Below, piece by piece: positions 1 to 63,918 of a stretch of 63,918 nucleotides of DNA. The notes beneath the pieces are model-generated. The model worked only from the letters and a program-made list of their open reading frames with translations. It was not told the origin of the DNA and made no database searches. The stretch is from NCBI RefSeq assembly GCF_008520305.1, contig NZ_ML703264.1, positions 21,697 to 85,614 of the forward strand. Reading direction: 5' to 3'. This stretch comes from Mesorhizobium sp. SARCC-RB16n. GTDB lineage: Bacteria; Pseudomonadota; Alphaproteobacteria; Rhizobiales; Rhizobiaceae. Both the position numbers and the translations under genes were made by a program. Position 1 is the stretch's first letter. Every line of letters starts with the position of its first letter.

Positions 1-742
1 CCAGATGCTCGGCGACCAAGAAATTCGAGTTGCCGATGAAGCCGGCGACGAACTCGCTGGCCGGCCTGAGATAGAGGTCCTCGCCGGTGCCGATCTGCTC
101 GATGCGGCCTTCCTTGAACAGGGCGATGCGATCCGACAGATGCAGCGCCTCCTCCTGGTCGTGGGTGACATAGAGGATGGTGACGCCGGTCTCACGGTGG
201 ATGCGGCGGATCTCGGCCTGAATCTCTTGGCGCAGCTTCTTGTCGAGCGCCGACAGCGGCTCGTCCATCAGCAGGATCGGCGGATCGTAGGCGAGCGCGC
301 GGGCAAGCGCCACGCGCTGTTGCTGGCCGCCCGACAGCGCGCCGGGATAGCGGCCGGCGAAATTCTCCAGCCGCACCAGCGCCAACATGTCGGCGACTTT
401 CTTTTTCACTTCGGCGTCGGGGCGGCCGCGCACACGCAGCGGAAAGGCGACGTTCTCGGCAACGCTCAGATGCGGAAACAGCGTGTAGCGCTGGAAGACC
501 ATGCCGATGTTGCGTTTGTGCGACGGCACTGAAAGCAGTGACTTGTCTTCCAGCAGGACGTCGCCGAAGGTCGGGTCCTGGAAACCGGCGATCGCGTAGA
601 GCGTGGTCGACTTGCCGGAGCCGGACGGCCCGAGGAAGGTCAAGAATTCGCCCTTGGGCACATCGATGGTGACATCATGGACGGCGACGAAGGCGCCGAA
701 TGTCTTTCTCACCGCGCGTATGGACAGGAATGGACGGGTCAT
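1..742 (-). CDS. ABC transporter ATP-binding protein, polyamine type (partial)
   Basis: This is the ATPase that powers the importer encoded just upstream on the same strand. In order, the translation shows Walker A (GPSGSGKST, residues 38-46), the ABC signature (LSGGQQQ) and Walker B followed by DEPLSALD, as in PotA-type subunits. The start ATG shares four bases (ATGA) with the permease stop, so the two are translationally coupled. Only about 247 codons are visible; the family usually has 350-380, so the C-terminal regulatory domain lies beyond the window edge and the gene is cut by the window, not broken. By position it is the last known gene of an eight-gene operon. The substrate is not shown by the sequence; polyamine-like is a family-level guess. 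Confidence 0.93.
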   Translation of the reverse strand, partial: MTRPFLSIRAVRKTFGAFVAVHDVTIDVPKGEFLTFLGPSGSGKSTTLYAIAGFQDPTFGDVLLEDKSLLSVPSHKRNIGMVFQRYTLFPHLSVAENVAFPLRVRGRPDAEVKKKVADMLALVRLENFAGRYPGALSGGQQQRVALARALAYDPPILLMDEPLSALDKKLRQEIQAEIRRIHRETGVTILYVTHDQEEALHLSDRIALFKEGRIEQIGTGEDLYLRPASEFVAGFIGNSNFLVAEHL

Positions 743-1539
743 CTGGACAATTTTCTTCGCAGGAGTGCGGTCACGATCATCAGGCACATGGTCAGGCCGA
801 CAAGCAGGCTGGAGGCGGCGGCGACGACAGGGCTGAGGTCGGCGCGCAGGCTGCCCCAGATCTTCACCGGCAAGGTCTGCAAGGTCGGGCTCGCCATGAA
901 GATCGCCACCACGACCTCGTCCCATGAAGCGAGGAACGAAAAAATCGCCGCCGAGAAGATGCCGATCCGGATCGAGGGCAAGGTGATCCGCAGCCGCGCC
1001 TGCAGCGGGCTGGCGCCGCAGACGATGGCCGCATCCTCGATGGATTTGTCGAAGCCCTCGAGAGCGGCGGTGATCGGAACGATGGCGAAGGGCAGTGCCA
1101 GGACCGTGTGCGCGATGACGAAGCCGATCGTGGTGCCAGCCAGACCGATGCGCAGGAAGAAAGCGTAGACGGCGATGGCGAATACGACCACCGGCAGCAC
1201 CATGGGCGTCAGCAGCAGCCCGCGCAGGACCTGCCGGCCGTGAAATTCACCCCGGACCAAAGCGAAGGACGCGAACAGGCCGATGACGACGGCGAGGATG
1301 GCGGCCATGGCGGCGATTTTTGCGCTGGTCAGCGCGGCATCGATCCAGGTCGGGTCGGCCAGCAGTTGCTCGTACCATTTCAGCGTCCAGCCGGGCGGCG
1401 GGAAGGCCAGCCAGCGTGAGGAGCCGAACGACAACAGCACGATGAAGACCACCGGCAACAACAGGAAGGCCGCGACAAGCGCGGTGAAGCCGGCAAGCCC
1501 CACGCGCAGCCATCCGAGCCTGTCATAGTCGAGCAGCAT
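739..1539 (-). CDS. ABC transporter permease (PotC type)
   Basis: This is an inner-membrane permease of a polyamine-type ABC importer. It is about 266 residues long with roughly six hydrophobic segments. The cytoplasmic EAA loop that contacts the ATPase is visible as EDAAIVCGASPLQARLRITL. I chose the ATG giving MLLDYDRLG: it lies one base beyond the stop of the upstream permease, whereas the longer open frame would begin inside that gene with an Arg/Ser/Pro-rich stretch unlike a permease. Its stop overlaps the ATPase start by four bases. It pairs with the upstream frameshifted permease, so a working transporter needs that lesion to be a sequencing error or to be bypassed. Confidence 0.9.
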   Translation of the reverse strand: MLLDYDRLGWLRVGLAGFTALVAAFLLLPVVFIVLLSFGSSRWLAFPPPGWTLKWYEQLLADPTWIDAALTSAKIAAMAAILAVVIGLFASFALVRGEFHGRQVLRGLLLTPMVLPVVVFAIAVYAFFLRIGLAGTTIGFVIAHTVLALPFAIVPITAALEGFDKSIEDAAIVCGASPLQARLRITLPSIRIGIFSAAIFSFLASWDEVVVAIFMASPTLQTLPVKIWGSLRADLSPVVAAASSLLVGLTMCLMIVTALLRRKLSR

Positions 1540-1540
1540 G

Positions 1541-2399
1541 TCAGAGCCCTCCGGCGGGGCGCTTGGCGCCGACCAGACGAAGCTGGAGCGCGTAGAGCGC
1601 CATGGTGATGACCAGCAGCACGAAGGCGGCGGCACTACCGAGCCCCCAGTTGAGCAGCGACTGAACCGTCTGGGCGATCATCTCGGCCAGCATCATGTTG
1701 GACGTGCCGCCGAGTAGCGCTGGCGTCACGAAATAGCCAAGCGACATGACGAAGACCATCAGCCCGCCAGCAGCGATGCCAGGAAGCGACAGCGGCAACA
1801 GGATACGGCGGAATGCCTGCAACGGCGTTGCCCCGCAAAGGGCGGCGGCACGCAGCGTCATCGGGTCGATGGCGCGCAGCGTGCCGACCAGCGGCAGGAT
1901 CATGAAGGGCAGCATGATGTAGACCATGCCGATGGACGCCGGTGAGATTGTTGATCAGCGGCAGCGGCTCATGGATGATGCCCAGCCCCATCAGCGCCCT
2001 GTTGATCACCCCTGTGCGTTGCAGCAGCACCATCCAGGCATAGGTGCGGGTGAGAAGGTTGGTCCACATCGACAGGATGATGATGCCGAAGACGAGCGAA
2101 CCGAAGGCGGGCGGCATGATCGCCAGCATCCAGGCGACTGGAAACGCCACCACGATGGTAACGGCGGTGACGACTGCGGCGACCAAGAAGGTGTTCAGGA
2201 ACACCCGCACATAGGTTCCGCTGCCGAACAGCGCGGCGTAGTTCTGCAGCCCGGGTTCGGGATCAGTGACGCTGCGCAGCAAAAGGGCGACGACCGGCAC
2301 GACGAAGAATAGGCCGACCAGAACCAGGGCCGGCAAGGCGCCGCCGCTGCCGGCCGGCAGGCCGGCAATGGCGCCGCGTTTGAGAGAAGTTCGTTGCAT
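1541..2399 (-). pseudogene. ABC transporter permease (PotB type), frameshifted
   Basis: The two halves of one PotB-type permease lie in different frames. The first frame runs MQRTSLKRGAIAGLPAG through the membrane segments to PLINNLTGV and then turns into His/Arg/Pro-rich nonsense. The correct continuation, IGMVYIMLPFMILPL, is in another frame and runs to the stop at 1541, including the EAA loop (LRAAALCGATPLQAFRRILL). The break is near 1934-1935, where one base extra or two missing would restore the usual TGVxIGMVYIM sequence. The rest of the gene shows no other damage, so this is either a very recent mutation or an assembly error. It sits between the binding protein and the second permease in the operon. 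Confidence 0.82.
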
Positions 2400-2459
2400 C
2401 GGCAGGTTCCGGTTGCCCGAACGGGGCGCGGTTCCCGCGCCCCGCCGGTTTCTGTGGCG

Positions 2460-3464
2460 CTATTTGGTCTGCCAGGCGTACCAGCGCGTGGCGATCTCGT
2501 CGCGGTGCTCGGCCCAGTAGTTCATGTCGAGGTTGATCTGGCCGTCGACATGGGCGTCGGGCAAGGCCTTGACCGCATCGGCCGGCATCTCCGCCTTGGC
2601 CTTGGTATTGATCGGCGCATAGCCGCTGGCCTCAGCGAATTTCGCCTGGCCGGCCGGGCTGGTGGCCGCGGCCAGGAATTTCATGGCGCTATCCTTGTTC
2701 TTCGCCCCTTTCGGCACGACGAGAACGTCGGCGGCGGTGAGGTTCTGGTTCCAGGAGACGCCGACATCGGTTCCGTCCTGCTGCAGTGCGAAGACGCGGC
2801 CGTTCCAGAGCTGGCCGAAGGCAGCCTCGCCGGAGGCAATCAGCTGCTGCGACTCCGCGCCACCGCCCCACCAGACGATATCCGGCTTGATGGTGTCGAG
2901 CTTCTTGAAGGCGCGGTCGAGATCGAGCGGATAGAGCTTGTCCGCTGGCACGCCGTCGGCGAGCAGCGCGATCTCGATGACGCCCGGCGCCGACCATTTA
3001 TAGAAGGTCCGTTTGCCGGGGAACTTCTTGGTGTCGAACATGTCGGCCCAGCTGGCCGGTTCACCGGAGACTGCCTCCTTGTTCCAGGCTAGCACGAAGG
3101 AATAGTAGAAGCTGCCGACGGCATGCTCGTTGCTGAAGCGCGGATCGAGATCGGCCTTGGGTACGACCGCGAAGTCGATCGGCTCCAAAAGCCCGTCCTT
3201 GGCAGCCTTGATGGCGAAGTCCATTTCGACGTCGACGACGTCCCAGGTGACGTTCTTGGCGTCGACCATGGCCTTCAACTTGCCGTAGTCGGTCGGCCCG
3301 TCCTGCAGCACCTTGATGCCGGAGCTCGCCTCGAAGGGCGCAGCCCAGGACCTGGTCTGCGCTTCCTGCGTTGTGCCACCCCAGCTGGTGAACGCCATCT
3401 CATCGGCCTTGGCGGCGGTCGCCGCGAGCAGTCCGGCCAGAATGCCGGTCAAAATCAGTTTCAT
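2460..3464 (-). CDS. periplasmic substrate-binding protein, spermidine/putrescine type
   Basis: This is the periplasmic binding protein that delivers ligand to the adjacent permeases. The 334-residue product starts with a Sec signal peptide (MKLILTGILAGLLAATAAKA, cleavage near residue 20), followed by a PotD/PotF-like fold. Motifs include FTSWGGTTQEAQ near the mature N-terminus, WDVVDVEMD, and WGGGAESQQLIASGEAAFGQ before the C-terminal lobe. The start is supported by AGAGGAGAAT just upstream of the ATG. It follows the aldehyde dehydrogenase gene in the operon. Polyamine-binding members recognise amines through acidic residues; I cannot assign the ligand, and the surrounding flavin oxygenase genes suggest something other than plain putrescine. 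Confidence 0.9.
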   Translation of the reverse strand: MKLILTGILAGLLAATAAKADEMAFTSWGGTTQEAQTRSWAAPFEASSGIKVLQDGPTDYGKLKAMVDAKNVTWDVVDVEMDFAIKAAKDGLLEPIDFAVVPKADLDPRFSNEHAVGSFYYSFVLAWNKEAVSGEPASWADMFDTKKFPGKRTFYKWSAPGVIEIALLADGVPADKLYPLDLDRAFKKLDTIKPDIVWWGGGAESQQLIASGEAAFGQLWNGRVFALQQDGTDVGVSWNQNLTAADVLVVPKGAKNKDSAMKFLAAATSPAGQAKFAEASGYAPINTKAKAEMPADAVKALPDAHVDGQINLDMNYWAEHRDEIATRWYAWQTK

Positions 3465-3523
3465 TTCATTCTCCTCTGTTGGTCTGTTCTTGTTTTTCTC
3501 AGTGCACCTTTGTCCTGCACTCC

Positions 3524-4996
3524 TCAGCGCATGACGAAGGGATCCGGGATCGGCTCGTCCGACGTCTTGATCCAGACGGATTTCGAGCGCGTGTAATCTC
3601 TGATGGCATCGAGGCCACCCTCGCGGCCAAGCCCGGAATGGCCGTAGCCGCCAAAGGGAACCAGCGGCGACACGGCGCGATAGGTGTTGACCCAGACCAC
3701 GCCGGCATGGATGTCGCGCGCCATGCGGTGCGCCTTGCCGAGACTGCTGGTGAACACGCCCGAAGCCAGCCCGAAGGGCGTGTCGTTGGCGAGGGCCAAG
3801 GCTTGAGCCTCGGTGTCGAAGGCAAGCACGCTCAGCACAGGTCCGAACAATTCCTCGCGCACGCAGGGCAGGTCATTGTCGCCGGCATCGATGATGGTCG
3901 GCGCGTAATAGAAGCCGGTGCCGATGGCAGGCCTTGTGCCCCCGGTGATCATCTTGCCGCCCTTAGCAAGGCTTTCCGCGACAATCTTCTCGATCCAATC
4001 GCGCTGGCGTTGCGTGGCGAGCGGACCCATTTCGGTGGCCGGGTCCTGCGGATCGCCGATCCTGATCGCCTCGGCCTTGCGTTTCAGCCGGGCGAGGAAC
4101 TCGTCCTTCACCGAACCTTCGACCAGCAGCCGCGAGCCGGCGACGCAGCTTTGGCCGGTCGCCGCGAAAATGCCGGCCACCACCGCGTTGGCGGCGCTGT
4201 CGAGATCCGCATCGGCGAAGACGACGACCGGGCTCTTGCCGCCGAGCTCGAGCGTCGTATAGGCGAGATTTTCCGCCGTGTTCCTGACGATCGCACGGGC
4301 CGTGGACGGGCCGCCGGTGAAGGCGACGCGCGAGACCAGCGGATGGCTGGTCAGGCGGCGGCCGCAATCCTGGCCGAAGCCGGTGAGAATGTTGACGGTG
4401 CCTTCGGGAAAGCCGGCCTGCTGGACGAGTTCGGCGAAGGCGAGCAACGGCGCCGGGCCGTCCTCGGAGGCCTTGACCACGACCGTGCAACCGGCGGCGA
4501 GCGCCGGGCCGAGCTTGACGGCGGAGAGGAAGAGCTGCGAATTCCACGGCACGACTGCGGCAACGACGCCTATCGGCTCGTGGCGGATGGTGACGTCGAG
4601 GTCCGCCTTGTCGATCGGCACATGCGCGCCTTCATGCTTGTCGGCGAGCCCGCCATAATAGCGGTAGTAATCGCCCACATAGGCGATCTGGGCACGCGTC
4701 TCGCGAATGATCTTGCCGGTATCGCGCGTCTCGAGTTCGGCAAGACGTCCAGCATTGGCGCCGACGAGGTCGCCAAGTTTGACCAGCAGTTTGCTGCGCG
4801 CGGTGGCGGTCATCGCCGCCCACGGGCCCGAGCGCAGCGCGCGGTGCGCTGCCTCGACGGCGCGGTCGACATCGGCTTCACTCGCCGCCGGCATCCTGGC
4901 CCATAGCGCGCCGGTCGACGGATCGATGCTGTCGAAAGTGACGGACGGCTCGTCGAAGCGACCGTCGATGAAGTTCCTGAACAGGGCGTCGGTCAT
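3524..4996 (-). CDS. NAD(P)-dependent aldehyde dehydrogenase
   Basis: This enzyme oxidises an aldehyde to the acid with NAD(P)+ in the cytoplasm. At 490 residues it has the normal family length. The family motifs are present: PWN (Asn152), cofactor-binding Lys175, FTGGPSTAR around residues 226-234, general base Glu250 in LELGGKS, and nucleophile Cys284 in GQSCVAGSR. It lies between the luciferase-like monooxygenase and the ABC binding protein, ten bases from the former. The likely job is to oxidise the aldehyde released by the monooxygenase from the imported substrate. The best general family match is to betaine- or aminoaldehyde-type dehydrogenases; the exact substrate cannot be read from sequence. 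Confidence 0.92.
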   Translation of the reverse strand: MTDALFRNFIDGRFDEPSVTFDSIDPSTGALWARMPAASEADVDRAVEAAHRALRSGPWAAMTATARSKLLVKLGDLVGANAGRLAELETRDTGKIIRETRAQIAYVGDYYRYYGGLADKHEGAHVPIDKADLDVTIRHEPIGVVAAVVPWNSQLFLSAVKLGPALAAGCTVVVKASEDGPAPLLAFAELVQQAGFPEGTVNILTGFGQDCGRRLTSHPLVSRVAFTGGPSTARAIVRNTAENLAYTTLELGGKSPVVVFADADLDSAANAVVAGIFAATGQSCVAGSRLLVEGSVKDEFLARLKRKAEAIRIGDPQDPATEMGPLATQRQRDWIEKIVAESLAKGGKMITGGTRPAIGTGFYYAPTIIDAGDNDLPCVREELFGPVLSVLAFDTEAQALALANDTPFGLASGVFTSSLGKAHRMARDIHAGVVWVNTYRAVSPLVPFGGYGHSGLGREGGLDAIRDYTRSKSVWIKTSDEPIPDPFVMR

Positions 4997-5006
4997 GGGC
5001 TCGCGA

Positions 5007-6044
5007 TCAAAGGAAGGCCGGCATCACCCGGTCGATGAACAGTTGCAGCGATTTCTTCTTGCGTTCGTGCGAGAGCCCGCTGTCGATCCAGATCGAGTAC
5101 TGGTCGTAGCCGAGCGCCTCATAGGCTTTCAGCCGGGCAATGACCTCGTCGGCTTCGCCGATCACCAGATTCTGGCGGATCTTGTCGGGCGCGTATTGCG
5201 GCATCGCGGCGATCTCGTCCGGCGCCAACGGCTCGAGCACACCCTGATGCACCGGCTTCTTGTTCTGGAACCAGGCGCCGAATTGGCAATAGAAGGTCGA
5301 CAGGTCCTCTGCGAGGCGATCGGCATCGGCCGCGTCCTCGGCGACGAATGTATGCATCAAAAGCATGATATCCGGCCGGGCGATGTCGGGGTGCGCGTCG
5401 CAGGCGGTGTCGAAGCGCTGCATCAGGGTCGCCACCTCGTCGTCGCCGGAGGCCAGCGGCGTCACCTGGACCTTGCAGTGGTTGGCGACGGCAAAATCGT
5501 GCGAGTTCGGGTCGCGCGCCGCCACCCAGATCGGCGGATAGGGTTTCTGCAGCGGCTTGGGCGAGGAGGTGGTCGGCGGGAACGACCAGAACTCGCCGGA
5601 GACTTCGAAGTCGCCGTCCCACAGACCGCGGATGGCGGGTACCATCTCCCGCATGCGCTGACCGGCGCCCCAGGCGTCGAGCCCTGGGAAGAGACGTTGA
5701 TATTCGTAACTGTAGGCGCCGCGCGCGATGCCGATGTCGAGCCGGCCGCCGCTGATGACGTCGGCCATCGCCGCTTCGCCGGCAAGCTTGATCGGATGCC
5801 AGAACGGCGCAACGATCGTGCCCGTGCCGAGACGGATGCGGCTCGTTCTGGCCGCCAGATAAGCGATGTTGATGAACGGGTTCGGCGAAATGGTGAATTC
5901 CATGCCGTGATGCTCACCGATCCAGGCCGTCTCGAAGCCGGCCTGCTCTGCTTGCAGGACCAATTCCTCGAGTTCGCTCACCAGTTCGGAATGCGGCTTG
6001 GCCAGATCCGACCGTTCCATATGCACGAAGAGCGAGAATTTCAT
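5007..6044 (-). CDS. LLM-class flavin-dependent monooxygenase
   Basis: This is a luciferase-like TIM-barrel monooxygenase of 345 residues, which uses reduced FMN supplied by a partner reductase and O2 to oxidise an organic substrate. The N-terminus (MKFSLFVHMERSDLAKPH), the segment ETAWIGEHHGMEF, RIRLGTGTIVAPFWHPIKLAGE and GRLDIGIARGAYSYEY are typical of the alkanal/alkanesulfonate monooxygenase group. Its ATG overlaps the stop of the upstream hydrolase/flavin-reductase fusion by four bases (ATGA), which argues that the fusion's reductase domain is its FMNH2 source. It belongs to the minus-strand operon under the GntR regulator. Substrate unknown. Confidence 0.9.
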   Translation of the reverse strand: MKFSLFVHMERSDLAKPHSELVSELEELVLQAEQAGFETAWIGEHHGMEFTISPNPFINIAYLAARTSRIRLGTGTIVAPFWHPIKLAGEAAMADVISGGRLDIGIARGAYSYEYQRLFPGLDAWGAGQRMREMVPAIRGLWDGDFEVSGEFWSFPPTTSSPKPLQKPYPPIWVAARDPNSHDFAVANHCKVQVTPLASGDDEVATLMQRFDTACDAHPDIARPDIMLLMHTFVAEDAADADRLAEDLSTFYCQFGAWFQNKKPVHQGVLEPLAPDEIAAMPQYAPDKIRQNLVIGEADEVIARLKAYEALGYDQYSIWIDSGLSHERKKKSLQLFIDRVMPAFL

Positions 6045-7837
6045 CTGTGGTCACCTGTATTGGAGGGAGCGGACATAGGCGCTTTGCCTAGCGGCCGGAC
6101 TTCGCCTTCCATCTCATTGCCGACATAGACGCCAAAGGCGTCCTGCGTGCATTCCCTGACATAGCGGGCAAGCATCGAACGAACCGCCGGATCGGCGATC
6201 TTCAAGTTGCCGATCGCGTCGATGTCGACCAGCCGGACGCCACGATCGCTGGAGGCGGGCACGTCGAACGTGCCGCGATAATAGACGTGCGTGCGCGCCG
6301 AATTGCCAGCGTCGTCCCAGACGGCGAAGAGGAAGCCGAGCTGGGCCTCGATAGCCTTGGCGGCAAGCAGCCCACGGAGGCTTTTGCCGTCGCCGGCCGA
6401 GCCCAATCCCCGGCCGCGCGGCAGTTCGAAGCCGTCCGCCGTTTCCACGAACAGAACCCTGCCGCCATTTTCGAGGATCGCGCCGACATCGGTGCCGGGC
6501 TGAGTGGCGGCGAGCGCCTCCTGGCTGAGGCCGGGTGCGATATAGGCGCCGCGGCAGTAGCCGAGAGGCTGCGAGGAGTTGTGCTCGAAATGGCGGACGC
6601 GGCCGATAAGGATCGAATGGTCGCCCGCGTCGACCAGCCGCTCCATGTCGCAGTCGAAGGCCGCGACCGAGCCGTCCAGCAACGGACTGCCGGTCTGACC
6701 TGGACGCCAGGCGACGGAGGCGAATTTGTCGGCCGCTTTCGAGGCGAAGATGCCGGATGCCGCCTTCTGATCCTCGTTGAGGATGTTGATGGCGAAGCTC
6801 TTCGAGGTGGCGAAGACGGGATGGCCCAAGGCCTTATGGGCGATGCAGACGAGTACGAGCGGCGGGTCGAGCGACACCGAGGTGAAGGAGTTGGCTGTGA
6901 AGCCGCGTGGCTCGCCTTCGGGCCCGATCGTGGTGACGATGGTGACGCCGGTAAGGAAGGAGCCGAGCGCGCGGCGGAAGTCGCCGCTGTCGAAACCAGA
7001 AGTCACTGTCCCGTCTCCTTGCTCCGCCGCTTCGAGGAAGTCGACGATGTGGCGTGTGGTGCGGTCCGGTGCGGCGACCGCCATCATGTGGCGTTCGCCG
7101 GCAAGTACGATGCATCGGCCTTGCGGCGCCAGGCGTGCCATGGCCGCCGACATTGCCGGCGATGAGTTCCTGTCCTCGGACCCGGTCATGAACAGGGCCG
7201 GCATGACAAGGGTCTGCAAACGCTCGGCCTGGTCGCCGTCGGCGCGAGCGAACAGGCGATAGGTGCGTGCGTAGCCTTCCGGATCGACCTCGTTCAGGGC
7301 CAATGCCGTCTTTTTGGCAGCGGCCGCAAGCGTCGAGGGCACCGGGTCTCCGAACCACCGGGCGATGGTCTGGGCAGCTCCGGCAGCGTCGTCACGGCGG
7401 TTAAGGGCGGCGGCGCGTTCGCGAACGGCGTGGGCCAGATCGGGTGGACGCCGGAACACGGCGTTGAGTGAAACGATGCGGCTGATACGCTGGGGTGCCC
7501 GCAGGGCCAGTTCCTGAGCAACGAGCGCGCCCATGGAGTGGCCGACGACTGACACGGTTTCGAGGCCGAGATGGTCGAGCAGCCGAAGGGCCTGGTCGGC
7601 ATAGTCGGTCAGTTCTGGCCCCGGTGGCGGCAGCGGCGATTGGCCATGGCCGAGCATGTCGATGGCGATTACATCCCAATTACCGGCCATCCGTTCGATC
7701 TGCGGCTGCCAAATCGCGGCGTTCATGCCGACGCCGTGGATGAACAGCACCGGGGCGCCCGACCCGGCTCGGATGAAGCCGGTGCCGTCAGGCGCCGTAC
7801 CCTGTCGAGCCCATGCCGATGCGGGTGCGTCAGCCAT
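6041..7837 (-). CDS. alpha/beta hydrolase - flavin reductase fusion protein
   Basis: This 598-residue protein joins at least two enzymes. Residues about 20-270 are an alpha/beta hydrolase with the nucleophile elbow GHSMGA (Ser101), a candidate acid Asp222 and catalytic His250. Residues about 284-432 are a flavin reductase-like FMN-binding domain (DFRRALGSFLTGVTIVTT, then GFTANSFTSVSLDPPLVLVC). Residues about 440-598 form a further domain (ENGGRVLFVETADGFELPRG and YYRGTF) that I do not recognise with certainty; it faintly resembles a Nudix-like fold. It overlaps the DUF1185 gene by 8 bases and the monooxygenase by 4. Likely roles are to supply reduced FMN to the luciferase-like oxygenase and to hydrolyse its ester or amide product. 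The open frame is continuous across both domains, so this is a genuine fusion. Confidence 0.88.
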   Translation of the reverse strand: MADAPASAWARQGTAPDGTGFIRAGSGAPVLFIHGVGMNAAIWQPQIERMAGNWDVIAIDMLGHGQSPLPPPGPELTDYADQALRLLDHLGLETVSVVGHSMGALVAQELALRAPQRISRIVSLNAVFRRPPDLAHAVRERAAALNRRDDAAGAAQTIARWFGDPVPSTLAAAAKKTALALNEVDPEGYARTYRLFARADGDQAERLQTLVMPALFMTGSEDRNSSPAMSAAMARLAPQGRCIVLAGERHMMAVAAPDRTTRHIVDFLEAAEQGDGTVTSGFDSGDFRRALGSFLTGVTIVTTIGPEGEPRGFTANSFTSVSLDPPLVLVCIAHKALGHPVFATSKSFAINILNEDQKAASGIFASKAADKFASVAWRPGQTGSPLLDGSVAAFDCDMERLVDAGDHSILIGRVRHFEHNSSQPLGYCRGAYIAPGLSQEALAATQPGTDVGAILENGGRVLFVETADGFELPRGRGLGSAGDGKSLRGLLAAKAIEAQLGFLFAVWDDAGNSARTHVYYRGTFDVPASSDRGVRLVDIDAIGNLKIADPAVRSMLARYVRECTQDAFGVYVGNEMEGEVRPLGKAPMSAPSNTGDHR

Positions 7838-8417
7838 GCAGGTCGCCCACTTCCTTGAGGTCGTGGTATCGGTCGCCGATACGATGGTGCGGCCGGCCGC
7901 CGATCGAGGCGCCGAGCGCCACCACCAACTCGTCCGGTGCCGGTGCGTCGCCGATCTGGAAATGCACCGTCAGGTAGTGCGAGCGCCGACCCTCGTCGTT
8001 CTTGTCCATCAGCGGGATCATGATCGGCGTGTTCGGGCCACCGCGCAGGTTGGTGAAGGCAAGATAGGTCTTGGCGGCAACCGCGCGGCGATAATGGTTG
8101 CCGAAATGCAGCGTGTGGATCATTGCCGAAGCGTGTTCGATCTCGCCCGACGTGCCGCAGATGGCGGCCTTGCCGTAGCCCTCGATGGCGTCGCCCGAAC
8201 CGGCGATGGCGATGATTTCGCGGGTCAGGGTCTCTCCCAGCACGGGCGCACAGGCGCGGATTTCGGGCGACAGATCGTCGGTGAATCCGCGTCCGGCCCA
8301 AGGATTGGTCAGCACTGCCGCGACACCGATCAGACGCATCGGCCGAGGCGCTGCCTTGCCGCCTTCGATCAGCGTGTTCTCGGTGTAGGTGACGATCTTG
8401 CGAATGGCAGGCTGCAT
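7830..8417 (-). CDS. amino acid synthesis family protein (DUF1185)
   Basis: This 195-residue protein belongs to the AA_synth/DUF1185 family, whose biochemical role is not established despite the name. Visible features are IRKIVTYTENTLIEGG at the N-terminus, NPWAGRGFTDDL, a Gly-rich AICGTSGEIEHASAMIHTLHFG and IGGRPHHRIGDRYHD near the end. I chose the ATG giving MQPAIRK because GAGGATCC precedes it; a longer frame would run through the promoter and the operator palindrome. It is the first gene of the minus-strand operon and overlaps the next by 8 bases. I have seen such proteins described next to flavin oxygenases and amino-acid-type transporters, which suggests a catabolic accessory role; that is inference. 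Confidence 0.87.
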   Translation of the reverse strand: MQPAIRKIVTYTENTLIEGGKAAPRPMRLIGVAAVLTNPWAGRGFTDDLSPEIRACAPVLGETLTREIIAIAGSGDAIEGYGKAAICGTSGEIEHASAMIHTLHFGNHYRRAVAAKTYLAFTNLRGGPNTPIMIPLMDKNDEGRRSHYLTVHFQIGDAPAPDELVVALGASIGGRPHHRIGDRYHDLKEVGDLHG

Positions 8418-8471
8418 GGGATCCTCGGGTCGGGTGACGGGGTGAAACCAGGCGGTTTCCCGTATGATCTT

Positions 8472-8483
8472 ATGGTATACCAT
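8472..8483. promoter_or_regulatory. GntR/FadR-type operator palindrome
   Basis: ATGGTATACCAT is a perfect 12-bp palindrome in the gap between two divergent genes. It contains TGGTATACCA, close to the TGGTNNACCA-type operators known for FadR-subfamily GntR regulators. It lies 55 bp before the DUF1185 start and 71 bp before the GntR start, placing it over both likely promoters. Confidence 0.7.
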
Positions 8484-8553
8484 GCTATGGAGCGCCAAGA
8501 TGCTTGTCAACCAGCCATGGAATCTGTTTTTGTGGCGAGGCAGGAGACCTCAC

Positions 8554-9222
8554 ATGTCGGACGACACGCTTCGCATCGACCGCAGCGCCAAGACCTTGAG
8601 AACACTGGCACTGGAGCGCATGCGAGAGGCGATCATGGATTTCCATTTCCAGCCGGGCGAAAGGCTAGTCGAGCGGCCGCTTTGCGATCAGCTCGGCGTC
8701 AGCCGCTCTGTCGTGCGCGAAGTTTTGCGCCAGTTGGAGGCCGAGGGCCTGGTGCAGATGATACCGGGCCATGGGCCGGCCGTGGCAAAGCCGGATCTCG
8801 GCCGCACCGACGAGATCTATGAACTCCGGGCGCTGCTCGAAGGTATCGCCGCGCGCGCCTGCGCTATGTCGGCTACCGACGAGCAACTGGCCACGTTAGA
8901 GCATGCCCTGGCCGACCTGATCGAGGCGTGGGCGTCAGGCAAGCCGCCGGCGGTGATGCGGGCGACAACGAAATTTTACGAAGCGCTATTCGAGGCGGCG
9001 GACAAGCGCGTCGCGTGGGAGATCGTGAGCGGACTGAATGTGCGAATCAACCAGCTGCGGTCGATGACGATCGCTTCCGCAAACAGGCGCAAGCCGGCGA
9101 TCGCCGAAATGAATAAAATCATGGATGCCATCCGATCGCGCAGGCCTGACGAAGCCGAAGTGGCAGCAAGGCAGCACGTCGAATCCGCCTGGAACATCGC
9201 TCGGGGACAGATTGCGTCTTGA
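8554..9222 (+). CDS. GntR family transcriptional regulator (FadR/FCD subfamily)
   Basis: This regulator probably represses the divergent catabolic operon until an intermediate is present. The 222-residue protein has an N-terminal winged helix (TLALERMREAIMDFHFQPGERL through CDQLGVSRSVVREVLRQLEAEGLV, residues about 15-75) and a C-terminal all-helical FCD ligand-binding domain. The usual FH of the FCD metal site appears as FYEAL, so one metal ligand may be missing, while a later His (RQHVESAW) is kept. I chose the ATG giving MSDDTLRI because AGGAGACC lies just upstream; an earlier frame would begin inside the operator region. The neighbouring palindrome fits its expected binding site. Confidence 0.9.
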   Translation: MSDDTLRIDRSAKTLRTLALERMREAIMDFHFQPGERLVERPLCDQLGVSRSVVREVLRQLEAEGLVQMIPGHGPAVAKPDLGRTDEIYELRALLEGIAARACAMSATDEQLATLEHALADLIEAWASGKPPAVMRATTKFYEALFEAADKRVAWEIVSGLNVRINQLRSMTIASANRRKPAIAEMNKIMDAIRSRRPDEAEVAARQHVESAWNIARGQIAS

Positions 9223-9422
9223 CCTTCTCTAGCTACCCGATGCTCACGGACGACGGCCCTGTTCTCTACGGCCGCATCGTGCTGCTCAACTCCCAGCGGG
9301 AACCGGTGCAGAATTACGTCGGAACTGGCAAGGCCAGACAGGTTGCTGGTTAGCCACTTGTCTCGAAAATTGACGCCGCGCGTGCTCATGTCTACCAAGC
9401 CGCTGGCGCATATTAGGCCCAG

Positions 9423-9611
9423 TCAGTTGAAGGCGCCCCGCCTAAAAATCTCAAGCTTCTCGCTGTAAGAAAGCCGTACCTTCTCACCGCACCGTTCGCA
9501 TGTGAATATCGCGACGGACTTGACCCAGGAGCCCTTCCTAACCAGCTTGGCTCTGCAGCTCGGACACTGCAGGGTCAGATCCTTGTCGAGCAGGCGATTA
9601 AATAAACCCAT
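9423..9611 (-). CDS. small zinc-ribbon protein, function unknown
   Basis: This is a 62-residue protein with two CxxC pairs (CPSC at residues 16-19 and CERC at 38-41) separated by a basic segment, a pattern expected to bind one zinc ion as a zinc ribbon. The start MGLFNRLLDKD is preferred because GGAGAAGATGGA precedes its ATG. I do not recognise a named family. It stands alone between the GntR regulator and the LacI operon; the remaining ~200 bp to the GntR gene contains only a 37-codon open frame without support. Confidence 0.6.
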   Translation of the reverse strand: MGLFNRLLDKDLTLQCPSCRAKLVRKGSWVKSVAIFTCERCGEKVRLSYSEKLEIFRRGAFN

Positions 9612-9883
9612 TCCATCTTCTCCCAAGATGAAAAGGTCGTGCAAGATGGGTGCCAGGGCGGCGTCCTGAAACGACACAGGCGAGATTGGCTCGATAGATT
9701 GACGGCGAGGTGGGGCCGCGCAACTATTTTGCTAAAGCTGATTGAAGAGGATGCCGGCAGACAGGTGAGGGGCAGCGCTAACGCTCGAAAATATTTGTGG
9801 GAGAATTCGACCCTAAAGCGCCCAACTTGATCCTCACCACTTTTCCCCTTGAACGCTCACCCAATCTGGCCTAGCCTTGAGTT

Positions 9884-9899
9884 GAGAAAAGGTTTTTCC
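9884..9899. promoter_or_regulatory. LacI-family operator-like site, distal
   Basis: GAGAAAAGGTTTTTCC is an imperfect palindrome sharing the GAGAAAA-TTTTCC frame with the proximal site 67 bp downstream. Two spaced sites of this kind suit LacI-family repression by looping. Confidence 0.5.
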
Positions 9900-9950
9900 A
9901 AGATTTCCGATCGGGCTAGGCCGCGTGCCGGGCGTTCTTTCGGGCAATAA

Positions 9951-9966
9951 GAGAAAACGTTTTCCC
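9951..9966. promoter_or_regulatory. LacI-family operator, proximal
   Basis: GAGAAAACGTTTTCCC contains a perfect 12-bp palindrome (GAAAACGTTTTC) with the central CG step common to LacI/GalR operators. It lies 20 bp before the regulator's start, so the regulator probably controls itself and the downstream operon. Confidence 0.68.
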
Positions 9967-9986
9967 AACTAGGGAATCTCGCCGCG

Positions 9987-11042
9987 ATGGCATCGGACGT
10001 TCCGCCAGTTCCCGTCTTTCCCAAACCCGTCACCTTGCGTGACGTGGCCGCCCAGGCGGGCGTCAGCGTCGCCACCGCCTCCAAGGCGCTCAACGACCAG
10101 GGGCGAATGACCGCCGAGACCCGCGAGCGCATCCGCGACACGGCGCGCAGCCTGGGGTTCCGGCCCAACAGCCTGGCGCAGAGTCTGCTGAGGCGTCGCT
10201 CCTTCACCGTCGGCCTGCTCACCAACGACACCTATGGCCGCTTCTCGCTGCCCCTGATGTCGGGCATATCGGACTCACTGGTCGACGCCGGCGTCTCGGT
10301 GTTTCTGTGCAATGTCGAGGAGGATCCGCGCCTCGGCCAGCTCCATGTCGAAGCCATGCTGGACAAGCGCGTCGACGGCATCATCGCCACCGGCAAGCGC
10401 ATAGACCGCCATCTGCCCGTCGACCTCTCCAGCCTGCGCATCCCGGTGATCTACGCCTTCACCCAGCCCGATCCCGACGCCGTCGCCTTCGTTTCCGACG
10501 ATGCCGGTGGCGCGTGGCTGGCCGTCGAGCATTTCTGCCGGCTCGGTCGCAAGCGCATCGCCCACGTCACCGGCCCGGCGAGCTTTGCCGTGGTGCACGA
10601 ACGGGCGCAGGCTTATCGCGCCACGCTGATCGAGAACGGCCTGCCTGTCATCGAGCCGCTGCTCGGCACCTGGTCGGAAGCCTGGGGGCATGAGGCCGTG
10701 GCAAAACTGTTCGACACCAATGGCGAGCGGCCGGACGCCGTCTTCTGCGGCAACGATCAGATCGCGCGCGGCGTCATCGATGCTCTGCGCGAACGAGGCC
10801 TCGGCGTGCCTAATGATGTCGGCGTCATCGGCTTCGACAATTGGGAGATCGTGGCGGAGGCGACCCGCCCGCCGCTGACTTCGGTCGACATGAACCTGGC
10901 AGCGCTGGGCCGCGAGGCCGGGCTGACCCTGCTTTCCCTGGTCGGCGGCAAGCCCGCCACGCCGGGCATTCGAAAACTGCCGTGCCGGCTGGTGATGCGG
11001 CAGTCCTGCGGCCGCCTGCCGGATGATGAGAAAGACGGCTGA
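9987..11042 (+). CDS. LacI family transcriptional regulator
   Basis: This is a sugar-responsive repressor of 351 residues. The helix-turn-helix and hinge are VTLRDVAAQAGVSVATASKALN to FRPNSLAQSLL (residues about 15-67), followed by a periplasmic-binding-protein-like sensor domain (VGLLTNDTYGRFSLPLMSGI, DGIIATGKRID, GNDQIARGVIDALRERG, VGVIGFDNWEI). It begins 62 bp before the sugar-binding protein gene of the same strand and is probably part of the same transcription unit. The two palindromes upstream are its likely operators. The GH127 enzyme at the end of the operon suggests an arabinose-containing inducer. Confidence 0.92.
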   Translation: MASDVPPVPVFPKPVTLRDVAAQAGVSVATASKALNDQGRMTAETRERIRDTARSLGFRPNSLAQSLLRRRSFTVGLLTNDTYGRFSLPLMSGISDSLVDAGVSVFLCNVEEDPRLGQLHVEAMLDKRVDGIIATGKRIDRHLPVDLSSLRIPVIYAFTQPDPDAVAFVSDDAGGAWLAVEHFCRLGRKRIAHVTGPASFAVVHERAQAYRATLIENGLPVIEPLLGTWSEAWGHEAVAKLFDTNGERPDAVFCGNDQIARGVIDALRERGLGVPNDVGVIGFDNWEIVAEATRPPLTSVDMNLAALGREAGLTLLSLVGGKPATPGIRKLPCRLVMRQSCGRLPDDEKDG

Positions 11043-11104
11043 AGAACGAAACGCCGCGATCGGCGGCAAGCCGCGCATCGCGGCCAAATGTGGAGGAGGA
11101 GAAC

Positions 11105-12352
11105 ATGAGGACTTTGATTGCCAAACTGGCCCTGACGGCTGCCGCTTTGGGCTGCGGCCTGCAATTTGCCGCCGCCGAGACCGCCAACATCTGGGTGCGT
11201 GCCGACGGCTCGAACTTCATGCCGAGGATCGTGGACGCCTTCAACAAGGCGCACAAGGACCAGGTCAAGCTCGACATCATCCCCAATGCCGAGATCATCC
11301 CGAAATATGGCGCGGCGGCCGCCGGCGGCACGGCGCCCGACGCGCTGTCGCTCGACCTGATCTACACGCCCTCCTTCGCGGCCGCCGGCCAGCTGGAGGA
11401 CATCACCGACTGGGCGAAATCCCTGCCCTATTTCGCCAGCCTGTCGCCGGCGCATGTGAAGACCGGTACCTACAAGGACCATATTTACGGCCTGCCCTTC
11501 TCGGCCGACGCCTCGGTGCTGATCTGGAACAAGAAGCTATTCAAGCAGGCCGGCCTCGATCCCGAGAAAGGCCCAACCAACTGGGCCGAGATCGAAGCCG
11601 ACGCCGAAAAGGTCAACGCGCTTGGCGGCAACATCAAGGGCTTCTACTTCTCCGGCAATTGCGGCGGCTGCAATATCTTCACCTTCACGCCGCTGATCTG
11701 GGCCTCGGGCGGCGACATCCTGTCGGAGGACGGCTCGAAGGCGACACTCGACAGCCCGCAGCTGCGCGGCGCCATCGATCTCTACCGCTTGATGGTCAAG
11801 AAGGATCTGGTGCCGGCGGGCGCCCAGACCGACACCGGCGCCAATTTCTTTGCCGCCTTCGCCGCCGGCAATATCGGCATCTCGCCCTCCGGCGCCTTCG
11901 CCATCGGCGCGCTCAACACGCAATATCCCAATGTCGATTACGGCGTCACCTTCCTGCCGGGCAAGGATGGCAACTGGTCGTCTTTTGCCGGCGGCGACAA
12001 TTTCGTCGTCACTAAGGGCACCAAGAAACTCGCCGTGGTGAAGGAGTTCCTGGACTTCGCCTATTCGCTGGAGGGCCAGACCATCCTGGCCAAATATGGC
12101 TCGTTGCCGGTGCGCGGCGACATCGCCAAGGACGCGCTAAGGGATCTCGACCCGCGCTACCAGATCGCCGCCGAAGCCATGGCCAAGGGCAAGACGCCCT
12201 ATTCGGTGGTGTTCAACGACCTAATCAACTCCGCCAACGGCCCGTGGACGCAGATGATCAACGAGGTGTTCTTTGGCGACGATGTCGATGGGGCCATAGC
12301 AAACGCGCAGGAGACCATGCAGTCGATCATCGACCAGGCGCCGCAGAAGTAG
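11105..12352 (+). CDS. extracellular sugar-binding protein (ABC, CUT1 type)
   Basis: This periplasmic binding protein captures a sugar or oligosaccharide for the two downstream permeases. The product of 415 residues starts with a signal peptide (MRTLIAKLALTAAALGCGLQ, cleavage near AAAE). Family-1 solute-binding features include NAEIIPKYGAAAAGGTAPDALSL and WASGGDILSEDGSKATLDSP. A GGAGGAGGAGA ribosome site just before the ATG decides the start over an earlier in-frame ATG. An unusual FSGNCGGCNIF segment carries two cysteines that could form a disulfide. A palindromic repeat separates it from the first permease. Confidence 0.92.
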   Translation: MRTLIAKLALTAAALGCGLQFAAAETANIWVRADGSNFMPRIVDAFNKAHKDQVKLDIIPNAEIIPKYGAAAAGGTAPDALSLDLIYTPSFAAAGQLEDITDWAKSLPYFASLSPAHVKTGTYKDHIYGLPFSADASVLIWNKKLFKQAGLDPEKGPTNWAEIEADAEKVNALGGNIKGFYFSGNCGGCNIFTFTPLIWASGGDILSEDGSKATLDSPQLRGAIDLYRLMVKKDLVPAGAQTDTGANFFAAFAAGNIGISPSGAFAIGALNTQYPNVDYGVTFLPGKDGNWSSFAGGDNFVVTKGTKKLAVVKEFLDFAYSLEGQTILAKYGSLPVRGDIAKDALRDLDPRYQIAAEAMAKGKTPYSVVFNDLINSANGPWTQMINEVFFGDDVDGAIANAQETMQSIIDQAPQK

Positions 12353-12406
12353 GCGCCTGTCCGGCCGCTCGCCTGTCTCCCTGGGCGGGTGGCCGGCCTG
12401 CTCCTT

Positions 12407-12502
12407 ACCCTCCCCCTCGTGGGGAGGGTCGCTGCGAAGCAGCGGGGTGGGGTCTGCGCCAATCCCCCTCCCTGCGGTCCGATCTCCCCACAAGGGGGAG
12501 GT
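12407..12502. repeat. intergenic palindromic repeat (Rhizobiales type)
   Basis: The outer arms ACCCTCCCCCTCGTGGGGAG (from 12407) and TCTCCCCACAAGGGGGAGGT (12483-12502) are themselves palindromic and frame a GC-rich centre with CGCTGCGAAGCAGCG. This composition matches the abundant CCTCCCC-GGGGAGG intergenic mosaics found in Mesorhizobium and relatives. It lies inside an operon, between the binding protein and the first permease, where its hairpins could stabilise or attenuate the mRNA. Confidence 0.7.
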
Positions 12503-12541
12503 CAGACGGCCAATTGGATCCGACGCAAGAACGGGCAAGCC

Positions 12542-13471
12542 ATGACCTCCATCGCAACCACCACCACCGCCCCGCCCCGCGCCCGCAAACTCGTCGGTGC
12601 CGGGCGCCGGCAATGGATCGGCCTGCTCTACGTCGCGCCGGCGGTGGCGCTCGTCATGCTGTTCTTTGTCATTCCGCTCGGCATGACAGCGTGGATGTCG
12701 CTGCACAACTGGCCGCTGATGGGCGAGCACTCCTTCATCGGCCTCGACAATTATTGGGCGATCCTGCGCGACACCAGGTTCTGGAATGCGCTGAAGTTCA
12801 CCGGCTACTACACGGTGGTCGTCACCATCGCGATCTTCGCCGTCGCCTTTCCGCTGGCGATCTTCATCGAGCGGCAGCGCCCGTTCACCAATCTCTACCG
12901 CACCATGTTCTTCATGCCGGCGGTGGTCGGCTTTGCCTCGGCGAGCCTGCTCTGGTCGTGGCTCCTGAACGTCGATTCCGGCCTGTTCAGCCCGGCCGCC
13001 TACGATCTCGGCCTGATTGACAAGAAGTTCAACCTGCTCGCCACCTTCCAACCGGCCTTCTGGTCGATCATCGCCATGGTGGTGTGGAAGGTCGCCGGCT
13101 TCACCATGATCATCCTGATGACCGGCCTGCAGTCGATCCCGCAGGACCTACAGGAAGCGGCCGTCATCGACGGCGCCGGGCCGTTCGCCCGGTTCCGGGC
13201 GATCACCTTGCCGCTGATGCGCCGCACGCTGGCGCTGGCGCTGATCCTGTCGGTGGCGGGCTCGATCCTCGCCTTCGACCAGTTCTACATCATCCTGCGC
13301 GGCGGCCCGCGCAACCAGACGCTGACGGCGGTGTACTGGATCTTCAACCAGTCCTTCGTCTCATTCAAGCTGGGTTACGGCGCCGCGCTCTCGATGGTGC
13401 TGCTGGTGGTCCTGGTGGCGCTCAGCCTCGTCCAGCTCTGGCTGCTGCGCAAGCCCGAGGGGCTCGACTGA
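12542..13471 (+). CDS. sugar ABC transporter permease (MalF-like)
   Basis: This is the first inner-membrane subunit of a CUT1 sugar importer, 309 residues with about six membrane segments. The EAA loop reads EAAVIDGAGPFARFRAITLPLM, the typical ATPase contact. I placed the start at MTSIATTTTAPP because the longer open frame would translate the palindromic repeat. The stop shares one base with the ATG of the second permease (TGATG), indicating coupled translation. Confidence 0.93.
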   Translation: MTSIATTTTAPPRARKLVGAGRRQWIGLLYVAPAVALVMLFFVIPLGMTAWMSLHNWPLMGEHSFIGLDNYWAILRDTRFWNALKFTGYYTVVVTIAIFAVAFPLAIFIERQRPFTNLYRTMFFMPAVVGFASASLLWSWLLNVDSGLFSPAAYDLGLIDKKFNLLATFQPAFWSIIAMVVWKVAGFTMIILMTGLQSIPQDLQEAAVIDGAGPFARFRAITLPLMRRTLALALILSVAGSILAFDQFYIILRGGPRNQTLTAVYWIFNQSFVSFKLGYGAALSMVLLVVLVALSLVQLWLLRKPEGLD

Positions 13472-14328
13472 TGGCGCAGGCGATGTCAGGCAGAGGCAAG
13501 CTCACCGCGCGCTTGGCTAGGCACTCGACCGGCATTATTGCCTCGGTGCTGTTCGTGGCGCCGATCGTGTGGACGGTGCTGTCGGCCCTCAAGCCGGCGC
13601 AGGAGGCCCGCCTGCCGCCGCTGCCGCCCTGGCCGACGACCGGCTTCTCGCTCGAAAACTACGCCACGTTGAACAGCTTCGGCGACGGGCTCTGGGCCTC
13701 AGCGCAGAACAGCATCTACGTCTCGGTGATGACCGTCATACTGTCGGTCGTCGTCAGCGTGCTCGCCGGCTACGGCTTTTCGCGGTTTCGGTTTCCGTTC
13801 AAGGACCTGTTCTTCGTCCTCATCCTGTCGACGATCATGATCCCGTTCCAGTCGATCCTGACGCCGATCTTCCTGGTCCTGACCAAGCTTGGCCTGCACA
13901 ACACGCTGACCGGCCTGGTCGGAGTCTATGTGACGCTGCAGCTGCCATTCTCGATCTTCATGATGCGCAACGCCTTCGACGCGGTGCCGCGCGAGATCGA
14001 GGAGGCCGCCCGCATGGACGGCGCCGGCAATGCCACCATGCTCGTAAAGGTGATGTTGCCACTGGTCTGGCCGGGCGTCGTCACCATCGCGCTGTTTGCC
14101 TTCCTCGGCGCCTGGAACGAGTTCCTCGCAGCCCTGGTGCTGATGACCGACCAGTCCAAATTCACGCTGCCGGTGATGATGACGGCGCTTCAGTCGGGCC
14201 GCTTCGGCGCCATCGACTGGGGCGCTGTCCAGGCAGGCGTCACAGTGATGATGGTGCCGTGCCTGATCCTGTTCCTGGCTTTGCAGCGCTTCTACATCCG
14301 CGGCCTGATGGCCGGGGCCGTCAAGTAA
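13471..14328 (+). CDS. sugar ABC transporter permease (MalG-like)
   Basis: This is the second CUT1 permease, 285 residues. It has the MalG-type N-terminal segment, a periplasmic stretch (PTTGFSLENYATLNSFGDGL), and the EAA loop EEAARMDGAGNATMLVKVML. Its ATG overlaps the previous stop by one base. No ATPase gene follows: the next gene is the glycosidase. The transporter must therefore share a multitask MsmK/UgpC-type ATPase encoded elsewhere. Confidence 0.93.
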   Translation: MAQAMSGRGKLTARLARHSTGIIASVLFVAPIVWTVLSALKPAQEARLPPLPPWPTTGFSLENYATLNSFGDGLWASAQNSIYVSVMTVILSVVVSVLAGYGFSRFRFPFKDLFFVLILSTIMIPFQSILTPIFLVLTKLGLHNTLTGLVGVYVTLQLPFSIFMMRNAFDAVPREIEEAARMDGAGNATMLVKVMLPLVWPGVVTIALFAFLGAWNEFLAALVLMTDQSKFTLPVMMTALQSGRFGAIDWGAVQAGVTVMMVPCLILFLALQRFYIRGLMAGAVK

Positions 14329-14349
14329 TCGATCGAATGGAGTAAGTTC

Positions 14350-16332
14350 ATGACCGCATCGCCACCCCCCCGGCCTGCCACCACGGCCAAGCCGAAGCTC
14401 GCCTTCCGCCCGCTGCCGGTGCCGCAGGTGAACGTGCGCGGCTTCTGGGGCGACCGCGCCGAGGCGGTCGCGACGCGCACCGCCGACATCCTCTATGACC
14501 GCTGCGTGGAGGCGCGCATGCTGGAGCAGATCGACCCCGACCGCCCCTCGCCCGGTGTCGTCATTCCCTTCCACTCGCCTTCGCCCGACGAGGCCGCCTC
14601 CCCCGGCTTCACCGGCTCGACGGTGACCACGCAGATGTTCTGGGATTCCGATCTCGGCAAGACGATCGAGACCGCGGCCTATTCGCTCTACCGGCGCAAG
14701 AACCCCGAACTGGAGAAGAAGATCGACGCCGTCATCGACATGTACGGCAGACTGCAGCAGGAGGACGGCTATCTCTCCAGCTGGTACCAGCGCATCCAGC
14801 CCGGTAAGCGCTGGACCAATCTGCGCGACTGCCACGAGCTCTATTGCGCCGGCCACCTGATCGAGGGCGCGGTCGCCTACTACCAGGCGACCGGCAAGCG
14901 CAAGCTGCTCGACATCATGTGCCGCTATGCCGACCACATCGCCTCGGTACTCGGGCCCGAGCCTGGCAAGAAGAAGGGCTATTGCGGCCACGAGGAGATC
15001 GAGCTGGCGCTGGTCAAGCTGGCACGGGTGACGGGCGAGCATAAGTACATGGAGCTGGCCAAATACTTCATCGACCAGCGCGGGCAGCAGCCGCATTATT
15101 TCGACGAGGAGGCCCGCGCCCGCGGCGCCGACCCGAAGGCCTATCATTTCAAGACCTACGAATACAGCCAGTCGCATATCCCGGCGCGCCAGCAGGACAA
15201 GGTCGTCGGCCATGCGGTGCGGGCCATGTATCTCTATTCGGGCATGGCCGACATCGCCACCGAATATGGCGACGACAGCTTGCGGGTGGCGCTCGACCGG
15301 CTATGGGACGACCTCACCACCAAGAACCTCTACATCACCGGCGGGCTCGGGCCTTCGGCGCACAATGAGGGCTTCACCAGCGACTACGACCTACCCAACG
15401 AGACCGCCTATGCCGAGACCTGTGCATCGGTCGGGCTGGTGTTCTGGGCGAGCCGCATGCTCGGCATGGGGCCGAACGCCCGCTACGCCGACATGATGGA
15501 GCGTGCGCTCTACAATGGTTCGATCTCGGGCCTGTCGCTCGACGGCTCGTTGTTCTTCTACGAGAACCCGCTGGAAAGCCGGGGCAAGCACAACAGATGG
15601 AAATGGCACCGCTGCCCTTGCTGCCCGCCCAATGTCGGGCGCATGGTCGCCTCGATCGGCAGCTATTTCTACAGCATGGCGGACGATGCACTAGCGGTTC
15701 ACCTCTACGGCGATTCCACCGCCCGCTTCGACATATCGGGCGTGCCGGTCACGCTGACGCAGGTGAGCCGCTATCCCTGGGATGGCGCCGTCGAGATCAC
15801 GGTCGAGCCGCAGGCGCCTGTAGAGTTCACGCTGCATTTGCGGGTGCCGGCCTGGAGCTCCACGGCCAAGCTCGAGATCAATGGCGAGGCGGTCGACCTC
15901 GATGATGTGACCAGCGACGGCTACGCCGCGATCCGGCGCAACTGGACAAAGGGCGACCGTATCCGGCTCGACCTCGAAATGCCGATCGAGCGGCTCTACG
16001 CCAATCCCGAAGTACGGCAGGATGCCGGCCGCGTCGCGCTGTCGCGCGGGCCGCTGATCTACTGCGTCGAGGCATCAGACAATGACACCCGGCTGCATCG
16101 CCTGACCCTGCCCCGCACGGCCGGCATCGAGGCGCATGACCAGCCGGGCCTGCTCGGCGGCGTGGTGACGCTTTCAGGCACGGCGCAAGGCGATGCCGGC
16201 GACGACTGGCAGGACGGGCTCTATCGTTCCGAACCGCCGGCCAAGGTCGAGACGCGCCTGACCGCAATCCCCTATTTCGCCTGGGACAACCGCGAGCCCG
16301 GAGAGATGCTGGTCTGGCTGCGGGATGGATGA
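14350..16332 (+). CDS. GH127 glycoside hydrolase, beta-L-arabinofuranosidase-like
   Basis: This 660-residue enzyme belongs to GH127 (formerly DUF1680), whose characterised member HypBA1 releases beta-L-arabinofuranose with a zinc-bound cysteine nucleophile. The ligand set is visible: Glu356 and Cys358 in NETAYAETCAS, and the CPCCPPN motif with Cys424 and Cys425. An (alpha/alpha)6 barrel is followed by beta-sandwich domains (VPVTLTQVSRYPWDGAVEIT, LHLRVPAWSS). There is no signal peptide, so it acts in the cytoplasm on an imported oligosaccharide. It closes the LacI-controlled operon, 21 bp after the second permease. Plant hydroxyproline-rich glycoproteins carry such arabinosides, so a plant-derived substrate is reasonable but inferred. 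Confidence 0.92.
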   Translation: MTASPPPRPATTAKPKLAFRPLPVPQVNVRGFWGDRAEAVATRTADILYDRCVEARMLEQIDPDRPSPGVVIPFHSPSPDEAASPGFTGSTVTTQMFWDSDLGKTIETAAYSLYRRKNPELEKKIDAVIDMYGRLQQEDGYLSSWYQRIQPGKRWTNLRDCHELYCAGHLIEGAVAYYQATGKRKLLDIMCRYADHIASVLGPEPGKKKGYCGHEEIELALVKLARVTGEHKYMELAKYFIDQRGQQPHYFDEEARARGADPKAYHFKTYEYSQSHIPARQQDKVVGHAVRAMYLYSGMADIATEYGDDSLRVALDRLWDDLTTKNLYITGGLGPSAHNEGFTSDYDLPNETAYAETCASVGLVFWASRMLGMGPNARYADMMERALYNGSISGLSLDGSLFFYENPLESRGKHNRWKWHRCPCCPPNVGRMVASIGSYFYSMADDALAVHLYGDSTARFDISGVPVTLTQVSRYPWDGAVEITVEPQAPVEFTLHLRVPAWSSTAKLEINGEAVDLDDVTSDGYAAIRRNWTKGDRIRLDLEMPIERLYANPEVRQDAGRVALSRGPLIYCVEASDNDTRLHRLTLPRTAGIEAHDQPGLLGGVVTLSGTAQGDAGDDWQDGLYRSEPPAKVETRLTAIPYFAWDNREPGEMLVWLRDG

Positions 16333-17182
16333 CCGCAGACGCTTGCCCCGATTACATCTGGCTTGATTGAGCGGCAGGTAGGGCCGTATTCGGCGCTGCG
16401 GTGAGCGACGATGCAATCTCCCGCGCAATGTCATGGACCCCGCACTAATTGCTCGGCCGCATGCGCTTGGCTGCACCTCCGATCGCGTTGCGGAAGGCAG
16501 CATCGAAATTTACGCCAGCAACCTCCCCACTTGGTGTCTTCTGTACCAAGTGGCAGGCGCCAAACCGCATGCCAGCCCGGCTCGTTGGTTTCCCAATCGA
16601 GGTGCCCGACCAGGATCGCGTCAGCGCCCAATCTGGATTTCAGTCTGGCCAGGCTCTTATGAGACATTGCATCAACTTTTTCCTGCGCGTGCGCCGAGAG
16701 ATCGACCTCTTTCGCGAATATGATTCGGTATCGCAAAGCGCGCCGAAGCATCTTCAAAGCTGGCGCGCAGGTCCGATCCGTAGACGCCGTCGGCGGCCAG
16801 CACATAGCTGCGCGCCATGTCGGTCACTTCGACGACGAGCGCCAGCTTTGGGCGCGCACCTAGCTGTGTCGCGGAAGGAATTGAACTGACCCTTGATGAA
16901 GCCGCACGTTTGCGGAGATGGGCGCAGCGCATGCGGCCGTCGCCGGAGGCAATAGACAAATCACTTGCCAGCTTGAAAACAGTCGACCGGGAGAAGCGGG
17001 CTGCGATCATGGTTGCTTGTACAGAGGTAGCCGACGCAGACGACTTTCGGCATCACCGCGAAACGCTGTTGCTGCGGGGGTTCTCCGTAGCATTGATGAT
17101 GGATTAGCGATTTTTGCCCGGAAACCGGGATCGTAGTGACCGTCCGGGCGTTGAGAGGCGCTGCCTAGCCTAGGGAAGCCCA
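16333..17182. other. gene-poor region with decayed open frames
   Basis: No intact gene is convincing in these 850 bases. On the minus strand, about 16520-16670 encodes a protein-like stretch (MSHKSLARLKSRLGADAILV, then GHLDWETNEPGWHAVWRL) that loses sense on either side. A second minus frame near 16680-16830 reads MARSYVLAADGVYGSDLR. On the plus strand, 16817-17107 is an open frame of 96 codons ending AIMVACTEVADADDFRHHRE. These overlap one another and lack clear ribosome sites, so I read them as remnants of one or two lost genes. Confidence 0.4.
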
Positions 17183-17959
17183 ATGACTCGCATCGCAACC
17201 TTCAACGTGAACGGCGTCAACGGCCGCCTGCCCGTGCTGCTCAAGTGGCTGGGTGAAACCCAGTACGACATCGTCTGCCTTCAAGAGCTCAAGACGTCTG
17301 ACGAGAAGTTCCCTGCCGACGCGATCAGGGGCGTCGGTTACGGCGCAATCTGGCACGGCCAGAAATCTTACAACGGAGTAGCTATTCTCGCTCGGGGGGC
17401 AGAACCACTAGAACGTCGACGCGGACTGCCCGGGGATCCAGACGACACGCACAGCCGCTACATTGAAGCCGAGGTGAATGGGCTTGTTGTGGGTTGCCTC
17501 TACCTGCCCAACGGCAACCCGGCGCCAGGCCCAAAATTCGACTACAAGCTCCGCTGGTTCGATCGTCTGATCAGCTACGGCCAGCTATTGCTTGGAGACG
17601 GCGCCATGAGCATTCTCTGCGGCGACTATAACGTCGTTCCGACCGAAATCGACGCCGTGGTGCCCCGACGATGGCTAGGAGACGCGGTGTACTTCCCGGA
17701 GAGCCGGCAAGCCTACGCCGAAATGCTTGGGAATGGTTGGATAGACGCCGTCCGGCGCATGCACCCCGAGAAGGGCATCTACACATACTGGAACTTCTCA
17801 TACCAGGGCGGCTACGATCGAAGCTCCGGTCTCCGAATGGACCATCTGCTTGTGAGCCCTTCCCTTTCGGACAAACTCCGCAATGCCGGCGTGGACATCG
17901 AATTGCGCGGGTGGGAGAAGCCAAGCGACCATGCGCCAGCTTGGATCGAACTCGATTGA
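17183..17959 (+). CDS. xth: exodeoxyribonuclease III
   Basis: This is an AP endonuclease/3'-5' exonuclease of base-excision repair, 258 residues, the usual length. Family residues are visible: Asn8 in FNVNG, the metal ligand Glu35 in LQELK, Asp148/Asn150 in GDYNVVP, and the C-terminal SDHAP with the catalytic His. RMDHLLVS near the end is also typical. It stands alone with gene-poor DNA on both sides, and it may be one of several xth paralogues, as rhizobia usually have more than one. Confidence 0.95.
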   Translation: MTRIATFNVNGVNGRLPVLLKWLGETQYDIVCLQELKTSDEKFPADAIRGVGYGAIWHGQKSYNGVAILARGAEPLERRRGLPGDPDDTHSRYIEAEVNGLVVGCLYLPNGNPAPGPKFDYKLRWFDRLISYGQLLLGDGAMSILCGDYNVVPTEIDAVVPRRWLGDAVYFPESRQAYAEMLGNGWIDAVRRMHPEKGIYTYWNFSYQGGYDRSSGLRMDHLLVSPSLSDKLRNAGVDIELRGWEKPSDHAPAWIELD

Positions 17960-18419
17960 CGGCCACCAAGCCACTCACGCAGTTCCGGAACCGATCAAAA
18001 TCGCTCCTACGAGCGACGGGCTTACGAAATGTTACTCGACATCGAAGATGTCCACATTTGCTTGGGAAGAGCCGCCTGTCAAAGTCAGCCTCAGTCCCTG
18101 AGAACCCGGAGGTTGCCACGCAGTTGGAGGCGAAGGGACGATCAAAGGCGCATTGCCGGCCGGCAACTTTGGGGCCGGTTGAAGACGGTCGGCTTTTAGC
18201 GAAGCGGCTTGGAAATTAGCCGTTTCATCTAAGCTCGCGAACTGAGATACGGCCGGCAACGGAGACTGGCATTGCCGGACGCCTATAGCGGTCAACCCTC
18301 TCGTGTTCAGAGGCAAGAAGCGCATCCCGTTTAGGATCGATAATGTAAATCGCGCGCATTATCATCTTGCTCATCAATCCCAGCACATAGTTCATGCCAT
18401 GATATTGACGGCATTTTTG
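17960..18419. other. intergenic region, nothing recognised
   Basis: I see no supported gene, RNA or repeat here. The interval lies between the exonuclease III gene and the convergent 3' end of the ClC channel gene; no strong terminator hairpin with a T-run was found. Confidence 0.5.
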
Positions 18420-20222
18420 TCAGACCGAATTCGATTTCTTGAAAAAGGGTTGAATTTTGCCTCTTGCACCGAAGCCTACGAGGGCCGAGCGATCGCGTTC
18501 CTCTGCCAGCTTCTTGGACCGGACACGCATCAGATCCTTCCAGCCGACATAGCCAACCAGCCGCGCGTCCTCACGCGCGACAACAGGCAGATGCGAGACG
18601 TTGGCCATCAGCAGCTTGTCGGAAAGCCCCTCGAGATACTCGTCTGGATAGGCAAGGGTGAGCTTGCCGCCTGCCAGTAATTCGCCAAGCGTTGTGGTGC
18701 GGTGCTTACCCGCGCGTCTCCAGCGCAGGATAGCCGGTGGATCGATTATGCCAAGCACATGGCCATCTTCATTGACGACGGGAAAGCTCGGGTGCCGCGT
18801 TTGCGGCGCGGTCAGAAAGGCTGCTGCGCCATGCAGCGTCATCGCCGCCGGCACGCTCTCCACTTGCGTGGTCATGACCTCGCGCACCCTGGTCAGCGCC
18901 AACGGATCAACGCGATATTCGCGAACCAGGTGATGCCCCCGCCTGGCAATCTTTTCGGTCAGGATCGATCGCTTCATCAACAACACGGTGACGGTATGCG
19001 CGGCCGCGCAAGCCGCGATCAAGGGCACCAAGACATGGGTGTTGCCGGTGAGTTCGACCGCAAAGAAAGTGGCGGTCAGCGGTGCGCGCATGGTGCCACC
19101 CATGGTCGCCGCCATCGCCAGCAATGGCCAAAAGCCGGGCGTTGCCTCAGGCAGGATGCCGGTGAGAACCTCGCCCATGGCGCCGCCCATGACCAGCAGT
19201 GGCGCCAGCACGCCGCCCGACGTTCCAGAACCGAGCGCCACCGACCAGATGATCGCCTTGACCACAAGCAGGAGAAGAGCGGCCGTGGCGATCAAGCGGC
19301 CATCAAGCATGCTGGCTATGTTGTCATAGCCTACGCCCAATGCCTGCGGCTCGATCAGCCCGCCAATGCCGACCACCAGGCCGCCGATCATCGGCCACCA
19401 CATCCAGTGTATCGGCAGCTTCTGGAAAGCGTCTTCGCACGCATAGACCATCTGCGTCAGCAAGCCGGATAGCAGCCCGGCACATATCCCGATCAACACC
19501 CAGCCGCCCAAGCCGGTGAACGACGACACCATGCTCCCCTGGGACGGGAAGATCGGCCCCGCCAAATGCAGCATGGAGCGCTCGATCTGGGCAATGATGG
19601 CCGCGACGGCGACGGGAATGAAACTTCGCGGCGTCCATTCGAAGAGCAGCAGCTCCACTGCCAGCATGATAGCTGCGATCGGCGTTCCAAACACGGTCGT
19701 CATGCCTGCCGCCGCACCCGCCACCAGTAATGTCTTGCGCTCATTGTCGCTGACCGGCAGCATTTGCGCGATCAGCGAGCCAATGGCGCCGCCGGTCATG
19801 ATGATCGGCCCTTCGGCACCGAATGGGCCGCCGCTGCCGATCGAGATTGCCGACGACAGCGGCTTCAGGATCGCCACCTTTGCGTCCAACCGCGAACGTC
19901 CGAGTAGGATTGCCTCAATAGCTTCGGGAATGCCGTGGCCGCGGATCTTCTCGCTGCCGTATCTGGCCATCAAGCCGATGATCAGCGCGCCGATCACCGG
20001 AACGACGATGGCGGCGTAACCGAGCGGCGTATCCTGAAGCGTCAGATCGGCAAGCGAGAACTGGCCGAAATAGGCGATGTTGGTGGCCAGCCGGATCAGC
20101 TTCAAAAGTGCGATGCCGGCAAACACCGCGGCTGTCGCGACGACAATGGCGATCGCCGCGATGAGCAGCACGCGTGCATCGGTGGTGAAGTCGCGAAGGT
20201 GGTGATTTCCAGAGGATTTCAT
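18420..20222 (-). CDS. ClC family chloride channel/antiporter with CBS domains
   Basis: This is an integral membrane Cl- channel or Cl-/H+ antiporter. The 600-residue product has about ten or more hydrophobic segments, the selectivity motif GSGGPFGAEGPI with the gating Glu, and GTSGGVLAPLLVMGG. A cytoplasmic C-terminal pair of CBS domains follows (VREVMTTQVESVPAAMTL and HLPVVAREDARLVGYV). The start MKSSGNHHLRDF is preferred; an ATG 12 codons earlier (20258) is possible and neither has a strong ribosome site. It is divergent from a marR gene, with an inverted repeat between them, so MarR control is likely. Confidence 0.93.
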   Translation of the reverse strand: MKSSGNHHLRDFTTDARVLLIAAIAIVVATAAVFAGIALLKLIRLATNIAYFGQFSLADLTLQDTPLGYAAIVVPVIGALIIGLMARYGSEKIRGHGIPEAIEAILLGRSRLDAKVAILKPLSSAISIGSGGPFGAEGPIIMTGGAIGSLIAQMLPVSDNERKTLLVAGAAAGMTTVFGTPIAAIMLAVELLLFEWTPRSFIPVAVAAIIAQIERSMLHLAGPIFPSQGSMVSSFTGLGGWVLIGICAGLLSGLLTQMVYACEDAFQKLPIHWMWWPMIGGLVVGIGGLIEPQALGVGYDNIASMLDGRLIATAALLLLVVKAIIWSVALGSGTSGGVLAPLLVMGGAMGEVLTGILPEATPGFWPLLAMAATMGGTMRAPLTATFFAVELTGNTHVLVPLIAACAAAHTVTVLLMKRSILTEKIARRGHHLVREYRVDPLALTRVREVMTTQVESVPAAMTLHGAAAFLTAPQTRHPSFPVVNEDGHVLGIIDPPAILRWRRAGKHRTTTLGELLAGGKLTLAYPDEYLEGLSDKLLMANVSHLPVVAREDARLVGYVGWKDLMRVRSKKLAEERDRSALVGFGARGKIQPFFKKSNSV

Positions 20223-20278
20223 TTGGCAACCCGGCTTTCTGGAGGCGCCGTGCGCCATCCTGTTGTTGGGTCGCTGTG

Positions 20279-20293
20279 TATCGTGATACGATA
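20279..20293. promoter_or_regulatory. inverted repeat, candidate MarR operator
   Basis: TATCGTGATACGATA is a perfect 6-bp inverted repeat with a 3-base spacer. It lies in the gap between the divergent ClC and marR genes, the usual place for an autoregulatory MarR site. Confidence 0.6.
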
Positions 20294-20395
20294 TAAATGT
20301 TCAAGACCGTTATCTGCCGGTCCGCCGCGTCATTTTGGACGGCGACTATGCGCCGGCCGTTGAGCTTTTCCAGAAAAGGGCGATAGAGATCGGGA

Positions 20396-20848
20396 ATGAT
20401 CACTCCCCAGAAGCCGCGCCCCGCCATCTCCCATGCCGATTACCAGCGCCTGTCCGAATTCCGTTATCTCATCCGCCGCTTTCTCGAGTTCAGCCAGCTT
20501 CAGGCTAAGGCCGCCGGCCTCACACCGCGCCAACATCAGGCACTGCTTGCCATCAAAGGCTTTCCAGGTGGCGGATCGGTCACGATTGGCGAACTGGCCG
20601 AACGCCTGCGCATCCGCCACCACAGCGCCGTCGAGCTGGCCAATCGCCTTGGAGAGGCGGGATTGGTCTCAAGAGATCAGGACAAAGATGACCAGCGCCG
20701 GGTGTTCTTGCTATTGACCGAGCACGCCGAAGATCGTCTTGCCGACCTTTCGGCGGCTCATCTCGATGAGCTCTCGCGCATCGAGCCCATGCTCAGACGA
20801 CTACTTGATGAGCACCATAAGCAACAACAGATTTCGGGTAACGTGTAA
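20396..20848 (+). CDS. MarR family transcriptional regulator
   Basis: This 150-residue winged-helix regulator has the MarR layout: an N-terminal dimerisation helix, recognition region GSVTIGELAERLRIRHHSAVELANRLGEAGLV (residues about 61-92), the DNA-wing sequence DQDKDDQRRVFLLLTEHAED, and C-terminal helices. It probably represses the divergent ClC gene and itself through the inverted repeat about 105 bp upstream. The effector is unknown; chloride, acid or osmotic stress would fit a ClC target but is inference. Confidence 0.92.
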   Translation: MITPQKPRPAISHADYQRLSEFRYLIRRFLEFSQLQAKAAGLTPRQHQALLAIKGFPGGGSVTIGELAERLRIRHHSAVELANRLGEAGLVSRDQDKDDQRRVFLLLTEHAEDRLADLSAAHLDELSRIEPMLRRLLDEHHKQQQISGNV

Positions 20849-21522
20849 TTCGGCCAACAAATGGGCTAGGTGGCCGCATAGGCCCCGATACGATTATGTC
20901 TGCTTTCGAGCAATGCCAAAACTTGCCCCAACGGCCGAACTCAGGCGCTTTGCTGCCCGTCAGCCTTGGGGGCCGATTCCGGACAGGCAGCCCCGGAGGC
21001 CAGAATGGTGATAACGGACATTCACGCGGTCACCCGCCCAGCAGGGCACAACCCACGCCGGAAACGAACTCAAAACTGGATAAACTGGGGGCAAGGTCAC
21101 TGCATCCCGCAGGTCGTCTGATAGGGCATTGGCCTGATGCTTGCCTTACCAAATTCAGCTGGAAGCATTTGGTTACCTCGACGATCGAGCTGATCGTTCC
21201 GCTCTCAAGTTCGGAGAGCTTCGATTCGTCTAATATTTCCGGAACCATTTTAGCGCACGGGTGGAGGGCTGCCAGCGCGGGGCGCATATGGTTTCTAACG
21301 GGACCCAATCCAGCTTATCCATCTATAGCAAGCCGTTGCTAGCGAGGTTCTCGGCTCGTCTGTTCGAATGAAGCCAGCCCGACGCTCACAATGCTACTGT
21401 GCCGCAAGCTGGCGACGATCCCAACTCGGCGGTGCCGCCACCAGCCAGGCCCGGCAATGAGTCCCCCTCAACCCCGCCGGACCTCTAATCTGGCCGACAT
21501 GCTGAGTATCTCGTACATGTCA
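20849..21522. other. gene-poor region, nothing recognised
   Basis: About 670 bases without a supported gene. Open frames on both strands are short, lack ribosome sites and have no protein-like composition. I found no tRNA, repeat array or mobile-element end. Confidence 0.5.
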
Positions 21523-21556
21523 AAAGCCCCGGTGCAGACCAAAGCACCGGGGCTTT
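21523..21556 (-). terminator. rho-independent terminator
   Basis: AAAGCCCCGGTGC and GCACCGGGGCTTT form a perfect 13-bp stem with an 8-base loop. Read on the minus strand it ends in TTTTG just after the stop of the small 63-aa gene, so it should terminate that transcript; the symmetric T/A tails could serve both strands. Confidence 0.82.
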
Positions 21557-21564
21557 GTTCGTTC

Positions 21565-21756
21565 CTATATCCGGGTGATCTTATCTAGCTTCAGGCGTAT
21601 CCGCTGGCCTTCCGCGTAAGCCATCGCGAAAGACTCCAGTTCGAATGATCGGGTAAGTTCTTGGTCGTTTTCGGTGACGCGGACGAACCACTCGCCACAG
21701 GCTTCCACCAGTTCGACACGCGCCACAACATTGCGGAACGGAACCACGTTATCCAT
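21565..21756 (-). CDS. small hypothetical protein (63 aa)
   Basis: I do not recognise this family. The product is 63 residues with alternating hydrophobic and charged residues (VARVELVEACGEWFVRVTEN) suggesting a small beta-rich fold. Support for a real gene comes from GGGGAGGCG placed 4-12 bases before the ATG and from the strong terminator directly after the stop. It is monocistronic. Confidence 0.62.
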   Translation of the reverse strand: MDNVVPFRNVVARVELVEACGEWFVRVTENDQELTRSFELESFAMAYAEGQRIRLKLDKITRI

Positions 21757-21901
21757 CGCACGCCTCCCCAGAGAGCAAGGGTAACGTCGATTTTAAGACC
21801 ACCGAAATTGTTAGATCAAGGCAGATTCTGTCTCCGATTCCGTACCAATTGATCTGGCTGGCTATCGTCTGGCGCAAGTGGGGGGTTAGAGCTATCGGGC
21901 C

Positions 21902-22090
21902 TCAACTTCCTCTAGGGACGATGGTGAGCTTTGGCGCGAGGGCTTGCCGAATGATCTTGGCGGCTTCACCCGTCGTGATGCCGCACTTGCGAGCATAGTA
22001 GGCGGCTTCCGTTTCAAGCTCGCCCTCCATTGGGATTTCAATCACCCTCTTTGCTTTGTTCTTGACCTTCTTACCCATGACGCGACTCAT
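21902..22090 (-). CDS. small hypothetical basic protein (62 aa)
   Basis: This is an unrecognised 62-residue protein. The N-terminus is strongly basic (MGKKVKNKAKRVIEIP) and the rest forms likely helices (ELETEAAYYARKCGITTGEA, AAKIIRQALAPK). The end of the helical part looks like a small helix-turn-helix or ribbon-helix-helix protein, but no motif is decisive. Two in-frame ATGs (22090 and 22078) are possible and neither has a strong ribosome site. Confidence 0.45.
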   Translation of the reverse strand: MSRVMGKKVKNKAKRVIEIPMEGELETEAAYYARKCGITTGEAAKIIRQALAPKLTIVPRGS

Positions 22091-22534
22091 ACCACAAATT
22101 GGACCTGGCTAATATGAGTAGTGGACTATCGCCTCAGAACCGGATGGCATGGCGTTTGTTCCTCTGCCCCTCCTTTCGTACGATTTTGTACGAAAGGAGG
22201 GTGCCCGCCTGTCAGGGGCACACAGCATCTGTTGGTTGATCCCGGCCGGCGACGGATCGCCAATGAAGCCGCCGCCAGGCTCACTGCTCGACGGTAAGGC
22301 GAAGCCATATAGTTTCTTCAGCATCGCGACCTAGACTAACCGTCATCGCGGTGCCCCACGGTGGAGGCATCGGTCTCCGCTTCTGGCAGTATCCCACCTC
22401 ATACCGCGGCATGTATCCGCTTACAGATGTCGCAAAGGCGGGCTCTACGTCTGAGATGGTGGCGCGTTGCCGACATCGCGTCTGCACTATGCCACCCCGC
22501 ATTGCACAATTTCGCAGCTTGGCGATATTGAGGC
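22091..22534. other. intergenic region with long perfect hairpin
   Basis: No gene is supported in these 444 bases. The only striking structure is the 14-bp inverted repeat listed separately; the part next to nasT should hold its promoter, though I cannot point to clear -35/-10 boxes. Confidence 0.5.
22168..22201. repeat. perfect 14-bp inverted repeat
   Basis: CCCTCCTTTCGTAC and GTACGAAAGGAGGG pair perfectly around GATTTT. There is no T-run on either side, so it is not a standard terminator. The right arm contains AAAGGAGG, an ideal Shine-Dalgarno sequence that would be hidden in the stem. Confidence 0.65.
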
Positions 22535-23137
22535 ATGATCCGAACTTCCCTCGCCGTTCTGGTGATCGACGAAAACCGCATCCGCGCTTCGATAATCGAG
22601 GCCGGATTGCGCGAGGCGGGTCATCAACAGGTCACCGTCATTCATGACGTCAGCGGCATTGCGCGCCGCATTGCCGAGATCGAGCCCGACGTCATCGTCA
22701 TCGACCTTGAAAACCCCAACCGCGACATGCTGGAAAACATGTTCCAGCTGTCGCGTGCGGTAAAGCGTCCGATCGCCATGTTCGTTGACCGTTCCGACCA
22801 GGCCTCGATCGAGGCGGCGGTCGATGCCGGCGTTTCGGCCTATGTCGTCGACGGGTTGAGGCAGCAGCGCGTCAAACCGATCCTCGACATGGCGGTGAGC
22901 CGCTTCAACGCTTTCTCGCGCATGGCGCGCGAACTGGAAGAGGCGCGCAGCGAGCTCGAGAGCCGCAAGGTGATCGACCGCGCCAAGGGCATCCTGATGA
23001 AGTCGCGCGGCCTGACCGAAGAGGCCGCCTACACACTGCTACGCAAAACGGCGATGAACCAGAACCGCAAGATCAGCGACATCGCCCAGAGCCTGGTGAC
23101 CGCAGCCGGGCTTCTCGGACCGGCGGAGGACGAATAG
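22535..23137 (+). CDS. nasT: ANTAR-domain antiterminator NasT
   Basis: NasT is the RNA-binding antiterminator that allows transcription of nitrate-assimilation genes. The 200-residue product has an N-terminal receiver-like domain (LAVLVIDENRIRASIIEAGL, phosphoacceptor-type Asp in VIVIDLENP) and a C-terminal ANTAR domain (ELESRKVIDRAKGILMKSRGLTEEAAYTLLRKTAMNQNRKISDIAQ). GAGGC lies just before the ATG. The partner nasS follows after two bases. By analogy with known NasS/NasT pairs, NasS holds NasT inactive without nitrate; the predicted RNA target is in the leader downstream of nasS. Confidence 0.94.
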   Translation: MIRTSLAVLVIDENRIRASIIEAGLREAGHQQVTVIHDVSGIARRIAEIEPDVIVIDLENPNRDMLENMFQLSRAVKRPIAMFVDRSDQASIEAAVDAGVSAYVVDGLRQQRVKPILDMAVSRFNAFSRMARELEEARSELESRKVIDRAKGILMKSRGLTEEAAYTLLRKTAMNQNRKISDIAQSLVTAAGLLGPAEDE

Positions 23138-23139
23138 AC

Positions 23140-24366
23140 ATGGGCGCCGAGCATCAGATCACTGCCGGCTTCATGCCACTTTTCGATAGCGCTGTCCTGG
23201 TCGCGGCCGGCGAACTGGGATTTGCTGCGCGCGAAGGCATCGATCTCACCCTGCACCGCGAGACCTCCTGGGCCAACATCCGCGACCGCATCGCCATCGG
23301 CCATTTCGACCTCGCGCACATGCTCGGGCCAATGCCGCTTGCCTGTAATCTTGGCCTCACCCCCCTCGCCTCCGAGACCATCGTGCCCTTTTCGCTAGGG
23401 CTCGGCGGAAACTGCATCACCATCTCCAACACCGTCTGGGCAGGCATGGCGGCGCACGGCGCCGTGCCCGACCTCGATCCGGCCCGCGCCGGCGCGGCAC
23501 TTGGCGCGTTCATCCGCGAGCGGGCGGCCGCCAGCCGCGACCCACTGCGCTTTGCCGTCGTGCATCCCCATTCCGGGCACAATTACGAACTGCGCTACTG
23601 GCTTGCCGCCTGCGGTGTCGATCCCTCGCGCGAGATCGAGATCGTCATCGTGCCGCCGCCGTTCATGGCCGACGCGCTGGCCGCCGGCCGCATCGACGGC
23701 TACTGCGTCGGCGAACCCTGGAACAGCGCCGCGGTGGCGGCTGGCACCGGCCATATCGTCACCGTCAAGGCGCTGCTGTGGCGCAACAGCCCGGAGAAGG
23801 TGGTCGGCGTGCGCAAGGCCTGGGCCGAGCAGGCTCCCGAGGCGCTGGCGGCCCTCTTGCGCGCACTGCATCACTCGGCGCGCTGGTGCCAGAATCCGGC
23901 GAACCGCGACGACTTGGCCGCGGTGATGGCGCAACGTGGCTTCCTTGGCCTGCCGCCGGCCGTCCAGATGCCGATCCTGACTGGCCATCTCCGGCTAGGC
24001 GGCGGGGCGGAACTGGACATCGACGACTTCTTCGTACCGTTCGACAAGGCCGCCAACTTCCCCTGGAAAAGCCATTCGCTGTGGTTCTACACGCAGATGG
24101 TCCGCTGGGGGCATGTCGCGCACACGCCCGAAAACCTTGGCATCGCCCGCGATTGCTACCGGCCCGACCTTTACCGATCGGCGTTGAAGCCGCTCGGCGT
24201 CGCGCTGCCAGGCGCCAATGCCAAGGTCGAAGGCGCGCTGAAGGCAGCGACGCCGGTGGGCTCGGCGGGCGCAAGCCTGGTGCTCGGTCCGGATGGCTTC
24301 TTCGACGGTCAGATCTTCGATCCCGATGAGATCGACGCCTATATTGCGAGCCAGTCGCACCGCTGA
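23140..24366 (+). CDS. nasS: nitrate/nitrite sensor NasS (NrtA/CmpA-like)
   Basis: This 408-residue protein resembles the periplasmic nitrate-binding proteins NrtA/CmpA (ITAGFMPLFDSAVLVAAGELGF, FDLAHMLGPMPLA, DGYCVGEPWNSAAV), but it lacks a signal peptide. That is what distinguishes the cytoplasmic sensor NasS, which binds nitrate and then releases NasT. It begins two bases after the nasT stop, and no nitrate ABC permease or ATPase accompanies it; uptake is by the MFS carrier downstream. The 353-bp gap that follows holds the regulated leader. Confidence 0.92.
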   Translation: MGAEHQITAGFMPLFDSAVLVAAGELGFAAREGIDLTLHRETSWANIRDRIAIGHFDLAHMLGPMPLACNLGLTPLASETIVPFSLGLGGNCITISNTVWAGMAAHGAVPDLDPARAGAALGAFIRERAAASRDPLRFAVVHPHSGHNYELRYWLAACGVDPSREIEIVIVPPPFMADALAAGRIDGYCVGEPWNSAAVAAGTGHIVTVKALLWRNSPEKVVGVRKAWAEQAPEALAALLRALHHSARWCQNPANRDDLAAVMAQRGFLGLPPAVQMPILTGHLRLGGGAELDIDDFFVPFDKAANFPWKSHSLWFYTQMVRWGHVAHTPENLGIARDCYRPDLYRSALKPLGVALPGANAKVEGALKAATPVGSAGASLVLGPDGFFDGQIFDPDEIDAYIASQSHR

Positions 24367-24719
24367 TCATTCGTGCGCCATTCTTGTGCACTGCACAAAA
24401 TTTATGCGATCCATCGACCGGATTGGTCAATGCTTGACCTTATCCGTTGCTGACGCGACCGAACCATGAGGTGGCGATCTAACTGATTTCGTTAGATCTT
24501 CCTGCCTGGACAAAAACTGGCACGGTTCCTGCTTTGGAATAAACGAGCCCTTCACGGGCAATCGAACAGGCGTCCAATGGCGGGCGCCACAGGCAAAGCT
24601 GCCGCTCAGGTCTACACGCGATCCCGGATGTACGGACGCGAAGGCCTGGACGGCGGCTTTTTGTTTTTGGCCGAACGCGCAATCGACGGCGCTTCCAAGG
24701 CGCCCAACCGGAGACGACG
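24367..24719 (+). promoter_or_regulatory. nas operon leader with ANTAR-type hairpin and terminator
   Basis: The gap between nasS and the structural genes is an untranslated leader. At 24569-24588 GGCGTCC and GGGCGCC form a 7-bp stem (one G-U pair) with the six-base loop AATGGC. A at loop position 1 and G at position 4 match the published consensus for ANTAR-protein RNA targets. It lies six bases before the terminator hairpin, as expected for NasT-dependent antitermination. The second, upstream consensus hairpin is less clear; candidates are GCCC-TTCAC-GGGC (24547-24559) and the hairpin at 24425-24439. Confidence 0.68.
24595..24668 (+). terminator. leader terminator of the nas operon
   Basis: AAAGCTGCCGCTCAGG pairs with CCTGGACGGCGGCTTT apart from one mismatch and two G-U pairs, followed by TTGTTTTT. 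The long loop contains its own small hairpin (CCG-GATGTA-CGG). It lies before the first structural gene, so it should stop transcription unless NasT binds the adjacent hairpin. Confidence 0.75.
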
Positions 24720-24896
24720 ATGACGAAACGGATCGGAACAACATCTCTCAAGGATTTCGCCCGTCGCGATTTCGTGGCGAGCGGCGCGCTGACCGCGGTG
24801 CTGTTCACCGTGGCGCTCTTGCTGTTTCCCACCGGCACCAAAACAGAGGGCAAGGCTGCGCAAGTGATCGCGCAAAGCGCGGCCTCTTCGCACTGA
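24720..24896 (+). CDS. 58-aa single-span membrane microprotein in nas operon
   Basis: This short gene is easily missed by length cut-offs. The 58 codons read MTKRIGTTSLKDFARRDFVA, then a hydrophobic segment SGALTAVLFTVALLLFP (residues 21-37), then a polar tail ending AAQVIAQSAASSH. CCGGAGACGACG precedes the ATG, a good ribosome site. It lies between the NasT-regulated terminator and narK, on the same strand, so it should be the first product made on antitermination. The N-terminus is basic, predicting an N-in orientation. I recognise no family. A role assembling or tuning NarK or the nitrate/nitrite reductases is possible but only inferred from position. Confidence 0.68.
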   Translation: MTKRIGTTSLKDFARRDFVASGALTAVLFTVALLLFPTGTKTEGKAAQVIAQSAASSH

Positions 24897-24960
24897 CCGA
24901 TGCCGCCCCGCATTCACAACCTGAGAATGAGCGCGGCGATGCCGCAAACCGGAGCCTGAC

Positions 24961-26259
24961 ATGACCGCAAATCTCCCAGCCGCGCCCAGCCAGGACACTG
25001 CTCCCCGGCAGGCGCTCGTGATGTCCACCATCGCCTTCACCGTCTGCTTCGCGGTGTGGACGATCTTTTCGATCATCGGCGTGCGCATTAAGCAGGATCT
25101 CGGGCTGAATGAGACGGAGTTCGGCCTGCTCGTCGGCACGCCGATCCTCACCGGCTCCCTCGTACGCATGGTGCTCGGTGTCTGGACCGACCGCTTTGGC
25201 GGGCGACTGGTCTACACGGCGACCATGCTTGCAGCGGCGATCGCGACCTTCCTGCTGGCTTTTGCGCATACCTACGCGCAGATGCTGGTCGCCGCGCTCG
25301 GCGTCGGGCTCGCCGGCGGCGCGTTCGCCGTCGGCGTATCTTATGTCTCGCGCTTCTTCCCCGCCGACAAGCAGGGCACGGCCCTCGGCATCTTCGGTGC
25401 CGGCAATGTCGGGGCCGCGGTCACCAAGTTCCTGGCGCCGTTCGTGCTTCTCTCCTGGGGCTGGCAGTCGGTCGCGCTGATCTGGGCGGCCGCACTCGTC
25501 GTCATGGCTGCCATCTTCTGGTTCACCACCGGCGACGATCCGGTCATTCGCGAGCGCCGCGCCGGCAAGGCAGCACCCACGAGGAGCTTTTGGCAGGAAT
25601 TCGCACCACTCAAGAACCTGCAGGTCTGGCGCTTCGCCTTCTACTATTTCTTCGCCTTCGGCGCGTTCGTCGCGCTATCGCTGTGGCTGCCGCGATACCT
25701 GATCGGCGTGTACGGCTTCGGGCTCGAGGCCGCCGGCATGATCGGTGCCGCCTATTCAGTTCCCGCAAGTGTCTTCCGCGCTTATGGCGGCGTGCTCTCC
25801 GACCGGATCGGCGCCCGCACCGTGCTCTATTCCACCTTCGCCGTCAGTGCCGTCGCGACCCTTGTTCTGTCTCTCCCCTCGGCAGACTACGTCGTGCGCG
25901 GCATCAGCGGGCCGATCGCCTTCCATTTCGAGATCGGCCCGCTCGCCTTCATTGCCGTCGCCAGCGTGCTCGGCTTCTTCATGAGCCTGGGCAAGGCCGC
26001 TGTCTACAAGCACATCCCCGCCTACTATCCGCAAAATGTCGGCGCGGTTGGTGGCGTGGTGGGCATGATCGGCGGGCTCGGCGGCTTCATCCTGCCGATC
26101 GCCTTTGGCGCGCTCAACGACCTCACCGGCGTCTGGTCGAGCTGCTTCATGCTGCTCTTCCTGATCGTCGTTTCCTGCTTTGCCTGGATGCACTTTTCAA
26201 TCCGGCGCATGCGCGCGGCGACGGCTAACGCCCCAACACTTTCCTACGCGGCCGAGTGA
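24961..26259 (+). CDS. narK: nitrate/nitrite MFS transporter
   Basis: This 432-residue major-facilitator protein takes up nitrate and/or exports nitrite. It has about twelve membrane segments, the A-loop motif GVWTDRFGGR after segment 2, and the two Gly-rich nitrate-signature segments of NarK/NasA carriers (GAFAVGVSYVSRFFPADKQG with GIFGAGNVGAAVTKF, and AVGGVVGMIGGLGGF). It lies 64 bp after the microprotein gene and 19 bp before nirB. The short assimilatory form without a fused second carrier fits the NasA/NarK group. Confidence 0.94.
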   Translation: MTANLPAAPSQDTAPRQALVMSTIAFTVCFAVWTIFSIIGVRIKQDLGLNETEFGLLVGTPILTGSLVRMVLGVWTDRFGGRLVYTATMLAAAIATFLLAFAHTYAQMLVAALGVGLAGGAFAVGVSYVSRFFPADKQGTALGIFGAGNVGAAVTKFLAPFVLLSWGWQSVALIWAAALVVMAAIFWFTTGDDPVIRERRAGKAAPTRSFWQEFAPLKNLQVWRFAFYYFFAFGAFVALSLWLPRYLIGVYGFGLEAAGMIGAAYSVPASVFRAYGGVLSDRIGARTVLYSTFAVSAVATLVLSLPSADYVVRGISGPIAFHFEIGPLAFIAVASVLGFFMSLGKAAVYKHIPAYYPQNVGAVGGVVGMIGGLGGFILPIAFGALNDLTGVWSSCFMLLFLIVVSCFAWMHFSIRRMRAATANAPTLSYAAE

Positions 26260-26278
26260 ACGGGAGCGGAGTAAGCAC

Positions 26279-28726
26279 ATGACCGAAAAACTCGTCATCA
26301 TCGGCAACGGCATGGCTCCCGGGCGCATGCTGGAGCATCTGCTGGAGCAGGCGGGCCGCTACGTCGTCACCATCTTCAACGCCGAGCCCCGCGTGAACTA
26401 CGATCGCATCATGCTGTCGCCAGTTCTCTCCGGCGAGAAAGCCTATGAGGAAATCATCATCCATGGCGACGGCTGGTACATCAAGCACGGCATCACCCTC
26501 TACAAGGGCCACAAGATCGTAGCCATCGACCGGCAAGCGAAGACCGTCACCTCCGACCACGGCGTGACCGAGCCCTACGACAAGCTCGTCATCGCCACCG
26601 GCTCTGTTCCGTTCATCATCTCAGTGCCGGGCCACAACCTGCCGGGCGTGCTGACCTATCGCGATCTGGATGACGTCCAGGCGATGATGCTTGCCGCCCA
26701 GTCGCGCGCCAAGGCCGTGGTCATCGGCGGCGGCCTGCTCGGGCTCGAGGCCGCGGCCGGACTGAATTCGCAAGGCATGGACGTCACCGTGCTGCATGTG
26801 ATGCCGACGCTGATGGAACGCCAGCTCGATCCGGCCGCCGGCTATCTCCTGCAGCGCGCCGTCGAACAACGCGGCATCAAGGTCATCACCAAGGCCAACA
26901 CCCAGGCCATTACGGGCAATGGCAAGGTCGAGCAGGTGGAACTCGCCGACGGCACCGTCATCCCGGCGACGCTGGTGGTGATGGCGGTCGGCATCAGGCC
27001 GAACGCCGCGCTTGCCAAGGATGCAGGCATCGCCGTCAACCGCGGCATCGTCGTCGATGCCGGCATGCGCAGCAACGACCCCGACATCTTCGCGCTCGGC
27101 GAGTGCGCCGAGGTGGGCGGCATGGTCTATGGGCTGGTGGCGCCGCTCTACGAGATGGCGCGTGTTGCGGCTCGTCAGCTTGCCGGCGACGAGACCGCCG
27201 CCTTCGTCCACATGGACACGCCGACCAAGCTCAAGGTCACCGGAATCGATCTCTTCTCGCTCGGCGACTTCGCCGACGGCGATGACCGTCAGGAGATCGT
27301 GCTGCGCGACGCTTCCGCCGGCGTCTACAAACGCCTTGTGCTCAGGGATGACCGCATCATCGGCACCGTGCTTTATGGTGAGACATCAGACGGCGCCTGG
27401 TTCAACGACCTGAAGAAGAAGCAGACCGACATATCGCAAATGCGCGATACGTTGATCTTCGGCCAGTCCTACCAGGGGGGTGCCCCGCTGGACCCTATGG
27501 CGGCCGTTGCAGCCTTGCCGGATGATGCGGAAATCTGCGGCTGCAACGGCGTCTGCAAAGGCAAGATCACGGGCGCGATCACGGGCAAGGGCTTGACTTC
27601 GCTCGACGACGTGCGCGCCCACACCAAGGCGTCGGCCTCCTGCGGCTCCTGCACCGGGCTGGTCGAAAAGCTGATGGTGCTGACCCTCGGCGACACCTAC
27701 AACCCGGCTGCGGTGCAGCCCATGTGTTCCTGCACCACGTTCGGCCATGACGAAGTACGCCGGCTGATCAAGGCCAAGCGCCTGAAGACTATTCCGGCGG
27801 TCATGCAGGAGCTGGAGTGGAAGACCTCCTGCGGCTGCGCCAAATGCCGGCCGGCACTCAACTACTATCTCGTCTGCGACTGGCCGGATGAGTATGCCGA
27901 CGACTACCAGTCGCGCTTCATCAACGAGCGCGTCCACGCCAATATCCAGAAGGATGGCACCTATTCGGTGGTGCCGCGCATGTGGGGCGGCGTGACCAAT
28001 GCGGCCGAACTGCGCGCCATCGCCGATGTCGTCGATAAATTCGAGATCCCGATGGTCAAGGTCACCGGCGGCCAGCGCATCGACATGCTGGGCATCCGCA
28101 AGGAGGACCTGCCGGCGGTGTGGGCCGATCTCGGCCAGGCCGGCTTCGTCTCGGGCCACGCCTATGCCAAGGGCCTGCGCACGGTGAAGACCTGCGTCGG
28201 CTCCGACTGGTGCCGCTTCGGTACGCAGGATTCGACCGGGCTCGGCATCCGCATCGAGAAGTTCATGTGGGGCTCGTGGACGCCGGCCAAGGTCAAGATG
28301 GCGGTGTCGGGTTGTCCGCGCAACTGCGCCGAGGCGACCTGCAAGGATGTCGGCGTCATCTGCGTCGACAGCGGCTACGAGATCCACTTCGCCGGTGCCG
28401 CCGGTCTCGACATCAAGGGCACGGAAGTGCTCGGCCTGGTCAGGACCGAGGACGAGGCGCTGGAGCACATCGTGGCGCTGACGCAGATGTACCGCGAGCA
28501 AGGCCGCTATCTCGAGCGCATCTACAAATGGGCCAAGCGCATTGGCATAGCCGAGGTCAAGCGCCAGATCATGGATGATGGCGAGAAGCGTCAAGCCTAT
28601 TACGAACGCTTCGTCTTTTCCCAGAAATTCGCGCAGGTCGATCCGTGGTCCGAGCGCGTCTCCGGCAAGGACAAGCACGAGTTCCGGCCCATGGCCTCGG
28701 TCGGGTTTGCCGAGGCGGCGGAGTGA
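26279..28726 (+). CDS. nirB: assimilatory nitrite reductase (NADH), large subunit
   Basis: NirB reduces nitrite to ammonium with NADH in the cytoplasm. The 815-residue protein shows, in order, an FAD-binding fold (IIGNGMAPGR, residues 7-16), an NAD fold (VVIGGGLLGLEAA, 147-159), a BFD-type [2Fe-2S] site (Cys420, Cys422, Cys455, Cys458), a second Cys-rich stretch around 483-523, and the sulfite/nitrite-reductase domain with the siroheme-[4Fe-4S] ligands Cys639, Cys645, Cys679 and Cys683. I set the start at MTEKLVIIG, preceded by GGAGCGGAG; the longer frame would overlap narK heavily. nirD follows five bases after the stop. Confidence 0.96.
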   Translation: MTEKLVIIGNGMAPGRMLEHLLEQAGRYVVTIFNAEPRVNYDRIMLSPVLSGEKAYEEIIIHGDGWYIKHGITLYKGHKIVAIDRQAKTVTSDHGVTEPYDKLVIATGSVPFIISVPGHNLPGVLTYRDLDDVQAMMLAAQSRAKAVVIGGGLLGLEAAAGLNSQGMDVTVLHVMPTLMERQLDPAAGYLLQRAVEQRGIKVITKANTQAITGNGKVEQVELADGTVIPATLVVMAVGIRPNAALAKDAGIAVNRGIVVDAGMRSNDPDIFALGECAEVGGMVYGLVAPLYEMARVAARQLAGDETAAFVHMDTPTKLKVTGIDLFSLGDFADGDDRQEIVLRDASAGVYKRLVLRDDRIIGTVLYGETSDGAWFNDLKKKQTDISQMRDTLIFGQSYQGGAPLDPMAAVAALPDDAEICGCNGVCKGKITGAITGKGLTSLDDVRAHTKASASCGSCTGLVEKLMVLTLGDTYNPAAVQPMCSCTTFGHDEVRRLIKAKRLKTIPAVMQELEWKTSCGCAKCRPALNYYLVCDWPDEYADDYQSRFINERVHANIQKDGTYSVVPRMWGGVTNAAELRAIADVVDKFEIPMVKVTGGQRIDMLGIRKEDLPAVWADLGQAGFVSGHAYAKGLRTVKTCVGSDWCRFGTQDSTGLGIRIEKFMWGSWTPAKVKMAVSGCPRNCAEATCKDVGVICVDSGYEIHFAGAAGLDIKGTEVLGLVRTEDEALEHIVALTQMYREQGRYLERIYKWAKRIGIAEVKRQIMDDGEKRQAYYERFVFSQKFAQVDPWSERVSGKDKHEFRPMASVGFAEAAE

Positions 28727-28731
28727 CAATC

Positions 28732-29061
28732 ATGAACTGGATCGCGATCGGCACCATTTCCGATATTCCCCGGCGTGGCGCGCGCTGTGTCGCCACCCCG
28801 CAGGGCAAGATCGCCGTCTTTCGCACGGCGGACGACGAAGTCTTCGCCATCGAGGACCATTGCCCCCACAAAGGCGGGCCGCTGAGCCAGGGCATCGTCC
28901 ATGGCGCGGCCGTGACGTGCCCCTTGCACAATTGGGTGATCTCGCTGGAGACGGGCAACGCGCTTGGCGCCGACGAGGGCGCGGTGCGCACGATTCCCGT
29001 GAAGCGGGAAGGCGAGCGCCTGTTCATCGCGCTGGACGCGCTGGCCAGCCGCGCGGCCTGA
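28732..29061 (+). CDS. nirD: nitrite reductase (NADH), small subunit
   Basis: NirD is the small Rieske-like subunit of the assimilatory nitrite reductase, 109 residues. Unlike many enterobacterial NirD proteins, the Rieske ligands are complete: CPH (Cys44, His46) and CPLH (Cys63, His66), so it may bind a [2Fe-2S] cluster. The start MNWIAIGTIS is five bases after nirB, and nasA follows after three bases, showing tight coupling. Confidence 0.94.
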   Translation: MNWIAIGTISDIPRRGARCVATPQGKIAVFRTADDEVFAIEDHCPHKGGPLSQGIVHGAAVTCPLHNWVISLETGNALGADEGAVRTIPVKREGERLFIALDALASRAA

Positions 29062-29064
29062 ACC

Positions 29065-31800
29065 ATGGAGATTGACGAAGCGCGCGAGGTGAGGACCACC
29101 TGCCCCTATTGCGGGGTGGGCTGCGGCGTGCTGGCGAAGGTCGCCACGGACGGGCAGGTCTCCGTCCGTGGCGACCCCGACCATCCGGCGAATTTCGGCC
29201 GGCTCTGCTCGAAGGGCTCCGCGCTCGCCGAGACCATCAACCTCGACGGCCGATTGCTCCATCCGCAAATCCACGGCCGAGGCTCCTCTTGGGACGAGGC
29301 GCTCGACCTCGTGGCCTCGACCTTCTCGCAAACCATCGCCGAGCATGGGCCGGACGCGGTCGCGTTCTACGTCTCCGGCCAGCTGTTGACCGAGGATTAC
29401 TATGTAGCCAACAAACTGATGAAGGGTTTTGTCGGCTCGGCCAACATCGACACCAATTCGCGTCTATGCATGGCGTCGTCGGTCGCCGGCCACCGCCGCG
29501 CGTTTGGTTCGGACACTGTGCCGGGAACCTACGAGGATCTGGAACTGGCTGATCTGATCGTGCTGGTCGGCTCCAACCTCGCCTGGTGCCATCCCGTTCT
29601 CTACCAGCGCATCGCGGCGGCCCGCGAAAAACGGCCCGAGATGAAGGTGGTGCTGGTCGACCCGCGCCGCACCATGACATCTGACATCGCCGACATGCAT
29701 CTGGCGATCGCGCCGGATGGCGACGTCGCCCTGTTCACCGGCTTGCTCGCCTGGCTCGGCCAGCACAATGCGCTCGACCGTGCCTATATCACGGCGCATA
29801 CGTCCGGCTTTGGACAAGCACTGTTCGCCGCCTCGGCGCTCGACCTTGCCGACGTCGCTGCCGCCACCGGCCTCAGCGAAGACGAACTCGGCCGTTTCTA
29901 CAGCCTGTTCGCCAGGACGGAAAAGACCGTCACCGTCTACAGCCAGGGTGTCAACCAGTCGTCCCAGGGCACCGACAAGGTCAACGCCATCATCAATTGC
30001 CATCTCGCCACCGGCCGTATCGGAAAACTGGGCGCCGGGCCGTTTTCGGTGACTGGCCAGCCCAATGCCATGGGCGGACGTGAGGTCGGCGGCATGGCCA
30101 ACATGCTTGCCGCCCATATGGAGATCGAAAGCCCCGAGCATCGAGAGCGCGTGCAGCGCTTCTGGATGGCGCCGGCGATTGCAGGGAAACCCGGCCTCAA
30201 GGCGGTCGAGATGTTCAAGGCGGTTGCCGACGGACGCGTGAAAGCGCTGTGGATCATGGCCACCAACCCGGTCGATTCGATGCCGGATGCAAGCGCCGTC
30301 GAAGCGGCGATCAAGGCCTGCCCCTTCGTCGTTGTGTCGGACGTCCTGGCCGAGACCGATACGATCCGCCACGCCCATGTCCGGCTGCCGGCGACGGCCT
30401 GGGGAGAGAAGGACGGCACCGTCACCAATTCCGAGCGCCGCATCTCGCGCCAGCGCGGGTTCTTGCCGCCCCCCGGCGAGGCGCGGCCCGACTGGTGGAT
30501 CATTGCCGAGGTGGCGCGGCGCATGGGCTTTGACGAGGCATTTGCGCATGGGACGCCGGCGGAGATCTTCGCCGAGCACGCCGCGCTGTCAGGGTTCGAG
30601 AATGACGGTGCGCGCGATTTCGACATTGGCGCTTATGCCAATACTGGTGCTGAGGATTACGAAGCGCTGGCGCCCTTCCAATGGCCCGCTCCGAGCCAAG
30701 GCGTCCAAGCTCGACTTCACGTGGAGGGAGGCGCTGACACCGAACCTCGGCCAGAGGAAATCACCCCGACCAGGCACCGGCCTACCCGCTTCTTCTCCAA
30801 CGGCAACTTCTACACGCCCGACCGCAAGGCGCGCTTCATCGCCATCCGCCCAACCGTCGAAACCCGCATCACCTCCGACTTCCCGCTCATCCTCAACACC
30901 GGCCGCATCCGCGACCACTGGCACACCATGACGCGCACCGGCAAAAGCCCGCGCCTGTCCCAGCACATCGCCGAGCCCTTCGCCGAGATCCACCCAGTGG
31001 ATGCGCAACGCCACGGCATCGGCGATGCCGATATCGCACGCGTCTCGACTCCGCGCGGCGAGGTGCTGGTCCGCGCTCTGGTGACCACGCGTCAGCGTCA
31101 GGGCAGCCTGTTCGCGCCGATGCATTGGACCGACCAGTTCGCCGCCAGGGGCCGGCTCGACACGCTCACGGCATCGCTTACCGATCCGGTGTCGGGCCAG
31201 CCTGCGCTGAAGCATGTCGCGGCCCGCATCGGGAAATTCACCGCCAGGGCCTTCGGCTTTGCCGTGACACGCAAAAGACCTGTGACGATGGCCGCCGACT
31301 ACTGGGCGGTAGCCAGATGCCGGGGCGGCTGGCGGGTCGAGCTTGCCTTTGCCAATAACGATGTCGACTGGACGGCCTTCGCCAGTTCGGTCTTGGATGC
31401 CGCGGACGCCGAAGTTCTCGCCTATCACGACCTCGTGGCCGGCCAGCACCGTATCGCTGCCTTCGATGGCGAGCATCTGGCGGGCGCCTTGTTCATCGCA
31501 CCCGGTCCGGTCGCGGTGTCGCGCGGCTGGGCGGCCGAGCAGCTCGAGGAGGTCCACGCCAGCCAGAGTCAGCGCTTCAGGATCGTTGCCGGTCGCGCCG
31601 GTGCCGAGCGGCCCGATGCCGGCGCGACGGTCTGTTCCTGTTTCAATGTTGGCGCCAACCAGATCGTGGCGGCGGTGGCGGCCGGCTGCACGACGGTGGA
31701 AGCCATTGGCACCGCGTTGAAGGCAGGCACCAATTGTGGCTCCTGCCGCGCTGAGATCCGCGCCATAATCTCGGCGGGCAGGATTCAAGCGGCGGAGTGA
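29065..31800 (+). CDS. nasA: assimilatory nitrate reductase, catalytic subunit
   Basis: This molybdopterin enzyme reduces nitrate to nitrite in the cytoplasm. The 911-residue protein starts with the [4Fe-4S] site (Cys13, Cys16, Cys20, Cys48), then the Mo-bisMGD domains (NIDTNSRLCMASSVAGH, where the Cys is the likely Mo ligand; GTDKVNAIINCHLATGRIG) and the dinucleotide-binding domain (NTGRIRDHWHTMTRTG). A C-terminal BFD-like [2Fe-2S] domain (CSCFNVG ... CGSCRAE, last 60 residues) is typical of NasA proteins that take electrons from a flavoprotein or ferredoxin. There is no Tat signal, consistent with a cytoplasmic enzyme. It ends the nas operon. Confidence 0.95.
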   Translation: MEIDEAREVRTTCPYCGVGCGVLAKVATDGQVSVRGDPDHPANFGRLCSKGSALAETINLDGRLLHPQIHGRGSSWDEALDLVASTFSQTIAEHGPDAVAFYVSGQLLTEDYYVANKLMKGFVGSANIDTNSRLCMASSVAGHRRAFGSDTVPGTYEDLELADLIVLVGSNLAWCHPVLYQRIAAAREKRPEMKVVLVDPRRTMTSDIADMHLAIAPDGDVALFTGLLAWLGQHNALDRAYITAHTSGFGQALFAASALDLADVAAATGLSEDELGRFYSLFARTEKTVTVYSQGVNQSSQGTDKVNAIINCHLATGRIGKLGAGPFSVTGQPNAMGGREVGGMANMLAAHMEIESPEHRERVQRFWMAPAIAGKPGLKAVEMFKAVADGRVKALWIMATNPVDSMPDASAVEAAIKACPFVVVSDVLAETDTIRHAHVRLPATAWGEKDGTVTNSERRISRQRGFLPPPGEARPDWWIIAEVARRMGFDEAFAHGTPAEIFAEHAALSGFENDGARDFDIGAYANTGAEDYEALAPFQWPAPSQGVQARLHVEGGADTEPRPEEITPTRHRPTRFFSNGNFYTPDRKARFIAIRPTVETRITSDFPLILNTGRIRDHWHTMTRTGKSPRLSQHIAEPFAEIHPVDAQRHGIGDADIARVSTPRGEVLVRALVTTRQRQGSLFAPMHWTDQFAARGRLDTLTASLTDPVSGQPALKHVAARIGKFTARAFGFAVTRKRPVTMAADYWAVARCRGGWRVELAFANNDVDWTAFASSVLDAADAEVLAYHDLVAGQHRIAAFDGEHLAGALFIAPGPVAVSRGWAAEQLEEVHASQSQRFRIVAGRAGAERPDAGATVCSCFNVGANQIVAAVAAGCTTVEAIGTALKAGTNCGSCRAEIRAIISAGRIQAAE

Positions 31801-32107
31801 AAGGTGTTGCAAGCGCCGTTGACTACCCTTCAGCGGTCATACCGTTCGCTGGAGAATATCTGAGGCAAGTTCAGGCTAGGGCCAGGAACACCGAGGCGCG
31901 CCTTCGACTCCAGTCTGCCAATTATGCGACTTTTCGAGCACAGACCAGGAACATTTGGCCGTTTTCCATTCATCGCCTAAGGCCAGTTTCGCGCTGGAAA
32001 AGCCAAAATGCGGGAGTTCAAAAGTGGCCGCAACGGGCCGGAAGTTGTCAGGCAGCTTCGGTACCCTCATGCACGGAAGGGGACGTTTGGTATCATAACG
32101 AGGTCGA
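31801..32107. other. intergenic region, nothing recognised
   Basis: This 307-bp gap separates the end of nasA from the convergent 3' end of the peptide-type binding protein. I see no gene, RNA or clear terminator in it. Confidence 0.5.
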
Positions 32108-33661
32108 TCAACCCCCCAGCCAAACACGCTCGGCTACACGGTGGTCACTGAGCAGAAAGTTGGGGTTGGGAACGAATCCCTTGACCTCTTGGCGCGCCGC
32201 GTCGATCCAGCTGGCGAAGGCCGGGATAATCGTCGGGCAGTCGTCGTGGATCATCTGCTGCAGCTCGAAATAGACCTCGCGGCGCTTTGCCGGATCGGCC
32301 AACGAGCGCGACTCCGTAAGCTTGCGGTCGAAGCTGTCGTTCTTCCAATGCGTCTCGTTCCAGGGCGCGCCCGAGGCATAGACGGAGGAGAACATCATGC
32401 TCGCGGAAGGCCGCCCGGCCCAGAAGGAAGCGACCCACGGCTTCTTCAACCAGACGTCGCTCCAGTAGCCGTCATCGGGCTCGCGCTTGACGCTGATGGT
32501 GATGCCGGCGGGCTTGGCCGATTGCGCGAAAAGCTCCGCCGTGTTGACCGCCTGCTCGAAGGCCACCGGGGCCGCGTGCAGTTCGAGCGTGAGATCGCTT
32601 TTGCCCGCCTTCTTCAAATGGAAGCGGGCCTTGTCCGGATCATAGGTGCGCTGTGCGATGTTCGGGTTGAAGCTCGGATCGTTCGCTGCGATCGGATGGT
32701 CGTTGCCTATGCGGCCGTAGCCGGCCATCAAGAGCTTGACCATCTGCTCGCGGTCGATCGCGTGCTTCAGCGCCAGAACGACGTCCTTGTTGTTGAACGG
32801 CTCCTTGGTCGCGTCCATAGGCAGCGAAAAGTGCTGCTTGCCTTCGGTGACCACCAGATAGGCGCGAGGATCCTTCTTGAGCAGCGGGGCAATCTTATAG
32901 TCGATGCCGTTGATGATGTGGACCGAGCCGCCTTGAAGTGCCGAGACGCGAGCCGTCGCGTCATTGATCACCACCGTCTCGACCGTATCGACATGGCCGC
33001 GATCGCTTCTCCAATAGGCTTCGTTGCGCGTGGCCGTGGCGCGCACGCCGGGCTGGAAGGCCGTAAGATTGAACGGACCGGTGCCGACCGGCTTCGACCA
33101 GTCAGCGAAACCAGCGGGAACCATGGCGAAGTGTAGGTCTGACAGCACATAGTCCATATCCGGATTGGGCGACTTGAGCAGTATTTCGACCTGCGTCGGA
33201 GAGGCTGCGCGCACTTCGGCGATATCGGCGACCAGGCCCTTGGCCTTCGACTTGGTCTTGTCGCCGATATGCAGCCCAAGCGAATATTTGACGTCCTCGG
33301 CGTCGAGGGTCTTGCCGTTATGGAATTGCACGCCGGGCCTGAGATCCAGGATCCAGCGCTTGTTGCCGTCGCGGGCTTCCCAGCTTGCCGCCAGTTCCGG
33401 TGCGGGCTTGCCGTCGTCGCCGATCTCGACCAGCGTGTTGTAGACCTGCCGTGAGATATTGATGGAAAAGGTGCCGATCAGCTGCGTCGGGTCGAGCGTG
33501 TCGGCGGAGCTGCCGCCGTTGAGGCCGAGGCGCAGCGTGCCACCCTTATGCGGCGCCTCCGCAAGACTGGGACGCGCAAACGCGGCCATGGCGATCGCCG
33601 TCGCAGCTGTAGCCTTTAGGAAGCGGCGACGGTCCATGCCGCCCTGGATCTTGTCGTGCAT
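32108..33661 (-). CDS. peptide/nickel-type ABC substrate-binding protein
   Basis: This is a family-5 periplasmic binding protein (DppA/OppA type), 517 residues. It begins with a twin-arginine export signal (MDRRRFLKATAATAIAMAAF), so it is probably exported folded. Family features include YNTLVEIGDDGKPAPELAASWEARDG and LRPGVQFHNGKTLDAEDVKYSL. The start MHDKIQGG follows GGGAGAATGAC. It is 16 bp after the sulfatase gene in the same transcription unit. No permease or ATPase gene is nearby, so it is an orphan receptor. A sulfated or amide-linked ligand processed by the sulfatase is possible. Confidence 0.9.
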   Translation of the reverse strand: MHDKIQGGMDRRRFLKATAATAIAMAAFARPSLAEAPHKGGTLRLGLNGGSSADTLDPTQLIGTFSINISRQVYNTLVEIGDDGKPAPELAASWEARDGNKRWILDLRPGVQFHNGKTLDAEDVKYSLGLHIGDKTKSKAKGLVADIAEVRAASPTQVEILLKSPNPDMDYVLSDLHFAMVPAGFADWSKPVGTGPFNLTAFQPGVRATATRNEAYWRSDRGHVDTVETVVINDATARVSALQGGSVHIINGIDYKIAPLLKKDPRAYLVVTEGKQHFSLPMDATKEPFNNKDVVLALKHAIDREQMVKLLMAGYGRIGNDHPIAANDPSFNPNIAQRTYDPDKARFHLKKAGKSDLTLELHAAPVAFEQAVNTAELFAQSAKPAGITISVKREPDDGYWSDVWLKKPWVASFWAGRPSASMMFSSVYASGAPWNETHWKNDSFDRKLTESRSLADPAKRREVYFELQQMIHDDCPTIIPAFASWIDAARQEVKGFVPNPNFLLSDHRVAERVWLGG

Positions 33662-33677
33662 GTCATTCTCCCATTTT

Positions 33678-35201
33678 TCAGTAGGCGCCAAGGACCTCGT
33701 TCTGTATCAGGGGCCGCGGCGGCAGCCTCTCATCGAGAACTAAGTTCAGCGCGCGCGCCTGGTCGCGGAACTCGTTCTCGGCGAATAGATTCCAGTGCTC
33801 CCAGCCATCATTCCGAAGGTCGAACAGCTCGCCCCATGCAGACTGGTTGGGATAGCGGGTGAGCCTCCACTCGTGGGAGATGACCGACTGGTTGTAGAGG
33901 CAGGCATCCCGTCGCGGATGGTATTCAGCAAACAGGAAGTCCCTGACCGACGTGGTCCGCCCGTCGATCAGAGGCGTCAGATCGATTCCATCGGTAACTG
34001 GCGCCGGCAGGCCGAGCAGCGATGCGATCGTCGCGAACAGGTCGAGATGGCTGGTGAGAGCGTCTAGGCTCGTCCCGGCGCGGATTCCGGGGCCGCATAG
34101 AACGAACGGAACCTGCAGCAATTGCCGGTACGGCGGAGGCCCTTTGCGCAGCAGGCCGTGATCGCCGAGCAGTTCGCCATGATCGGACGTGAAAAGAACG
34201 TAGGTGTTGTCAAGCATATCGGCGTTTGCGAGCGCTTGCAGTAGCCGTCCGACGGTGTCGTCGATCATCTGGATCATGCCATGCGTGTGCGCGATGGCGA
34301 TGGCCAGCGTCTCGTCGGAAATATCGTCGGTTCGCAGCAGGAAACCCTGCTCGCGTGGCTGCTCGCCGCTGGCCGTGTAGGGCACCTTCATCGGATCGTC
34401 GCCTTCGCCGAGATAGGCCGGCATGCGCTCCAACTCGCCAGCACGAATCTTTGGGAGCGGCATCCGCTCCGGTCGGAAAAGGTCGCAATAGGGCCGAGGA
34501 GGGGCGAAGGGGTGATGCGGGTCCGGAAACGAGACAAACAGGCCGAACGGCTCTCGCTGCGCGCTCTGCCGCTCGATGAAGTCGATGGCCCGGTCCGCGA
34601 TCCAGTTGGTGTAATGCAGCTCGGGCGGCACCGCGCTTTTCCAGACTTCGTTCAGGTCCCGCGCCCGGCTGTCGGGGCTGGCTTCGGGCTCGTAGAGGTC
34701 TACCACTTCGGGATGGTTGTGCTTGAGCCAGGCGGCATAGTGGCCGGCGCGCGTGGATTCGTTGGCTTCGCCCATCACGAGATCGACGGCGTTGAATCCG
34801 AAATAGGGGCCACGCCAGTCTTCACTTCCGGGCCTTCCCCAATAAGCGAGCGATTCCGGCATGTCACGCTCGGCGGGCGCGAGCAGCGGCTGAAAATGGA
34901 GCTTGCCGACCCCCCTTGTCGCATAGCCCGCCAGCGACAGCGTCTGCCAGAGATTTGGAAGATGCTCGTCGAGCGCCACGCCGTTGCGCCACAATCCGTG
35001 GTGGCGTGGATAAAGGCCCGTTACCATGGTCGCCCGGCTCGGCGAACAGATCTGGTTGGGGGTGAAGTGCCGATGGAAAGTCGCGCCGCGCGCGGCAATG
35101 CGGTCGATGTTGCGCGTATGGGCAACGCGGTTGCCGGTGACCGATAACGCGTCGTAGCGCATCTGGTCGGCGCAGATGAAGATGAAGTTGGCTCGCTTCA
35201 C
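33678..35201 (-). CDS. sulfatase (formylglycine-dependent)
   Basis: This 507-residue hydrolase belongs to the arylsulfatase/choline-sulfatase superfamily. It has the metal-binding start ICADQMR (Asp12), the sulfatase signature CSPSRATMVTG in which Cys52 should be converted to formylglycine, and the second metal site TSDHGELLGDHG around residue 345. The N-terminus has no signal peptide, so it acts in the cytoplasm. It needs a formylglycine-generating enzyme, which is not in this window. It is the first gene of a two-gene unit divergent from a LysR regulator. The substrate is unknown; the family also contains phosphonate monoester hydrolases. Confidence 0.9.
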   Translation of the reverse strand: MKRANFIFICADQMRYDALSVTGNRVAHTRNIDRIAARGATFHRHFTPNQICSPSRATMVTGLYPRHHGLWRNGVALDEHLPNLWQTLSLAGYATRGVGKLHFQPLLAPAERDMPESLAYWGRPGSEDWRGPYFGFNAVDLVMGEANESTRAGHYAAWLKHNHPEVVDLYEPEASPDSRARDLNEVWKSAVPPELHYTNWIADRAIDFIERQSAQREPFGLFVSFPDPHHPFAPPRPYCDLFRPERMPLPKIRAGELERMPAYLGEGDDPMKVPYTASGEQPREQGFLLRTDDISDETLAIAIAHTHGMIQMIDDTVGRLLQALANADMLDNTYVLFTSDHGELLGDHGLLRKGPPPYRQLLQVPFVLCGPGIRAGTSLDALTSHLDLFATIASLLGLPAPVTDGIDLTPLIDGRTTSVRDFLFAEYHPRRDACLYNQSVISHEWRLTRYPNQSAWGELFDLRNDGWEHWNLFAENEFRDQARALNLVLDERLPPRPLIQNEVLGAY

Positions 35202-35275
35202 GATAGCTCCGCCCGTTTTCTGTCGACGTACGCTACGATCCGAAGCGCTGCGGAATCAAAGATCAAGATTTTCCT

Positions 35276-35300
35276 CCGGTATGTGCTAATCCTATACCGG
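35276..35300. promoter_or_regulatory. LysR-type operator (inverted repeat, T-N11-A)
   Basis: CCGGTAT and ATACCGG form a perfect 7-bp inverted repeat separated by 11 bases, which matches the LysR T-N11-A rule. It lies 10 bp before the LysR start and about 75 bp before the divergent sulfatase start, so the regulator probably binds here to repress itself and control the sulfatase unit. Confidence 0.68.
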
Positions 35301-35309
35301 GAGAGAGAG

Positions 35310-36206
35310 ATGCGCTTTTCAGGGCTCAGCGTTCGCCAGTTGGAGGCCTTCGAGGCCATGATGGTGGCCGGCTCCGTTTCGGGCGCCGCGGTTTCCCTTA
35401 ACGTATCGCAGCCCAGCGTCAGTCGCCTGCTGCAGGAACTGGAGATCGACACCGGGCTCAGCCTGTTCGACCGCTCGCACGGCCGGCTGGTTCCGACCGA
35501 GCAGGGCCTGCTGTTCTACGGCGAGGTCAGCAAGACCTTCCATGGCGCGCGCAGTCTCATCCTGGCGGCGCAGGAGATCAGGGAGTTGAAGCGCGGCGTC
35601 GTGCGAATCGGCACCCTGGCCGCGATGTCGTTCCACGTCCTGCCGGAGGCAATCCGACAGCTTCGGACCCGCTTTCCGGAAGCGAGGACCACCATCGCGG
35701 TGCGCAGTTCGACGGAGATCGTGTCATCAGTTGCCTCGCGCCTGACCGATGTCGGCGTGGTGGATGCCGACGTTTCGTTTTTAGATGCCAAATGCATCGC
35801 CACCTTCGAGCACAACAGCGTCTGCGTCATGGACGAAAGCCATCCGCTCGCCGAGCGACAGCGTGTCCGGCTGGATGATTTTTCCCGCTATCCTTTCGTG
35901 TCGCTGGGTGAGCTCTACTTCAGGCGCAGTCGCGACGGCGCCAAGCTGCTCGAAGTGACCGCAGCCAACACCGTTGCTGATATCTTTCAGTCCTTCCTGG
36001 CGTGCGCGCTGGTCAGGGGCAGCCCCTCGCTAGCGGTGGTCGATCCGTTCACGGCAAGCTACTATTCAGAGTTCGGGCTGGCGCTGAAGGAAATTGACTT
36101 CAAAGTTCCCTTTCGCACCTCGATCATCGTCAATGACCGGTCAGCGACCAGCGCGGCCGCCAGGGAAGTCATCGACGCTATGAGCAATCTGATCGATCGC
36201 GGGTAA
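35310..36206 (+). CDS. LysR family transcriptional regulator
   Basis: This 298-residue regulator has an N-terminal winged helix (LSVRQLEAFEAMMVAGSVSG to SQPSVSRLLQELE, residues about 5-60) and a LysR substrate-binding domain (VVRIGTLAAMSFHVLPEAI, then VVDPFTASYYSEF). The start MRFSGLSV follows GGGAGAGAGAG; an earlier in-frame ATG would overlap the operator repeat. It is divergent from the sulfatase/binding-protein unit, which it most likely regulates. Its domain resembles the amino-acid/opine-responsive LysR group, but the effector is not known. Confidence 0.92.
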   Translation: MRFSGLSVRQLEAFEAMMVAGSVSGAAVSLNVSQPSVSRLLQELEIDTGLSLFDRSHGRLVPTEQGLLFYGEVSKTFHGARSLILAAQEIRELKRGVVRIGTLAAMSFHVLPEAIRQLRTRFPEARTTIAVRSSTEIVSSVASRLTDVGVVDADVSFLDAKCIATFEHNSVCVMDESHPLAERQRVRLDDFSRYPFVSLGELYFRRSRDGAKLLEVTAANTVADIFQSFLACALVRGSPSLAVVDPFTASYYSEFGLALKEIDFKVPFRTSIIVNDRSATSAAAREVIDAMSNLIDRG

Positions 36207-36297
36207 TCGTAGGTTTGACTGCTGATGGCACAAAACGATCGGAAGCCGGCTGCGAAGCTTCGGCTTGTGGCGCTACCTCGACTTGGTGGTTGGCGCT

Positions 36298-36351
36298 CCC
36301 AATGTCGGCTTTTGAGGAACCTCGAAATCGGTCTTGACAACCGACATTGGG
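36298..36351. repeat. perfect 11-bp inverted repeat
   Basis: CCCAATGTCGG and CCGACATTGGG are exact reverse complements separated by 32 bases that contain a TTGAC motif. It lies between the LysR gene and the antitoxin gene, at the edge of the decayed mobile region. It may be an operator or a mobile-element end; there is no T-run. Confidence 0.6.
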
Positions 36352-36492
36352 GCGCATTGCTGCAGCGAGTTAACAACCGCAACGAGGATGCGGAAGCACA
36401 AGCGGTGCGCTAGAGTGGCCCAGGCTCTGTTCACTTGCTATGCCGAGAAATGTGCATATATTGTGCGTGTAAGAGAGGTCGGAGATTTTGTC

Positions 36493-36879
36493 ATGACCCA
36501 CGCACAGCTCGCACAGTCGAAAGTGGTTTCAGGGTTTGTCGATAGCCTGCAGGAGCCGCGCACTCCTTATATCTCGCCGAAGCGCCTGTCGCAGGCGCTT
36601 GGCGTGAAGGTTGCCAATTTGGCCCAGTTGACCGGCGTCCACCGCAACACGCTCCGCAACCCGTCATCGGAGCGCCTGCAGGGCCGGATGCGCGAGATGG
36701 TGAAGGTGATCTCGGCGGCAACGGAGCTCACCGGCGACGTGGACAAGGCAATCTACTGGTATCGCAATGAACCGATCGCCGATTATGGCCATCGCACGGC
36801 TGCCGAACTTGTCGCGGACGGCCAGGTCGAAGCAGTCCTGGCCTTTATCCGGGATCTCGAGAACGGGGCGCGCGGGTGA
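36493..36879 (+). CDS. MbcA/ParS/Xre family antitoxin (toxin gene missing)
   Basis: This is the antitoxin half of a RES/Xre-type toxin-antitoxin pair, 128 residues. The N-terminal part contains the Xre-like helix-turn-helix (SPKRLSQALGVKVANLAQLT, residues 28-47) and the C-terminal part the MbcA/ParS toxin-binding domain (YWYRNEPIADYGHRTAAELV, then VEAVLAFIRDLENG). In intact systems the RES toxin gene overlaps the antitoxin stop; here GTGA and a possible ATG are present but the reading frame after them has no RES homology. The DNA from 36880 on encodes a helicase fragment instead, so the antitoxin is orphaned. Confidence 0.86.
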   Translation: MTHAQLAQSKVVSGFVDSLQEPRTPYISPKRLSQALGVKVANLAQLTGVHRNTLRNPSSERLQGRMREMVKVISAATELTGDVDKAIYWYRNEPIADYGHRTAAELVADGQVEAVLAFIRDLENGARG

Positions 36880-37325
36880 ATGCCCTGCGTCGATATCCTG
36901 ATCGATCGAGCGGATCAGCGTCGGCGTCTTCATCGAGGTCAAAAGATGACCGAAGAACCGCTGCTTGACGCTCTCGAAGGCCGAGCGCGCGGCTGACTTG
37001 GCCCGGCGATTCAGCGTGCCGCTGTCGCCGGTGATGTTAGCGGCCTGCATGGCTGCATCGAGATGGTTGTGAACGACGGCAAAGGCATCGGCATAGGCAT
37101 CGTAGATGCGCCGCTGCTCGGGCGTCAGTTCGTGCTCGACCAGCTCATATTCGACGCCGTCGAAGGACAGCGAGCGCGCCGTGTAGAGACCAAGGGCACG
37201 AAGGTCCCGGGCGAGCACCTCCATCGCTGCCACGCCACCCGCCTCGATCGCCTCGACGAATTCCGCACGGGTCGAGAATGGCAGATCTTCACCGCCCCAC
37301 AGGCCGAGCCTTTGGGCACGCGTTT
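36880..37325 (-). pseudogene. strawberry-notch-type helicase fragment
   Basis: About 148 codons on the minus strand encode part of the large strawberry-notch/SNF2-like helicases found on rhizobial plasmids and integrative elements. Recognisable segments are LPFSTRAEFVEAIEAGGVAA, MEVLARDLRALGLYTARSLS, HELTPEQRRIYDAYADAF and RFFGHLLTSMKTPTLIRSID. Homology starts abruptly near 37325 and ends at 36880, exactly where the antitoxin gene ends, so both ends are deletion or recombination junctions. The open frame continues into flanking DNA on both sides, but those parts read as antisense of other genes. The full protein is usually well over 1000 residues. Confidence 0.78.
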
Positions 37326-37425
37326 CGGATTTTCGCCTTTCCCAACGTTGGAACTCGCGCCTCAATCTCATTCCGCAAGGACAGTTGGGACGCGTGGAGT
37401 GGATGTTGGTCGCAAGAAGGGTGAA

Positions 37426-37662
37426 ATGGTGAGGTCGTACTCGCCGGCGACTCGGCCTGTTACGGCAGAGCGCATCGAGCGCGTGCTCGATCGCGTTGCT
37501 GAGATAATCGTGTCGCGAGGCGACAAGGGTGAGGCATGGGTCCCCCTGTACGACCACCTGGAGCGCGCGCTGCAAGACTACCAGGCGAGGAAAGAACGGA
37601 TCGCCATTATACACGAGCGAGTCAAACGATTGCAGGATCGAACGGCAGTGCGATCTTCATAA
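37426..37662 (+). CDS. small hypothetical protein (78 aa)
   Basis: This 78-residue open frame looks protein-like: MVRSYSPATRPVTAERIERV is followed by charged helices (VPLYDHLERALQDYQARKER). AAGAAGGGTGAA precedes the ATG as a ribosome site. It overlaps the 3' end of the convergent integrase gene by 41 bases. I recognise no family; cargo or accessory gene of the former mobile element is the best guess. Confidence 0.5.
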   Translation: MVRSYSPATRPVTAERIERVLDRVAEIIVSRGDKGEAWVPLYDHLERALQDYQARKERIAIIHERVKRLQDRTAVRSS

Positions 37663-38983
37663 GCTCCTCCTGCCACATCTTCATTTCACCGCCTTCGCCG
37701 TATTTCGGGCGGTCGATCGTATGGCCCATCAGCATACGCCGCAGTTCCTCATCGAGCCGTGCGTTCTTCATACGGTCCTCGAAGGAGTGGCGGAGCGAGT
37801 AGAAGGTGTGGTTTTCGGTGGGGAAGAGATTGTGCTTCTTGAAATGCTTATTGACGGCCGCCGATAGCTGCGCCTCGCGGTCCTTGTATCTCGGAAATCC
37901 GTTCGGGTGCTTTTTGAACACCTCAAGAGCGACGCCGACAAGCGGCACCTTTCGCACTGAAGATGCTGTCTTGATCTCGCGCGGATCTTCCGGATCCTCG
38001 CGAGGCTCGACCGAGATGTGCGGTACGTCGTGTTCAAGATGGATCACGCCATCATAAAGGTTCGCAATCTCGCTGGGTCGGCAGCCGGTCTCGACAAACG
38101 CCAGCACGATTCCCCGAGCTTGGTCGTTGAGGTTCTTCAAGGCTCCTGGCGCGAGGATCTTGTCTTTGATCCAGGCGGTTGGGAATGGCGGACGACTGCG
38201 CTTCGATTTGTCGCTAAAGGATAGATCGGCAAACGGGTTCTTTTGCTCAGGGAAGCCCAGATGACGAAAGTAATCTGCGTAGAGCGATCTCAGATTGGCT
38301 ATATTGCGGTTGCCCGTAGAGGCTGAGCGATCGCCAGCGCCCTTCTCCGGCGCCACTCGATCAAGCCAATATTTATGAACCTTCAGCGCGTCTTCGCGCG
38401 TGATCTTGCTCATTGACTTGTCCTCGACCAGTTCGATGAATACATCGACGCTCATCTGCCGCTTGGCCTTCCAGCGCTTGCGCTGATCAGGGCTCTTGGT
38501 GCGCAACTCGTCGCAAACGATCTCGGAGAAATAGAGCTTCAGCGCATCGGATATCTTATCGTCGGGTCGCTCGACCATGCCCGCGACTGCGTCCACCACA
38601 GGCGATTTCGCCGGCTCAGATATCGTGTTTTCGAAGCGCTGTAGGATGTTTTCCAATGGTTCGGCGGTGAGAATTTCGGCCAGCGGCCGATAAACGAATC
38701 CCAGCGACTCGGCGCGCTTGATGGCTTGGTCGTATCGGACGCGCGCCGCCTGTGGATTTTCACCCAGCATCAACGATGCCCACAAAGCATTGTCGGCTGC
38801 CTCGTTGAGATCTCGGGCGGTACGCGCCTTTTTTCGGTCAGCGGTGCCGAGGGCGCGCCGAACGAATGCACCACGCCGGTCGAGGTCGCCGACTTCCTTG
38901 GGAACGCGGCGATAGTAATGGAAATGATCGCCCCTCAGTCGCAGGAAGCGGTCAGGATCTTGCTCTTCACGACGTCGTCCCAT
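37622..38983 (-). CDS. tyrosine-type site-specific integrase
   Basis: This 453-residue phage/ICE-type recombinase would cut and join DNA at attachment sites. The catalytic set is complete: Arg302 (ETGCRPSE), a candidate Lys near 345, His392 and Arg398 (HTFYSLRH), His421 (GHTIDR) and the nucleophile Tyr428. The N-terminal half carries DUF6538-like and core-binding regions (DRFLRLRGDHFHYYRRVPKE). The gene lies 145 bp from the 3' end of tRNA-His on the same strand, the classic position for an element that uses the tRNA 3' end as attB. The accompanying cargo is largely gone. Confidence 0.93.
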   Translation of the reverse strand: MGRRREEQDPDRFLRLRGDHFHYYRRVPKEVGDLDRRGAFVRRALGTADRKKARTARDLNEAADNALWASLMLGENPQAARVRYDQAIKRAESLGFVYRPLAEILTAEPLENILQRFENTISEPAKSPVVDAVAGMVERPDDKISDALKLYFSEIVCDELRTKSPDQRKRWKAKRQMSVDVFIELVEDKSMSKITREDALKVHKYWLDRVAPEKGAGDRSASTGNRNIANLRSLYADYFRHLGFPEQKNPFADLSFSDKSKRSRPPFPTAWIKDKILAPGALKNLNDQARGIVLAFVETGCRPSEIANLYDGVIHLEHDVPHISVEPREDPEDPREIKTASSVRKVPLVGVALEVFKKHPNGFPRYKDREAQLSAAVNKHFKKHNLFPTENHTFYSLRHSFEDRMKNARLDEELRRMLMGHTIDRPKYGEGGEMKMWQEELMKIALPFDPAIV

Positions 38984-39053
38984 GGTACCAAGACGCTTTT
39001 TGTATCACAATAGGTAGCACAATATGTAGCACAAAACAGCAAAACGCCGCAAT

Positions 39054-39085
39054 GGCTAAGCCCTGCTTCGGCTAAGCCCTGCTTC
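39054..39085. repeat. tandem 16-bp direct repeat
   Basis: GGCTAAGCCCTGCTTC occurs twice head-to-tail with no spacer. It lies between the integrase start and the tRNA-His 3' end, where arm-type integrase or excisionase sites are expected; short GTAGCACAA repeats precede it. Confidence 0.65.
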
Positions 39086-39128
39086 GCAAATTTCTGTAGT
39101 AAAACCAGATACTTATGGGGAAAGCCGA

Positions 39129-39205
39129 TGGTACCGTTGGCTGGGATCGAACCAGCGACCTCCGGATCCACAATCCGGCGCTCTAACCATCTGAGCTACA
39201 ACGGC
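39129..39205 (-). tRNA. tRNA-His (GTG anticodon)
   Basis: The 77-nt cloverleaf has acceptor GCCGTTG paired with CAACGGT, D-arm TAGCTCAG, anticodon stem CCGGA/TCCGG with loop TTGTGGA (anticodon GTG at plus positions 39169-39171), T-arm GCTGGTTCGATCCCAGC, and an encoded CCA. The first pair is G1-U72, the discriminator is A73 and no G-1 is encoded (the base before G1 is T). That is the atypical tRNA-His type described for a clade of alphaproteobacteria, whose HisRS recognises it differently. Confidence 0.96.
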
Positions 39206-39366
39206 ACGTCTTGACGTTAGTAGCAGGATCGAGGCGGAAGGTTCATCCTCCGCGATCCGCTCTGTCGTTCGGCGATGCGTCCTTACGGGCTTATGGATTC
39301 TAATTCAAGGCTTTTGCAAAGCAAAGGCCACTTCCCCACAGCGGTGCACCTTTCGACAGGCAAAGA

Positions 39367-39398
39367 AAAAGGCCGGCGGGAGGAGGTGCCGGCCTTTT
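39367..39398 (-). terminator. rho-independent terminator of phasin/small RNA
   Basis: AAAAGGCCGGC and GCCGGCCTTTT form an 11-bp stem; on the minus strand it is followed by a run of T. It ends the small RNA and probably the phasin transcript. Confidence 0.85.
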
Positions 39399-39470
39399 CC
39401 TGTTACGAGCCAGCGGGAGGAGGTGCTGGCTGGTCACCCCGGAGGTGGAGGGAGGAGGTTCCACCCGCCG
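39367..39470 (-). ncRNA. three-hairpin CCUCCUCCC small RNA (cuckoo-RNA-like)
   Basis: Read on the minus strand, three hairpins follow one another, each with the identical ten-base loop ACCTCCTCCC on a different stem: GGTGGA/TCCACC (39444-39465), AGCCAGC/GCTGGCT with arms written plus-strand (39408-39431), and AAAAGGCCGGC/GCCGGCCTTTT (39367-39398), the last ending in T5 and acting as the terminator. The loop is an anti-Shine-Dalgarno sequence (CCUCC). Alphaproteobacterial cuckoo RNAs and the CcsR RNAs of Rhodobacter carry CCUCCUCCC in hairpin loops, usually two. It begins about 85 bp after the phasin stop, so it is either a 3'-UTR-derived or an independently transcribed small RNA. Confidence 0.8.
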
Positions 39471-39555
39471 GGTATTCATTTGACCGTCACTATCTCACAT
39501 CTATTTGTCCGACAAAATGCGACCTTTTGTTGCATCCGCGGATGATGCGCAATTA

Positions 39556-40014
39556 TTAGGCGGCTTTGACTTCCTTGATCGCCTTTTCGAAGGCGGTCTT
39601 GATCGGCTTCGAGACATCCTCGGCCGCCTTGGAGGCAACAGCCTGGAAGTCTTTGACCTGCTCGACGCTCAGTTCGACGCGCTTGCGCAGGAACGCGGTC
39701 TGCAGCTCGACGACTTCCGACAGCGACTTGGCGCCGATCAGGGCTTCGAGATGCGAGAAGCCGGCCTCGGCGTTGGCACGCAACGCCGCGATGGTCTTGA
39801 GCGACAGGTCGCTGGAAACAGTCTTGGCGGTTTCGTAGGTCGACTCCAGGGCCTTCTGGGTCTCCTCGGCGCCGGTCTTGAGCTTGGCATAGGCCTCTTT
39901 CGACTGCTCAACGCCCTTTTCGGCGAAAGCGCGCATCTGGTCGGTGGCCTTGGAAGCGTCGAAGCTCGGGAATTCAACGTTTTCGATCGTGTCGGCAGTC
40001 TTGGTCCTGGACAT
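39556..40014 (-). CDS. phasin family protein
   Basis: Phasins coat poly-3-hydroxybutyrate granules and limit their size. This 152-residue, highly helical protein has the phasin_2-type pattern: TDQMRAFAEKGVEQSKEAYA, KALESTYETAKTVSSDLSLK and FSHLEALIGAKSLSEVVELQ, with a Lys/Ala-rich C-terminus ending EKAIKEVKAA. The start MSRTKTADTIE is preceded by AAGGATGG. Its promoter region contains an inverted repeat with two TGCxxxGCA sites that suit the PHB regulator PhaR. Downstream lies the three-hairpin small RNA. It is divergent from the large histidine kinase gene. Confidence 0.93.
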   Translation of the reverse strand: MSRTKTADTIENVEFPSFDASKATDQMRAFAEKGVEQSKEAYAKLKTGAEETQKALESTYETAKTVSSDLSLKTIAALRANAEAGFSHLEALIGAKSLSEVVELQTAFLRKRVELSVEQVKDFQAVASKAAEDVSKPIKTAFEKAIKEVKAA

Positions 40015-40090
40015 TTTCCATCCTTTTTCAGCGGCAGCGGCTTTGACAGAAAGCCGTCTCGTTCATGTATGATGGCAATATAAAGGCAAA

Positions 40091-40128
40091 TTTTGTGCAT
40101 TGCAATATCTTTGTTGCAGTGCACAAAA
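40091..40128. promoter_or_regulatory. TGC-rich inverted repeat, PhaR-like site
   Basis: TTTTGTGCA and TGCACAAAA are exact 9-bp inverted repeats 20 bases apart, and each overlaps a TGCxxxGCA motif (TGCATTGCA at 40096-40104, TGCAGTGCA at 40115-40123). PhaR/AniA regulators of PHB synthesis bind TGC-rich sites of this kind in front of phasin genes. It lies about 80 bp before the phasin start and about 130 bp before the kinase start. Confidence 0.62.
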
Positions 40129-40260
40129 AAATGTTTTGGCCGTTAACCAAACGGCCAAAATTCAGCCTTTGCACGTTCTGGCTTGTGGACCTTCGTGGCT
40201 GCGGCTTTTATTAACAAAGCGTTAACTGCAAATTCGCCGCTCCGAGGGTCCGCCAAGCGC

Positions 40261-43200
40261 ATGCCGTCCGAATATTCTTTCCTCGACGTCGCCGTGCTCG
40301 ACGCGGTCCGCCAGCGGTTTGCCGCCGGCGACGCGATCGCGATCCTGTCGGTGGACCTCGAGCAGGTGATCTGGGCCAATGGGCCGGGCGCCGCCATGTT
40401 CGGCTATCCCGATATCGAAGCGATCATCGGCGCCTCGGCGCAGCTGCCGCTGATCGCGCGCCGCCAGATCATGGCGACCAGCGGTTTTCCGCAGATCGGC
40501 GGCGATCGCTCGATCACGGTGCGCCTGGCGACCGGCATGACCAGCCGCGCCGTCGGCTTTCTTGCCAGTGCCGTGACGCTGCCCGATGGCGAGAACGCCA
40601 TCATGCTGGCGGTGCCGGCGGCGCAGACCGGCTCGCGCAGTGCCGCCGAGATCGCCAGCCGGGCGATCAGCGGCTTTACCGAAGACGGCCATTTCATTGC
40701 CTTCATCGACGCCAAGGGAAATGTCGAGGCCGCCTCGGAGGGATTTTCGGCGCTCGGCATCCAGCCTGCGACATTGGCGGCCCTGGTGGCCGACGTCACG
40801 GCCGAGGGCGAGCGCATCGTCAAGCGCCTCGTTCCGGGCGGCAGGACCTCCTACCCCGCCGGCCTCGTCCGGCTGACGCCGGAGCGGCATCTGCTGGTGG
40901 TGATCGACGAGGATCAACTCGAGGACAGCACGACTGGCGCGGCGGACGGCTCGCCCGCAGCAACGGAAAGCCCCGTCAAAGAGATTGGCGGCACCTCGGC
41001 GGCAGCGGAAACCGCCGCGGTAGAATCCGGGTCTCGGCCGGACAATCAGCCGACCGCGGATGCTTCGCGGACAGAGGCGGTCGAACAACCAACTGGCGAT
41101 GCCGAGGCCGAACAGGAGCTCGCCCCTTCCGAGCCCGTGGCTGACGATATGCCGGAACGGGCAATGCGAGAGACTGACGGGCCGGCCGCGCCGGCACCGG
41201 TCGCCGCCGACAACGATCAGCTGGCGGCGGGTACGCCGGCACAGCACGATCACTGGTATTTCAATGCCGGAGAAGACGACGCGCCGGCCACGCCGGAACC
41301 GAAAAGCGTGGCCGAGGCGGTCGCCACCGAGACTTCGGTGGACAGCGTGAAGCAGGACGAGGCCACCTCCCCCGCAGCCCCAACCGCAACTGCGGCCACC
41401 CGGACGATAGACCGTTCGGCGGCCCCGCTGCGTTTTGTCTGGCGTACCGACGCCGAGGGCAAGTTCAGCGCGCTGTCCCCGGAATTCGCCGACATCGTCG
41501 GCCATCCGGCCGCCGACGTAATCGGCCGACGCTTCAGGGATGTCGCGGCGGCCTTCGGCCTTGATGCGTCCGGCGAGATCGCCGGCCTGCTGGAGCGGCG
41601 CGACACCTGGTCCGGCCGCTCGGTGCTGTGGCCGGTCGTCGGCACCGACCTGAAGATCCCGGTCGACCTGGCGGCATTGCCCGTCTACGGCCGCAGCCGC
41701 GCCTTCGAAGGCTTCCGCGGCTTCGGCGTCGCGCGAACCGGGGATGCGGTCGTCGATCCGGAAGCGATCGGCATGGCATTGGTGCCCAATGGCGAGATAC
41801 CGGCGGCACCGAAAACGGAAGCCGTGGAGACGGTGCCTGAGGAGCCAAAGGCCGAAGAGCCAAAGGCATCGGATCCGTTCAAGGGCGAAGTGCCGGCGCT
41901 GACCATCGTACCGAAGCCGGAGCGGCGCTTCGCCGACAAGGTCATCCGGCTGGCCGAACACAGGCAACCGGCCAATGACAAGGGGCTGTCGACGCTAGAA
42001 CGCAGCGCGTTCCGCGAGATCGGCGAGCGGCTGAAGAAAGACAGCTCCACGGCAGAGCCGTCGGAGGCTGAACCAGCCAAGCCGGCAAGGCGGGCGGAAC
42101 GAGGTGCCGGAACAGGCCCCTTGCCGGAGCCGCAAGACGCGACCAGGCCGGTGAGCGATGCGAAGCCGCCGGCGGACATCGCCACCCCGGATGCCGACCC
42201 AACAGGTTCGAGCCAGGAACCGAACACCGGCCCGGCGCATGGGCTGCCAGCCTCAGGTGCGGAACACGAGCGGGATGCGGGGGAACCTTCCCTTGGCGAT
42301 GCCGAGGATCTGAGGGATCTGGCACGGCTCGACGGTGCGCAACCGGACCAGGTCGAACAACAGGCGCCGACCTCCGAATCCCCGCTGCCGGCGGCCTCGG
42401 GCTCCCTGCTCGACTACGCCGATAAAGAGGACAAGCCTGCCGATGTCGCCGACGACAGCGACGAGGAGCCAGCGCCCGAGGCACAAGAGATAATCGGGGA
42501 TGGCGAGGCGTCGGCTCAGTCAGGACCTGCCAAGGCGCCGGCCGATGACGAGAGCATGACGTCAGACGATTTTCGCGACGCCGAGGACAATGAGGATTGG
42601 GTCGACGAGGAAGCGGCTGCATCCGGCGAGGAAACGATTGCTGCCAGCGGCGGAACCGGCGGCACGCATGAAGCGGCCGAGACATTTGCCGAGCGGCCAC
42701 GCCTGCAAGTGCCGCCGCTCAAAGCCGAAGGGTTCATGCCGTCGGCTTTTTCCGTCGGCAATGAAAACAAGACGCCGGATACATCGCTGCTCGGCAAGCT
42801 GCCGGTGCCGCTCATCATTCATTCGGGCGATCAGTTGCACTATGCCAACGAGGAATTCCTCGACCTGACCGGGTACGGGACGCTGGAGGACCTGGAGGAC
42901 GCGGGCGGCCTTGGCGCTTTGTTTGCCGATCCTTATGCCGATGACGGCGCCTCCGACGGCAGCGACCGGGCGCTGCGGCTGAAGACGCGCGACGGACAGG
43001 AATTTGCTATCGACGCCATCCTGCGCTCCGTGCCCTGGCGCGACGGCAAGGCCCTAATGCTGGTCGTTCGCCGTTCCGGCGAGGACGATGCGCCCACGGC
43101 GGCGCACGCGATCGGCGAGGAGCCGACGCAGCCCGACATTTCCGAGCTCAAGGCGCGCATCGCCGAGATGCGCACCATCATCGATACCGCGACCGACGGG

Positions 43201-44265
43201 GTCGTGCTGATCGGCAGCGACGGCACCATCCGTTCGATCAGCCGCCCAGCCGAGGCGCTGTTCGGTTTCGACAGCGACGAGGTGACCGGCAAGCCGTTCG
43301 CTTCGCTGTTTGCCATCGAGAGCCAGCGCGCGGCGCGCGACTATCTCACCGGCCTGTTGGAGCCCGGCGTGGCGAGCGTCTTGAATGATGGCCGCGAGGT
43401 GATCGGCCGCGAAGCACAGGGGCGCTTCATCCCGCTGTTCATGACCATCGGCCGGCTGCCCAACGATAGCGGCTTCTGCGCGGTGGTACGCGACATCACG
43501 CAGTGGAAGCGGGCCGAGGAGGATCTCACCCAGGCGCGTGCGGTGGCCGAACGCGCGTCCTCGCAGAAGACCGATTTCCTCGCCCGCATCAGCCACGAGA
43601 TCCGCACGCCGCTCAACGCCATCATCGGCTTTTCCGAGTTGATGGTCGACGAGAAGTTCGGGCCGGTCGCCAATGACCGCTACCGCGACTATCTGCGCGA
43701 CATCAACCGCTCGGGCAACCACGTGCTCGACCTGGTCAACGACCTCCTGGACATCTCGAAGATCGAGGCCGGCCAGCAGGAAATGGCTTATGAGGCGGTG
43801 TCACTCAACGATACGCTGGCCGAAACCGTGGCGATGATGCAGCCACAGGCCAATCGCGAACGCGTCATCATCCGCTCCAGCTTCGCCTCGCGGCTGCCGG
43901 AAGTGGTGGCCGACCTTCGCAGCGTGCGGCAGATCGCGCTCAACATACTGTCCAATGCCGTCCGCTATACCCAGGCCGGCGGCCAGGTGATCGTCTCGAC
44001 CGCCTATGAGACCTCGGGCGACGTCGTCATGCGGGTGCGCGATACAGGCATCGGCATGAGCCAGGCGGAGATCGAGCAGGCACTGAAGCCGTTCAAGCAG
44101 ATCAATGCCCTGAAGCGCGGGCGCGGCGACGGCACCGGCCTTGGCCTGCCGCTGACCAAGGCGATGGTGGAAGCCAACCGCGCCCGCTTCACCATCAATT
44201 CGACGCCCGGCGAAGGCACGCTGGTGGAGGTCGCCTTCCCGTCGACCCGGGTGCTGGCGGAATAG
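40261..44265 (+). CDS. giant cytoplasmic PAS sensor histidine kinase (PdhS/PleC-like)
   Basis: This 1334-residue kinase has no membrane segment. PAS-like regions lie near residues 10-110, 385-495 (LRFVWRTDAEGKFSALSPEF), 840-930 (PVPLIIHSGDQLHYANEEFL) and 965-1085 (TATDGVVLIGSDGTIRSISR). The kinase core has H-box FLARISHEIRTPLNAIIGFS with phospho-acceptor His1112, N-box NILSNAVRYTQ, and G-boxes DTGIGM and GTGLGLPL. Between the PAS domains are long acidic Pro/Ala/Glu-rich linkers (about 240-380 and 520-820). The layout and kinase core resemble PdhS/PleC/DivJ kinases acting on the cell-cycle regulator DivK; that assignment is inferred. I set the start at MPSEYSFLDVA, after GAGGG; an upstream in-frame ATG at 40183 is possible. 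Confidence 0.88.
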   Translation: MPSEYSFLDVAVLDAVRQRFAAGDAIAILSVDLEQVIWANGPGAAMFGYPDIEAIIGASAQLPLIARRQIMATSGFPQIGGDRSITVRLATGMTSRAVGFLASAVTLPDGENAIMLAVPAAQTGSRSAAEIASRAISGFTEDGHFIAFIDAKGNVEAASEGFSALGIQPATLAALVADVTAEGERIVKRLVPGGRTSYPAGLVRLTPERHLLVVIDEDQLEDSTTGAADGSPAATESPVKEIGGTSAAAETAAVESGSRPDNQPTADASRTEAVEQPTGDAEAEQELAPSEPVADDMPERAMRETDGPAAPAPVAADNDQLAAGTPAQHDHWYFNAGEDDAPATPEPKSVAEAVATETSVDSVKQDEATSPAAPTATAATRTIDRSAAPLRFVWRTDAEGKFSALSPEFADIVGHPAADVIGRRFRDVAAAFGLDASGEIAGLLERRDTWSGRSVLWPVVGTDLKIPVDLAALPVYGRSRAFEGFRGFGVARTGDAVVDPEAIGMALVPNGEIPAAPKTEAVETVPEEPKAEEPKASDPFKGEVPALTIVPKPERRFADKVIRLAEHRQPANDKGLSTLERSAFREIGERLKKDSSTAEPSEAEPAKPARRAERGAGTGPLPEPQDATRPVSDAKPPADIATPDADPTGSSQEPNTGPAHGLPASGAEHERDAGEPSLGDAEDLRDLARLDGAQPDQVEQQAPTSESPLPAASGSLLDYADKEDKPADVADDSDEEPAPEAQEIIGDGEASAQSGPAKAPADDESMTSDDFRDAEDNEDWVDEEAAASGEETIAASGGTGGTHEAAETFAERPRLQVPPLKAEGFMPSAFSVGNENKTPDTSLLGKLPVPLIIHSGDQLHYANEEFLDLTGYGTLEDLEDAGGLGALFADPYADDGASDGSDRALRLKTRDGQEFAIDAILRSVPWRDGKALMLVVRRSGEDDAPTAAHAIGEEPTQPDISELKARIAEMRTIIDTATDGVVLIGSDGTIRSISRPAEALFGFDSDEVTGKPFASLFAIESQRAARDYLTGLLEPGVASVLNDGREVIGREAQGRFIPLFMTIGRLPNDSGFCAVVRDITQWKRAEEDLTQARAVAERASSQKTDFLARISHEIRTPLNAIIGFSELMVDEKFGPVANDRYRDYLRDINRSGNHVLDLVNDLLDISKIEAGQQEMAYEAVSLNDTLAETVAMMQPQANRERVIIRSSFASRLPEVVADLRSVRQIALNILSNAVRYTQAGGQVIVSTAYETSGDVVMRVRDTGIGMSQAEIEQALKPFKQINALKRGRGDGTGLGLPLTKAMVEANRARFTINSTPGEGTLVEVAFPSTRVLAE

Positions 44266-44279
44266 CAAGTCCAAAAGAA

Positions 44280-44300
44280 AAGGCGCCCAAAGGACGCCTT
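44280..44300 (-). terminator. probable terminator for minus-strand transcript
   Basis: AAGGCG and CGCCTT form a 6-bp stem with a 9-base loop. On the minus strand the hairpin is followed by TTCTTTT, so it could end the acetoacetyl-CoA synthetase transcript about 205 bp beyond its stop; on the plus strand, after the kinase, there is no T-run. Confidence 0.5.
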
Positions 44301-44504
44301 AAGAGATGAGATTGCTGTCACAACGGGGGCTTGAGCTGAATTCAGATCCTCGGGGCTGAGGAACGGGATTTCTCCCTCAAGTTACGTGCGACTATCGATG
44401 CCGGGCCTTAACAAGTCCTTACCGGGTCGCCAAAAAATTTACGAATGTGTACCACTCGTGAAATCTAGGTAAATTCGCGCGACATATTTCGTTAACCATG
44501 CCTG

Positions 44505-46463
<1,959 letters not shown>

Positions 46464-46665
46464 GATCGATCCTCCCACGGTCGTCATCGCTTATGCATAT
46501 CGCAGCGCAGCAGAGCAAGATTTTGTTGGGCCGACTCAGCCAGGTGTGCGCAAATGCCATCGCCGGGCCATAAAGACTTGAAATGCGTCAGCCCTAAGTC
46601 GTAGTGACGACGGGGTTACACCCGTCGGACGATCGTTTTATCGGAATGGAAGCATACGGGGCTAT

Positions 46666-48519
46666 ATGCCATCATCCTTGATCCGCCGCGGAGTATGGGC
46701 GATCGGCGCTGCCGCGATCGTCATCGCTCTGGTGATCGCTGCCCTGCCGCTGATCGCCTCGACGCGGATCGTGCGTGACCGCATCGCCTGGGAATTGAGC
46801 GCCTGGAGCGGCTTTCGGGTTGCCATCGAGGGGTCGCCGCGCATCGAGGTCTGGCCGAAATTCCGCGCGATCCTGACCGATGTGACGCTGTCCAAATGGA
46901 CGGACGCCGATGCGCCGCCGGTCGTCGAAGCCGAACGGGTCGAGGTCGACCTCTCGGCCATGGCGGCATTGCAGGGCGATGTGGTGTTTTCCACGGCACG
47001 GCTGGTGCGGCCGACCATCCGGGTGCAGCGCACGGCGGACGGGCTGTTTCTGCCCACGGCGCCGACCGGCGGGCGCATCGCGCGTTCCATCGACGCGGCT
47101 CGTGGCCTGGTCAACGCCGACCCCGCCAAGCCCGACCTCGACAAGCTGCCTGCCGACACTTTCGGCACCGTGGAGTTCAGGGATGGCCGCATGGTGGCTT
47201 CCGTCAACGGCAAGGATGTGGAAATCCTGAGCAGTCTTAGCGGCCAGGCCACATGGGCGGCGATGAACAGCAACGCGACGCTGTCCGCGACCGGAATCTG
47301 GCGTGGCGAAAGCGTGACCGTGGATGCCGCCTCGCCGAGACCGCTGGTCCTGTTTGCCGGGGGCATGGCGCCGCTCGCTCTTTCATTCAAGGCAGCGCCC
47401 GCCACCTTCTCGTTCGACGGCACGGCCAGCATGTCCGCAAACGCCTATTTCGACGGCCAGGTGAAATTCGCGGCCCCGTCGCTGCGCCGCGTGCTGGAAT
47501 GGTCGCAGGCCGGCATCGCTCAGACCGCGGCGATCGGCTCGGTCAGCATTTCGAGTAAGGTCACGGCGTCGGCCGGGCGCGTCAAATTCGAAAACACGGC
47601 GCTGGCGCTGGACAACAACCCGGGCATGGGCGCGCTGGACGTGTCGCTTGGCGAGACACAGCCGGTGATCTCGGGCACACTTGCCTTCGACACGCTCGAC
47701 CTCAGGTCGTTCCTATCCGCTTTCACGCCGCTGGGACCGGCGAGCAGCGGCGAACCGGGTCAGGTCGACAGGAGTTTCGCCGACAGGGTCAATCTCGATC
47801 TCAGGCTGTCGGCGGCCCATGCCACGGCGGGGAGCATCCAGCTTGCCGATGTCGCGGCCACCGCCCAGGTCAAGGACGGCCTTTCCGTGTTCGATATCTC
47901 CGATGCCTCGGCTTTTGGCGGCAACATCCAGACCAGCCTTCGTTTCGACCGCAAACCCGAGGGTACCCAGGTCGAGATGCGGCTGCTGGCGTCCGATGTC
48001 GATGGCGGCGCGTTCGGTACCGCGGCCGGGATGACCCGGCTGGTGCCGGTCGGCACGGGCACCGTTTCGGTCATCCTCAAGGGACCGGGAAGGACTTGGG
48101 ATTCGATCTTTGAAAATGCCGACGGCTCGGTCTCGGCGACCTTCGGCCCTGGCGCGCTCAGCAAGTTCAACCTGCCGGCCTTTCTTAAGCATACCGAGCA
48201 AGGCGGCTTCTTCGCGCTCGACGATGTTTCGGACGGGACGCTGCCTATCGATGGGGCCGAAGTGAAGGCAACCATTTCGAGAGGCGTGGCCAGAATCGAC
48301 AAGGCCGAGGCCAATTCGGCGAAATACAAGATCTGGCTTTCGGGCATCGCATCCTACGCAGGACGCGGACTGGCGCTGTCGGGCGGCGTCATCCAGTCGG
48401 ATCAGCCAGCAACGCAAAAGAGCGGCCAGCAGGGACCGAACCAGTCGTCGTTTTTCGTCGGCGGAACGTGGAGCACGCCGTTCATTTCACCCATCAGCCG
48501 CGGCGTTTCGGGCGAATAA
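46666..48519 (+). CDS. AsmA family protein
   Basis: This 617-residue inner-membrane-anchored periplasmic protein belongs to the AsmA family, which is linked to lipid transport and outer-membrane homeostasis. A single N-terminal hydrophobic segment (VWAIGAAAIVIALVIAALPL, residues 10-29) is followed by the AsmA pattern SGFRVAIEGSPRIEVWPKFR and a C-terminal AsmA_2 region (GTVSVILKGPGRTWDSIFEN, DGSVSATFGPGALSKFNLPA). It stands alone, divergent from acetoacetyl-CoA synthetase with a 202-bp gap. No operon partners suggest a more precise role. Confidence 0.92.
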   Translation: MPSSLIRRGVWAIGAAAIVIALVIAALPLIASTRIVRDRIAWELSAWSGFRVAIEGSPRIEVWPKFRAILTDVTLSKWTDADAPPVVEAERVEVDLSAMAALQGDVVFSTARLVRPTIRVQRTADGLFLPTAPTGGRIARSIDAARGLVNADPAKPDLDKLPADTFGTVEFRDGRMVASVNGKDVEILSSLSGQATWAAMNSNATLSATGIWRGESVTVDAASPRPLVLFAGGMAPLALSFKAAPATFSFDGTASMSANAYFDGQVKFAAPSLRRVLEWSQAGIAQTAAIGSVSISSKVTASAGRVKFENTALALDNNPGMGALDVSLGETQPVISGTLAFDTLDLRSFLSAFTPLGPASSGEPGQVDRSFADRVNLDLRLSAAHATAGSIQLADVAATAQVKDGLSVFDISDASAFGGNIQTSLRFDRKPEGTQVEMRLLASDVDGGAFGTAAGMTRLVPVGTGTVSVILKGPGRTWDSIFENADGSVSATFGPGALSKFNLPAFLKHTEQGGFFALDDVSDGTLPIDGAEVKATISRGVARIDKAEANSAKYKIWLSGIASYAGRGLALSGGVIQSDQPATQKSGQQGPNQSSFFVGGTWSTPFISPISRGVSGE

Positions 48520-48607
48520 CGCCTTGCGCCTGAAGCGCCGCTCCTAACTCTTTGTTCTTACGTAATTCCGGACGGAAAACCGCTGCGCACTTTTCCTGGA
48601 ATTGCTC

Positions 48608-49426
48608 CTAACCGCGTTGCGCGGCCCGCTCGTCAAGCTGCCGCTGCACCTCGCGCCGCTTGTTGGCGACCGAAGCGATGATGACGCCAATCGTGACGAT
48701 TGCGATCAGAAGGGTGCAGGCGGCATTGATCTCCGGCGTCACACCGAGGCGGACCTGGCTGTAGATCTTCATCGGCAGCGTGGTGGCGCCAGGGCCTGAA
48801 GCAAAGCTGGCGATGACTAGGTCGTCCAGCGACAGCGTGAAGGCCAGCATCCAGCCCGACACGATTGCTGGCAGAATGACCGGCAGCGTGATCTGGAAGA
48901 AGGTCTTCACCGGCGGCGCGCCAAGATCCATGGCGGCTTCTTCAAGAGAGCGATCGAAGCTGACAAGCCGCGACTGCACGACGACCGCGACAAAGCACAT
49001 CGTGAAGGTGATATGCGCGAGGATCACGGTCGTCATGCCGCGATCCATGCCGATGGCGACAAACAGCAGGAGCAGCGACAGACCGGTGATGACATCAGGC
49101 ATGACCAATGGTGCGAAAATCATGCCGGAGAACAGGACCCTGCCCCGGAAGCGTGTGTAGCGGGTCAGCGCCAAGGCTCCCATGGTGCCGAGAACCGTGG
49201 CCACGGTCGCCGAAATCAGACCGACGCGAATGGTCACCCATGCCGCGTCCATCAGGCCCTGATTGTGGAACAGCGAAACGTACCATTTGGTGGAAAAGCC
49301 GCCCCAGACGGTGACGAGCTTGGACTCGTTGAAGGAGAAGACGACGAGCAGCACGATCGGCAAATAGAGAAAGGCAAAACCGAGCGTGATCGAGGTGATG
49401 TTGAAGCGGCTCCAGGTGGTGTTCAT
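48608..49426 (-). CDS. potI: putrescine ABC transporter permease PotI
   Basis: This 272-residue inner-membrane subunit has about six membrane segments and the EAA loop EEAAMDLGAPPVKTFFQITL. FSFNESKLVTVWGGFSTKWY near the N-terminus is characteristic of PotC/PotI permeases. The ATG overlaps the potH stop by four bases (ATGA). It is the last gene of potFGHI. The assignment to PotI rather than PotC rests on the potF-type binding protein and the gene order potF-G-H-I. Confidence 0.92.
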   Translation of the reverse strand: MNTTWSRFNITSITLGFAFLYLPIVLLVVFSFNESKLVTVWGGFSTKWYVSLFHNQGLMDAAWVTIRVGLISATVATVLGTMGALALTRYTRFRGRVLFSGMIFAPLVMPDVITGLSLLLLFVAIGMDRGMTTVILAHITFTMCFVAVVVQSRLVSFDRSLEEAAMDLGAPPVKTFFQITLPVILPAIVSGWMLAFTLSLDDLVIASFASGPGATTLPMKIYSQVRLGVTPEINAACTLLIAIVTIGVIIASVANKRREVQRQLDERAAQRG

Positions 49427-50391
49427 TTGTCCTGCTCCTGCGCGCGGGCCTGGGCATGCTGGAACAACACGATCGGCACGATCAGCAGCAGCAGCAGGAT
49501 GACGGCAACGGCCGACGACACCGGCCAGTCACGATTGGCGAAAAATTCGTTCCACAGCGTCTTGCCGATCATCAGCGTCTGCGAGCCGCCGAGCAGGTCG
49601 GGGATGACGAACTCGCCGACGGCAGGAATGAACACCAACAGGCAGCCGGCAATGACGCCGGGCAGCGACAGCGGAAAGGTGATCTTCCAGAAGGCAGCGG
49701 TCGGTGGGCAGCCGAGATCCTTGGCTGCCTCGATCAGGGAATAGTCCATCTTTTCCAATGACGAATAAAGCGGCAGCACCATGAACGGTAGGTAGGAATA
49801 GACGATGCCGATGAAGATAGCCGTGTAGGTGTTGAGGATCACCAGCGGCTGGTTGATGATGTGCAGCGACAAGAGCAACTGGTTGAGCAGACCCTCGGGC
49901 TTCAGGATGCCGATCCAGGCATAAACGCGGATCAGGAACGACGTCCAGAACGGCAGGATGACCAGCATCAGCAATGTCGGGCGGATCGTGGCCGGAGCGC
50001 GGGCCATGCCATAGGCGATGGGATAGCCAACCAGCAAGGTCAGCACCGTCGAGATGGCAGCGATGACGACGCTGGTGAGGTAGGCCCTGAAATAGAGTGC
50101 GTCTTGCGTCAGCCAGACATAATTGTCGAAGTTGAGGTCGCGAAAACCGGTGAAGAAGCCGGAAATGCCGTCCCTGAAATCGAGCACCGGCGTATAGGGC
50201 GGCATGGCGATAGCCGTCTGCGACAGCGATATCTTGAAGACGATGACGAAGGGGACGAGAAAGAAGAACAGCAGCCAGAGATAGGGAACGATGATGACGA
50301 GCCGGCTGACGAAGCCGGCGCCCAGTCGCATCATGAACGGCTTGGCGGCAGTCGGTGGCGGGGCGGCATCGGCGACGGCGATATTGGACAT
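49423..50391 (-). CDS. potH: putrescine ABC transporter permease PotH
   Basis: This 322-residue permease has an extended N-terminus before the first membrane segment (LVIIVPYLWLLFFFLVPFVI), as in PotH. Other landmarks are YTPVLDFRDGISGFFTGF in the first periplasmic loop and the EAA loop IEAAKDLGCPPTAAFWKITF. The start MSNIAVADAAPP is 10 bp after the potG stop; a longer frame is unlikely because it would overlap potG. Confidence 0.93.
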   Translation of the reverse strand: MSNIAVADAAPPPTAAKPFMMRLGAGFVSRLVIIVPYLWLLFFFLVPFVIVFKISLSQTAIAMPPYTPVLDFRDGISGFFTGFRDLNFDNYVWLTQDALYFRAYLTSVVIAAISTVLTLLVGYPIAYGMARAPATIRPTLLMLVILPFWTSFLIRVYAWIGILKPEGLLNQLLLSLHIINQPLVILNTYTAIFIGIVYSYLPFMVLPLYSSLEKMDYSLIEAAKDLGCPPTAAFWKITFPLSLPGVIAGCLLVFIPAVGEFVIPDLLGGSQTLMIGKTLWNEFFANRDWPVSSAVAVILLLLLIVPIVLFQHAQARAQEQDK

Positions 50392-50401
50392 GACCGCCCC
50401 C

Positions 50402-51544
50402 TTACCGCGCCAGCACGACGCCGGCATCAGGCCGGAATGACACCCAGGCACGGTCGTTCCAGGTCAGAGGATCCTCGGTCACACGGGCCGCGTTCAGGGC
50501 GCTTGCCCGCACGATCTGCCCGTCGTCCAGCCTGACGTGATAGACGGTCATGTCGCCGAGATAGGCGATGTCGTAAACCTCGCCCTCCAGCGCGTTGACG
50601 GCATCGACCGGCTTCTTAGACGAGACCCTGATCTTCTCCGGTCTGATGGCGAAGACGATATTGGCATCGGCCCTTGCGGCCGCGCCACCATTTTCGACGA
50701 CGATCTGCGCTCCGCTTGGGCCTGTAATGCGCGTCGTGTTGGCCGACTGTTCGGCAATCTTGCCCTCGAACATGTTCACGTTGCCGACGAAATGGGCGAC
50801 GAAGCGCGACGTCGGGGCTTCGTAGACTTCCGGCGGCGTCGCAACCTGCATGACCTCGCCCTTGTCCATGATGGCGATGCGATCGGCCATCGTCATCGCC
50901 TCTTCCTGGTCATGGGTGACGACGACGAAGGTGAGACCAAGCTCCTGCTGCAAATCCATCAGTTCGAACTGGGTTTCCTCGCGCAGTTTCTTGTCGAGCG
51001 CGCCGAGCGGCTCGTCGAGCAGCAGTACCTTCGGTCGCTTGGCGACCGAGCGGGCGAGTGCGACGCGCTGGCGCTGGCCGCCGGAGAGCTGGTGCGGCTT
51101 GCGCTTGGCGAACTGCTCGAGCTTGACCAGCTTAAGCATCTCGGCGACGCGCTTTTGGATATCGGGCTTCGGCATGCCTTCCTGCCTGAGGCCGAAGGCG
51201 ATGTTGTTCTCGACCGTCATATGCGGGAACAGGGCATAGGACTGGAACATCATGTTGACCGGCCGGCGATAGGGAGGAATGCCGCGCAGGTCTTGGCCAT
51301 CGAGCAGGATGCGGCCGGCTGTCGGTTCCTCGAAGCCGGCAAGCATCCTGAGCAGCGTCGACTTTCCGCACCCCGAGGCGCCAAGCAGGGCGAAGAATTC
51401 ACGTTCGAAAATGGTCAGCGACAGATTGTTGACGGCGGTGAAGTCACCGAATTTCTTGGTGACCTTGTCGAACTGGATATATGGCTTGGCGTTCGGGTCT
51501 TTCCATGGCGTGAAATCCCTACGGATGCTGCCAAGCGATTTCAT
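50402..51544 (-). CDS. potG: putrescine ABC transporter ATP-binding protein PotG
   Basis: This 380-residue ATPase drives PotHI. Motifs in order are Walker A GASGCGKST (residues about 55-63), Q-loop MMFQSYALFPHM, signature LSGGQRQR, Walker B LLLDEPLGALD, and the switch His in VVVTHDQEEA. A C-terminal TOBE/OB domain follows (FAIRPEKIRVSSKK, YLGDMTVYHVRLDDG), which PotA/PotG use for regulation. It lies between potF and potH, 75 bp after potF. Confidence 0.95.
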   Translation of the reverse strand: MKSLGSIRRDFTPWKDPNAKPYIQFDKVTKKFGDFTAVNNLSLTIFEREFFALLGASGCGKSTLLRMLAGFEEPTAGRILLDGQDLRGIPPYRRPVNMMFQSYALFPHMTVENNIAFGLRQEGMPKPDIQKRVAEMLKLVKLEQFAKRKPHQLSGGQRQRVALARSVAKRPKVLLLDEPLGALDKKLREETQFELMDLQQELGLTFVVVTHDQEEAMTMADRIAIMDKGEVMQVATPPEVYEAPTSRFVAHFVGNVNMFEGKIAEQSANTTRITGPSGAQIVVENGGAAARADANIVFAIRPEKIRVSSKKPVDAVNALEGEVYDIAYLGDMTVYHVRLDDGQIVRASALNAARVTEDPLTWNDRAWVSFRPDAGVVLAR

Positions 51545-51619
51545 GTCCCACTCCGTGCTTTTTTATTCCCCAAAAGAAATCGGCCCCGGCAGTTGGCTGC
51601 CGGGGTCGCGTCGGATTGC

Positions 51620-52717
51620 CTACTGGCCGGTGACGATCTTGGTCCAGCTGCGCGTGACGACGCGCTGGGTCTTGGGATCGTAAGGCTGGACGGTATAGAG
51701 CTTCTGCAAGGTCGCGGCGTCCGGATAGACCGACGGATCGTCGAGCAGCGTCTTGTCGACGAATTGCTGCGAAGCCTTGTTGCCGTTGGCATAAAGGACA
51801 TAGTTCGACGACTTGGCGATCACTTCCGGCGTCATCATGTAGTTGATGAATTCGAGCGCCTCGGCGACATGCGGCGCATCAGCGGGGATCGCCATCTGAT
51901 CGAACCACATCTGGGCGCCCTCCTTCGGCACTGAATACCCTATTTCCACGCCTTGCTTGGCCTCGACCGCGCGGTTGCGAGCCTGGAACACATCACCCGA
52001 CCAGCCGACCGCCAGGCAGATGTCGCCATTGGCAAGTGCGTTGATGTATTCGGACGAGTGGAATTTCCGGATGTAGGGACGGATCTTGAGAAGAGCTTCC
52101 TCAGCCTTGGCGATATCGTCAGGCGAGGTGCTGTTGGGGTCCAGGCCGAGATATTTCAGCGCCGCCGGCAGGATGTCGGACGGAGAATCCAGCACATAGA
52201 CGCCGCAGTCCTTCAATTTGGCCAGGCTGTCCGGATTGAAGAAGGTATCCCAGCTGTCGATCTTGTCGGTGCCGAGTGCTGCCTTCACTTTCTTGATGTT
52301 ATAGCCGATGCCGACCGTGCCCCACATGTAATTGACCGAGTATTCGTTGCCGGGGTCGTATTTGGCGGTGCGCTCCGTAACCGTATCCCACATGTTGGAC
52401 AGGTTCGGCAGCTTCGACTTGTCGAGCTTCTGGAACACACCCGCCTGGATCTGGCGGGCGAGGAAATTGCCGCTCGGCACGACGACGTCGTAGCCGCTGC
52501 CGCCGGCGAGCAGTTTGGTTTCGAGGATTTCGTTGGAATCGAAGGTGTCGTAGACGACCTTGATGCCGGTCTTCTTGGTGAAGTCATCGATGATCGAACT
52601 GTCGATATAGTCCGACCAGTTGAAGACGTTGACGACGCGGTCCTCGGCGTGACCGGCGGGCGTCAAAAGCGCCAGAAATACCGAGGTCGCCGAAAGCCAG
52701 AGCGCTTTGCGGATCAT
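51620..52717 (-). CDS. potF: putrescine-binding periplasmic protein PotF
   Basis: This 365-residue binding protein starts with a signal peptide (MIRKALWLSATSVFLALLTP, cleavage after GHA). The mature start VVNVFNWSDYIDSSIIDDFT, then YDTFDSNEILETKLLAGGSG, YDVVVPSGNF and WGTVGIGYN are strongly conserved PotF/PotD features. AAAGGAGAATAG gives an excellent ribosome site. It heads the potFGHI operon. The downstream puuAB pair supports putrescine as ligand. Confidence 0.95.
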   Translation of the reverse strand: MIRKALWLSATSVFLALLTPAGHAEDRVVNVFNWSDYIDSSIIDDFTKKTGIKVVYDTFDSNEILETKLLAGGSGYDVVVPSGNFLARQIQAGVFQKLDKSKLPNLSNMWDTVTERTAKYDPGNEYSVNYMWGTVGIGYNIKKVKAALGTDKIDSWDTFFNPDSLAKLKDCGVYVLDSPSDILPAALKYLGLDPNSTSPDDIAKAEEALLKIRPYIRKFHSSEYINALANGDICLAVGWSGDVFQARNRAVEAKQGVEIGYSVPKEGAQMWFDQMAIPADAPHVAEALEFINYMMTPEVIAKSSNYVLYANGNKASQQFVDKTLLDDPSVYPDAATLQKLYTVQPYDPKTQRVVTRSWTKIVTGQ

Positions 52718-53040
52718 GCTATTCTCCTTTGGTGAGTGTTCCATTGCCGGCTCGTCACGACATGCGCGCGGCCGGGCATTTGATTCAGACTGTTGAGCTT
52801 TCCAGAGGCCGACAAGCGCCATTCGGCACGCCTGCAGCCGCCCGGTCGTTCGGGGCGGGAAGGAATTGCGGTGCCGTCAGAAGCTTTCGCCGCCGCGCGG
52901 ACAGAGATACAAGAATGTGGTCCGGTCTCGATCGAGCCGCCGGGGAGACTTGGCAAGATACGCCTGTCTTGTTGTTGCCGTGTTTCCAGCCTGCCCGGGC
53001 GGCAGCGACGTTGTCAATGGGCAAAGCTTCAGCGCCGGCA
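52718..53040. other. potF upstream region, no gene
   Basis: About 320 bases between the 3' end of the EamA gene and potF, both on the minus strand. It should hold the potF promoter. I saw no clear operator, riboswitch or terminator. Confidence 0.5.
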
Positions 53041-53991
53041 TCAATTAGGCGAAGGCACTCCTGTAACCCCGGCACGCTGCGGCCGCGCCTGGCGCTTGAA
53101 TTCGAGCCCAATATGGACAAGCAGCGCCGTGACCACCACCGCGCCGCCGATGATGGTGCGCCCGGACGGCACCTCGGAATGGATGAGCCAGACCCATATC
53201 GGCCCCAGGATCGGCTCGAACGTGCCGAGCAGTGCCGCGATCGCCGCCGGGATCAGGCGCGCGCCGGTGGCAAAGAAAGCAAGGCCAAGGCCTAGATTGA
53301 CCACGCCGAAGACGAAGAGAAAGCCCATGTCGCCGGCCGACACCATGAAGGTCGAGGCCTGCGAGGCAGCGAACCCCGCCGCCAGGGTCGTGCCGAGACA
53401 GGTCGCCGGCGTCATGCGCACGCTGGAGAAGCGCCGGGTGATGACGGTGGCGATCGAGAACATGAACGCGATCAGCAGCGCCAGCCCATCGCCCATGGGC
53501 GAGACGGCGCCGTCAAGAGATTCAGACACCATGATGGCGACGCCGGCGATGACGGCGGCAATCGCCATCCAGGTGGCGACGGTTACTCTTTCGCGAAACA
53601 GCGCCCAGGCAAACAGGGCCGCCAGGAGCGGCACGCCGGCTTGCATCAAGAGAATGTTGGCGACGGTGGTATAGGCAAGCGCCACGACGAACGAGGTCGA
53701 CGCAATGGCGAAGCAGAATCCTACCGCAATGCCTGGCAGGCCCATGTCCCGGAATGACTTCACCATGCCGCGCCAGCCGTCACGCCAGACCATGAAGCAG
53801 AGCAGAAAGGCGGCAGCCCAGACGGAGCGCCAGAAAATAACCGTCCAGCTGTCAGCGACGTTGATGAAGCGGGCGATGGTGCCGCCGAAACTCCACATCA
53901 GCGCCGACAGGAACACCAGAAGCATGCCGACGCGTTCCTCGCGCGGCGAGGCTGTCGGCGCAACAAGGGTCTGAGATGCCGTGTCTGTCAT
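53041..53991 (-). CDS. EamA/DMT family metabolite exporter
   Basis: This 316-residue membrane protein has ten hydrophobic segments arranged as two EamA repeats. Landmarks are LLVFLSALMWSFGGTIARF in segment 1, LAYTTVANILLMQAGVPLLA in the first repeat and ATGARLIPAAIAALLGTFEP in the second. Members export amino acids or related metabolites, but the substrate is not predictable. The start MTDTASQTLV was chosen because upstream in-frame codons look non-coding. It lies downstream of the ScfR-like gene, with 136 bp between them. Confidence 0.88.
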   Translation of the reverse strand: MTDTASQTLVAPTASPREERVGMLLVFLSALMWSFGGTIARFINVADSWTVIFWRSVWAAAFLLCFMVWRDGWRGMVKSFRDMGLPGIAVGFCFAIASTSFVVALAYTTVANILLMQAGVPLLAALFAWALFRERVTVATWMAIAAVIAGVAIMVSESLDGAVSPMGDGLALLIAFMFSIATVITRRFSSVRMTPATCLGTTLAAGFAASQASTFMVSAGDMGFLFVFGVVNLGLGLAFFATGARLIPAAIAALLGTFEPILGPIWVWLIHSEVPSGRTIIGGAVVVTALLVHIGLEFKRQARPQRAGVTGVPSPN

Positions 53992-54127
53992 GGGCGCGAC
54001 TGTCGAGCTTTTGTGGACGGGACGATGCGCAAGGGACGACAAAAAACTACTCTGTTCGCGTAACGCAAAGACTTCAGCCGCGGGTGATCCAGAGATTGGC
54101 GACGATTGTGGCACCTTTGCTGCAGCG

Positions 54128-55576
54128 TTACTGGAAGTCGAACGCGCTCAGGCCGGTCACCATCTCATCGAGGCCGAGCGGACGCGTCACCGGCGGCTCG
54201 GCGCGCGCCAGGCAACCGACACGCTCGCAAAGCCGGCAGGCCGGGCCGACAGGAGTCGCAGCGATGGTGACCGCCCCCATCTTTGCGCCGACTGCCGTGC
54301 CGGGCAGGGCAGCGCCGTAGACGATGTCGTCGCGAAAGCCGATATCGCAGCCGAGCAGCAGTGCCGTGCGGCGCGGGCGTTCGGAGAATGCGCCTTGCGG
54401 CCCCTCCAGCGTACGGGCCATGCACAGGAACTCGGCGCCGTCAGGCATTTCCACCGCCTCGACGAATATCTGGCCGGGCTGGGTGAAGGCGACATGCACG
54501 GGAAGCTTCGGACAGCCGCCGCCAAATCGGCTTTGCGGAAAGCCCTGGCTGCCGGCCTTGCGAAAGCGGTTTCCGGCACTGTCGACCTCCAGCATGAAGA
54601 AGGGCACGCCAGAAGCACCTGGCCGCTGCAGCATGGTCAGCCGGTTTGCCGCCTGCTCAAAGGAAACGCCAAAGCGCGAGCGCAGGACGTCGATGTCGTA
54701 GCGTGAGCGAACGGCCGCCGCATGAAAGGCCTGATAAGGCATCATCAACGCATGGGCGGCATAGCGGCCGAGTTCGAAGCGGGCAAGGCGGCGCGCCTCG
54801 TCGGTGGCCAGCCTCAGCGCCTGAATCTCGCCGGCGACCGCGACCGTCATGCGGATCAGGCAGGCCTCCATCGCGACTTCACGCAGCTGGTCGAATGGCG
54901 ACAGGCGCTCGGACAGGAACAGGCGCTGCGAGTGGCGGTCGTAGCGGCGGCGCCAGTTCGGCATGGTGGCGACCGGCAAAACCTTGACCACAATGCCGTA
55001 TTCGCGTTTCAGCCATGCCTTCAGTGCGCCAAACAGGTCGTCGCCGGGATCAAGCACCGACGTGAACGTCTCGGCCTCTTCCTCCAGCGAGGCAAAATGG
55101 TTCGGCCGCCGCTCGAAAATCTCGTGCACTTCGTCGATCGGCAGGCGGGCGCCGGAGAGCGCGGTCGCACGGCCCTCTCGCGCCAGAAGCTCATTGAGGT
55201 CGGACAACCGCTCGGCCTGCTCGCGATAGGCGCGGAACAGTTTTATTACCGCGGCGGAGGCATTGGGCGCAGCCTCTGCAAGCTCGATCAGTTCCTGATC
55301 TCCCGGCAGTTCGCCAACCAGCAACGGATCGGTGAACACCTCCTTCAAGGCAGCGACCGATCCCCTTGCCTCGCCCTGCAACTCATGCGGATCGACTTTG
55401 TAGGCCGAGGCCAGCTTCAGGATCAGCTGCACCGTCAGCGGCCGCTGGTTGCGCTCGATCAGGTTGAGGTAGGACGGCGAGATGCCGAGCCCCTCGGCCA
55501 TCGCCGTCTGGGTCAGGCCCTTGGCGTTGCGGATGCGGCGAATGCGCGGCCCGGCGAAAATCTTCTGATCAGCCAT
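54128..55576 (-). CDS. short-chain fatty acyl-CoA transcriptional regulator (ScfR/RamB-like)
   Basis: This 482-residue regulator has an N-terminal Xre helix-turn-helix (IRRIRNAKGLTQTAMAEGLG, ISPSYLNLIERNQRPLT, residues about 11-48), a middle IrrE/ImmA-like domain (YDRHSQRLFLSERLSPFDQL, REVAMEACLIRM) in which the HExxH zinc motif is absent, and a C-terminal DUF2083-type region with clustered cysteines (CRLCERVGC). The same architecture is found in RamB of actinobacteria, which represses glyoxylate-cycle genes. It is divergent from aceA; the shared gap contains four TTTACA-type sites. It probably senses acyl-CoA and controls isocitrate lyase and itself. Confidence 0.92.
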   Translation of the reverse strand: MADQKIFAGPRIRRIRNAKGLTQTAMAEGLGISPSYLNLIERNQRPLTVQLILKLASAYKVDPHELQGEARGSVAALKEVFTDPLLVGELPGDQELIELAEAAPNASAAVIKLFRAYREQAERLSDLNELLAREGRATALSGARLPIDEVHEIFERRPNHFASLEEEAETFTSVLDPGDDLFGALKAWLKREYGIVVKVLPVATMPNWRRRYDRHSQRLFLSERLSPFDQLREVAMEACLIRMTVAVAGEIQALRLATDEARRLARFELGRYAAHALMMPYQAFHAAAVRSRYDIDVLRSRFGVSFEQAANRLTMLQRPGASGVPFFMLEVDSAGNRFRKAGSQGFPQSRFGGGCPKLPVHVAFTQPGQIFVEAVEMPDGAEFLCMARTLEGPQGAFSERPRRTALLLGCDIGFRDDIVYGAALPGTAVGAKMGAVTIAATPVGPACRLCERVGCLARAEPPVTRPLGLDEMVTGLSAFDFQ

Positions 55577-55592
55577 CGACTGTCCTTGACAG

Positions 55593-55748
55593 GAATTTAC
55601 ATGACATCAGCCACAATCCCAGCCTCGTTGCCCTTTACAGTATTGACAAATTTACAGCGCCCTTCTGTCAAACACAACACAGATTTTCCCTTATATGCGG
55701 CCGCATTCCCTGATTTATCTGGCTCTTTTTGCGTCGCAATGTAAATTC
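55593..55748. promoter_or_regulatory. TTTACA-site cluster between scfR-like gene and aceA
   Basis: GAATTTACAT (55593-55602) and ATGTAAATTC (55739-55748) are perfect reverse complements, one near each gene. Between them TTTACAG occurs twice in direct orientation (55634-55640 and 55651-55657, 17 bp apart). Four related sites in a divergent gap suggest a regulator array, most simply for the ScfR-like protein. Confidence 0.6.
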
Positions 55749-55813
55749 AGTCACATAGACGTGCCGCGACAACTGGCGCGCGGACATCGTGCAGAAAACC
55801 TTCGGAGTGACCA

Positions 55814-57103
55814 ATGACCGATTTTTACAACCTCGTCCCCTCGGCACCTGAAGGTCGCTTCGACGGCATTGAACGTCCCTATTCGCCTGAGGATGTGAAG
55901 CGGCTCCGCGGTTCGGTGCAGATTCGCCAGAGCCTTGCCGAAATGGGTGCCAACCGGCTGTGGAAGCTCATCCACGAAGAGGACTTCGTCAACGCGTTGG
56001 GCGCCATGTCCGGCAACCAGGCGATGCAGCAGGTGCGTGCCGGGCTGAAGGCGATCTATCTGTCGGGCTGGCAGGTCGCCGCCGACGCGAACACCGCCTC
56101 GGCGATGTATCCGGACCAGTCGCTCTATCCGGCCAATGCGGCACCCGAACTGGTCAAGCGCATCAACCGCACGCTGCAGCGTGCCGACCAGATCGAGACC
56201 TCCGAAGGCAAGGGGGTTTCTGTCGACACCTGGTTCGCGCCGATCGTTGCCGACGCCGAAGCCGGCTTCGGCGGTCCGCTCAACGCCTTCGAGATCATGA
56301 AGGCATTCATCGAGGCGGGTGCTGCCGGCGTCCACTATGAGGACCAGTTGGCCTCGGAGAAGAAGTGCGGCCATCTCGGCGGCAAGGTGCTGATCCCGAC
56401 CGCAGCGCACATCCGCAACCTCAACGCGGCGCGGCTCGCGGCCGATGTGATGGGCACGCCCACCCTGGTCGTGGCGCGCACCGACGCGGAGGCTGCGAAG
56501 CTGCTCACCTCCGATATCGATGAGCGCGACCAGTCCTTCGTCGACTACGATGCCGGCCGCACGGTGGAAGGCTTCTACCAAGTCAGGAACGGCATCGAGC
56601 CATGCATCGCGCGGGCCATTGCCTACGCCCCCCACGCCGACCTGATCTGGTGCGAGACCTCGAAGCCCGACCTGGCGCAGGCCAAGAAATTCGCCGAGGG
56701 GGTGCGCAGGCATCATCCGGGCAAGCTGCTCGCCTATAATTGCTCGCCGTCGTTCAACTGGAAGAAGAATCTCGACGACGCGACGATCGCCAAGTTCCAG
56801 CGGGAATTGGGCGCCATGGGCTACAAGTTCCAGTTCATTACGCTGGCCGGCTTCCACCAGCTCAACTACGGCATGTTCGAACTCGCCCGCGGCTACAAGG
56901 CGCGGCAGATGTCGGCCTATTCCGAGTTGCAGGAAGCGGAATTCGCTGCGGAAGCCAACGGCTATACGGCGACCAAGCACCAGCGCGAGGTCGGCACCGG
57001 TTATTTCGACGCCGTCTCGATGGCGATCACCGGGGGCCGGTCGTCCACCACCGCCATGCATGAATCGACCGAACACGCGCAGTTCAAGCCGGCGGCGGAG
57101 TGA
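55814..57103 (+). CDS. aceA: isocitrate lyase
   Basis: Isocitrate lyase splits isocitrate into glyoxylate and succinate, the first step of the glyoxylate bypass needed for growth on acetate or PHB carbon. The 429-residue protein has the catalytic KKCGHLGGK (the Cys is the base), the Mg-binding [13 protein letters not shown], the segment [18 protein letters not shown] and [12 protein letters not shown]. Length agrees with the short bacterial form. It is divergent from the ScfR-like regulator. Malate synthase is not in the window. A small gene follows 63 bp downstream and a terminator follows that. Confidence 0.96.
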
Positions 57104-57166
57104 GTTCGCAAAAAGACGACCAACAGAGGAAACGCCCGAGAAGGGCAACGACATAGGAGAAGACCA

Positions 57167-57409
57167 ATGGCATCGATAAGCCGCGTCAAGGAACGGGCGG
57201 AAGAGCAATCGACCACGATGAGCGTCGACCAGCAGGCGACGATCCGCATGCTGGCCAACGATCTGCACAGGCTGAACCAGTCGGTGATGAAGGCGGTCGA
57301 GGCGGGCGTCTCGGTGGAGCTCGTGCGCTCTGCAAGGCACCATGGCGGCGACGGCAACTGGGGCGATCTGCTGATCCCCGTGATCGTCACGCAGCAGAGT
57401 CATGGCTGA
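57167..57409 (+). CDS. small hypothetical protein downstream of aceA (80 aa)
   Basis: I do not recognise this 80-residue family. It appears helical in the middle (DQQATIRMLANDLHRLNQSV, then MKAVEAGVSVELVRS) and ends with GGDGNWGDLLIPVIVTQQSH. ATAGGAGAAGACCA gives a strong ribosome site. It lies between aceA and a rho-independent terminator, so it is probably co-transcribed with isocitrate lyase. Confidence 0.75.
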   Translation: MASISRVKERAEEQSTTMSVDQQATIRMLANDLHRLNQSVMKAVEAGVSVELVRSARHHGGDGNWGDLLIPVIVTQQSHG

Positions 57410-57432
57410 TCGGAAATCGTCCAGACGGCCCT

Positions 57433-57471
57433 TTCACCTGCGCAATGTATGCGCAGGTGAATTTTATTTTT
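57433..57471 (+). terminator. rho-independent terminator of the aceA unit
   Basis: TTCACCTGCGCA and TGCGCAGGTGAA form a perfect 12-bp stem with a 5-base loop, followed by TTTTATTTTTA. It lies 23 bp after the small gene's stop. Confidence 0.9.
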
Positions 57472-57650
57472 ACGCAACCGAGCCGTGGACAGGTCAGTAC
57501 AGTACTGTTGCTTGAATCCACTGTTGTGAAGGGCGCCCGCAGGTTCTTTTATTTCAACTTGACATAGGGTGCGATCTCACGCCAATTGTCGCCTAGATTT
57601 CAACTCTGCATTGAAATAGGGGCGAACTTCTTGGCCGACTTGGGTGCCCA

Positions 57651-58094
57651 GTGAATCGCGAGGGCGAGACTGCAAAACATGTGAATCTGGTGACCCGGGA
57701 TTCAAGCACCGAGACGATCCGCGATCTCTCGCGGGTGCTTGTTGTCGGGAAATCGCCGATCAACCGAGTCGTGGTATCGAAGATCGTTGAGCGATCCGGG
57801 CTCAGACCAATCTCGGAACCGCCTGATATCGCAGCGAAAACTTTGCGGATTCTGGTGCCGGGAGCGATTGTGCTCGACGGCGGCCCCGACAACAAGGACT
57901 GTGACAATCTGATGGCCGGCATCGAAACGTTGCGCCGGGCTTCGGGCAAATCGCTTCCTCCCGTGATCTTGCTTTCAAACAAGAATGGCACGCCGGAGAG
58001 CCTTGGCCTTGCGAATGTCATCGACGTCGTGGTGGCCAAGCCGATCACGCCCGAACGGTTGCAACCGGTGATCGATCGTCTGATCAGCCGCTGA
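57651..58094 (+). CDS. degenerate response-regulator receiver protein
   Basis: This 147-residue protein is a stand-alone receiver domain. The phospho-acceptor-like Asp76 (GAIVLDGG) and the conserved Lys130 (VVAKPI) are present, with Ser109 at the switch position, but the acidic pair that binds Mg2+ is replaced by VVGKS (residues 31-35). Phosphorylation is therefore doubtful, and it may act by protein binding alone. The start is a GTG without a strong ribosome site. It is monocistronic, after the aceA terminator. The partner is unknown. Confidence 0.75.
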   Translation: MNREGETAKHVNLVTRDSSTETIRDLSRVLVVGKSPINRVVVSKIVERSGLRPISEPPDIAAKTLRILVPGAIVLDGGPDNKDCDNLMAGIETLRRASGKSLPPVILLSNKNGTPESLGLANVIDVVVAKPITPERLQPVIDRLISR

Positions 58095-58167
58095 GGCAAT
58101 TCCGGGAAAGTCGTGCAGCGGTTTTCCATCCGGAATTATGCAAAAAAGCAAATAATCGCAGTCGCGA

Positions 58168-58884
58168 TCAGCCCGGCTTCGCGATGCTTTCTATCAGTTC
58201 CGGCAATTGGCCGAGATCGGATATCTGGCGGAAACGCGGCTCAGCGAGCGGCGCCTCGACATGTTCGAGCACCCAGGTCAGTTCGTGTGGCACATGGACG
58301 CCCCAGCCGCCGGCCTCGATGGCGGGTACCACGTCCGACTTCAGCGAATTGCCGACCATCATGCTCCTTGCCGGACCATCGCCATGGCGGCTGAAGAGGC
58401 GCGCATAGGTCGCGGCAGTCTTGTCGCTGACGATCTCGACGGCGTCGAACAGGTCGCCCAGGCCGGAGCCGGCAAGCTTGCGCTCCTGATCGAACAGATC
58501 GCCTTTGGTGATCAGCACGAGGCGGAAGGTGCCGGCGAGTTTCTCGACCGTCTCGCGCGCATGCGGCAACGGCTCGATCGGATGGCGCAGCATATCGCGG
58601 CCGGAGTCGAGAATCTCCGCTATGACCGAGGCCGGCACGCGCCCGTCGGTGACCTCGATCGCGGTTTCGATCATCGAGAGCGTAAATCCCTTGATGCCGA
58701 AGCCATAGACCGCAAGGTTGCGCCGTTCGGCCTCCAACAGTCGCGCCGATATCTGCTTTTCCTCGCCATGATCGGCCAGCATTGCGGCAAAGCGCCTTTC
58801 CGTCATGCGAAAGAATTGTTCGTTCTGCCAAAGCGTGTCGTCGGCATCGAAGCCGATCGTGGTCAGTTCACTGCTGGTTCGCAT
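58168..58884 (-). CDS. HAD superfamily hydrolase
   Basis: This is a 238-residue phosphatase-like enzyme of the haloacid dehalogenase superfamily. Motif I is GFDADDTLW with the nucleophile Asp at residue 13, motif II is LVLITKGD, motif III the Lys in IVSDKTAATY, and motif IV MMVGNSLKSDVVPAIEAGG. The helical cap sits between motifs I and II, as in subfamily I. The start MRTSSELTTIGF was chosen to place motif I near the N-terminus; ribosome-site support is weak. The substrate is unknown. It is divergent from puuA. Confidence 0.9.
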   Translation of the reverse strand: MRTSSELTTIGFDADDTLWQNEQFFRMTERRFAAMLADHGEEKQISARLLEAERRNLAVYGFGIKGFTLSMIETAIEVTDGRVPASVIAEILDSGRDMLRHPIEPLPHARETVEKLAGTFRLVLITKGDLFDQERKLAGSGLGDLFDAVEIVSDKTAATYARLFSRHGDGPARSMMVGNSLKSDVVPAIEAGGWGVHVPHELTWVLEHVEAPLAEPRFRQISDLGQLPELIESIAKPG

Positions 58885-59031
58885 CGCCGGCTTCTCAAGT
58901 GCGGAAGGCACCAAACCTAAGCCGACCGGCAGGCGGTTTTCAACCTGCAACGGCGAATGCCGACGGCGGCTCCCCTTCCCTTCCATCGCGCGGCACGGCT
59001 ATACTCCGAAATCCGCAACCCAATCTGGTGA

Positions 59032-60468
59032 ATGATGCCGCCTGCAAAAAAGGAAGTCCGTCCGTCGAGCCGCGGGGGACGGGCGCGCACGCCTGCCTTC
59101 GTGAAGAACCTGCGTGGTGTGAAGAACTGGAAGGAAGTCAGCGATTGGCTGGAATGGCGCGGCATCGAGGATATCGAATGCATCACGCCTGATCAGGCTG
59201 GCGTGGCGCGCGGCAAGATGATGCCGTCGAAGAAATTCACCTCCAACACCTCGCTGGCGCTGCCTTCGGCCGTCTTCATGACGACGATTTCCGGGGGCTA
59301 TCCAGAGGACGGTAACGGTTTCCACTACCCGGAAGACGATGGCGACCTCAAGCTTATGCCGGACCTATCGACGCTGACCGTGGTGCCCTGGGAAGAAGAC
59401 CCGACGGCCGCCGTCATCTGCGACCTCGTCCACCAGGACGGCCGCTCGGTCGAGTTCACGCCGCGCAATGTGCTCAAGCGCGTGCTTGCCGCCTATGACA
59501 AGCTCGGGCTGAAGCCGGTTGTGGCGCCCGAGATCGAGTTCTACCTCGTGCGCAAGAATCCGGACCCGGATTACCCGTTGACCCCGCCCGTCGGCCGCTC
59601 GGGGCGCCCGATCGGCGGCGGCGCCGGCTATTCGATCGCCGGCGTCAACGAGTTCGACGAACTGATCGACGATATCTACCATTTCTCCGAAAGCCAGGGT
59701 CTGGAGATCGACACGCTCATCCACGAAGAGGGCGCCGGCCAGCTCGAGATCAATCTGCGCCATGGCGACCCGATCGAACTCGCCGACCAAGTGTTCATGT
59801 TCAAGCGCACCATCCGTGAGGCGGCACTCAAGCACGAGATCTACGCGACCTTCATGGCCAAGCCGATCCAGGGCCAACCGGGCTCGGCCATGCATATCCA
59901 CCAGTCGATCATCGACAAGAAGACGGGCAGGAACATCTTTTCGGCCGAGGATGGTTCCGAAACCGAGGATTTCTTCCATTTCATCGGCGGCATGCAGAAG
60001 CACGTGCCTAACGCGCTGGTGATGTTTGCGCCCTACGTCAACTCCTACCGGCGGCTGACGCAGGCGGCATCGGCGCCCGTTAACAACAAATGGGGCTACG
60101 ACAACCGCACCACGGCGTTCCGCGTGCCGCGTTCGGACCCCGCGGCGCGGCGCGTCGAAAACCGCATACCGTCCTCCGACGCCAATCCCTACCTGGCGCT
60201 GGCGGCCTCGCTCGCCTGCGGGCTGATCGGCATCACCAGGAAGATCAAGGCCGAACCGCCGGTGCTTACAACCGCGAACGCGGACGAGATAGACCTGCCG
60301 CGCAGCCTGCTCGAAGCCGTCGACCTGTTCGAGGGCGACGAGGAACTCGGCGCCCTGCTGGGCAAGTCCTTCGCCGCCACCTATGCGGCGATCAAGCGTG
60401 CGGAATTCGAGACGTTCATGGAAGTGATCAGTCCGTGGGAGCGGGAATACCTTCTGCTCAACGTCTGA
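59032..60468 (+). CDS. puuA: glutamine synthetase family protein, probable gamma-glutamylputrescine synthetase
   Basis: This 478-residue member of the glutamine synthetase superfamily probably ligates glutamate to putrescine with ATP. The fold is shown by PEIEFYLVRKNPDPDYPL, HEEGAGQLEINLRHGDPIEL, the ATP/metal segment GSAMHIHQS, and NRTTAFRVPRSDPAARRVEN. The type-I GS adenylylation region is absent, as in PuuA-like enzymes. It is followed by an FAD amine oxidase of the PuuB type, and a putrescine importer is 6 kb away. Other gamma-glutamyl-amide ligases of this family cannot be excluded. Confidence 0.88.
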   Translation: MMPPAKKEVRPSSRGGRARTPAFVKNLRGVKNWKEVSDWLEWRGIEDIECITPDQAGVARGKMMPSKKFTSNTSLALPSAVFMTTISGGYPEDGNGFHYPEDDGDLKLMPDLSTLTVVPWEEDPTAAVICDLVHQDGRSVEFTPRNVLKRVLAAYDKLGLKPVVAPEIEFYLVRKNPDPDYPLTPPVGRSGRPIGGGAGYSIAGVNEFDELIDDIYHFSESQGLEIDTLIHEEGAGQLEINLRHGDPIELADQVFMFKRTIREAALKHEIYATFMAKPIQGQPGSAMHIHQSIIDKKTGRNIFSAEDGSETEDFFHFIGGMQKHVPNALVMFAPYVNSYRRLTQAASAPVNNKWGYDNRTTAFRVPRSDPAARRVENRIPSSDANPYLALAASLACGLIGITRKIKAEPPVLTTANADEIDLPRSLLEAVDLFEGDEELGALLGKSFAATYAAIKRAEFETFMEVISPWEREYLLLNV

Positions 60469-60472
60469 AGAG

Positions 60473-60528
60473 GCGAATAGCGAATAGTGAAAAGAAACAA
60501 TATCGGTTTTTCCCTATTCGCTACTCGC
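60473..60528. repeat. inverted repeat between puuA and puuB
   Basis: GCGAATAGCGAATAG and CTATTCGCTACTCGC pair with one mismatch over 15 bp, around 26 bases. Each arm itself contains an iterated GCGAATAG unit. It begins four bases after the puuA stop and looks like a dispersed intergenic palindrome rather than a terminator. Confidence 0.7.
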
Positions 60529-60571
60529 TCTTCTATCCCCTTCCCAAAATCCCTCGAGTCTTCGCCACATT

Positions 60572-61858
60572 ATGCCTTATCAATCCCCGATTTCCCCTGG
60601 CCGCTCCTGGTATGAGGACACGGCTGGGCAACGGCCTGAATATCCGGTGCTCGACGGCAACCGGACCTGCGACGTCGTCATCATCGGCGGCGGGTTTACC
60701 GGCCTGTCGGCGGCGGTTCATCTGGCTAGAGCCGGAGCGGACGTGGTGCTGATCGAAGCGCATCGTTTTGGCGACGGCGCTTCCGGGCGCAATGGCGGCC
60801 AGCTCGGCACCGGCCAGCGCGCCTGGGCCGAGGATCTGGAGGCCGAATACGGCTTGTCCCGCGCCAAGGCGCTGTTCGATCTTGCCGAAGAGGCCAAAGC
60901 CCACCTGCTTGACTTCGCCGCCATCAACCAGATCGATATCGACTACATGCCGGGTCAGCTTTCGGTTGCGCACAAGCCGCGCTATGTCGACGATTACAAG
61001 GCGCATGCCGAGATCATGGCCAGTCGCTTTTCCTATCCGCACATCTCATTCATGAATGCGAAGGAGACGGCGGAGCGGCTGGGCTCGAGCGCCTATTTCG
61101 GCGGCACGCGCGACACCGGCACCGGCCACATCCATCCGATGAAACTGGTGATCGGCACGGCGCGGGTGGCGGCACAAGCCGGCGCGCACCTGTTCGAAGG
61201 GACGCCATCGACGGGCATCATCTCCGCTGGTGGCAAGGTCAGGGTTTCTACGCCGAGAGGGACGATCTCGGCGCAAAAATGCCTGCTCGCGGTCAATGCC
61301 TATGGCGGAACCCTGGAGCCGGTGAGTGCGGCGCACATCATGCCGATCGGATCCTTCATCGGCGCGACCGTGCCGCTGGGGCCGGATTCGAAGGTGTTGC
61401 CGGGGGGCGAATCGGTCGACGATTCCCGTTTCGTCGTGCGCTATTTCCGCAAATCCAGGGATGGCCGGCTGCTGTTCGGCGGACGCGAGGTCTATGGCGT
61501 CAACGATCCGAAGGATATCCACATCCACATTTGCCGTCAGATCGCGGAGCTCTATCCGGCGCTGAGCGACGTCGAGATCACCCATGGCTGGGGCGGCTAT
61601 GTCGGCATCACTGTGCCGAGGAAGCCGTTCGTGCGCGAAGTGATGCCGAATGTGATCTCGGCCGGCGGCTATTCGGGTCACGGCGTCATGCTTTCGAACT
61701 TCTTCGGCAAACTCTATGCCGAAACTGTCGCCGGCAACCGCGATCGGCTGAAGCTGATCGAGGAATTGAAAATTCCGCCATTTCCTGGCGGCCGCCGGTT
61801 CCGGGCGCCGCTGCTTTTCCTTGCGCTCAACTGGTTTGCGCTGCGGGACAGGATCTAA
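60572..61858 (+). CDS. puuB: FAD-dependent gamma-glutamylputrescine oxidase-like protein
   Basis: This 428-residue DAO-family flavoprotein probably oxidises gamma-glutamylputrescine to the aldehyde. It has the dinucleotide fold DVVIIGGGFTGLSAAVHLAR with VVLIEAHRFGDGASGRNGGQ (residues about 34-78), a substrate domain, and the C-terminal FAD closure ITHGWGGYVGITVPRKPFV and SAGGYSGHGVMLSNFFGKL. The N-terminal SWYEDTAGQRPEYPVLDG is typical of PuuB/PuuB-like oxidases. It follows puuA after a repeat; puuC, puuD and puuR homologues are not adjacent. Confidence 0.88.
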   Translation: MPYQSPISPGRSWYEDTAGQRPEYPVLDGNRTCDVVIIGGGFTGLSAAVHLARAGADVVLIEAHRFGDGASGRNGGQLGTGQRAWAEDLEAEYGLSRAKALFDLAEEAKAHLLDFAAINQIDIDYMPGQLSVAHKPRYVDDYKAHAEIMASRFSYPHISFMNAKETAERLGSSAYFGGTRDTGTGHIHPMKLVIGTARVAAQAGAHLFEGTPSTGIISAGGKVRVSTPRGTISAQKCLLAVNAYGGTLEPVSAAHIMPIGSFIGATVPLGPDSKVLPGGESVDDSRFVVRYFRKSRDGRLLFGGREVYGVNDPKDIHIHICRQIAELYPALSDVEITHGWGGYVGITVPRKPFVREVMPNVISAGGYSGHGVMLSNFFGKLYAETVAGNRDRLKLIEELKIPPFPGGRRFRAPLLFLALNWFALRDRI

Positions 61859-62133
61859 TGCGTCGCGCCATGCGATCACGAACTCATCTAATGTTGTAAT
61901 ATCCATGTAATATTTGTTGCCTGGGCGGCACATTGCGGAATTGCCGGCAAAGGCGCAGAATCCTTGGCAATGGCGTACTGATGCCACAATCGCGGGCGAA
62001 AGGTCCGCATCTGGGCGATTGTTCGGGGATTGTTGCGGGCCTGTCCGCGTTTTTGGGACCGATGCTGATCGAACGCATGATTTGCGATATTTGATCGAAA
62101 GAACACCGGCCCGCTTATGGAGGTGGCAAGAGA

Positions 62134-63018
62134 GTGAGAGAGCCCTTCAGTTTCGGTGCTCCGGAACGTCGGCGCTTTGCCATGCAGTTCGGCTATGACA
62201 TGCGCCCGTCATTCTGGCAGGGAGTCCGTTCGAACTCGCACCTGGTCATTGCCGCGGTCGGCACCGCCGCACTGCTTGGCGTTGCCGCGGTGGCACTCTG
62301 GCTGGCATTGCCGACCGGCGAGAGGCAAGCGGCCGCCAGCCCCGAGCAGAGCATTCCGAGCATTCCGGTGAAGACGACGAAAGTTCCCCCTTCGGGGACT
62401 ACGGTGACGGCGGCCGCCGTGACACCGCAGGTGGAGCGCAAGTCCAGCCAGGTCTCACCGACCATCGCAGCGGCGGCGGGCGCCATACAAGCGCTTGCGG
62501 CCAACGATCCCCGCTGGACCGGAGCACAGCCGAAGGCTGCTGCCGCGGCAGCAGATCCCGATCAAGCGGCCGCCCCCGGCCAGGTAGCGAAGCAGCCGGA
62601 GCCGGCGCCTGACAAAACAGCGGCGGCATTCGCCCAATCGTCTACCGATACCGATGCCACCGACGAGCTCGCCAAGGTTGCCGCGCCGAGCCCGCCTGCG
62701 AACAGCAGCAAGCCCGATGGCGCGCAGACCGCAGCCATTCCGGAGGCGCAGCCGCAAATACCGGAACAAAAACCCGCGAATGCACAAGGCGAGGATAACG
62801 CAGCCAAAGCGAAGCCGCGCAGGGTTGCGGCAGCGGGTGGCGGCCGTATTCTCAGGACCGTGACCATGCGCAGTGCTCCGAAGAAGGGCGCTACCCCCAT
62901 CGGCACGGTGCCTGCCCGGACTTCAGTGCAGCTGATAGGCTGCAAGCAGTGGTGCGAGATCGTCTACAACGGCAAGCACGGCTGGGTGTACAAGAGCTAC
63001 GTCAAGCCCGGCGCGTAA
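62134..63018 (+). CDS. membrane-anchored SH3-domain protein
   Basis: This 294-residue protein has a short cytoplasmic N-terminus, one membrane segment (LVIAAVGTAALLGVAAVALW, residues about 37-56), a low-complexity Ala/Pro/Lys linker of about 160 residues and a C-terminal bacterial SH3 domain (MRSAPKKGATPIGTVPARTS, CKQWCEIVYNGKHGWVYKSY). Such proteins usually reach the cell wall. I favour the GTG start because GGAGG precedes it by 10 bases; an ATG 16 codons later is possible. The linker varies freely and carries no function I can read. Confidence 0.8.
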   Translation: MREPFSFGAPERRRFAMQFGYDMRPSFWQGVRSNSHLVIAAVGTAALLGVAAVALWLALPTGERQAAASPEQSIPSIPVKTTKVPPSGTTVTAAAVTPQVERKSSQVSPTIAAAAGAIQALAANDPRWTGAQPKAAAAAADPDQAAAPGQVAKQPEPAPDKTAAAFAQSSTDTDATDELAKVAAPSPPANSSKPDGAQTAAIPEAQPQIPEQKPANAQGEDNAAKAKPRRVAAAGGGRILRTVTMRSAPKKGATPIGTVPARTSVQLIGCKQWCEIVYNGKHGWVYKSYVKPGA

Positions 63019-63037
63019 TATCCGAAGATTGCCGCAT

Positions 63038-63784
63038 TCAGATGCAGCGCCCGCCGTCGACTTCCAGCGCCACGCCGGTGATGAAGGCGGCCTCGTCCGA
63101 GGCCAGCCATAGAGCCGCATTGGCGATATCGAGCGGGGTCGACAGCCGGCCGAGCGGGATCGAGGCGCGGAATGCCTCGCGGATTTCGGGCGTATCGGCG
63201 CCCATGAATTTCTCCAGCATGCCGGTCTCGCCGGCCACCGGGCAGAGGCAGTTGACGCGGATGTTCCTGGGCGCGAGTTCCACCGCCATCGACTTGGTGG
63301 CGGTGATCGCCCAGCCCTTCGAGGCATTGTACCATGTGAGGCCGGGCCGGGGCCTCAGGCCAGCGGTGGACGCCGTGGTCAGGATGACGCCACCGCCCTG
63401 CCGCTCCATGATCGGCACCACGGCAAGCGCGGCGTGATAGATCGCCTTCATGTTGACCGATGTGATCAGGTCGAAGGTTTCCTCGTCGACCTTGAGCATG
63501 TCGCCATTGCGATGGGTGAACCCGGCATTGTTGACCATGATGTCGATGCGGCCGAAGGCGCTTTTGGCCGCATAGATCATCTCGTCGAACTCGGAGCGCA
63601 ACGAAACATCGGTTTGCGTCCAGATCGCCGCGTCGCCGATCTCGCCTGCGACGCGTTCCGCCCCCTTGGCGGTGAGATCGGCCACGACGACCCTGGCGCC
63701 CTCTTGCGCGAAGCGCTTGGCCATGCCTTCGCCGAAGCCTGATGCCGCACCGGTGATAATGGCGACCTTGTTTTCCAGACGCAT
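63038..63784 (-). CDS. short-chain dehydrogenase/reductase
   Basis: This 248-residue SDR family oxidoreductase has the cofactor motif TGAASGFGEG, NNAG in IMVNNAGFTH, the catalytic Tyr and Lys in YNASKGWA with a Ser/Thr in TTASTAGL, and a C-terminal VDGG. The Asp after beta-2 (VVADL) favours NAD(H) over NADP(H). The start MRLENKVA follows AAGGAGCGGTAAACGC; an ATG eight codons earlier overlaps that site. The class is 3-oxoacyl-ACP-reductase-like, and the substrate is unknown. Confidence 0.92.
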   Translation of the reverse strand: MRLENKVAIITGAASGFGEGMAKRFAQEGARVVVADLTAKGAERVAGEIGDAAIWTQTDVSLRSEFDEMIYAAKSAFGRIDIMVNNAGFTHRNGDMLKVDEETFDLITSVNMKAIYHAALAVVPIMERQGGGVILTTASTAGLRPRPGLTWYNASKGWAITATKSMAVELAPRNIRVNCLCPVAGETGMLEKFMGADTPEIREAFRASIPLGRLSTPLDIANAALWLASDEAAFITGVALEVDGGRCI

Positions 63785-63918
63785 GCGTTTACCGCTCCTT
63801 GGGTTCATCGCGCAGCTTGCACGAAAGGGCTGACGGCCGGGCCGTTGCCGCGACAGATCCAGCGCCGATTTCTCCCTTACAACATGTCGCGGCGAATAGG
63901 ATTCGCCCGACCTGCTGT

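Follow-up and report, generated by a model that had tools for sequence, protein, structure and literature searches.

An ar14-family (cuckoo-type) small RNA linked to a phasin gene in Mesorhizobium

Downstream of a phasin gene in Mesorhizobium sp. SARCC-RB16n, three consecutive hairpins carry the same loop, and the locus raises the question of what kind of RNA they form, how this RNA comes to be made beside (or from) the phasin gene, and what it may act on. The window analyzed here is the whole stretch of 63,918 nucleotides (NZ_ML703264.1, positions 21,697 to 85,614), and its numbering is used throughout. Judged by its sequence and structure, the RNA belongs to the ar14 small RNA family, which is of the cuckoo type, and is linked to a phasin gene. 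The initial annotation placed it at 39367..39470 in the 3′ region of a phasin gene; the locus is right and the extent slightly short, as the Rfam match covers 39365-39476, and the neighbor is indeed a phasin gene (PF09361), but the hairpins lie downstream of its stop codon (39556) rather than inside it. The features of the locus are as follows.

39556..40014, minus strand: phasin gene (152 aa; PF09361, E 8e-15), upstream neighbor on the same strand as the small RNA
39365..39476, minus strand: ar14-family small RNA (RF02344, full-length match, model positions 1-123 of 123)
39438..39472, minus strand: hairpin 1, with loop ACCTCCTCCC at 39450-39459
39408..39431, minus strand: hairpin 2, with loop ACCTCCTCCC at 39415-39424
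39364..39401, minus strand: hairpin 3, with loop ACCTCCTCCC at 39378-39387 and a T-rich run after the hairpin
39132..39205, minus strand: tRNA-His (Rfam tRNA match), downstream neighbor on the same strand as the small RNA

The 63.9-kb window holds the sequence ACCTCCTCCC three times, always on the minus strand and nowhere outside these loops, and shuffled windows contain a mean of 0.18 copies, with three reached in 0/100. The predicted RNA fold has an energy of -65.1 kcal/mol compared with -46.3 ± 3.9 for shuffled sequences (z -4.9; 0/200 as low), and the trimmed RNA reaches z -5.9. In the minimum-energy fold the motif is unpaired in the hairpin loop of all three hairpins, and no two of the three stems are alike in sequence. 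These results confirm the original observation of three minus-strand hairpins sharing one loop, ACCUCCUCCC. The T-rich run after hairpin 3 also fits the proposal that the last hairpin doubles as a terminator, and hairpin 3 is likely the terminator of both the small RNA and the phasin transcript. A simple scan for terminators with loops of 3-8, to which hairpin 3 itself is invisible, was negative for the minus strand from the phasin stop to hairpin 3.

When all 4227 Rfam families were searched, two matches in the window exceeded their thresholds: a tRNA and RF02344 (ar14, the alpha-r14/NfeR1 family), the latter scoring 67.6 bits where the gathering score is 58.8 (E 4.7e-10). CcsR1 (RF02791) scored 31.6 bits against a gathering score of 65.3, below the cut-off. 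Small RNAs of the ar14 family are about 115-125 nt long. In the window RNA, each of three hairpins exposes an unpaired CCUCCUCCC, and its fold and motif count give adjacent hairpins with a common CCUCCUCCC loop, in a number within the 2-4 of the cuckoo family. The published descriptions, as far as the available text of each source goes, give ar14 three hairpins with CCUCCUCCC unpaired in each and with very different stems (PMC10746234, PMC7143759), S. meliloti models with three and with four hairpins (PMC3927594), 2-4 hairpins for the cuckoo family (PMC4504443) and, from coordinates, a length of 122 nt for NfeR1 (PMC7143759). Because of the Rfam match and these descriptions, the window RNA is of a known kind and its third hairpin is normal. 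Taken by itself, the small RNA is an unremarkable copy of a family already described, and the earlier suggestion that three hairpins depart from a norm of two falls away, since two is the CcsR form.

The same arrangement recurs throughout the genus. The best 80 of 225 loci were chosen by phasin similarity alone (77 titled Mesorhizobium, three with vaguer titles), and the order phasin - ar14 - tRNA-His is found in 78/80, the remaining two (L084, L147) being cut by contig ends. Three exact copies of CCTCCTCC are present in 77 of these best 80 of 225 loci and tRNA-His in 78; one substitution in loop 2 of L124 is the only exception not due to a contig end. The window and the 80 fetched loci make 81 Mesorhizobium-type loci, 79 of them complete: CTCCTCCC occupies all three loops in 79/79, window included, and three identical copies of ACCTCCTCCC occur in 65/79. 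A search of 61 genomes (37 of the genus) gave three motifs between phasin and tRNA-His in 30/30 of the best phasin matches, in a set of loci that shares species with the set of 80. The place of ar14 between the phasin gene and tRNA-His is fixed. The motif is absent from a Mesorhizobium plasmid copy of the phasin gene (L067). Within the genus the stems of hairpins 2 and 3 are almost invariant as well, so that a contrast between stem and loop appears in hairpin 1 only (stem about 0.90, loop 1.00).

The flanks of the locus have features of their own. An integrase-like gene (window 37622-38983), in which DUF6538 and Phage_integrase score just below the Pfam cut-offs, adjoins tRNA-His, and a match to it is present in 13 of the best 80 of 225 relatives; nine of the 13 matches cover at least 233 aa at 81-85% identity and start at locus positions 3505-3548, shortly past tRNA-His. 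The gene looks like part of an integrated island that uses tRNA-His. A search for the attachment repeat of such an island revealed no exact repeat of at least 16 nt of 39101-39215 elsewhere in the window. Upstream of the phasin gene, at 40077-40128 on the minus strand, lie a TGCA-rich inverted repeat, which we take to resemble PhaR/AniA-type sites, and a 9-of-12 match to a sigma-70 promoter (TTGCAA-N17-TATATT).

Outside Mesorhizobium the unit is found at a part of the phasin loci. A phasin match was obtained in 115/151 genomes of the family, and the other-genus set consists of the best-scoring phasin per genome in 108 of these 115, leaving out two genomes of the window's genus and five weaker matches (G086, G089, G138, G151, G161). 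tRNA-His lies within 500 nt of the phasin gene in 101/108 of these loci. At least one CCTCCTCC follows the phasin stop in 42/108 (19 loci with three, 12 with two and 11 with one), and the motif is absent after the stop in 66/108. RF02344 was above threshold in 18/20 other-genus loci scanned, 19 of the 20 having been chosen as carriers, and fell below it in L162 (three motifs) and L165 (no motif); a further set of 20 loci gave 14 with the family, comprising 13/13 Mesorhizobium loci and 1/7 loci that had been classed as degenerate or lacking the element.

The pattern of change in these genera separates stems from loops. An alignment of 39 rows was built from 29 other-genus loci carrying two or more motifs (31 such loci less the incomplete L183 and L229; the 11 one-motif loci are likewise omitted), nine Mesorhizobium loci and the window. 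Both sides of the pair have changed in 18/26 pairs (7/7 in helix 1, 5/7 in helix 2 and 6/12 in helix 3) and 94% of cells remain paired. The covariation score is 0.426, compared with 0.211 for shuffled alignments and at most 0.130 when the alignment is slid, and 0/500 shuffles scored as high. Hypervariable stems that retain their pairing, as described for ar14, are thus present here (18/26 double changes; 0/500 shuffles). For the window and the 29 other-genus rows, stem identity is 0.44, 0.65 and 0.83 in hairpins 1, 2 and 3, and loop identity is 0.99, 1.00 and 0.80 in loops 1, 2 and 3, the latter partly by selection of rows for their motifs, a selection that does not affect covariation; loop 3 is altered or shortened in 10/30 of these rows. 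The earlier claim of selection on a single-stranded anti-Shine-Dalgarno loop is supported, as stems covary across genera (18/26) and loops are kept in 79/79.

The same comparison bears on the idea that the hairpins are a mere terminator or mRNA-stability structure of the phasin gene, with loops that have no role in trans. Many printed loci without the motif have a plain terminator-like hairpin at the place of ar14 (by eye, uncounted), and in S. meliloti strain Ak57 (L066, one locus), where the order PAS-domain protein gene - phaP1 - tRNA-His is retained, no ar14 but only a terminator-like hairpin lies between phaP1 and tRNA-His. One hairpin is enough for a terminator, however, and a fixed loop is unneeded, whereas the loops are retained in all 79 complete Mesorhizobium-type loci while stems covary across genera; a structure without a role in trans is accordingly quite unlikely. 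In seven other loci (L171, L172, L180, L185, L206, L239, L241), phasin 3′ regions hold seemingly part-decayed units in which at least one loop is lost or altered, possibly as intermediate or eroding states.

A phasin tree suggests how carriers and non-carriers are related. The tree has 110 rows, seven long branches being left out (including one carrier, L227), and its supports are rough. One clade of 64 rows (96/87) unites all 41 short-spaced carriers of the tree and the nine Mesorhizobium rows, with 14 of the 64 lacking the motif. Mesorhizobium forms one group (99/91) within a 22-row clade (99/92), beside 12 short-spaced carriers and one non-carrier, and in a first quick tree of all 117 rows it was again one group (96) among short-spaced carriers. 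The simplest reading is a single origin as a phasin 3′ UTR, followed by several losses and, later, by a longer spacer in Mesorhizobium; counts of gains and losses are rough, as they come from the gene tree of one short protein.

Spacing points to the source of the RNA. Among the 42 carriers outside Mesorhizobium, 39 have their first motif 22-47 nt past the phasin stop; in the three others, whose first loop seems altered or missing, the distance is 66-74 nt. The corresponding distance in Mesorhizobium is 86-100 nt (78 loci measured), and in the window a 79-nt spacer separates the phasin stop from the small RNA. Because a stem arm and a short leader precede the loop, there is almost no room for a UTR promoter in the short-spaced genera; a promoter inside the coding end of the phasin gene could still serve them. 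The unit lies on the same strand between the stop codon and the likely terminator of the gene, as is characteristic of a 3′ UTR-derived RNA. In the other genera it appears to be the phasin 3′ UTR with its terminator, and the spacing makes an origin from phasin mRNA likely there. The 79-nt spacer of Mesorhizobium could hold a separate promoter. Read-through from phasin is expected in any case, because the scan detected no terminator ahead of the hairpins.

Two features of the Mesorhizobium spacer are relevant to this point.

39515..39535, minus strand: near-invariant element ATGCA(A/T)CAAAA(G/C)GTCGCATTT, which contains TGC-N11-GCA (alignment columns, 79 loci)
39492..39497, minus strand: conserved TRNGAT, a putative and weak -10 candidate, 17 nt after GCATTT (column counts)

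TGC-N11-GCA is present in 78/79 Mesorhizobium-type loci (the exception, L085, is one base shorter) and, over the 120 nt that precede the first motif, in 0/42 other-genus carriers. Mean column conservation over 79 loci is 0.94 in the element compared with 0.66-0.73 in the rest of the spacer. When up to 3 mismatches are allowed, the element has a single match per genome, at the phasin locus, in 5/5 genomes of the genus, and its RNA fold is not beyond chance (z -0.64). As it occurs once per genome and has no RNA fold beyond chance, the element is more like a protein-binding DNA site, possibly that of a regulator. According to the available text of PMC10746234, NtrC binds the nfeR1 promoter of S. 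meliloti, and its putative motif there is TGC-N11-GCA with an A/T-rich region; the Mesorhizobium element has the same geometry. By this analogy, NtrC may be guessed to bind the element; occurrence once per genome speaks neither for nor against a degenerate NtrC site. The element probably gives additional, possibly nitrogen-linked, control in Mesorhizobium.

Searches for known promoter types were negative. No consensus match to a sigma-70 promoter was found on the minus strand of the spacer, and scoring of upstream regions for CTTGAC-N16-18-CTATAT gave a mean of 6.7 compared with 7.1 for shuffles, so that a sigma-70 promoter was rejected and any promoter in the spacer is a putative one. The nfeR1-type promoter expected of an NfeR1 orthologue (CTTAGAC-N17-CTATAT and the LsrB box TGCA-N6-GCAT) was not found either: exact matches in the 140 nt before the first loop number 0/79 for TGCA-N6-GCAT, 0/79 for CTATAT and 1/79 for CTTAGAC, and on the first of these counts an LsrB box as in nfeR1 was rejected.

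These data leave room for two different accounts of the Mesorhizobium RNA. It may be an autonomous small RNA gene with a regulated promoter of its own in the spacer, for which phasin is merely a neighbor. The near invariance of the element over 79 loci beside an otherwise variable spacer, its lack of an RNA fold beyond chance (z -0.64), the position of TRNGAT 17 nt after GCATTT and the geometry that it shares with the reported nfeR1 NtrC site (PMC10746234) argue for such a gene, to which we give nearly an even chance, given that promoter consensus scoring is no better than for shuffles, that phasin read-through is expected for want of a terminator before the hairpins and that TGC-N11-GCA is found in 0/42 other carrier loci. 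Alternatively, the RNA could be purely a 3′ UTR product of phasin mRNA, released by RNase E like CcsR1-4, with the spacer element acting as a processing or stability signal. CcsR1-4 provide the precedent, as RNase E releases these RNAs from the 3′ UTR of ccaF1 mRNA (PMC8625941, PMC10253847, in the text available), and the ccaF1-CcsR1-4 arrangement resembles that of phasin and ar14; the short distance of 22-47 nt in 39/42 non-Mesorhizobium carriers points the same way, and tandem ar14 arrays in Mesorhizobium likewise follow DUF1127 genes (three loci checked). The spacer element of Mesorhizobium is conserved, yet its RNA fold is not above chance, and a pure 3′ UTR product is a substantial possibility that falls somewhat short of even. 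The history that would join the two accounts, in which ar14 arose once as a phasin 3′ UTR and terminator and Mesorhizobium later inserted a private promoter, turning it into a separate and perhaps NtrC-linked small RNA gene, is proposed tentatively, as a conjecture a little less than evenly balanced.

As to function, the three loops are similar to the anti-Shine-Dalgarno end of 16S rRNA. They would pair with ribosome sites of the GGAGG type in other mRNAs and block translation of these mRNAs, as published experiments have shown for the family member NfeR1 of S. meliloti. Hairpin 3 would end transcription. The RNA of most carrier genera probably belongs to the 3′ UTR of phasin mRNA or is released from it, and through this origin its dose would follow phasin expression; in Mesorhizobium, the TGC-N11-GCA element probably adds a further, possibly nitrogen-linked, level of control. 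Transcription, release and trans-blocking of ribosome sites are all things that we infer from sequence, and so is the link of the RNA to PHB. The explanation as a whole (an ar14 member, an anti-Shine-Dalgarno blocker, a phasin 3′ UTR link and control through the Mesorhizobium spacer) is held jointly with good confidence.

Single-loop duplex energies give some indication of targets. For the ORF before ntrC, taken as ntrB, pairing is only moderate, at -14.0 kcal/mol in 1/4 and -11.2 kcal/mol in 3/4 Mesorhizobium genomes, against a background of 970 candidate starts in the window (many of them not real genes) with a median of -8.6 and a best value of -20.6. The RNA could in principle repress the phasin that is encoded on the same transcript or next to it. 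At -7.1 kcal/mol, however, pairing of the loop with the start region of phasin is weaker than that of the median candidate start, so that phasin is an unlikely target and was rejected as such on duplex energy; autoregulation of this kind is very improbable.

The phasin-linked unit is one of several ar14 copies in these genomes. Each of the 61 genomes of the genus searched has an ar14 match (1 to 9 each; over the cut-off in 60/61), with at least three matches in 60/61 and a single match in one (G025). Family-wide, a match is present in 146/151 genomes and is over the cut-off in 137; the nearest genome, G001, has six matches, five of them over the cut-off. The copies whose sequence was inspected have loops of the same kind, so that what sets the copies apart seems to be chiefly the place and time of their production; given the multiple matches per genome, the phasin-linked copy may be redundant. 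Tandem ar14 arrays occur in Mesorhizobium relatives (L001 1631-2026, also L008 and L017), where the first loop motif lies 20-24 nt past the stop of a small gene and a second, similar small gene lies just upstream (three loci); DUF1127 was confirmed by Pfam in the two L001 ORFs before the array.

In the available text of a survey of M. huakuii 7653R (PMC5596092), none of 40 small RNA candidates is named ar14. Five of them (MH_s3, s15, s31, s36 and s37) are unannotated minus-strand candidates with both flanks on the minus strand, and MH_s31, at 104 nt sequenced, is nearest in length; none of the five could be mapped to the locus described here. Phasin and CCUCCUCCC were not found together in the literature searched, which did not extend to the main family papers, so that a claim of novelty for this setting would be unproven. 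What may be new is the placement of ar14 in phasin 3′ UTRs throughout a clade, together with the element specific to Mesorhizobium.

If the comparative reading holds, one effector RNA has been placed in varied host transcripts (a DUF1127 gene, a phasin gene and transcripts from promoters of its own), and each copy would inform a common set of ribosome sites of a different cell state; the copy at phasin would couple carbon storage to the translation of uptake and nitrogen genes. A single origin as a phasin 3′ UTR would mean that, in a large clade of the family, an anti-Shine-Dalgarno blocker of many mRNAs is tied to carbon storage, and a subsequent promoter in Mesorhizobium would make this a traceable birth of a small RNA promoter from a 3′ UTR. 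The short- and long-spaced versions are natural material for the question of how a 3′ UTR RNA acquires a promoter.

Several known systems resemble the window RNA in part. NfeR1 (Smr14C2) of Sinorhizobium meliloti is like it in length, in its three hairpins, in having CCUCCUCCC in each loop, in its variable stems and in a third hairpin that is the terminator. The loops of NfeR1 pair with the translation start region and NfeR1 represses ntrB, according to the text available (PMC10746234); its promoter as given there differs from the region upstream of the window RNA, which has TGC-N11-GCA and no TGCA-N6-GCAT boxes. The cuckoo RNA family shares 2-4 hairpins, a conserved loop and stems that are not conserved, as described in the accessible parts of two sources (PMC4504443, PMC10253847). 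CcsR1-4 of Rhodobacter sphaeroides (RF02791) likewise combine CCUCCUCCC loops with a location in the 3′ UTR of a protein gene, but their Rfam model has two hairpins instead of three and their host gene is ccaF1 instead of phasin. The tandem ar14 arrays after small genes appear as a rhizobial version of the ccaF1-CcsR arrangement, and a DUF1127-linked cuckoo locus is labeled CIN1 in Reinkensmeier and Giegerich 2015, as cited in the available text of PMC10253847. MmgR (alpha-r8) of S. meliloti, also a small RNA with a predicted anti-Shine-Dalgarno loop, is tied to PHB and phasins and is under control of the nitrogen and carbon state, as far as the available text relates (PMC7143759); unlike the window RNA, it belongs to a separate RNA family with a separate structure and acts on PHB from a locus of its own.
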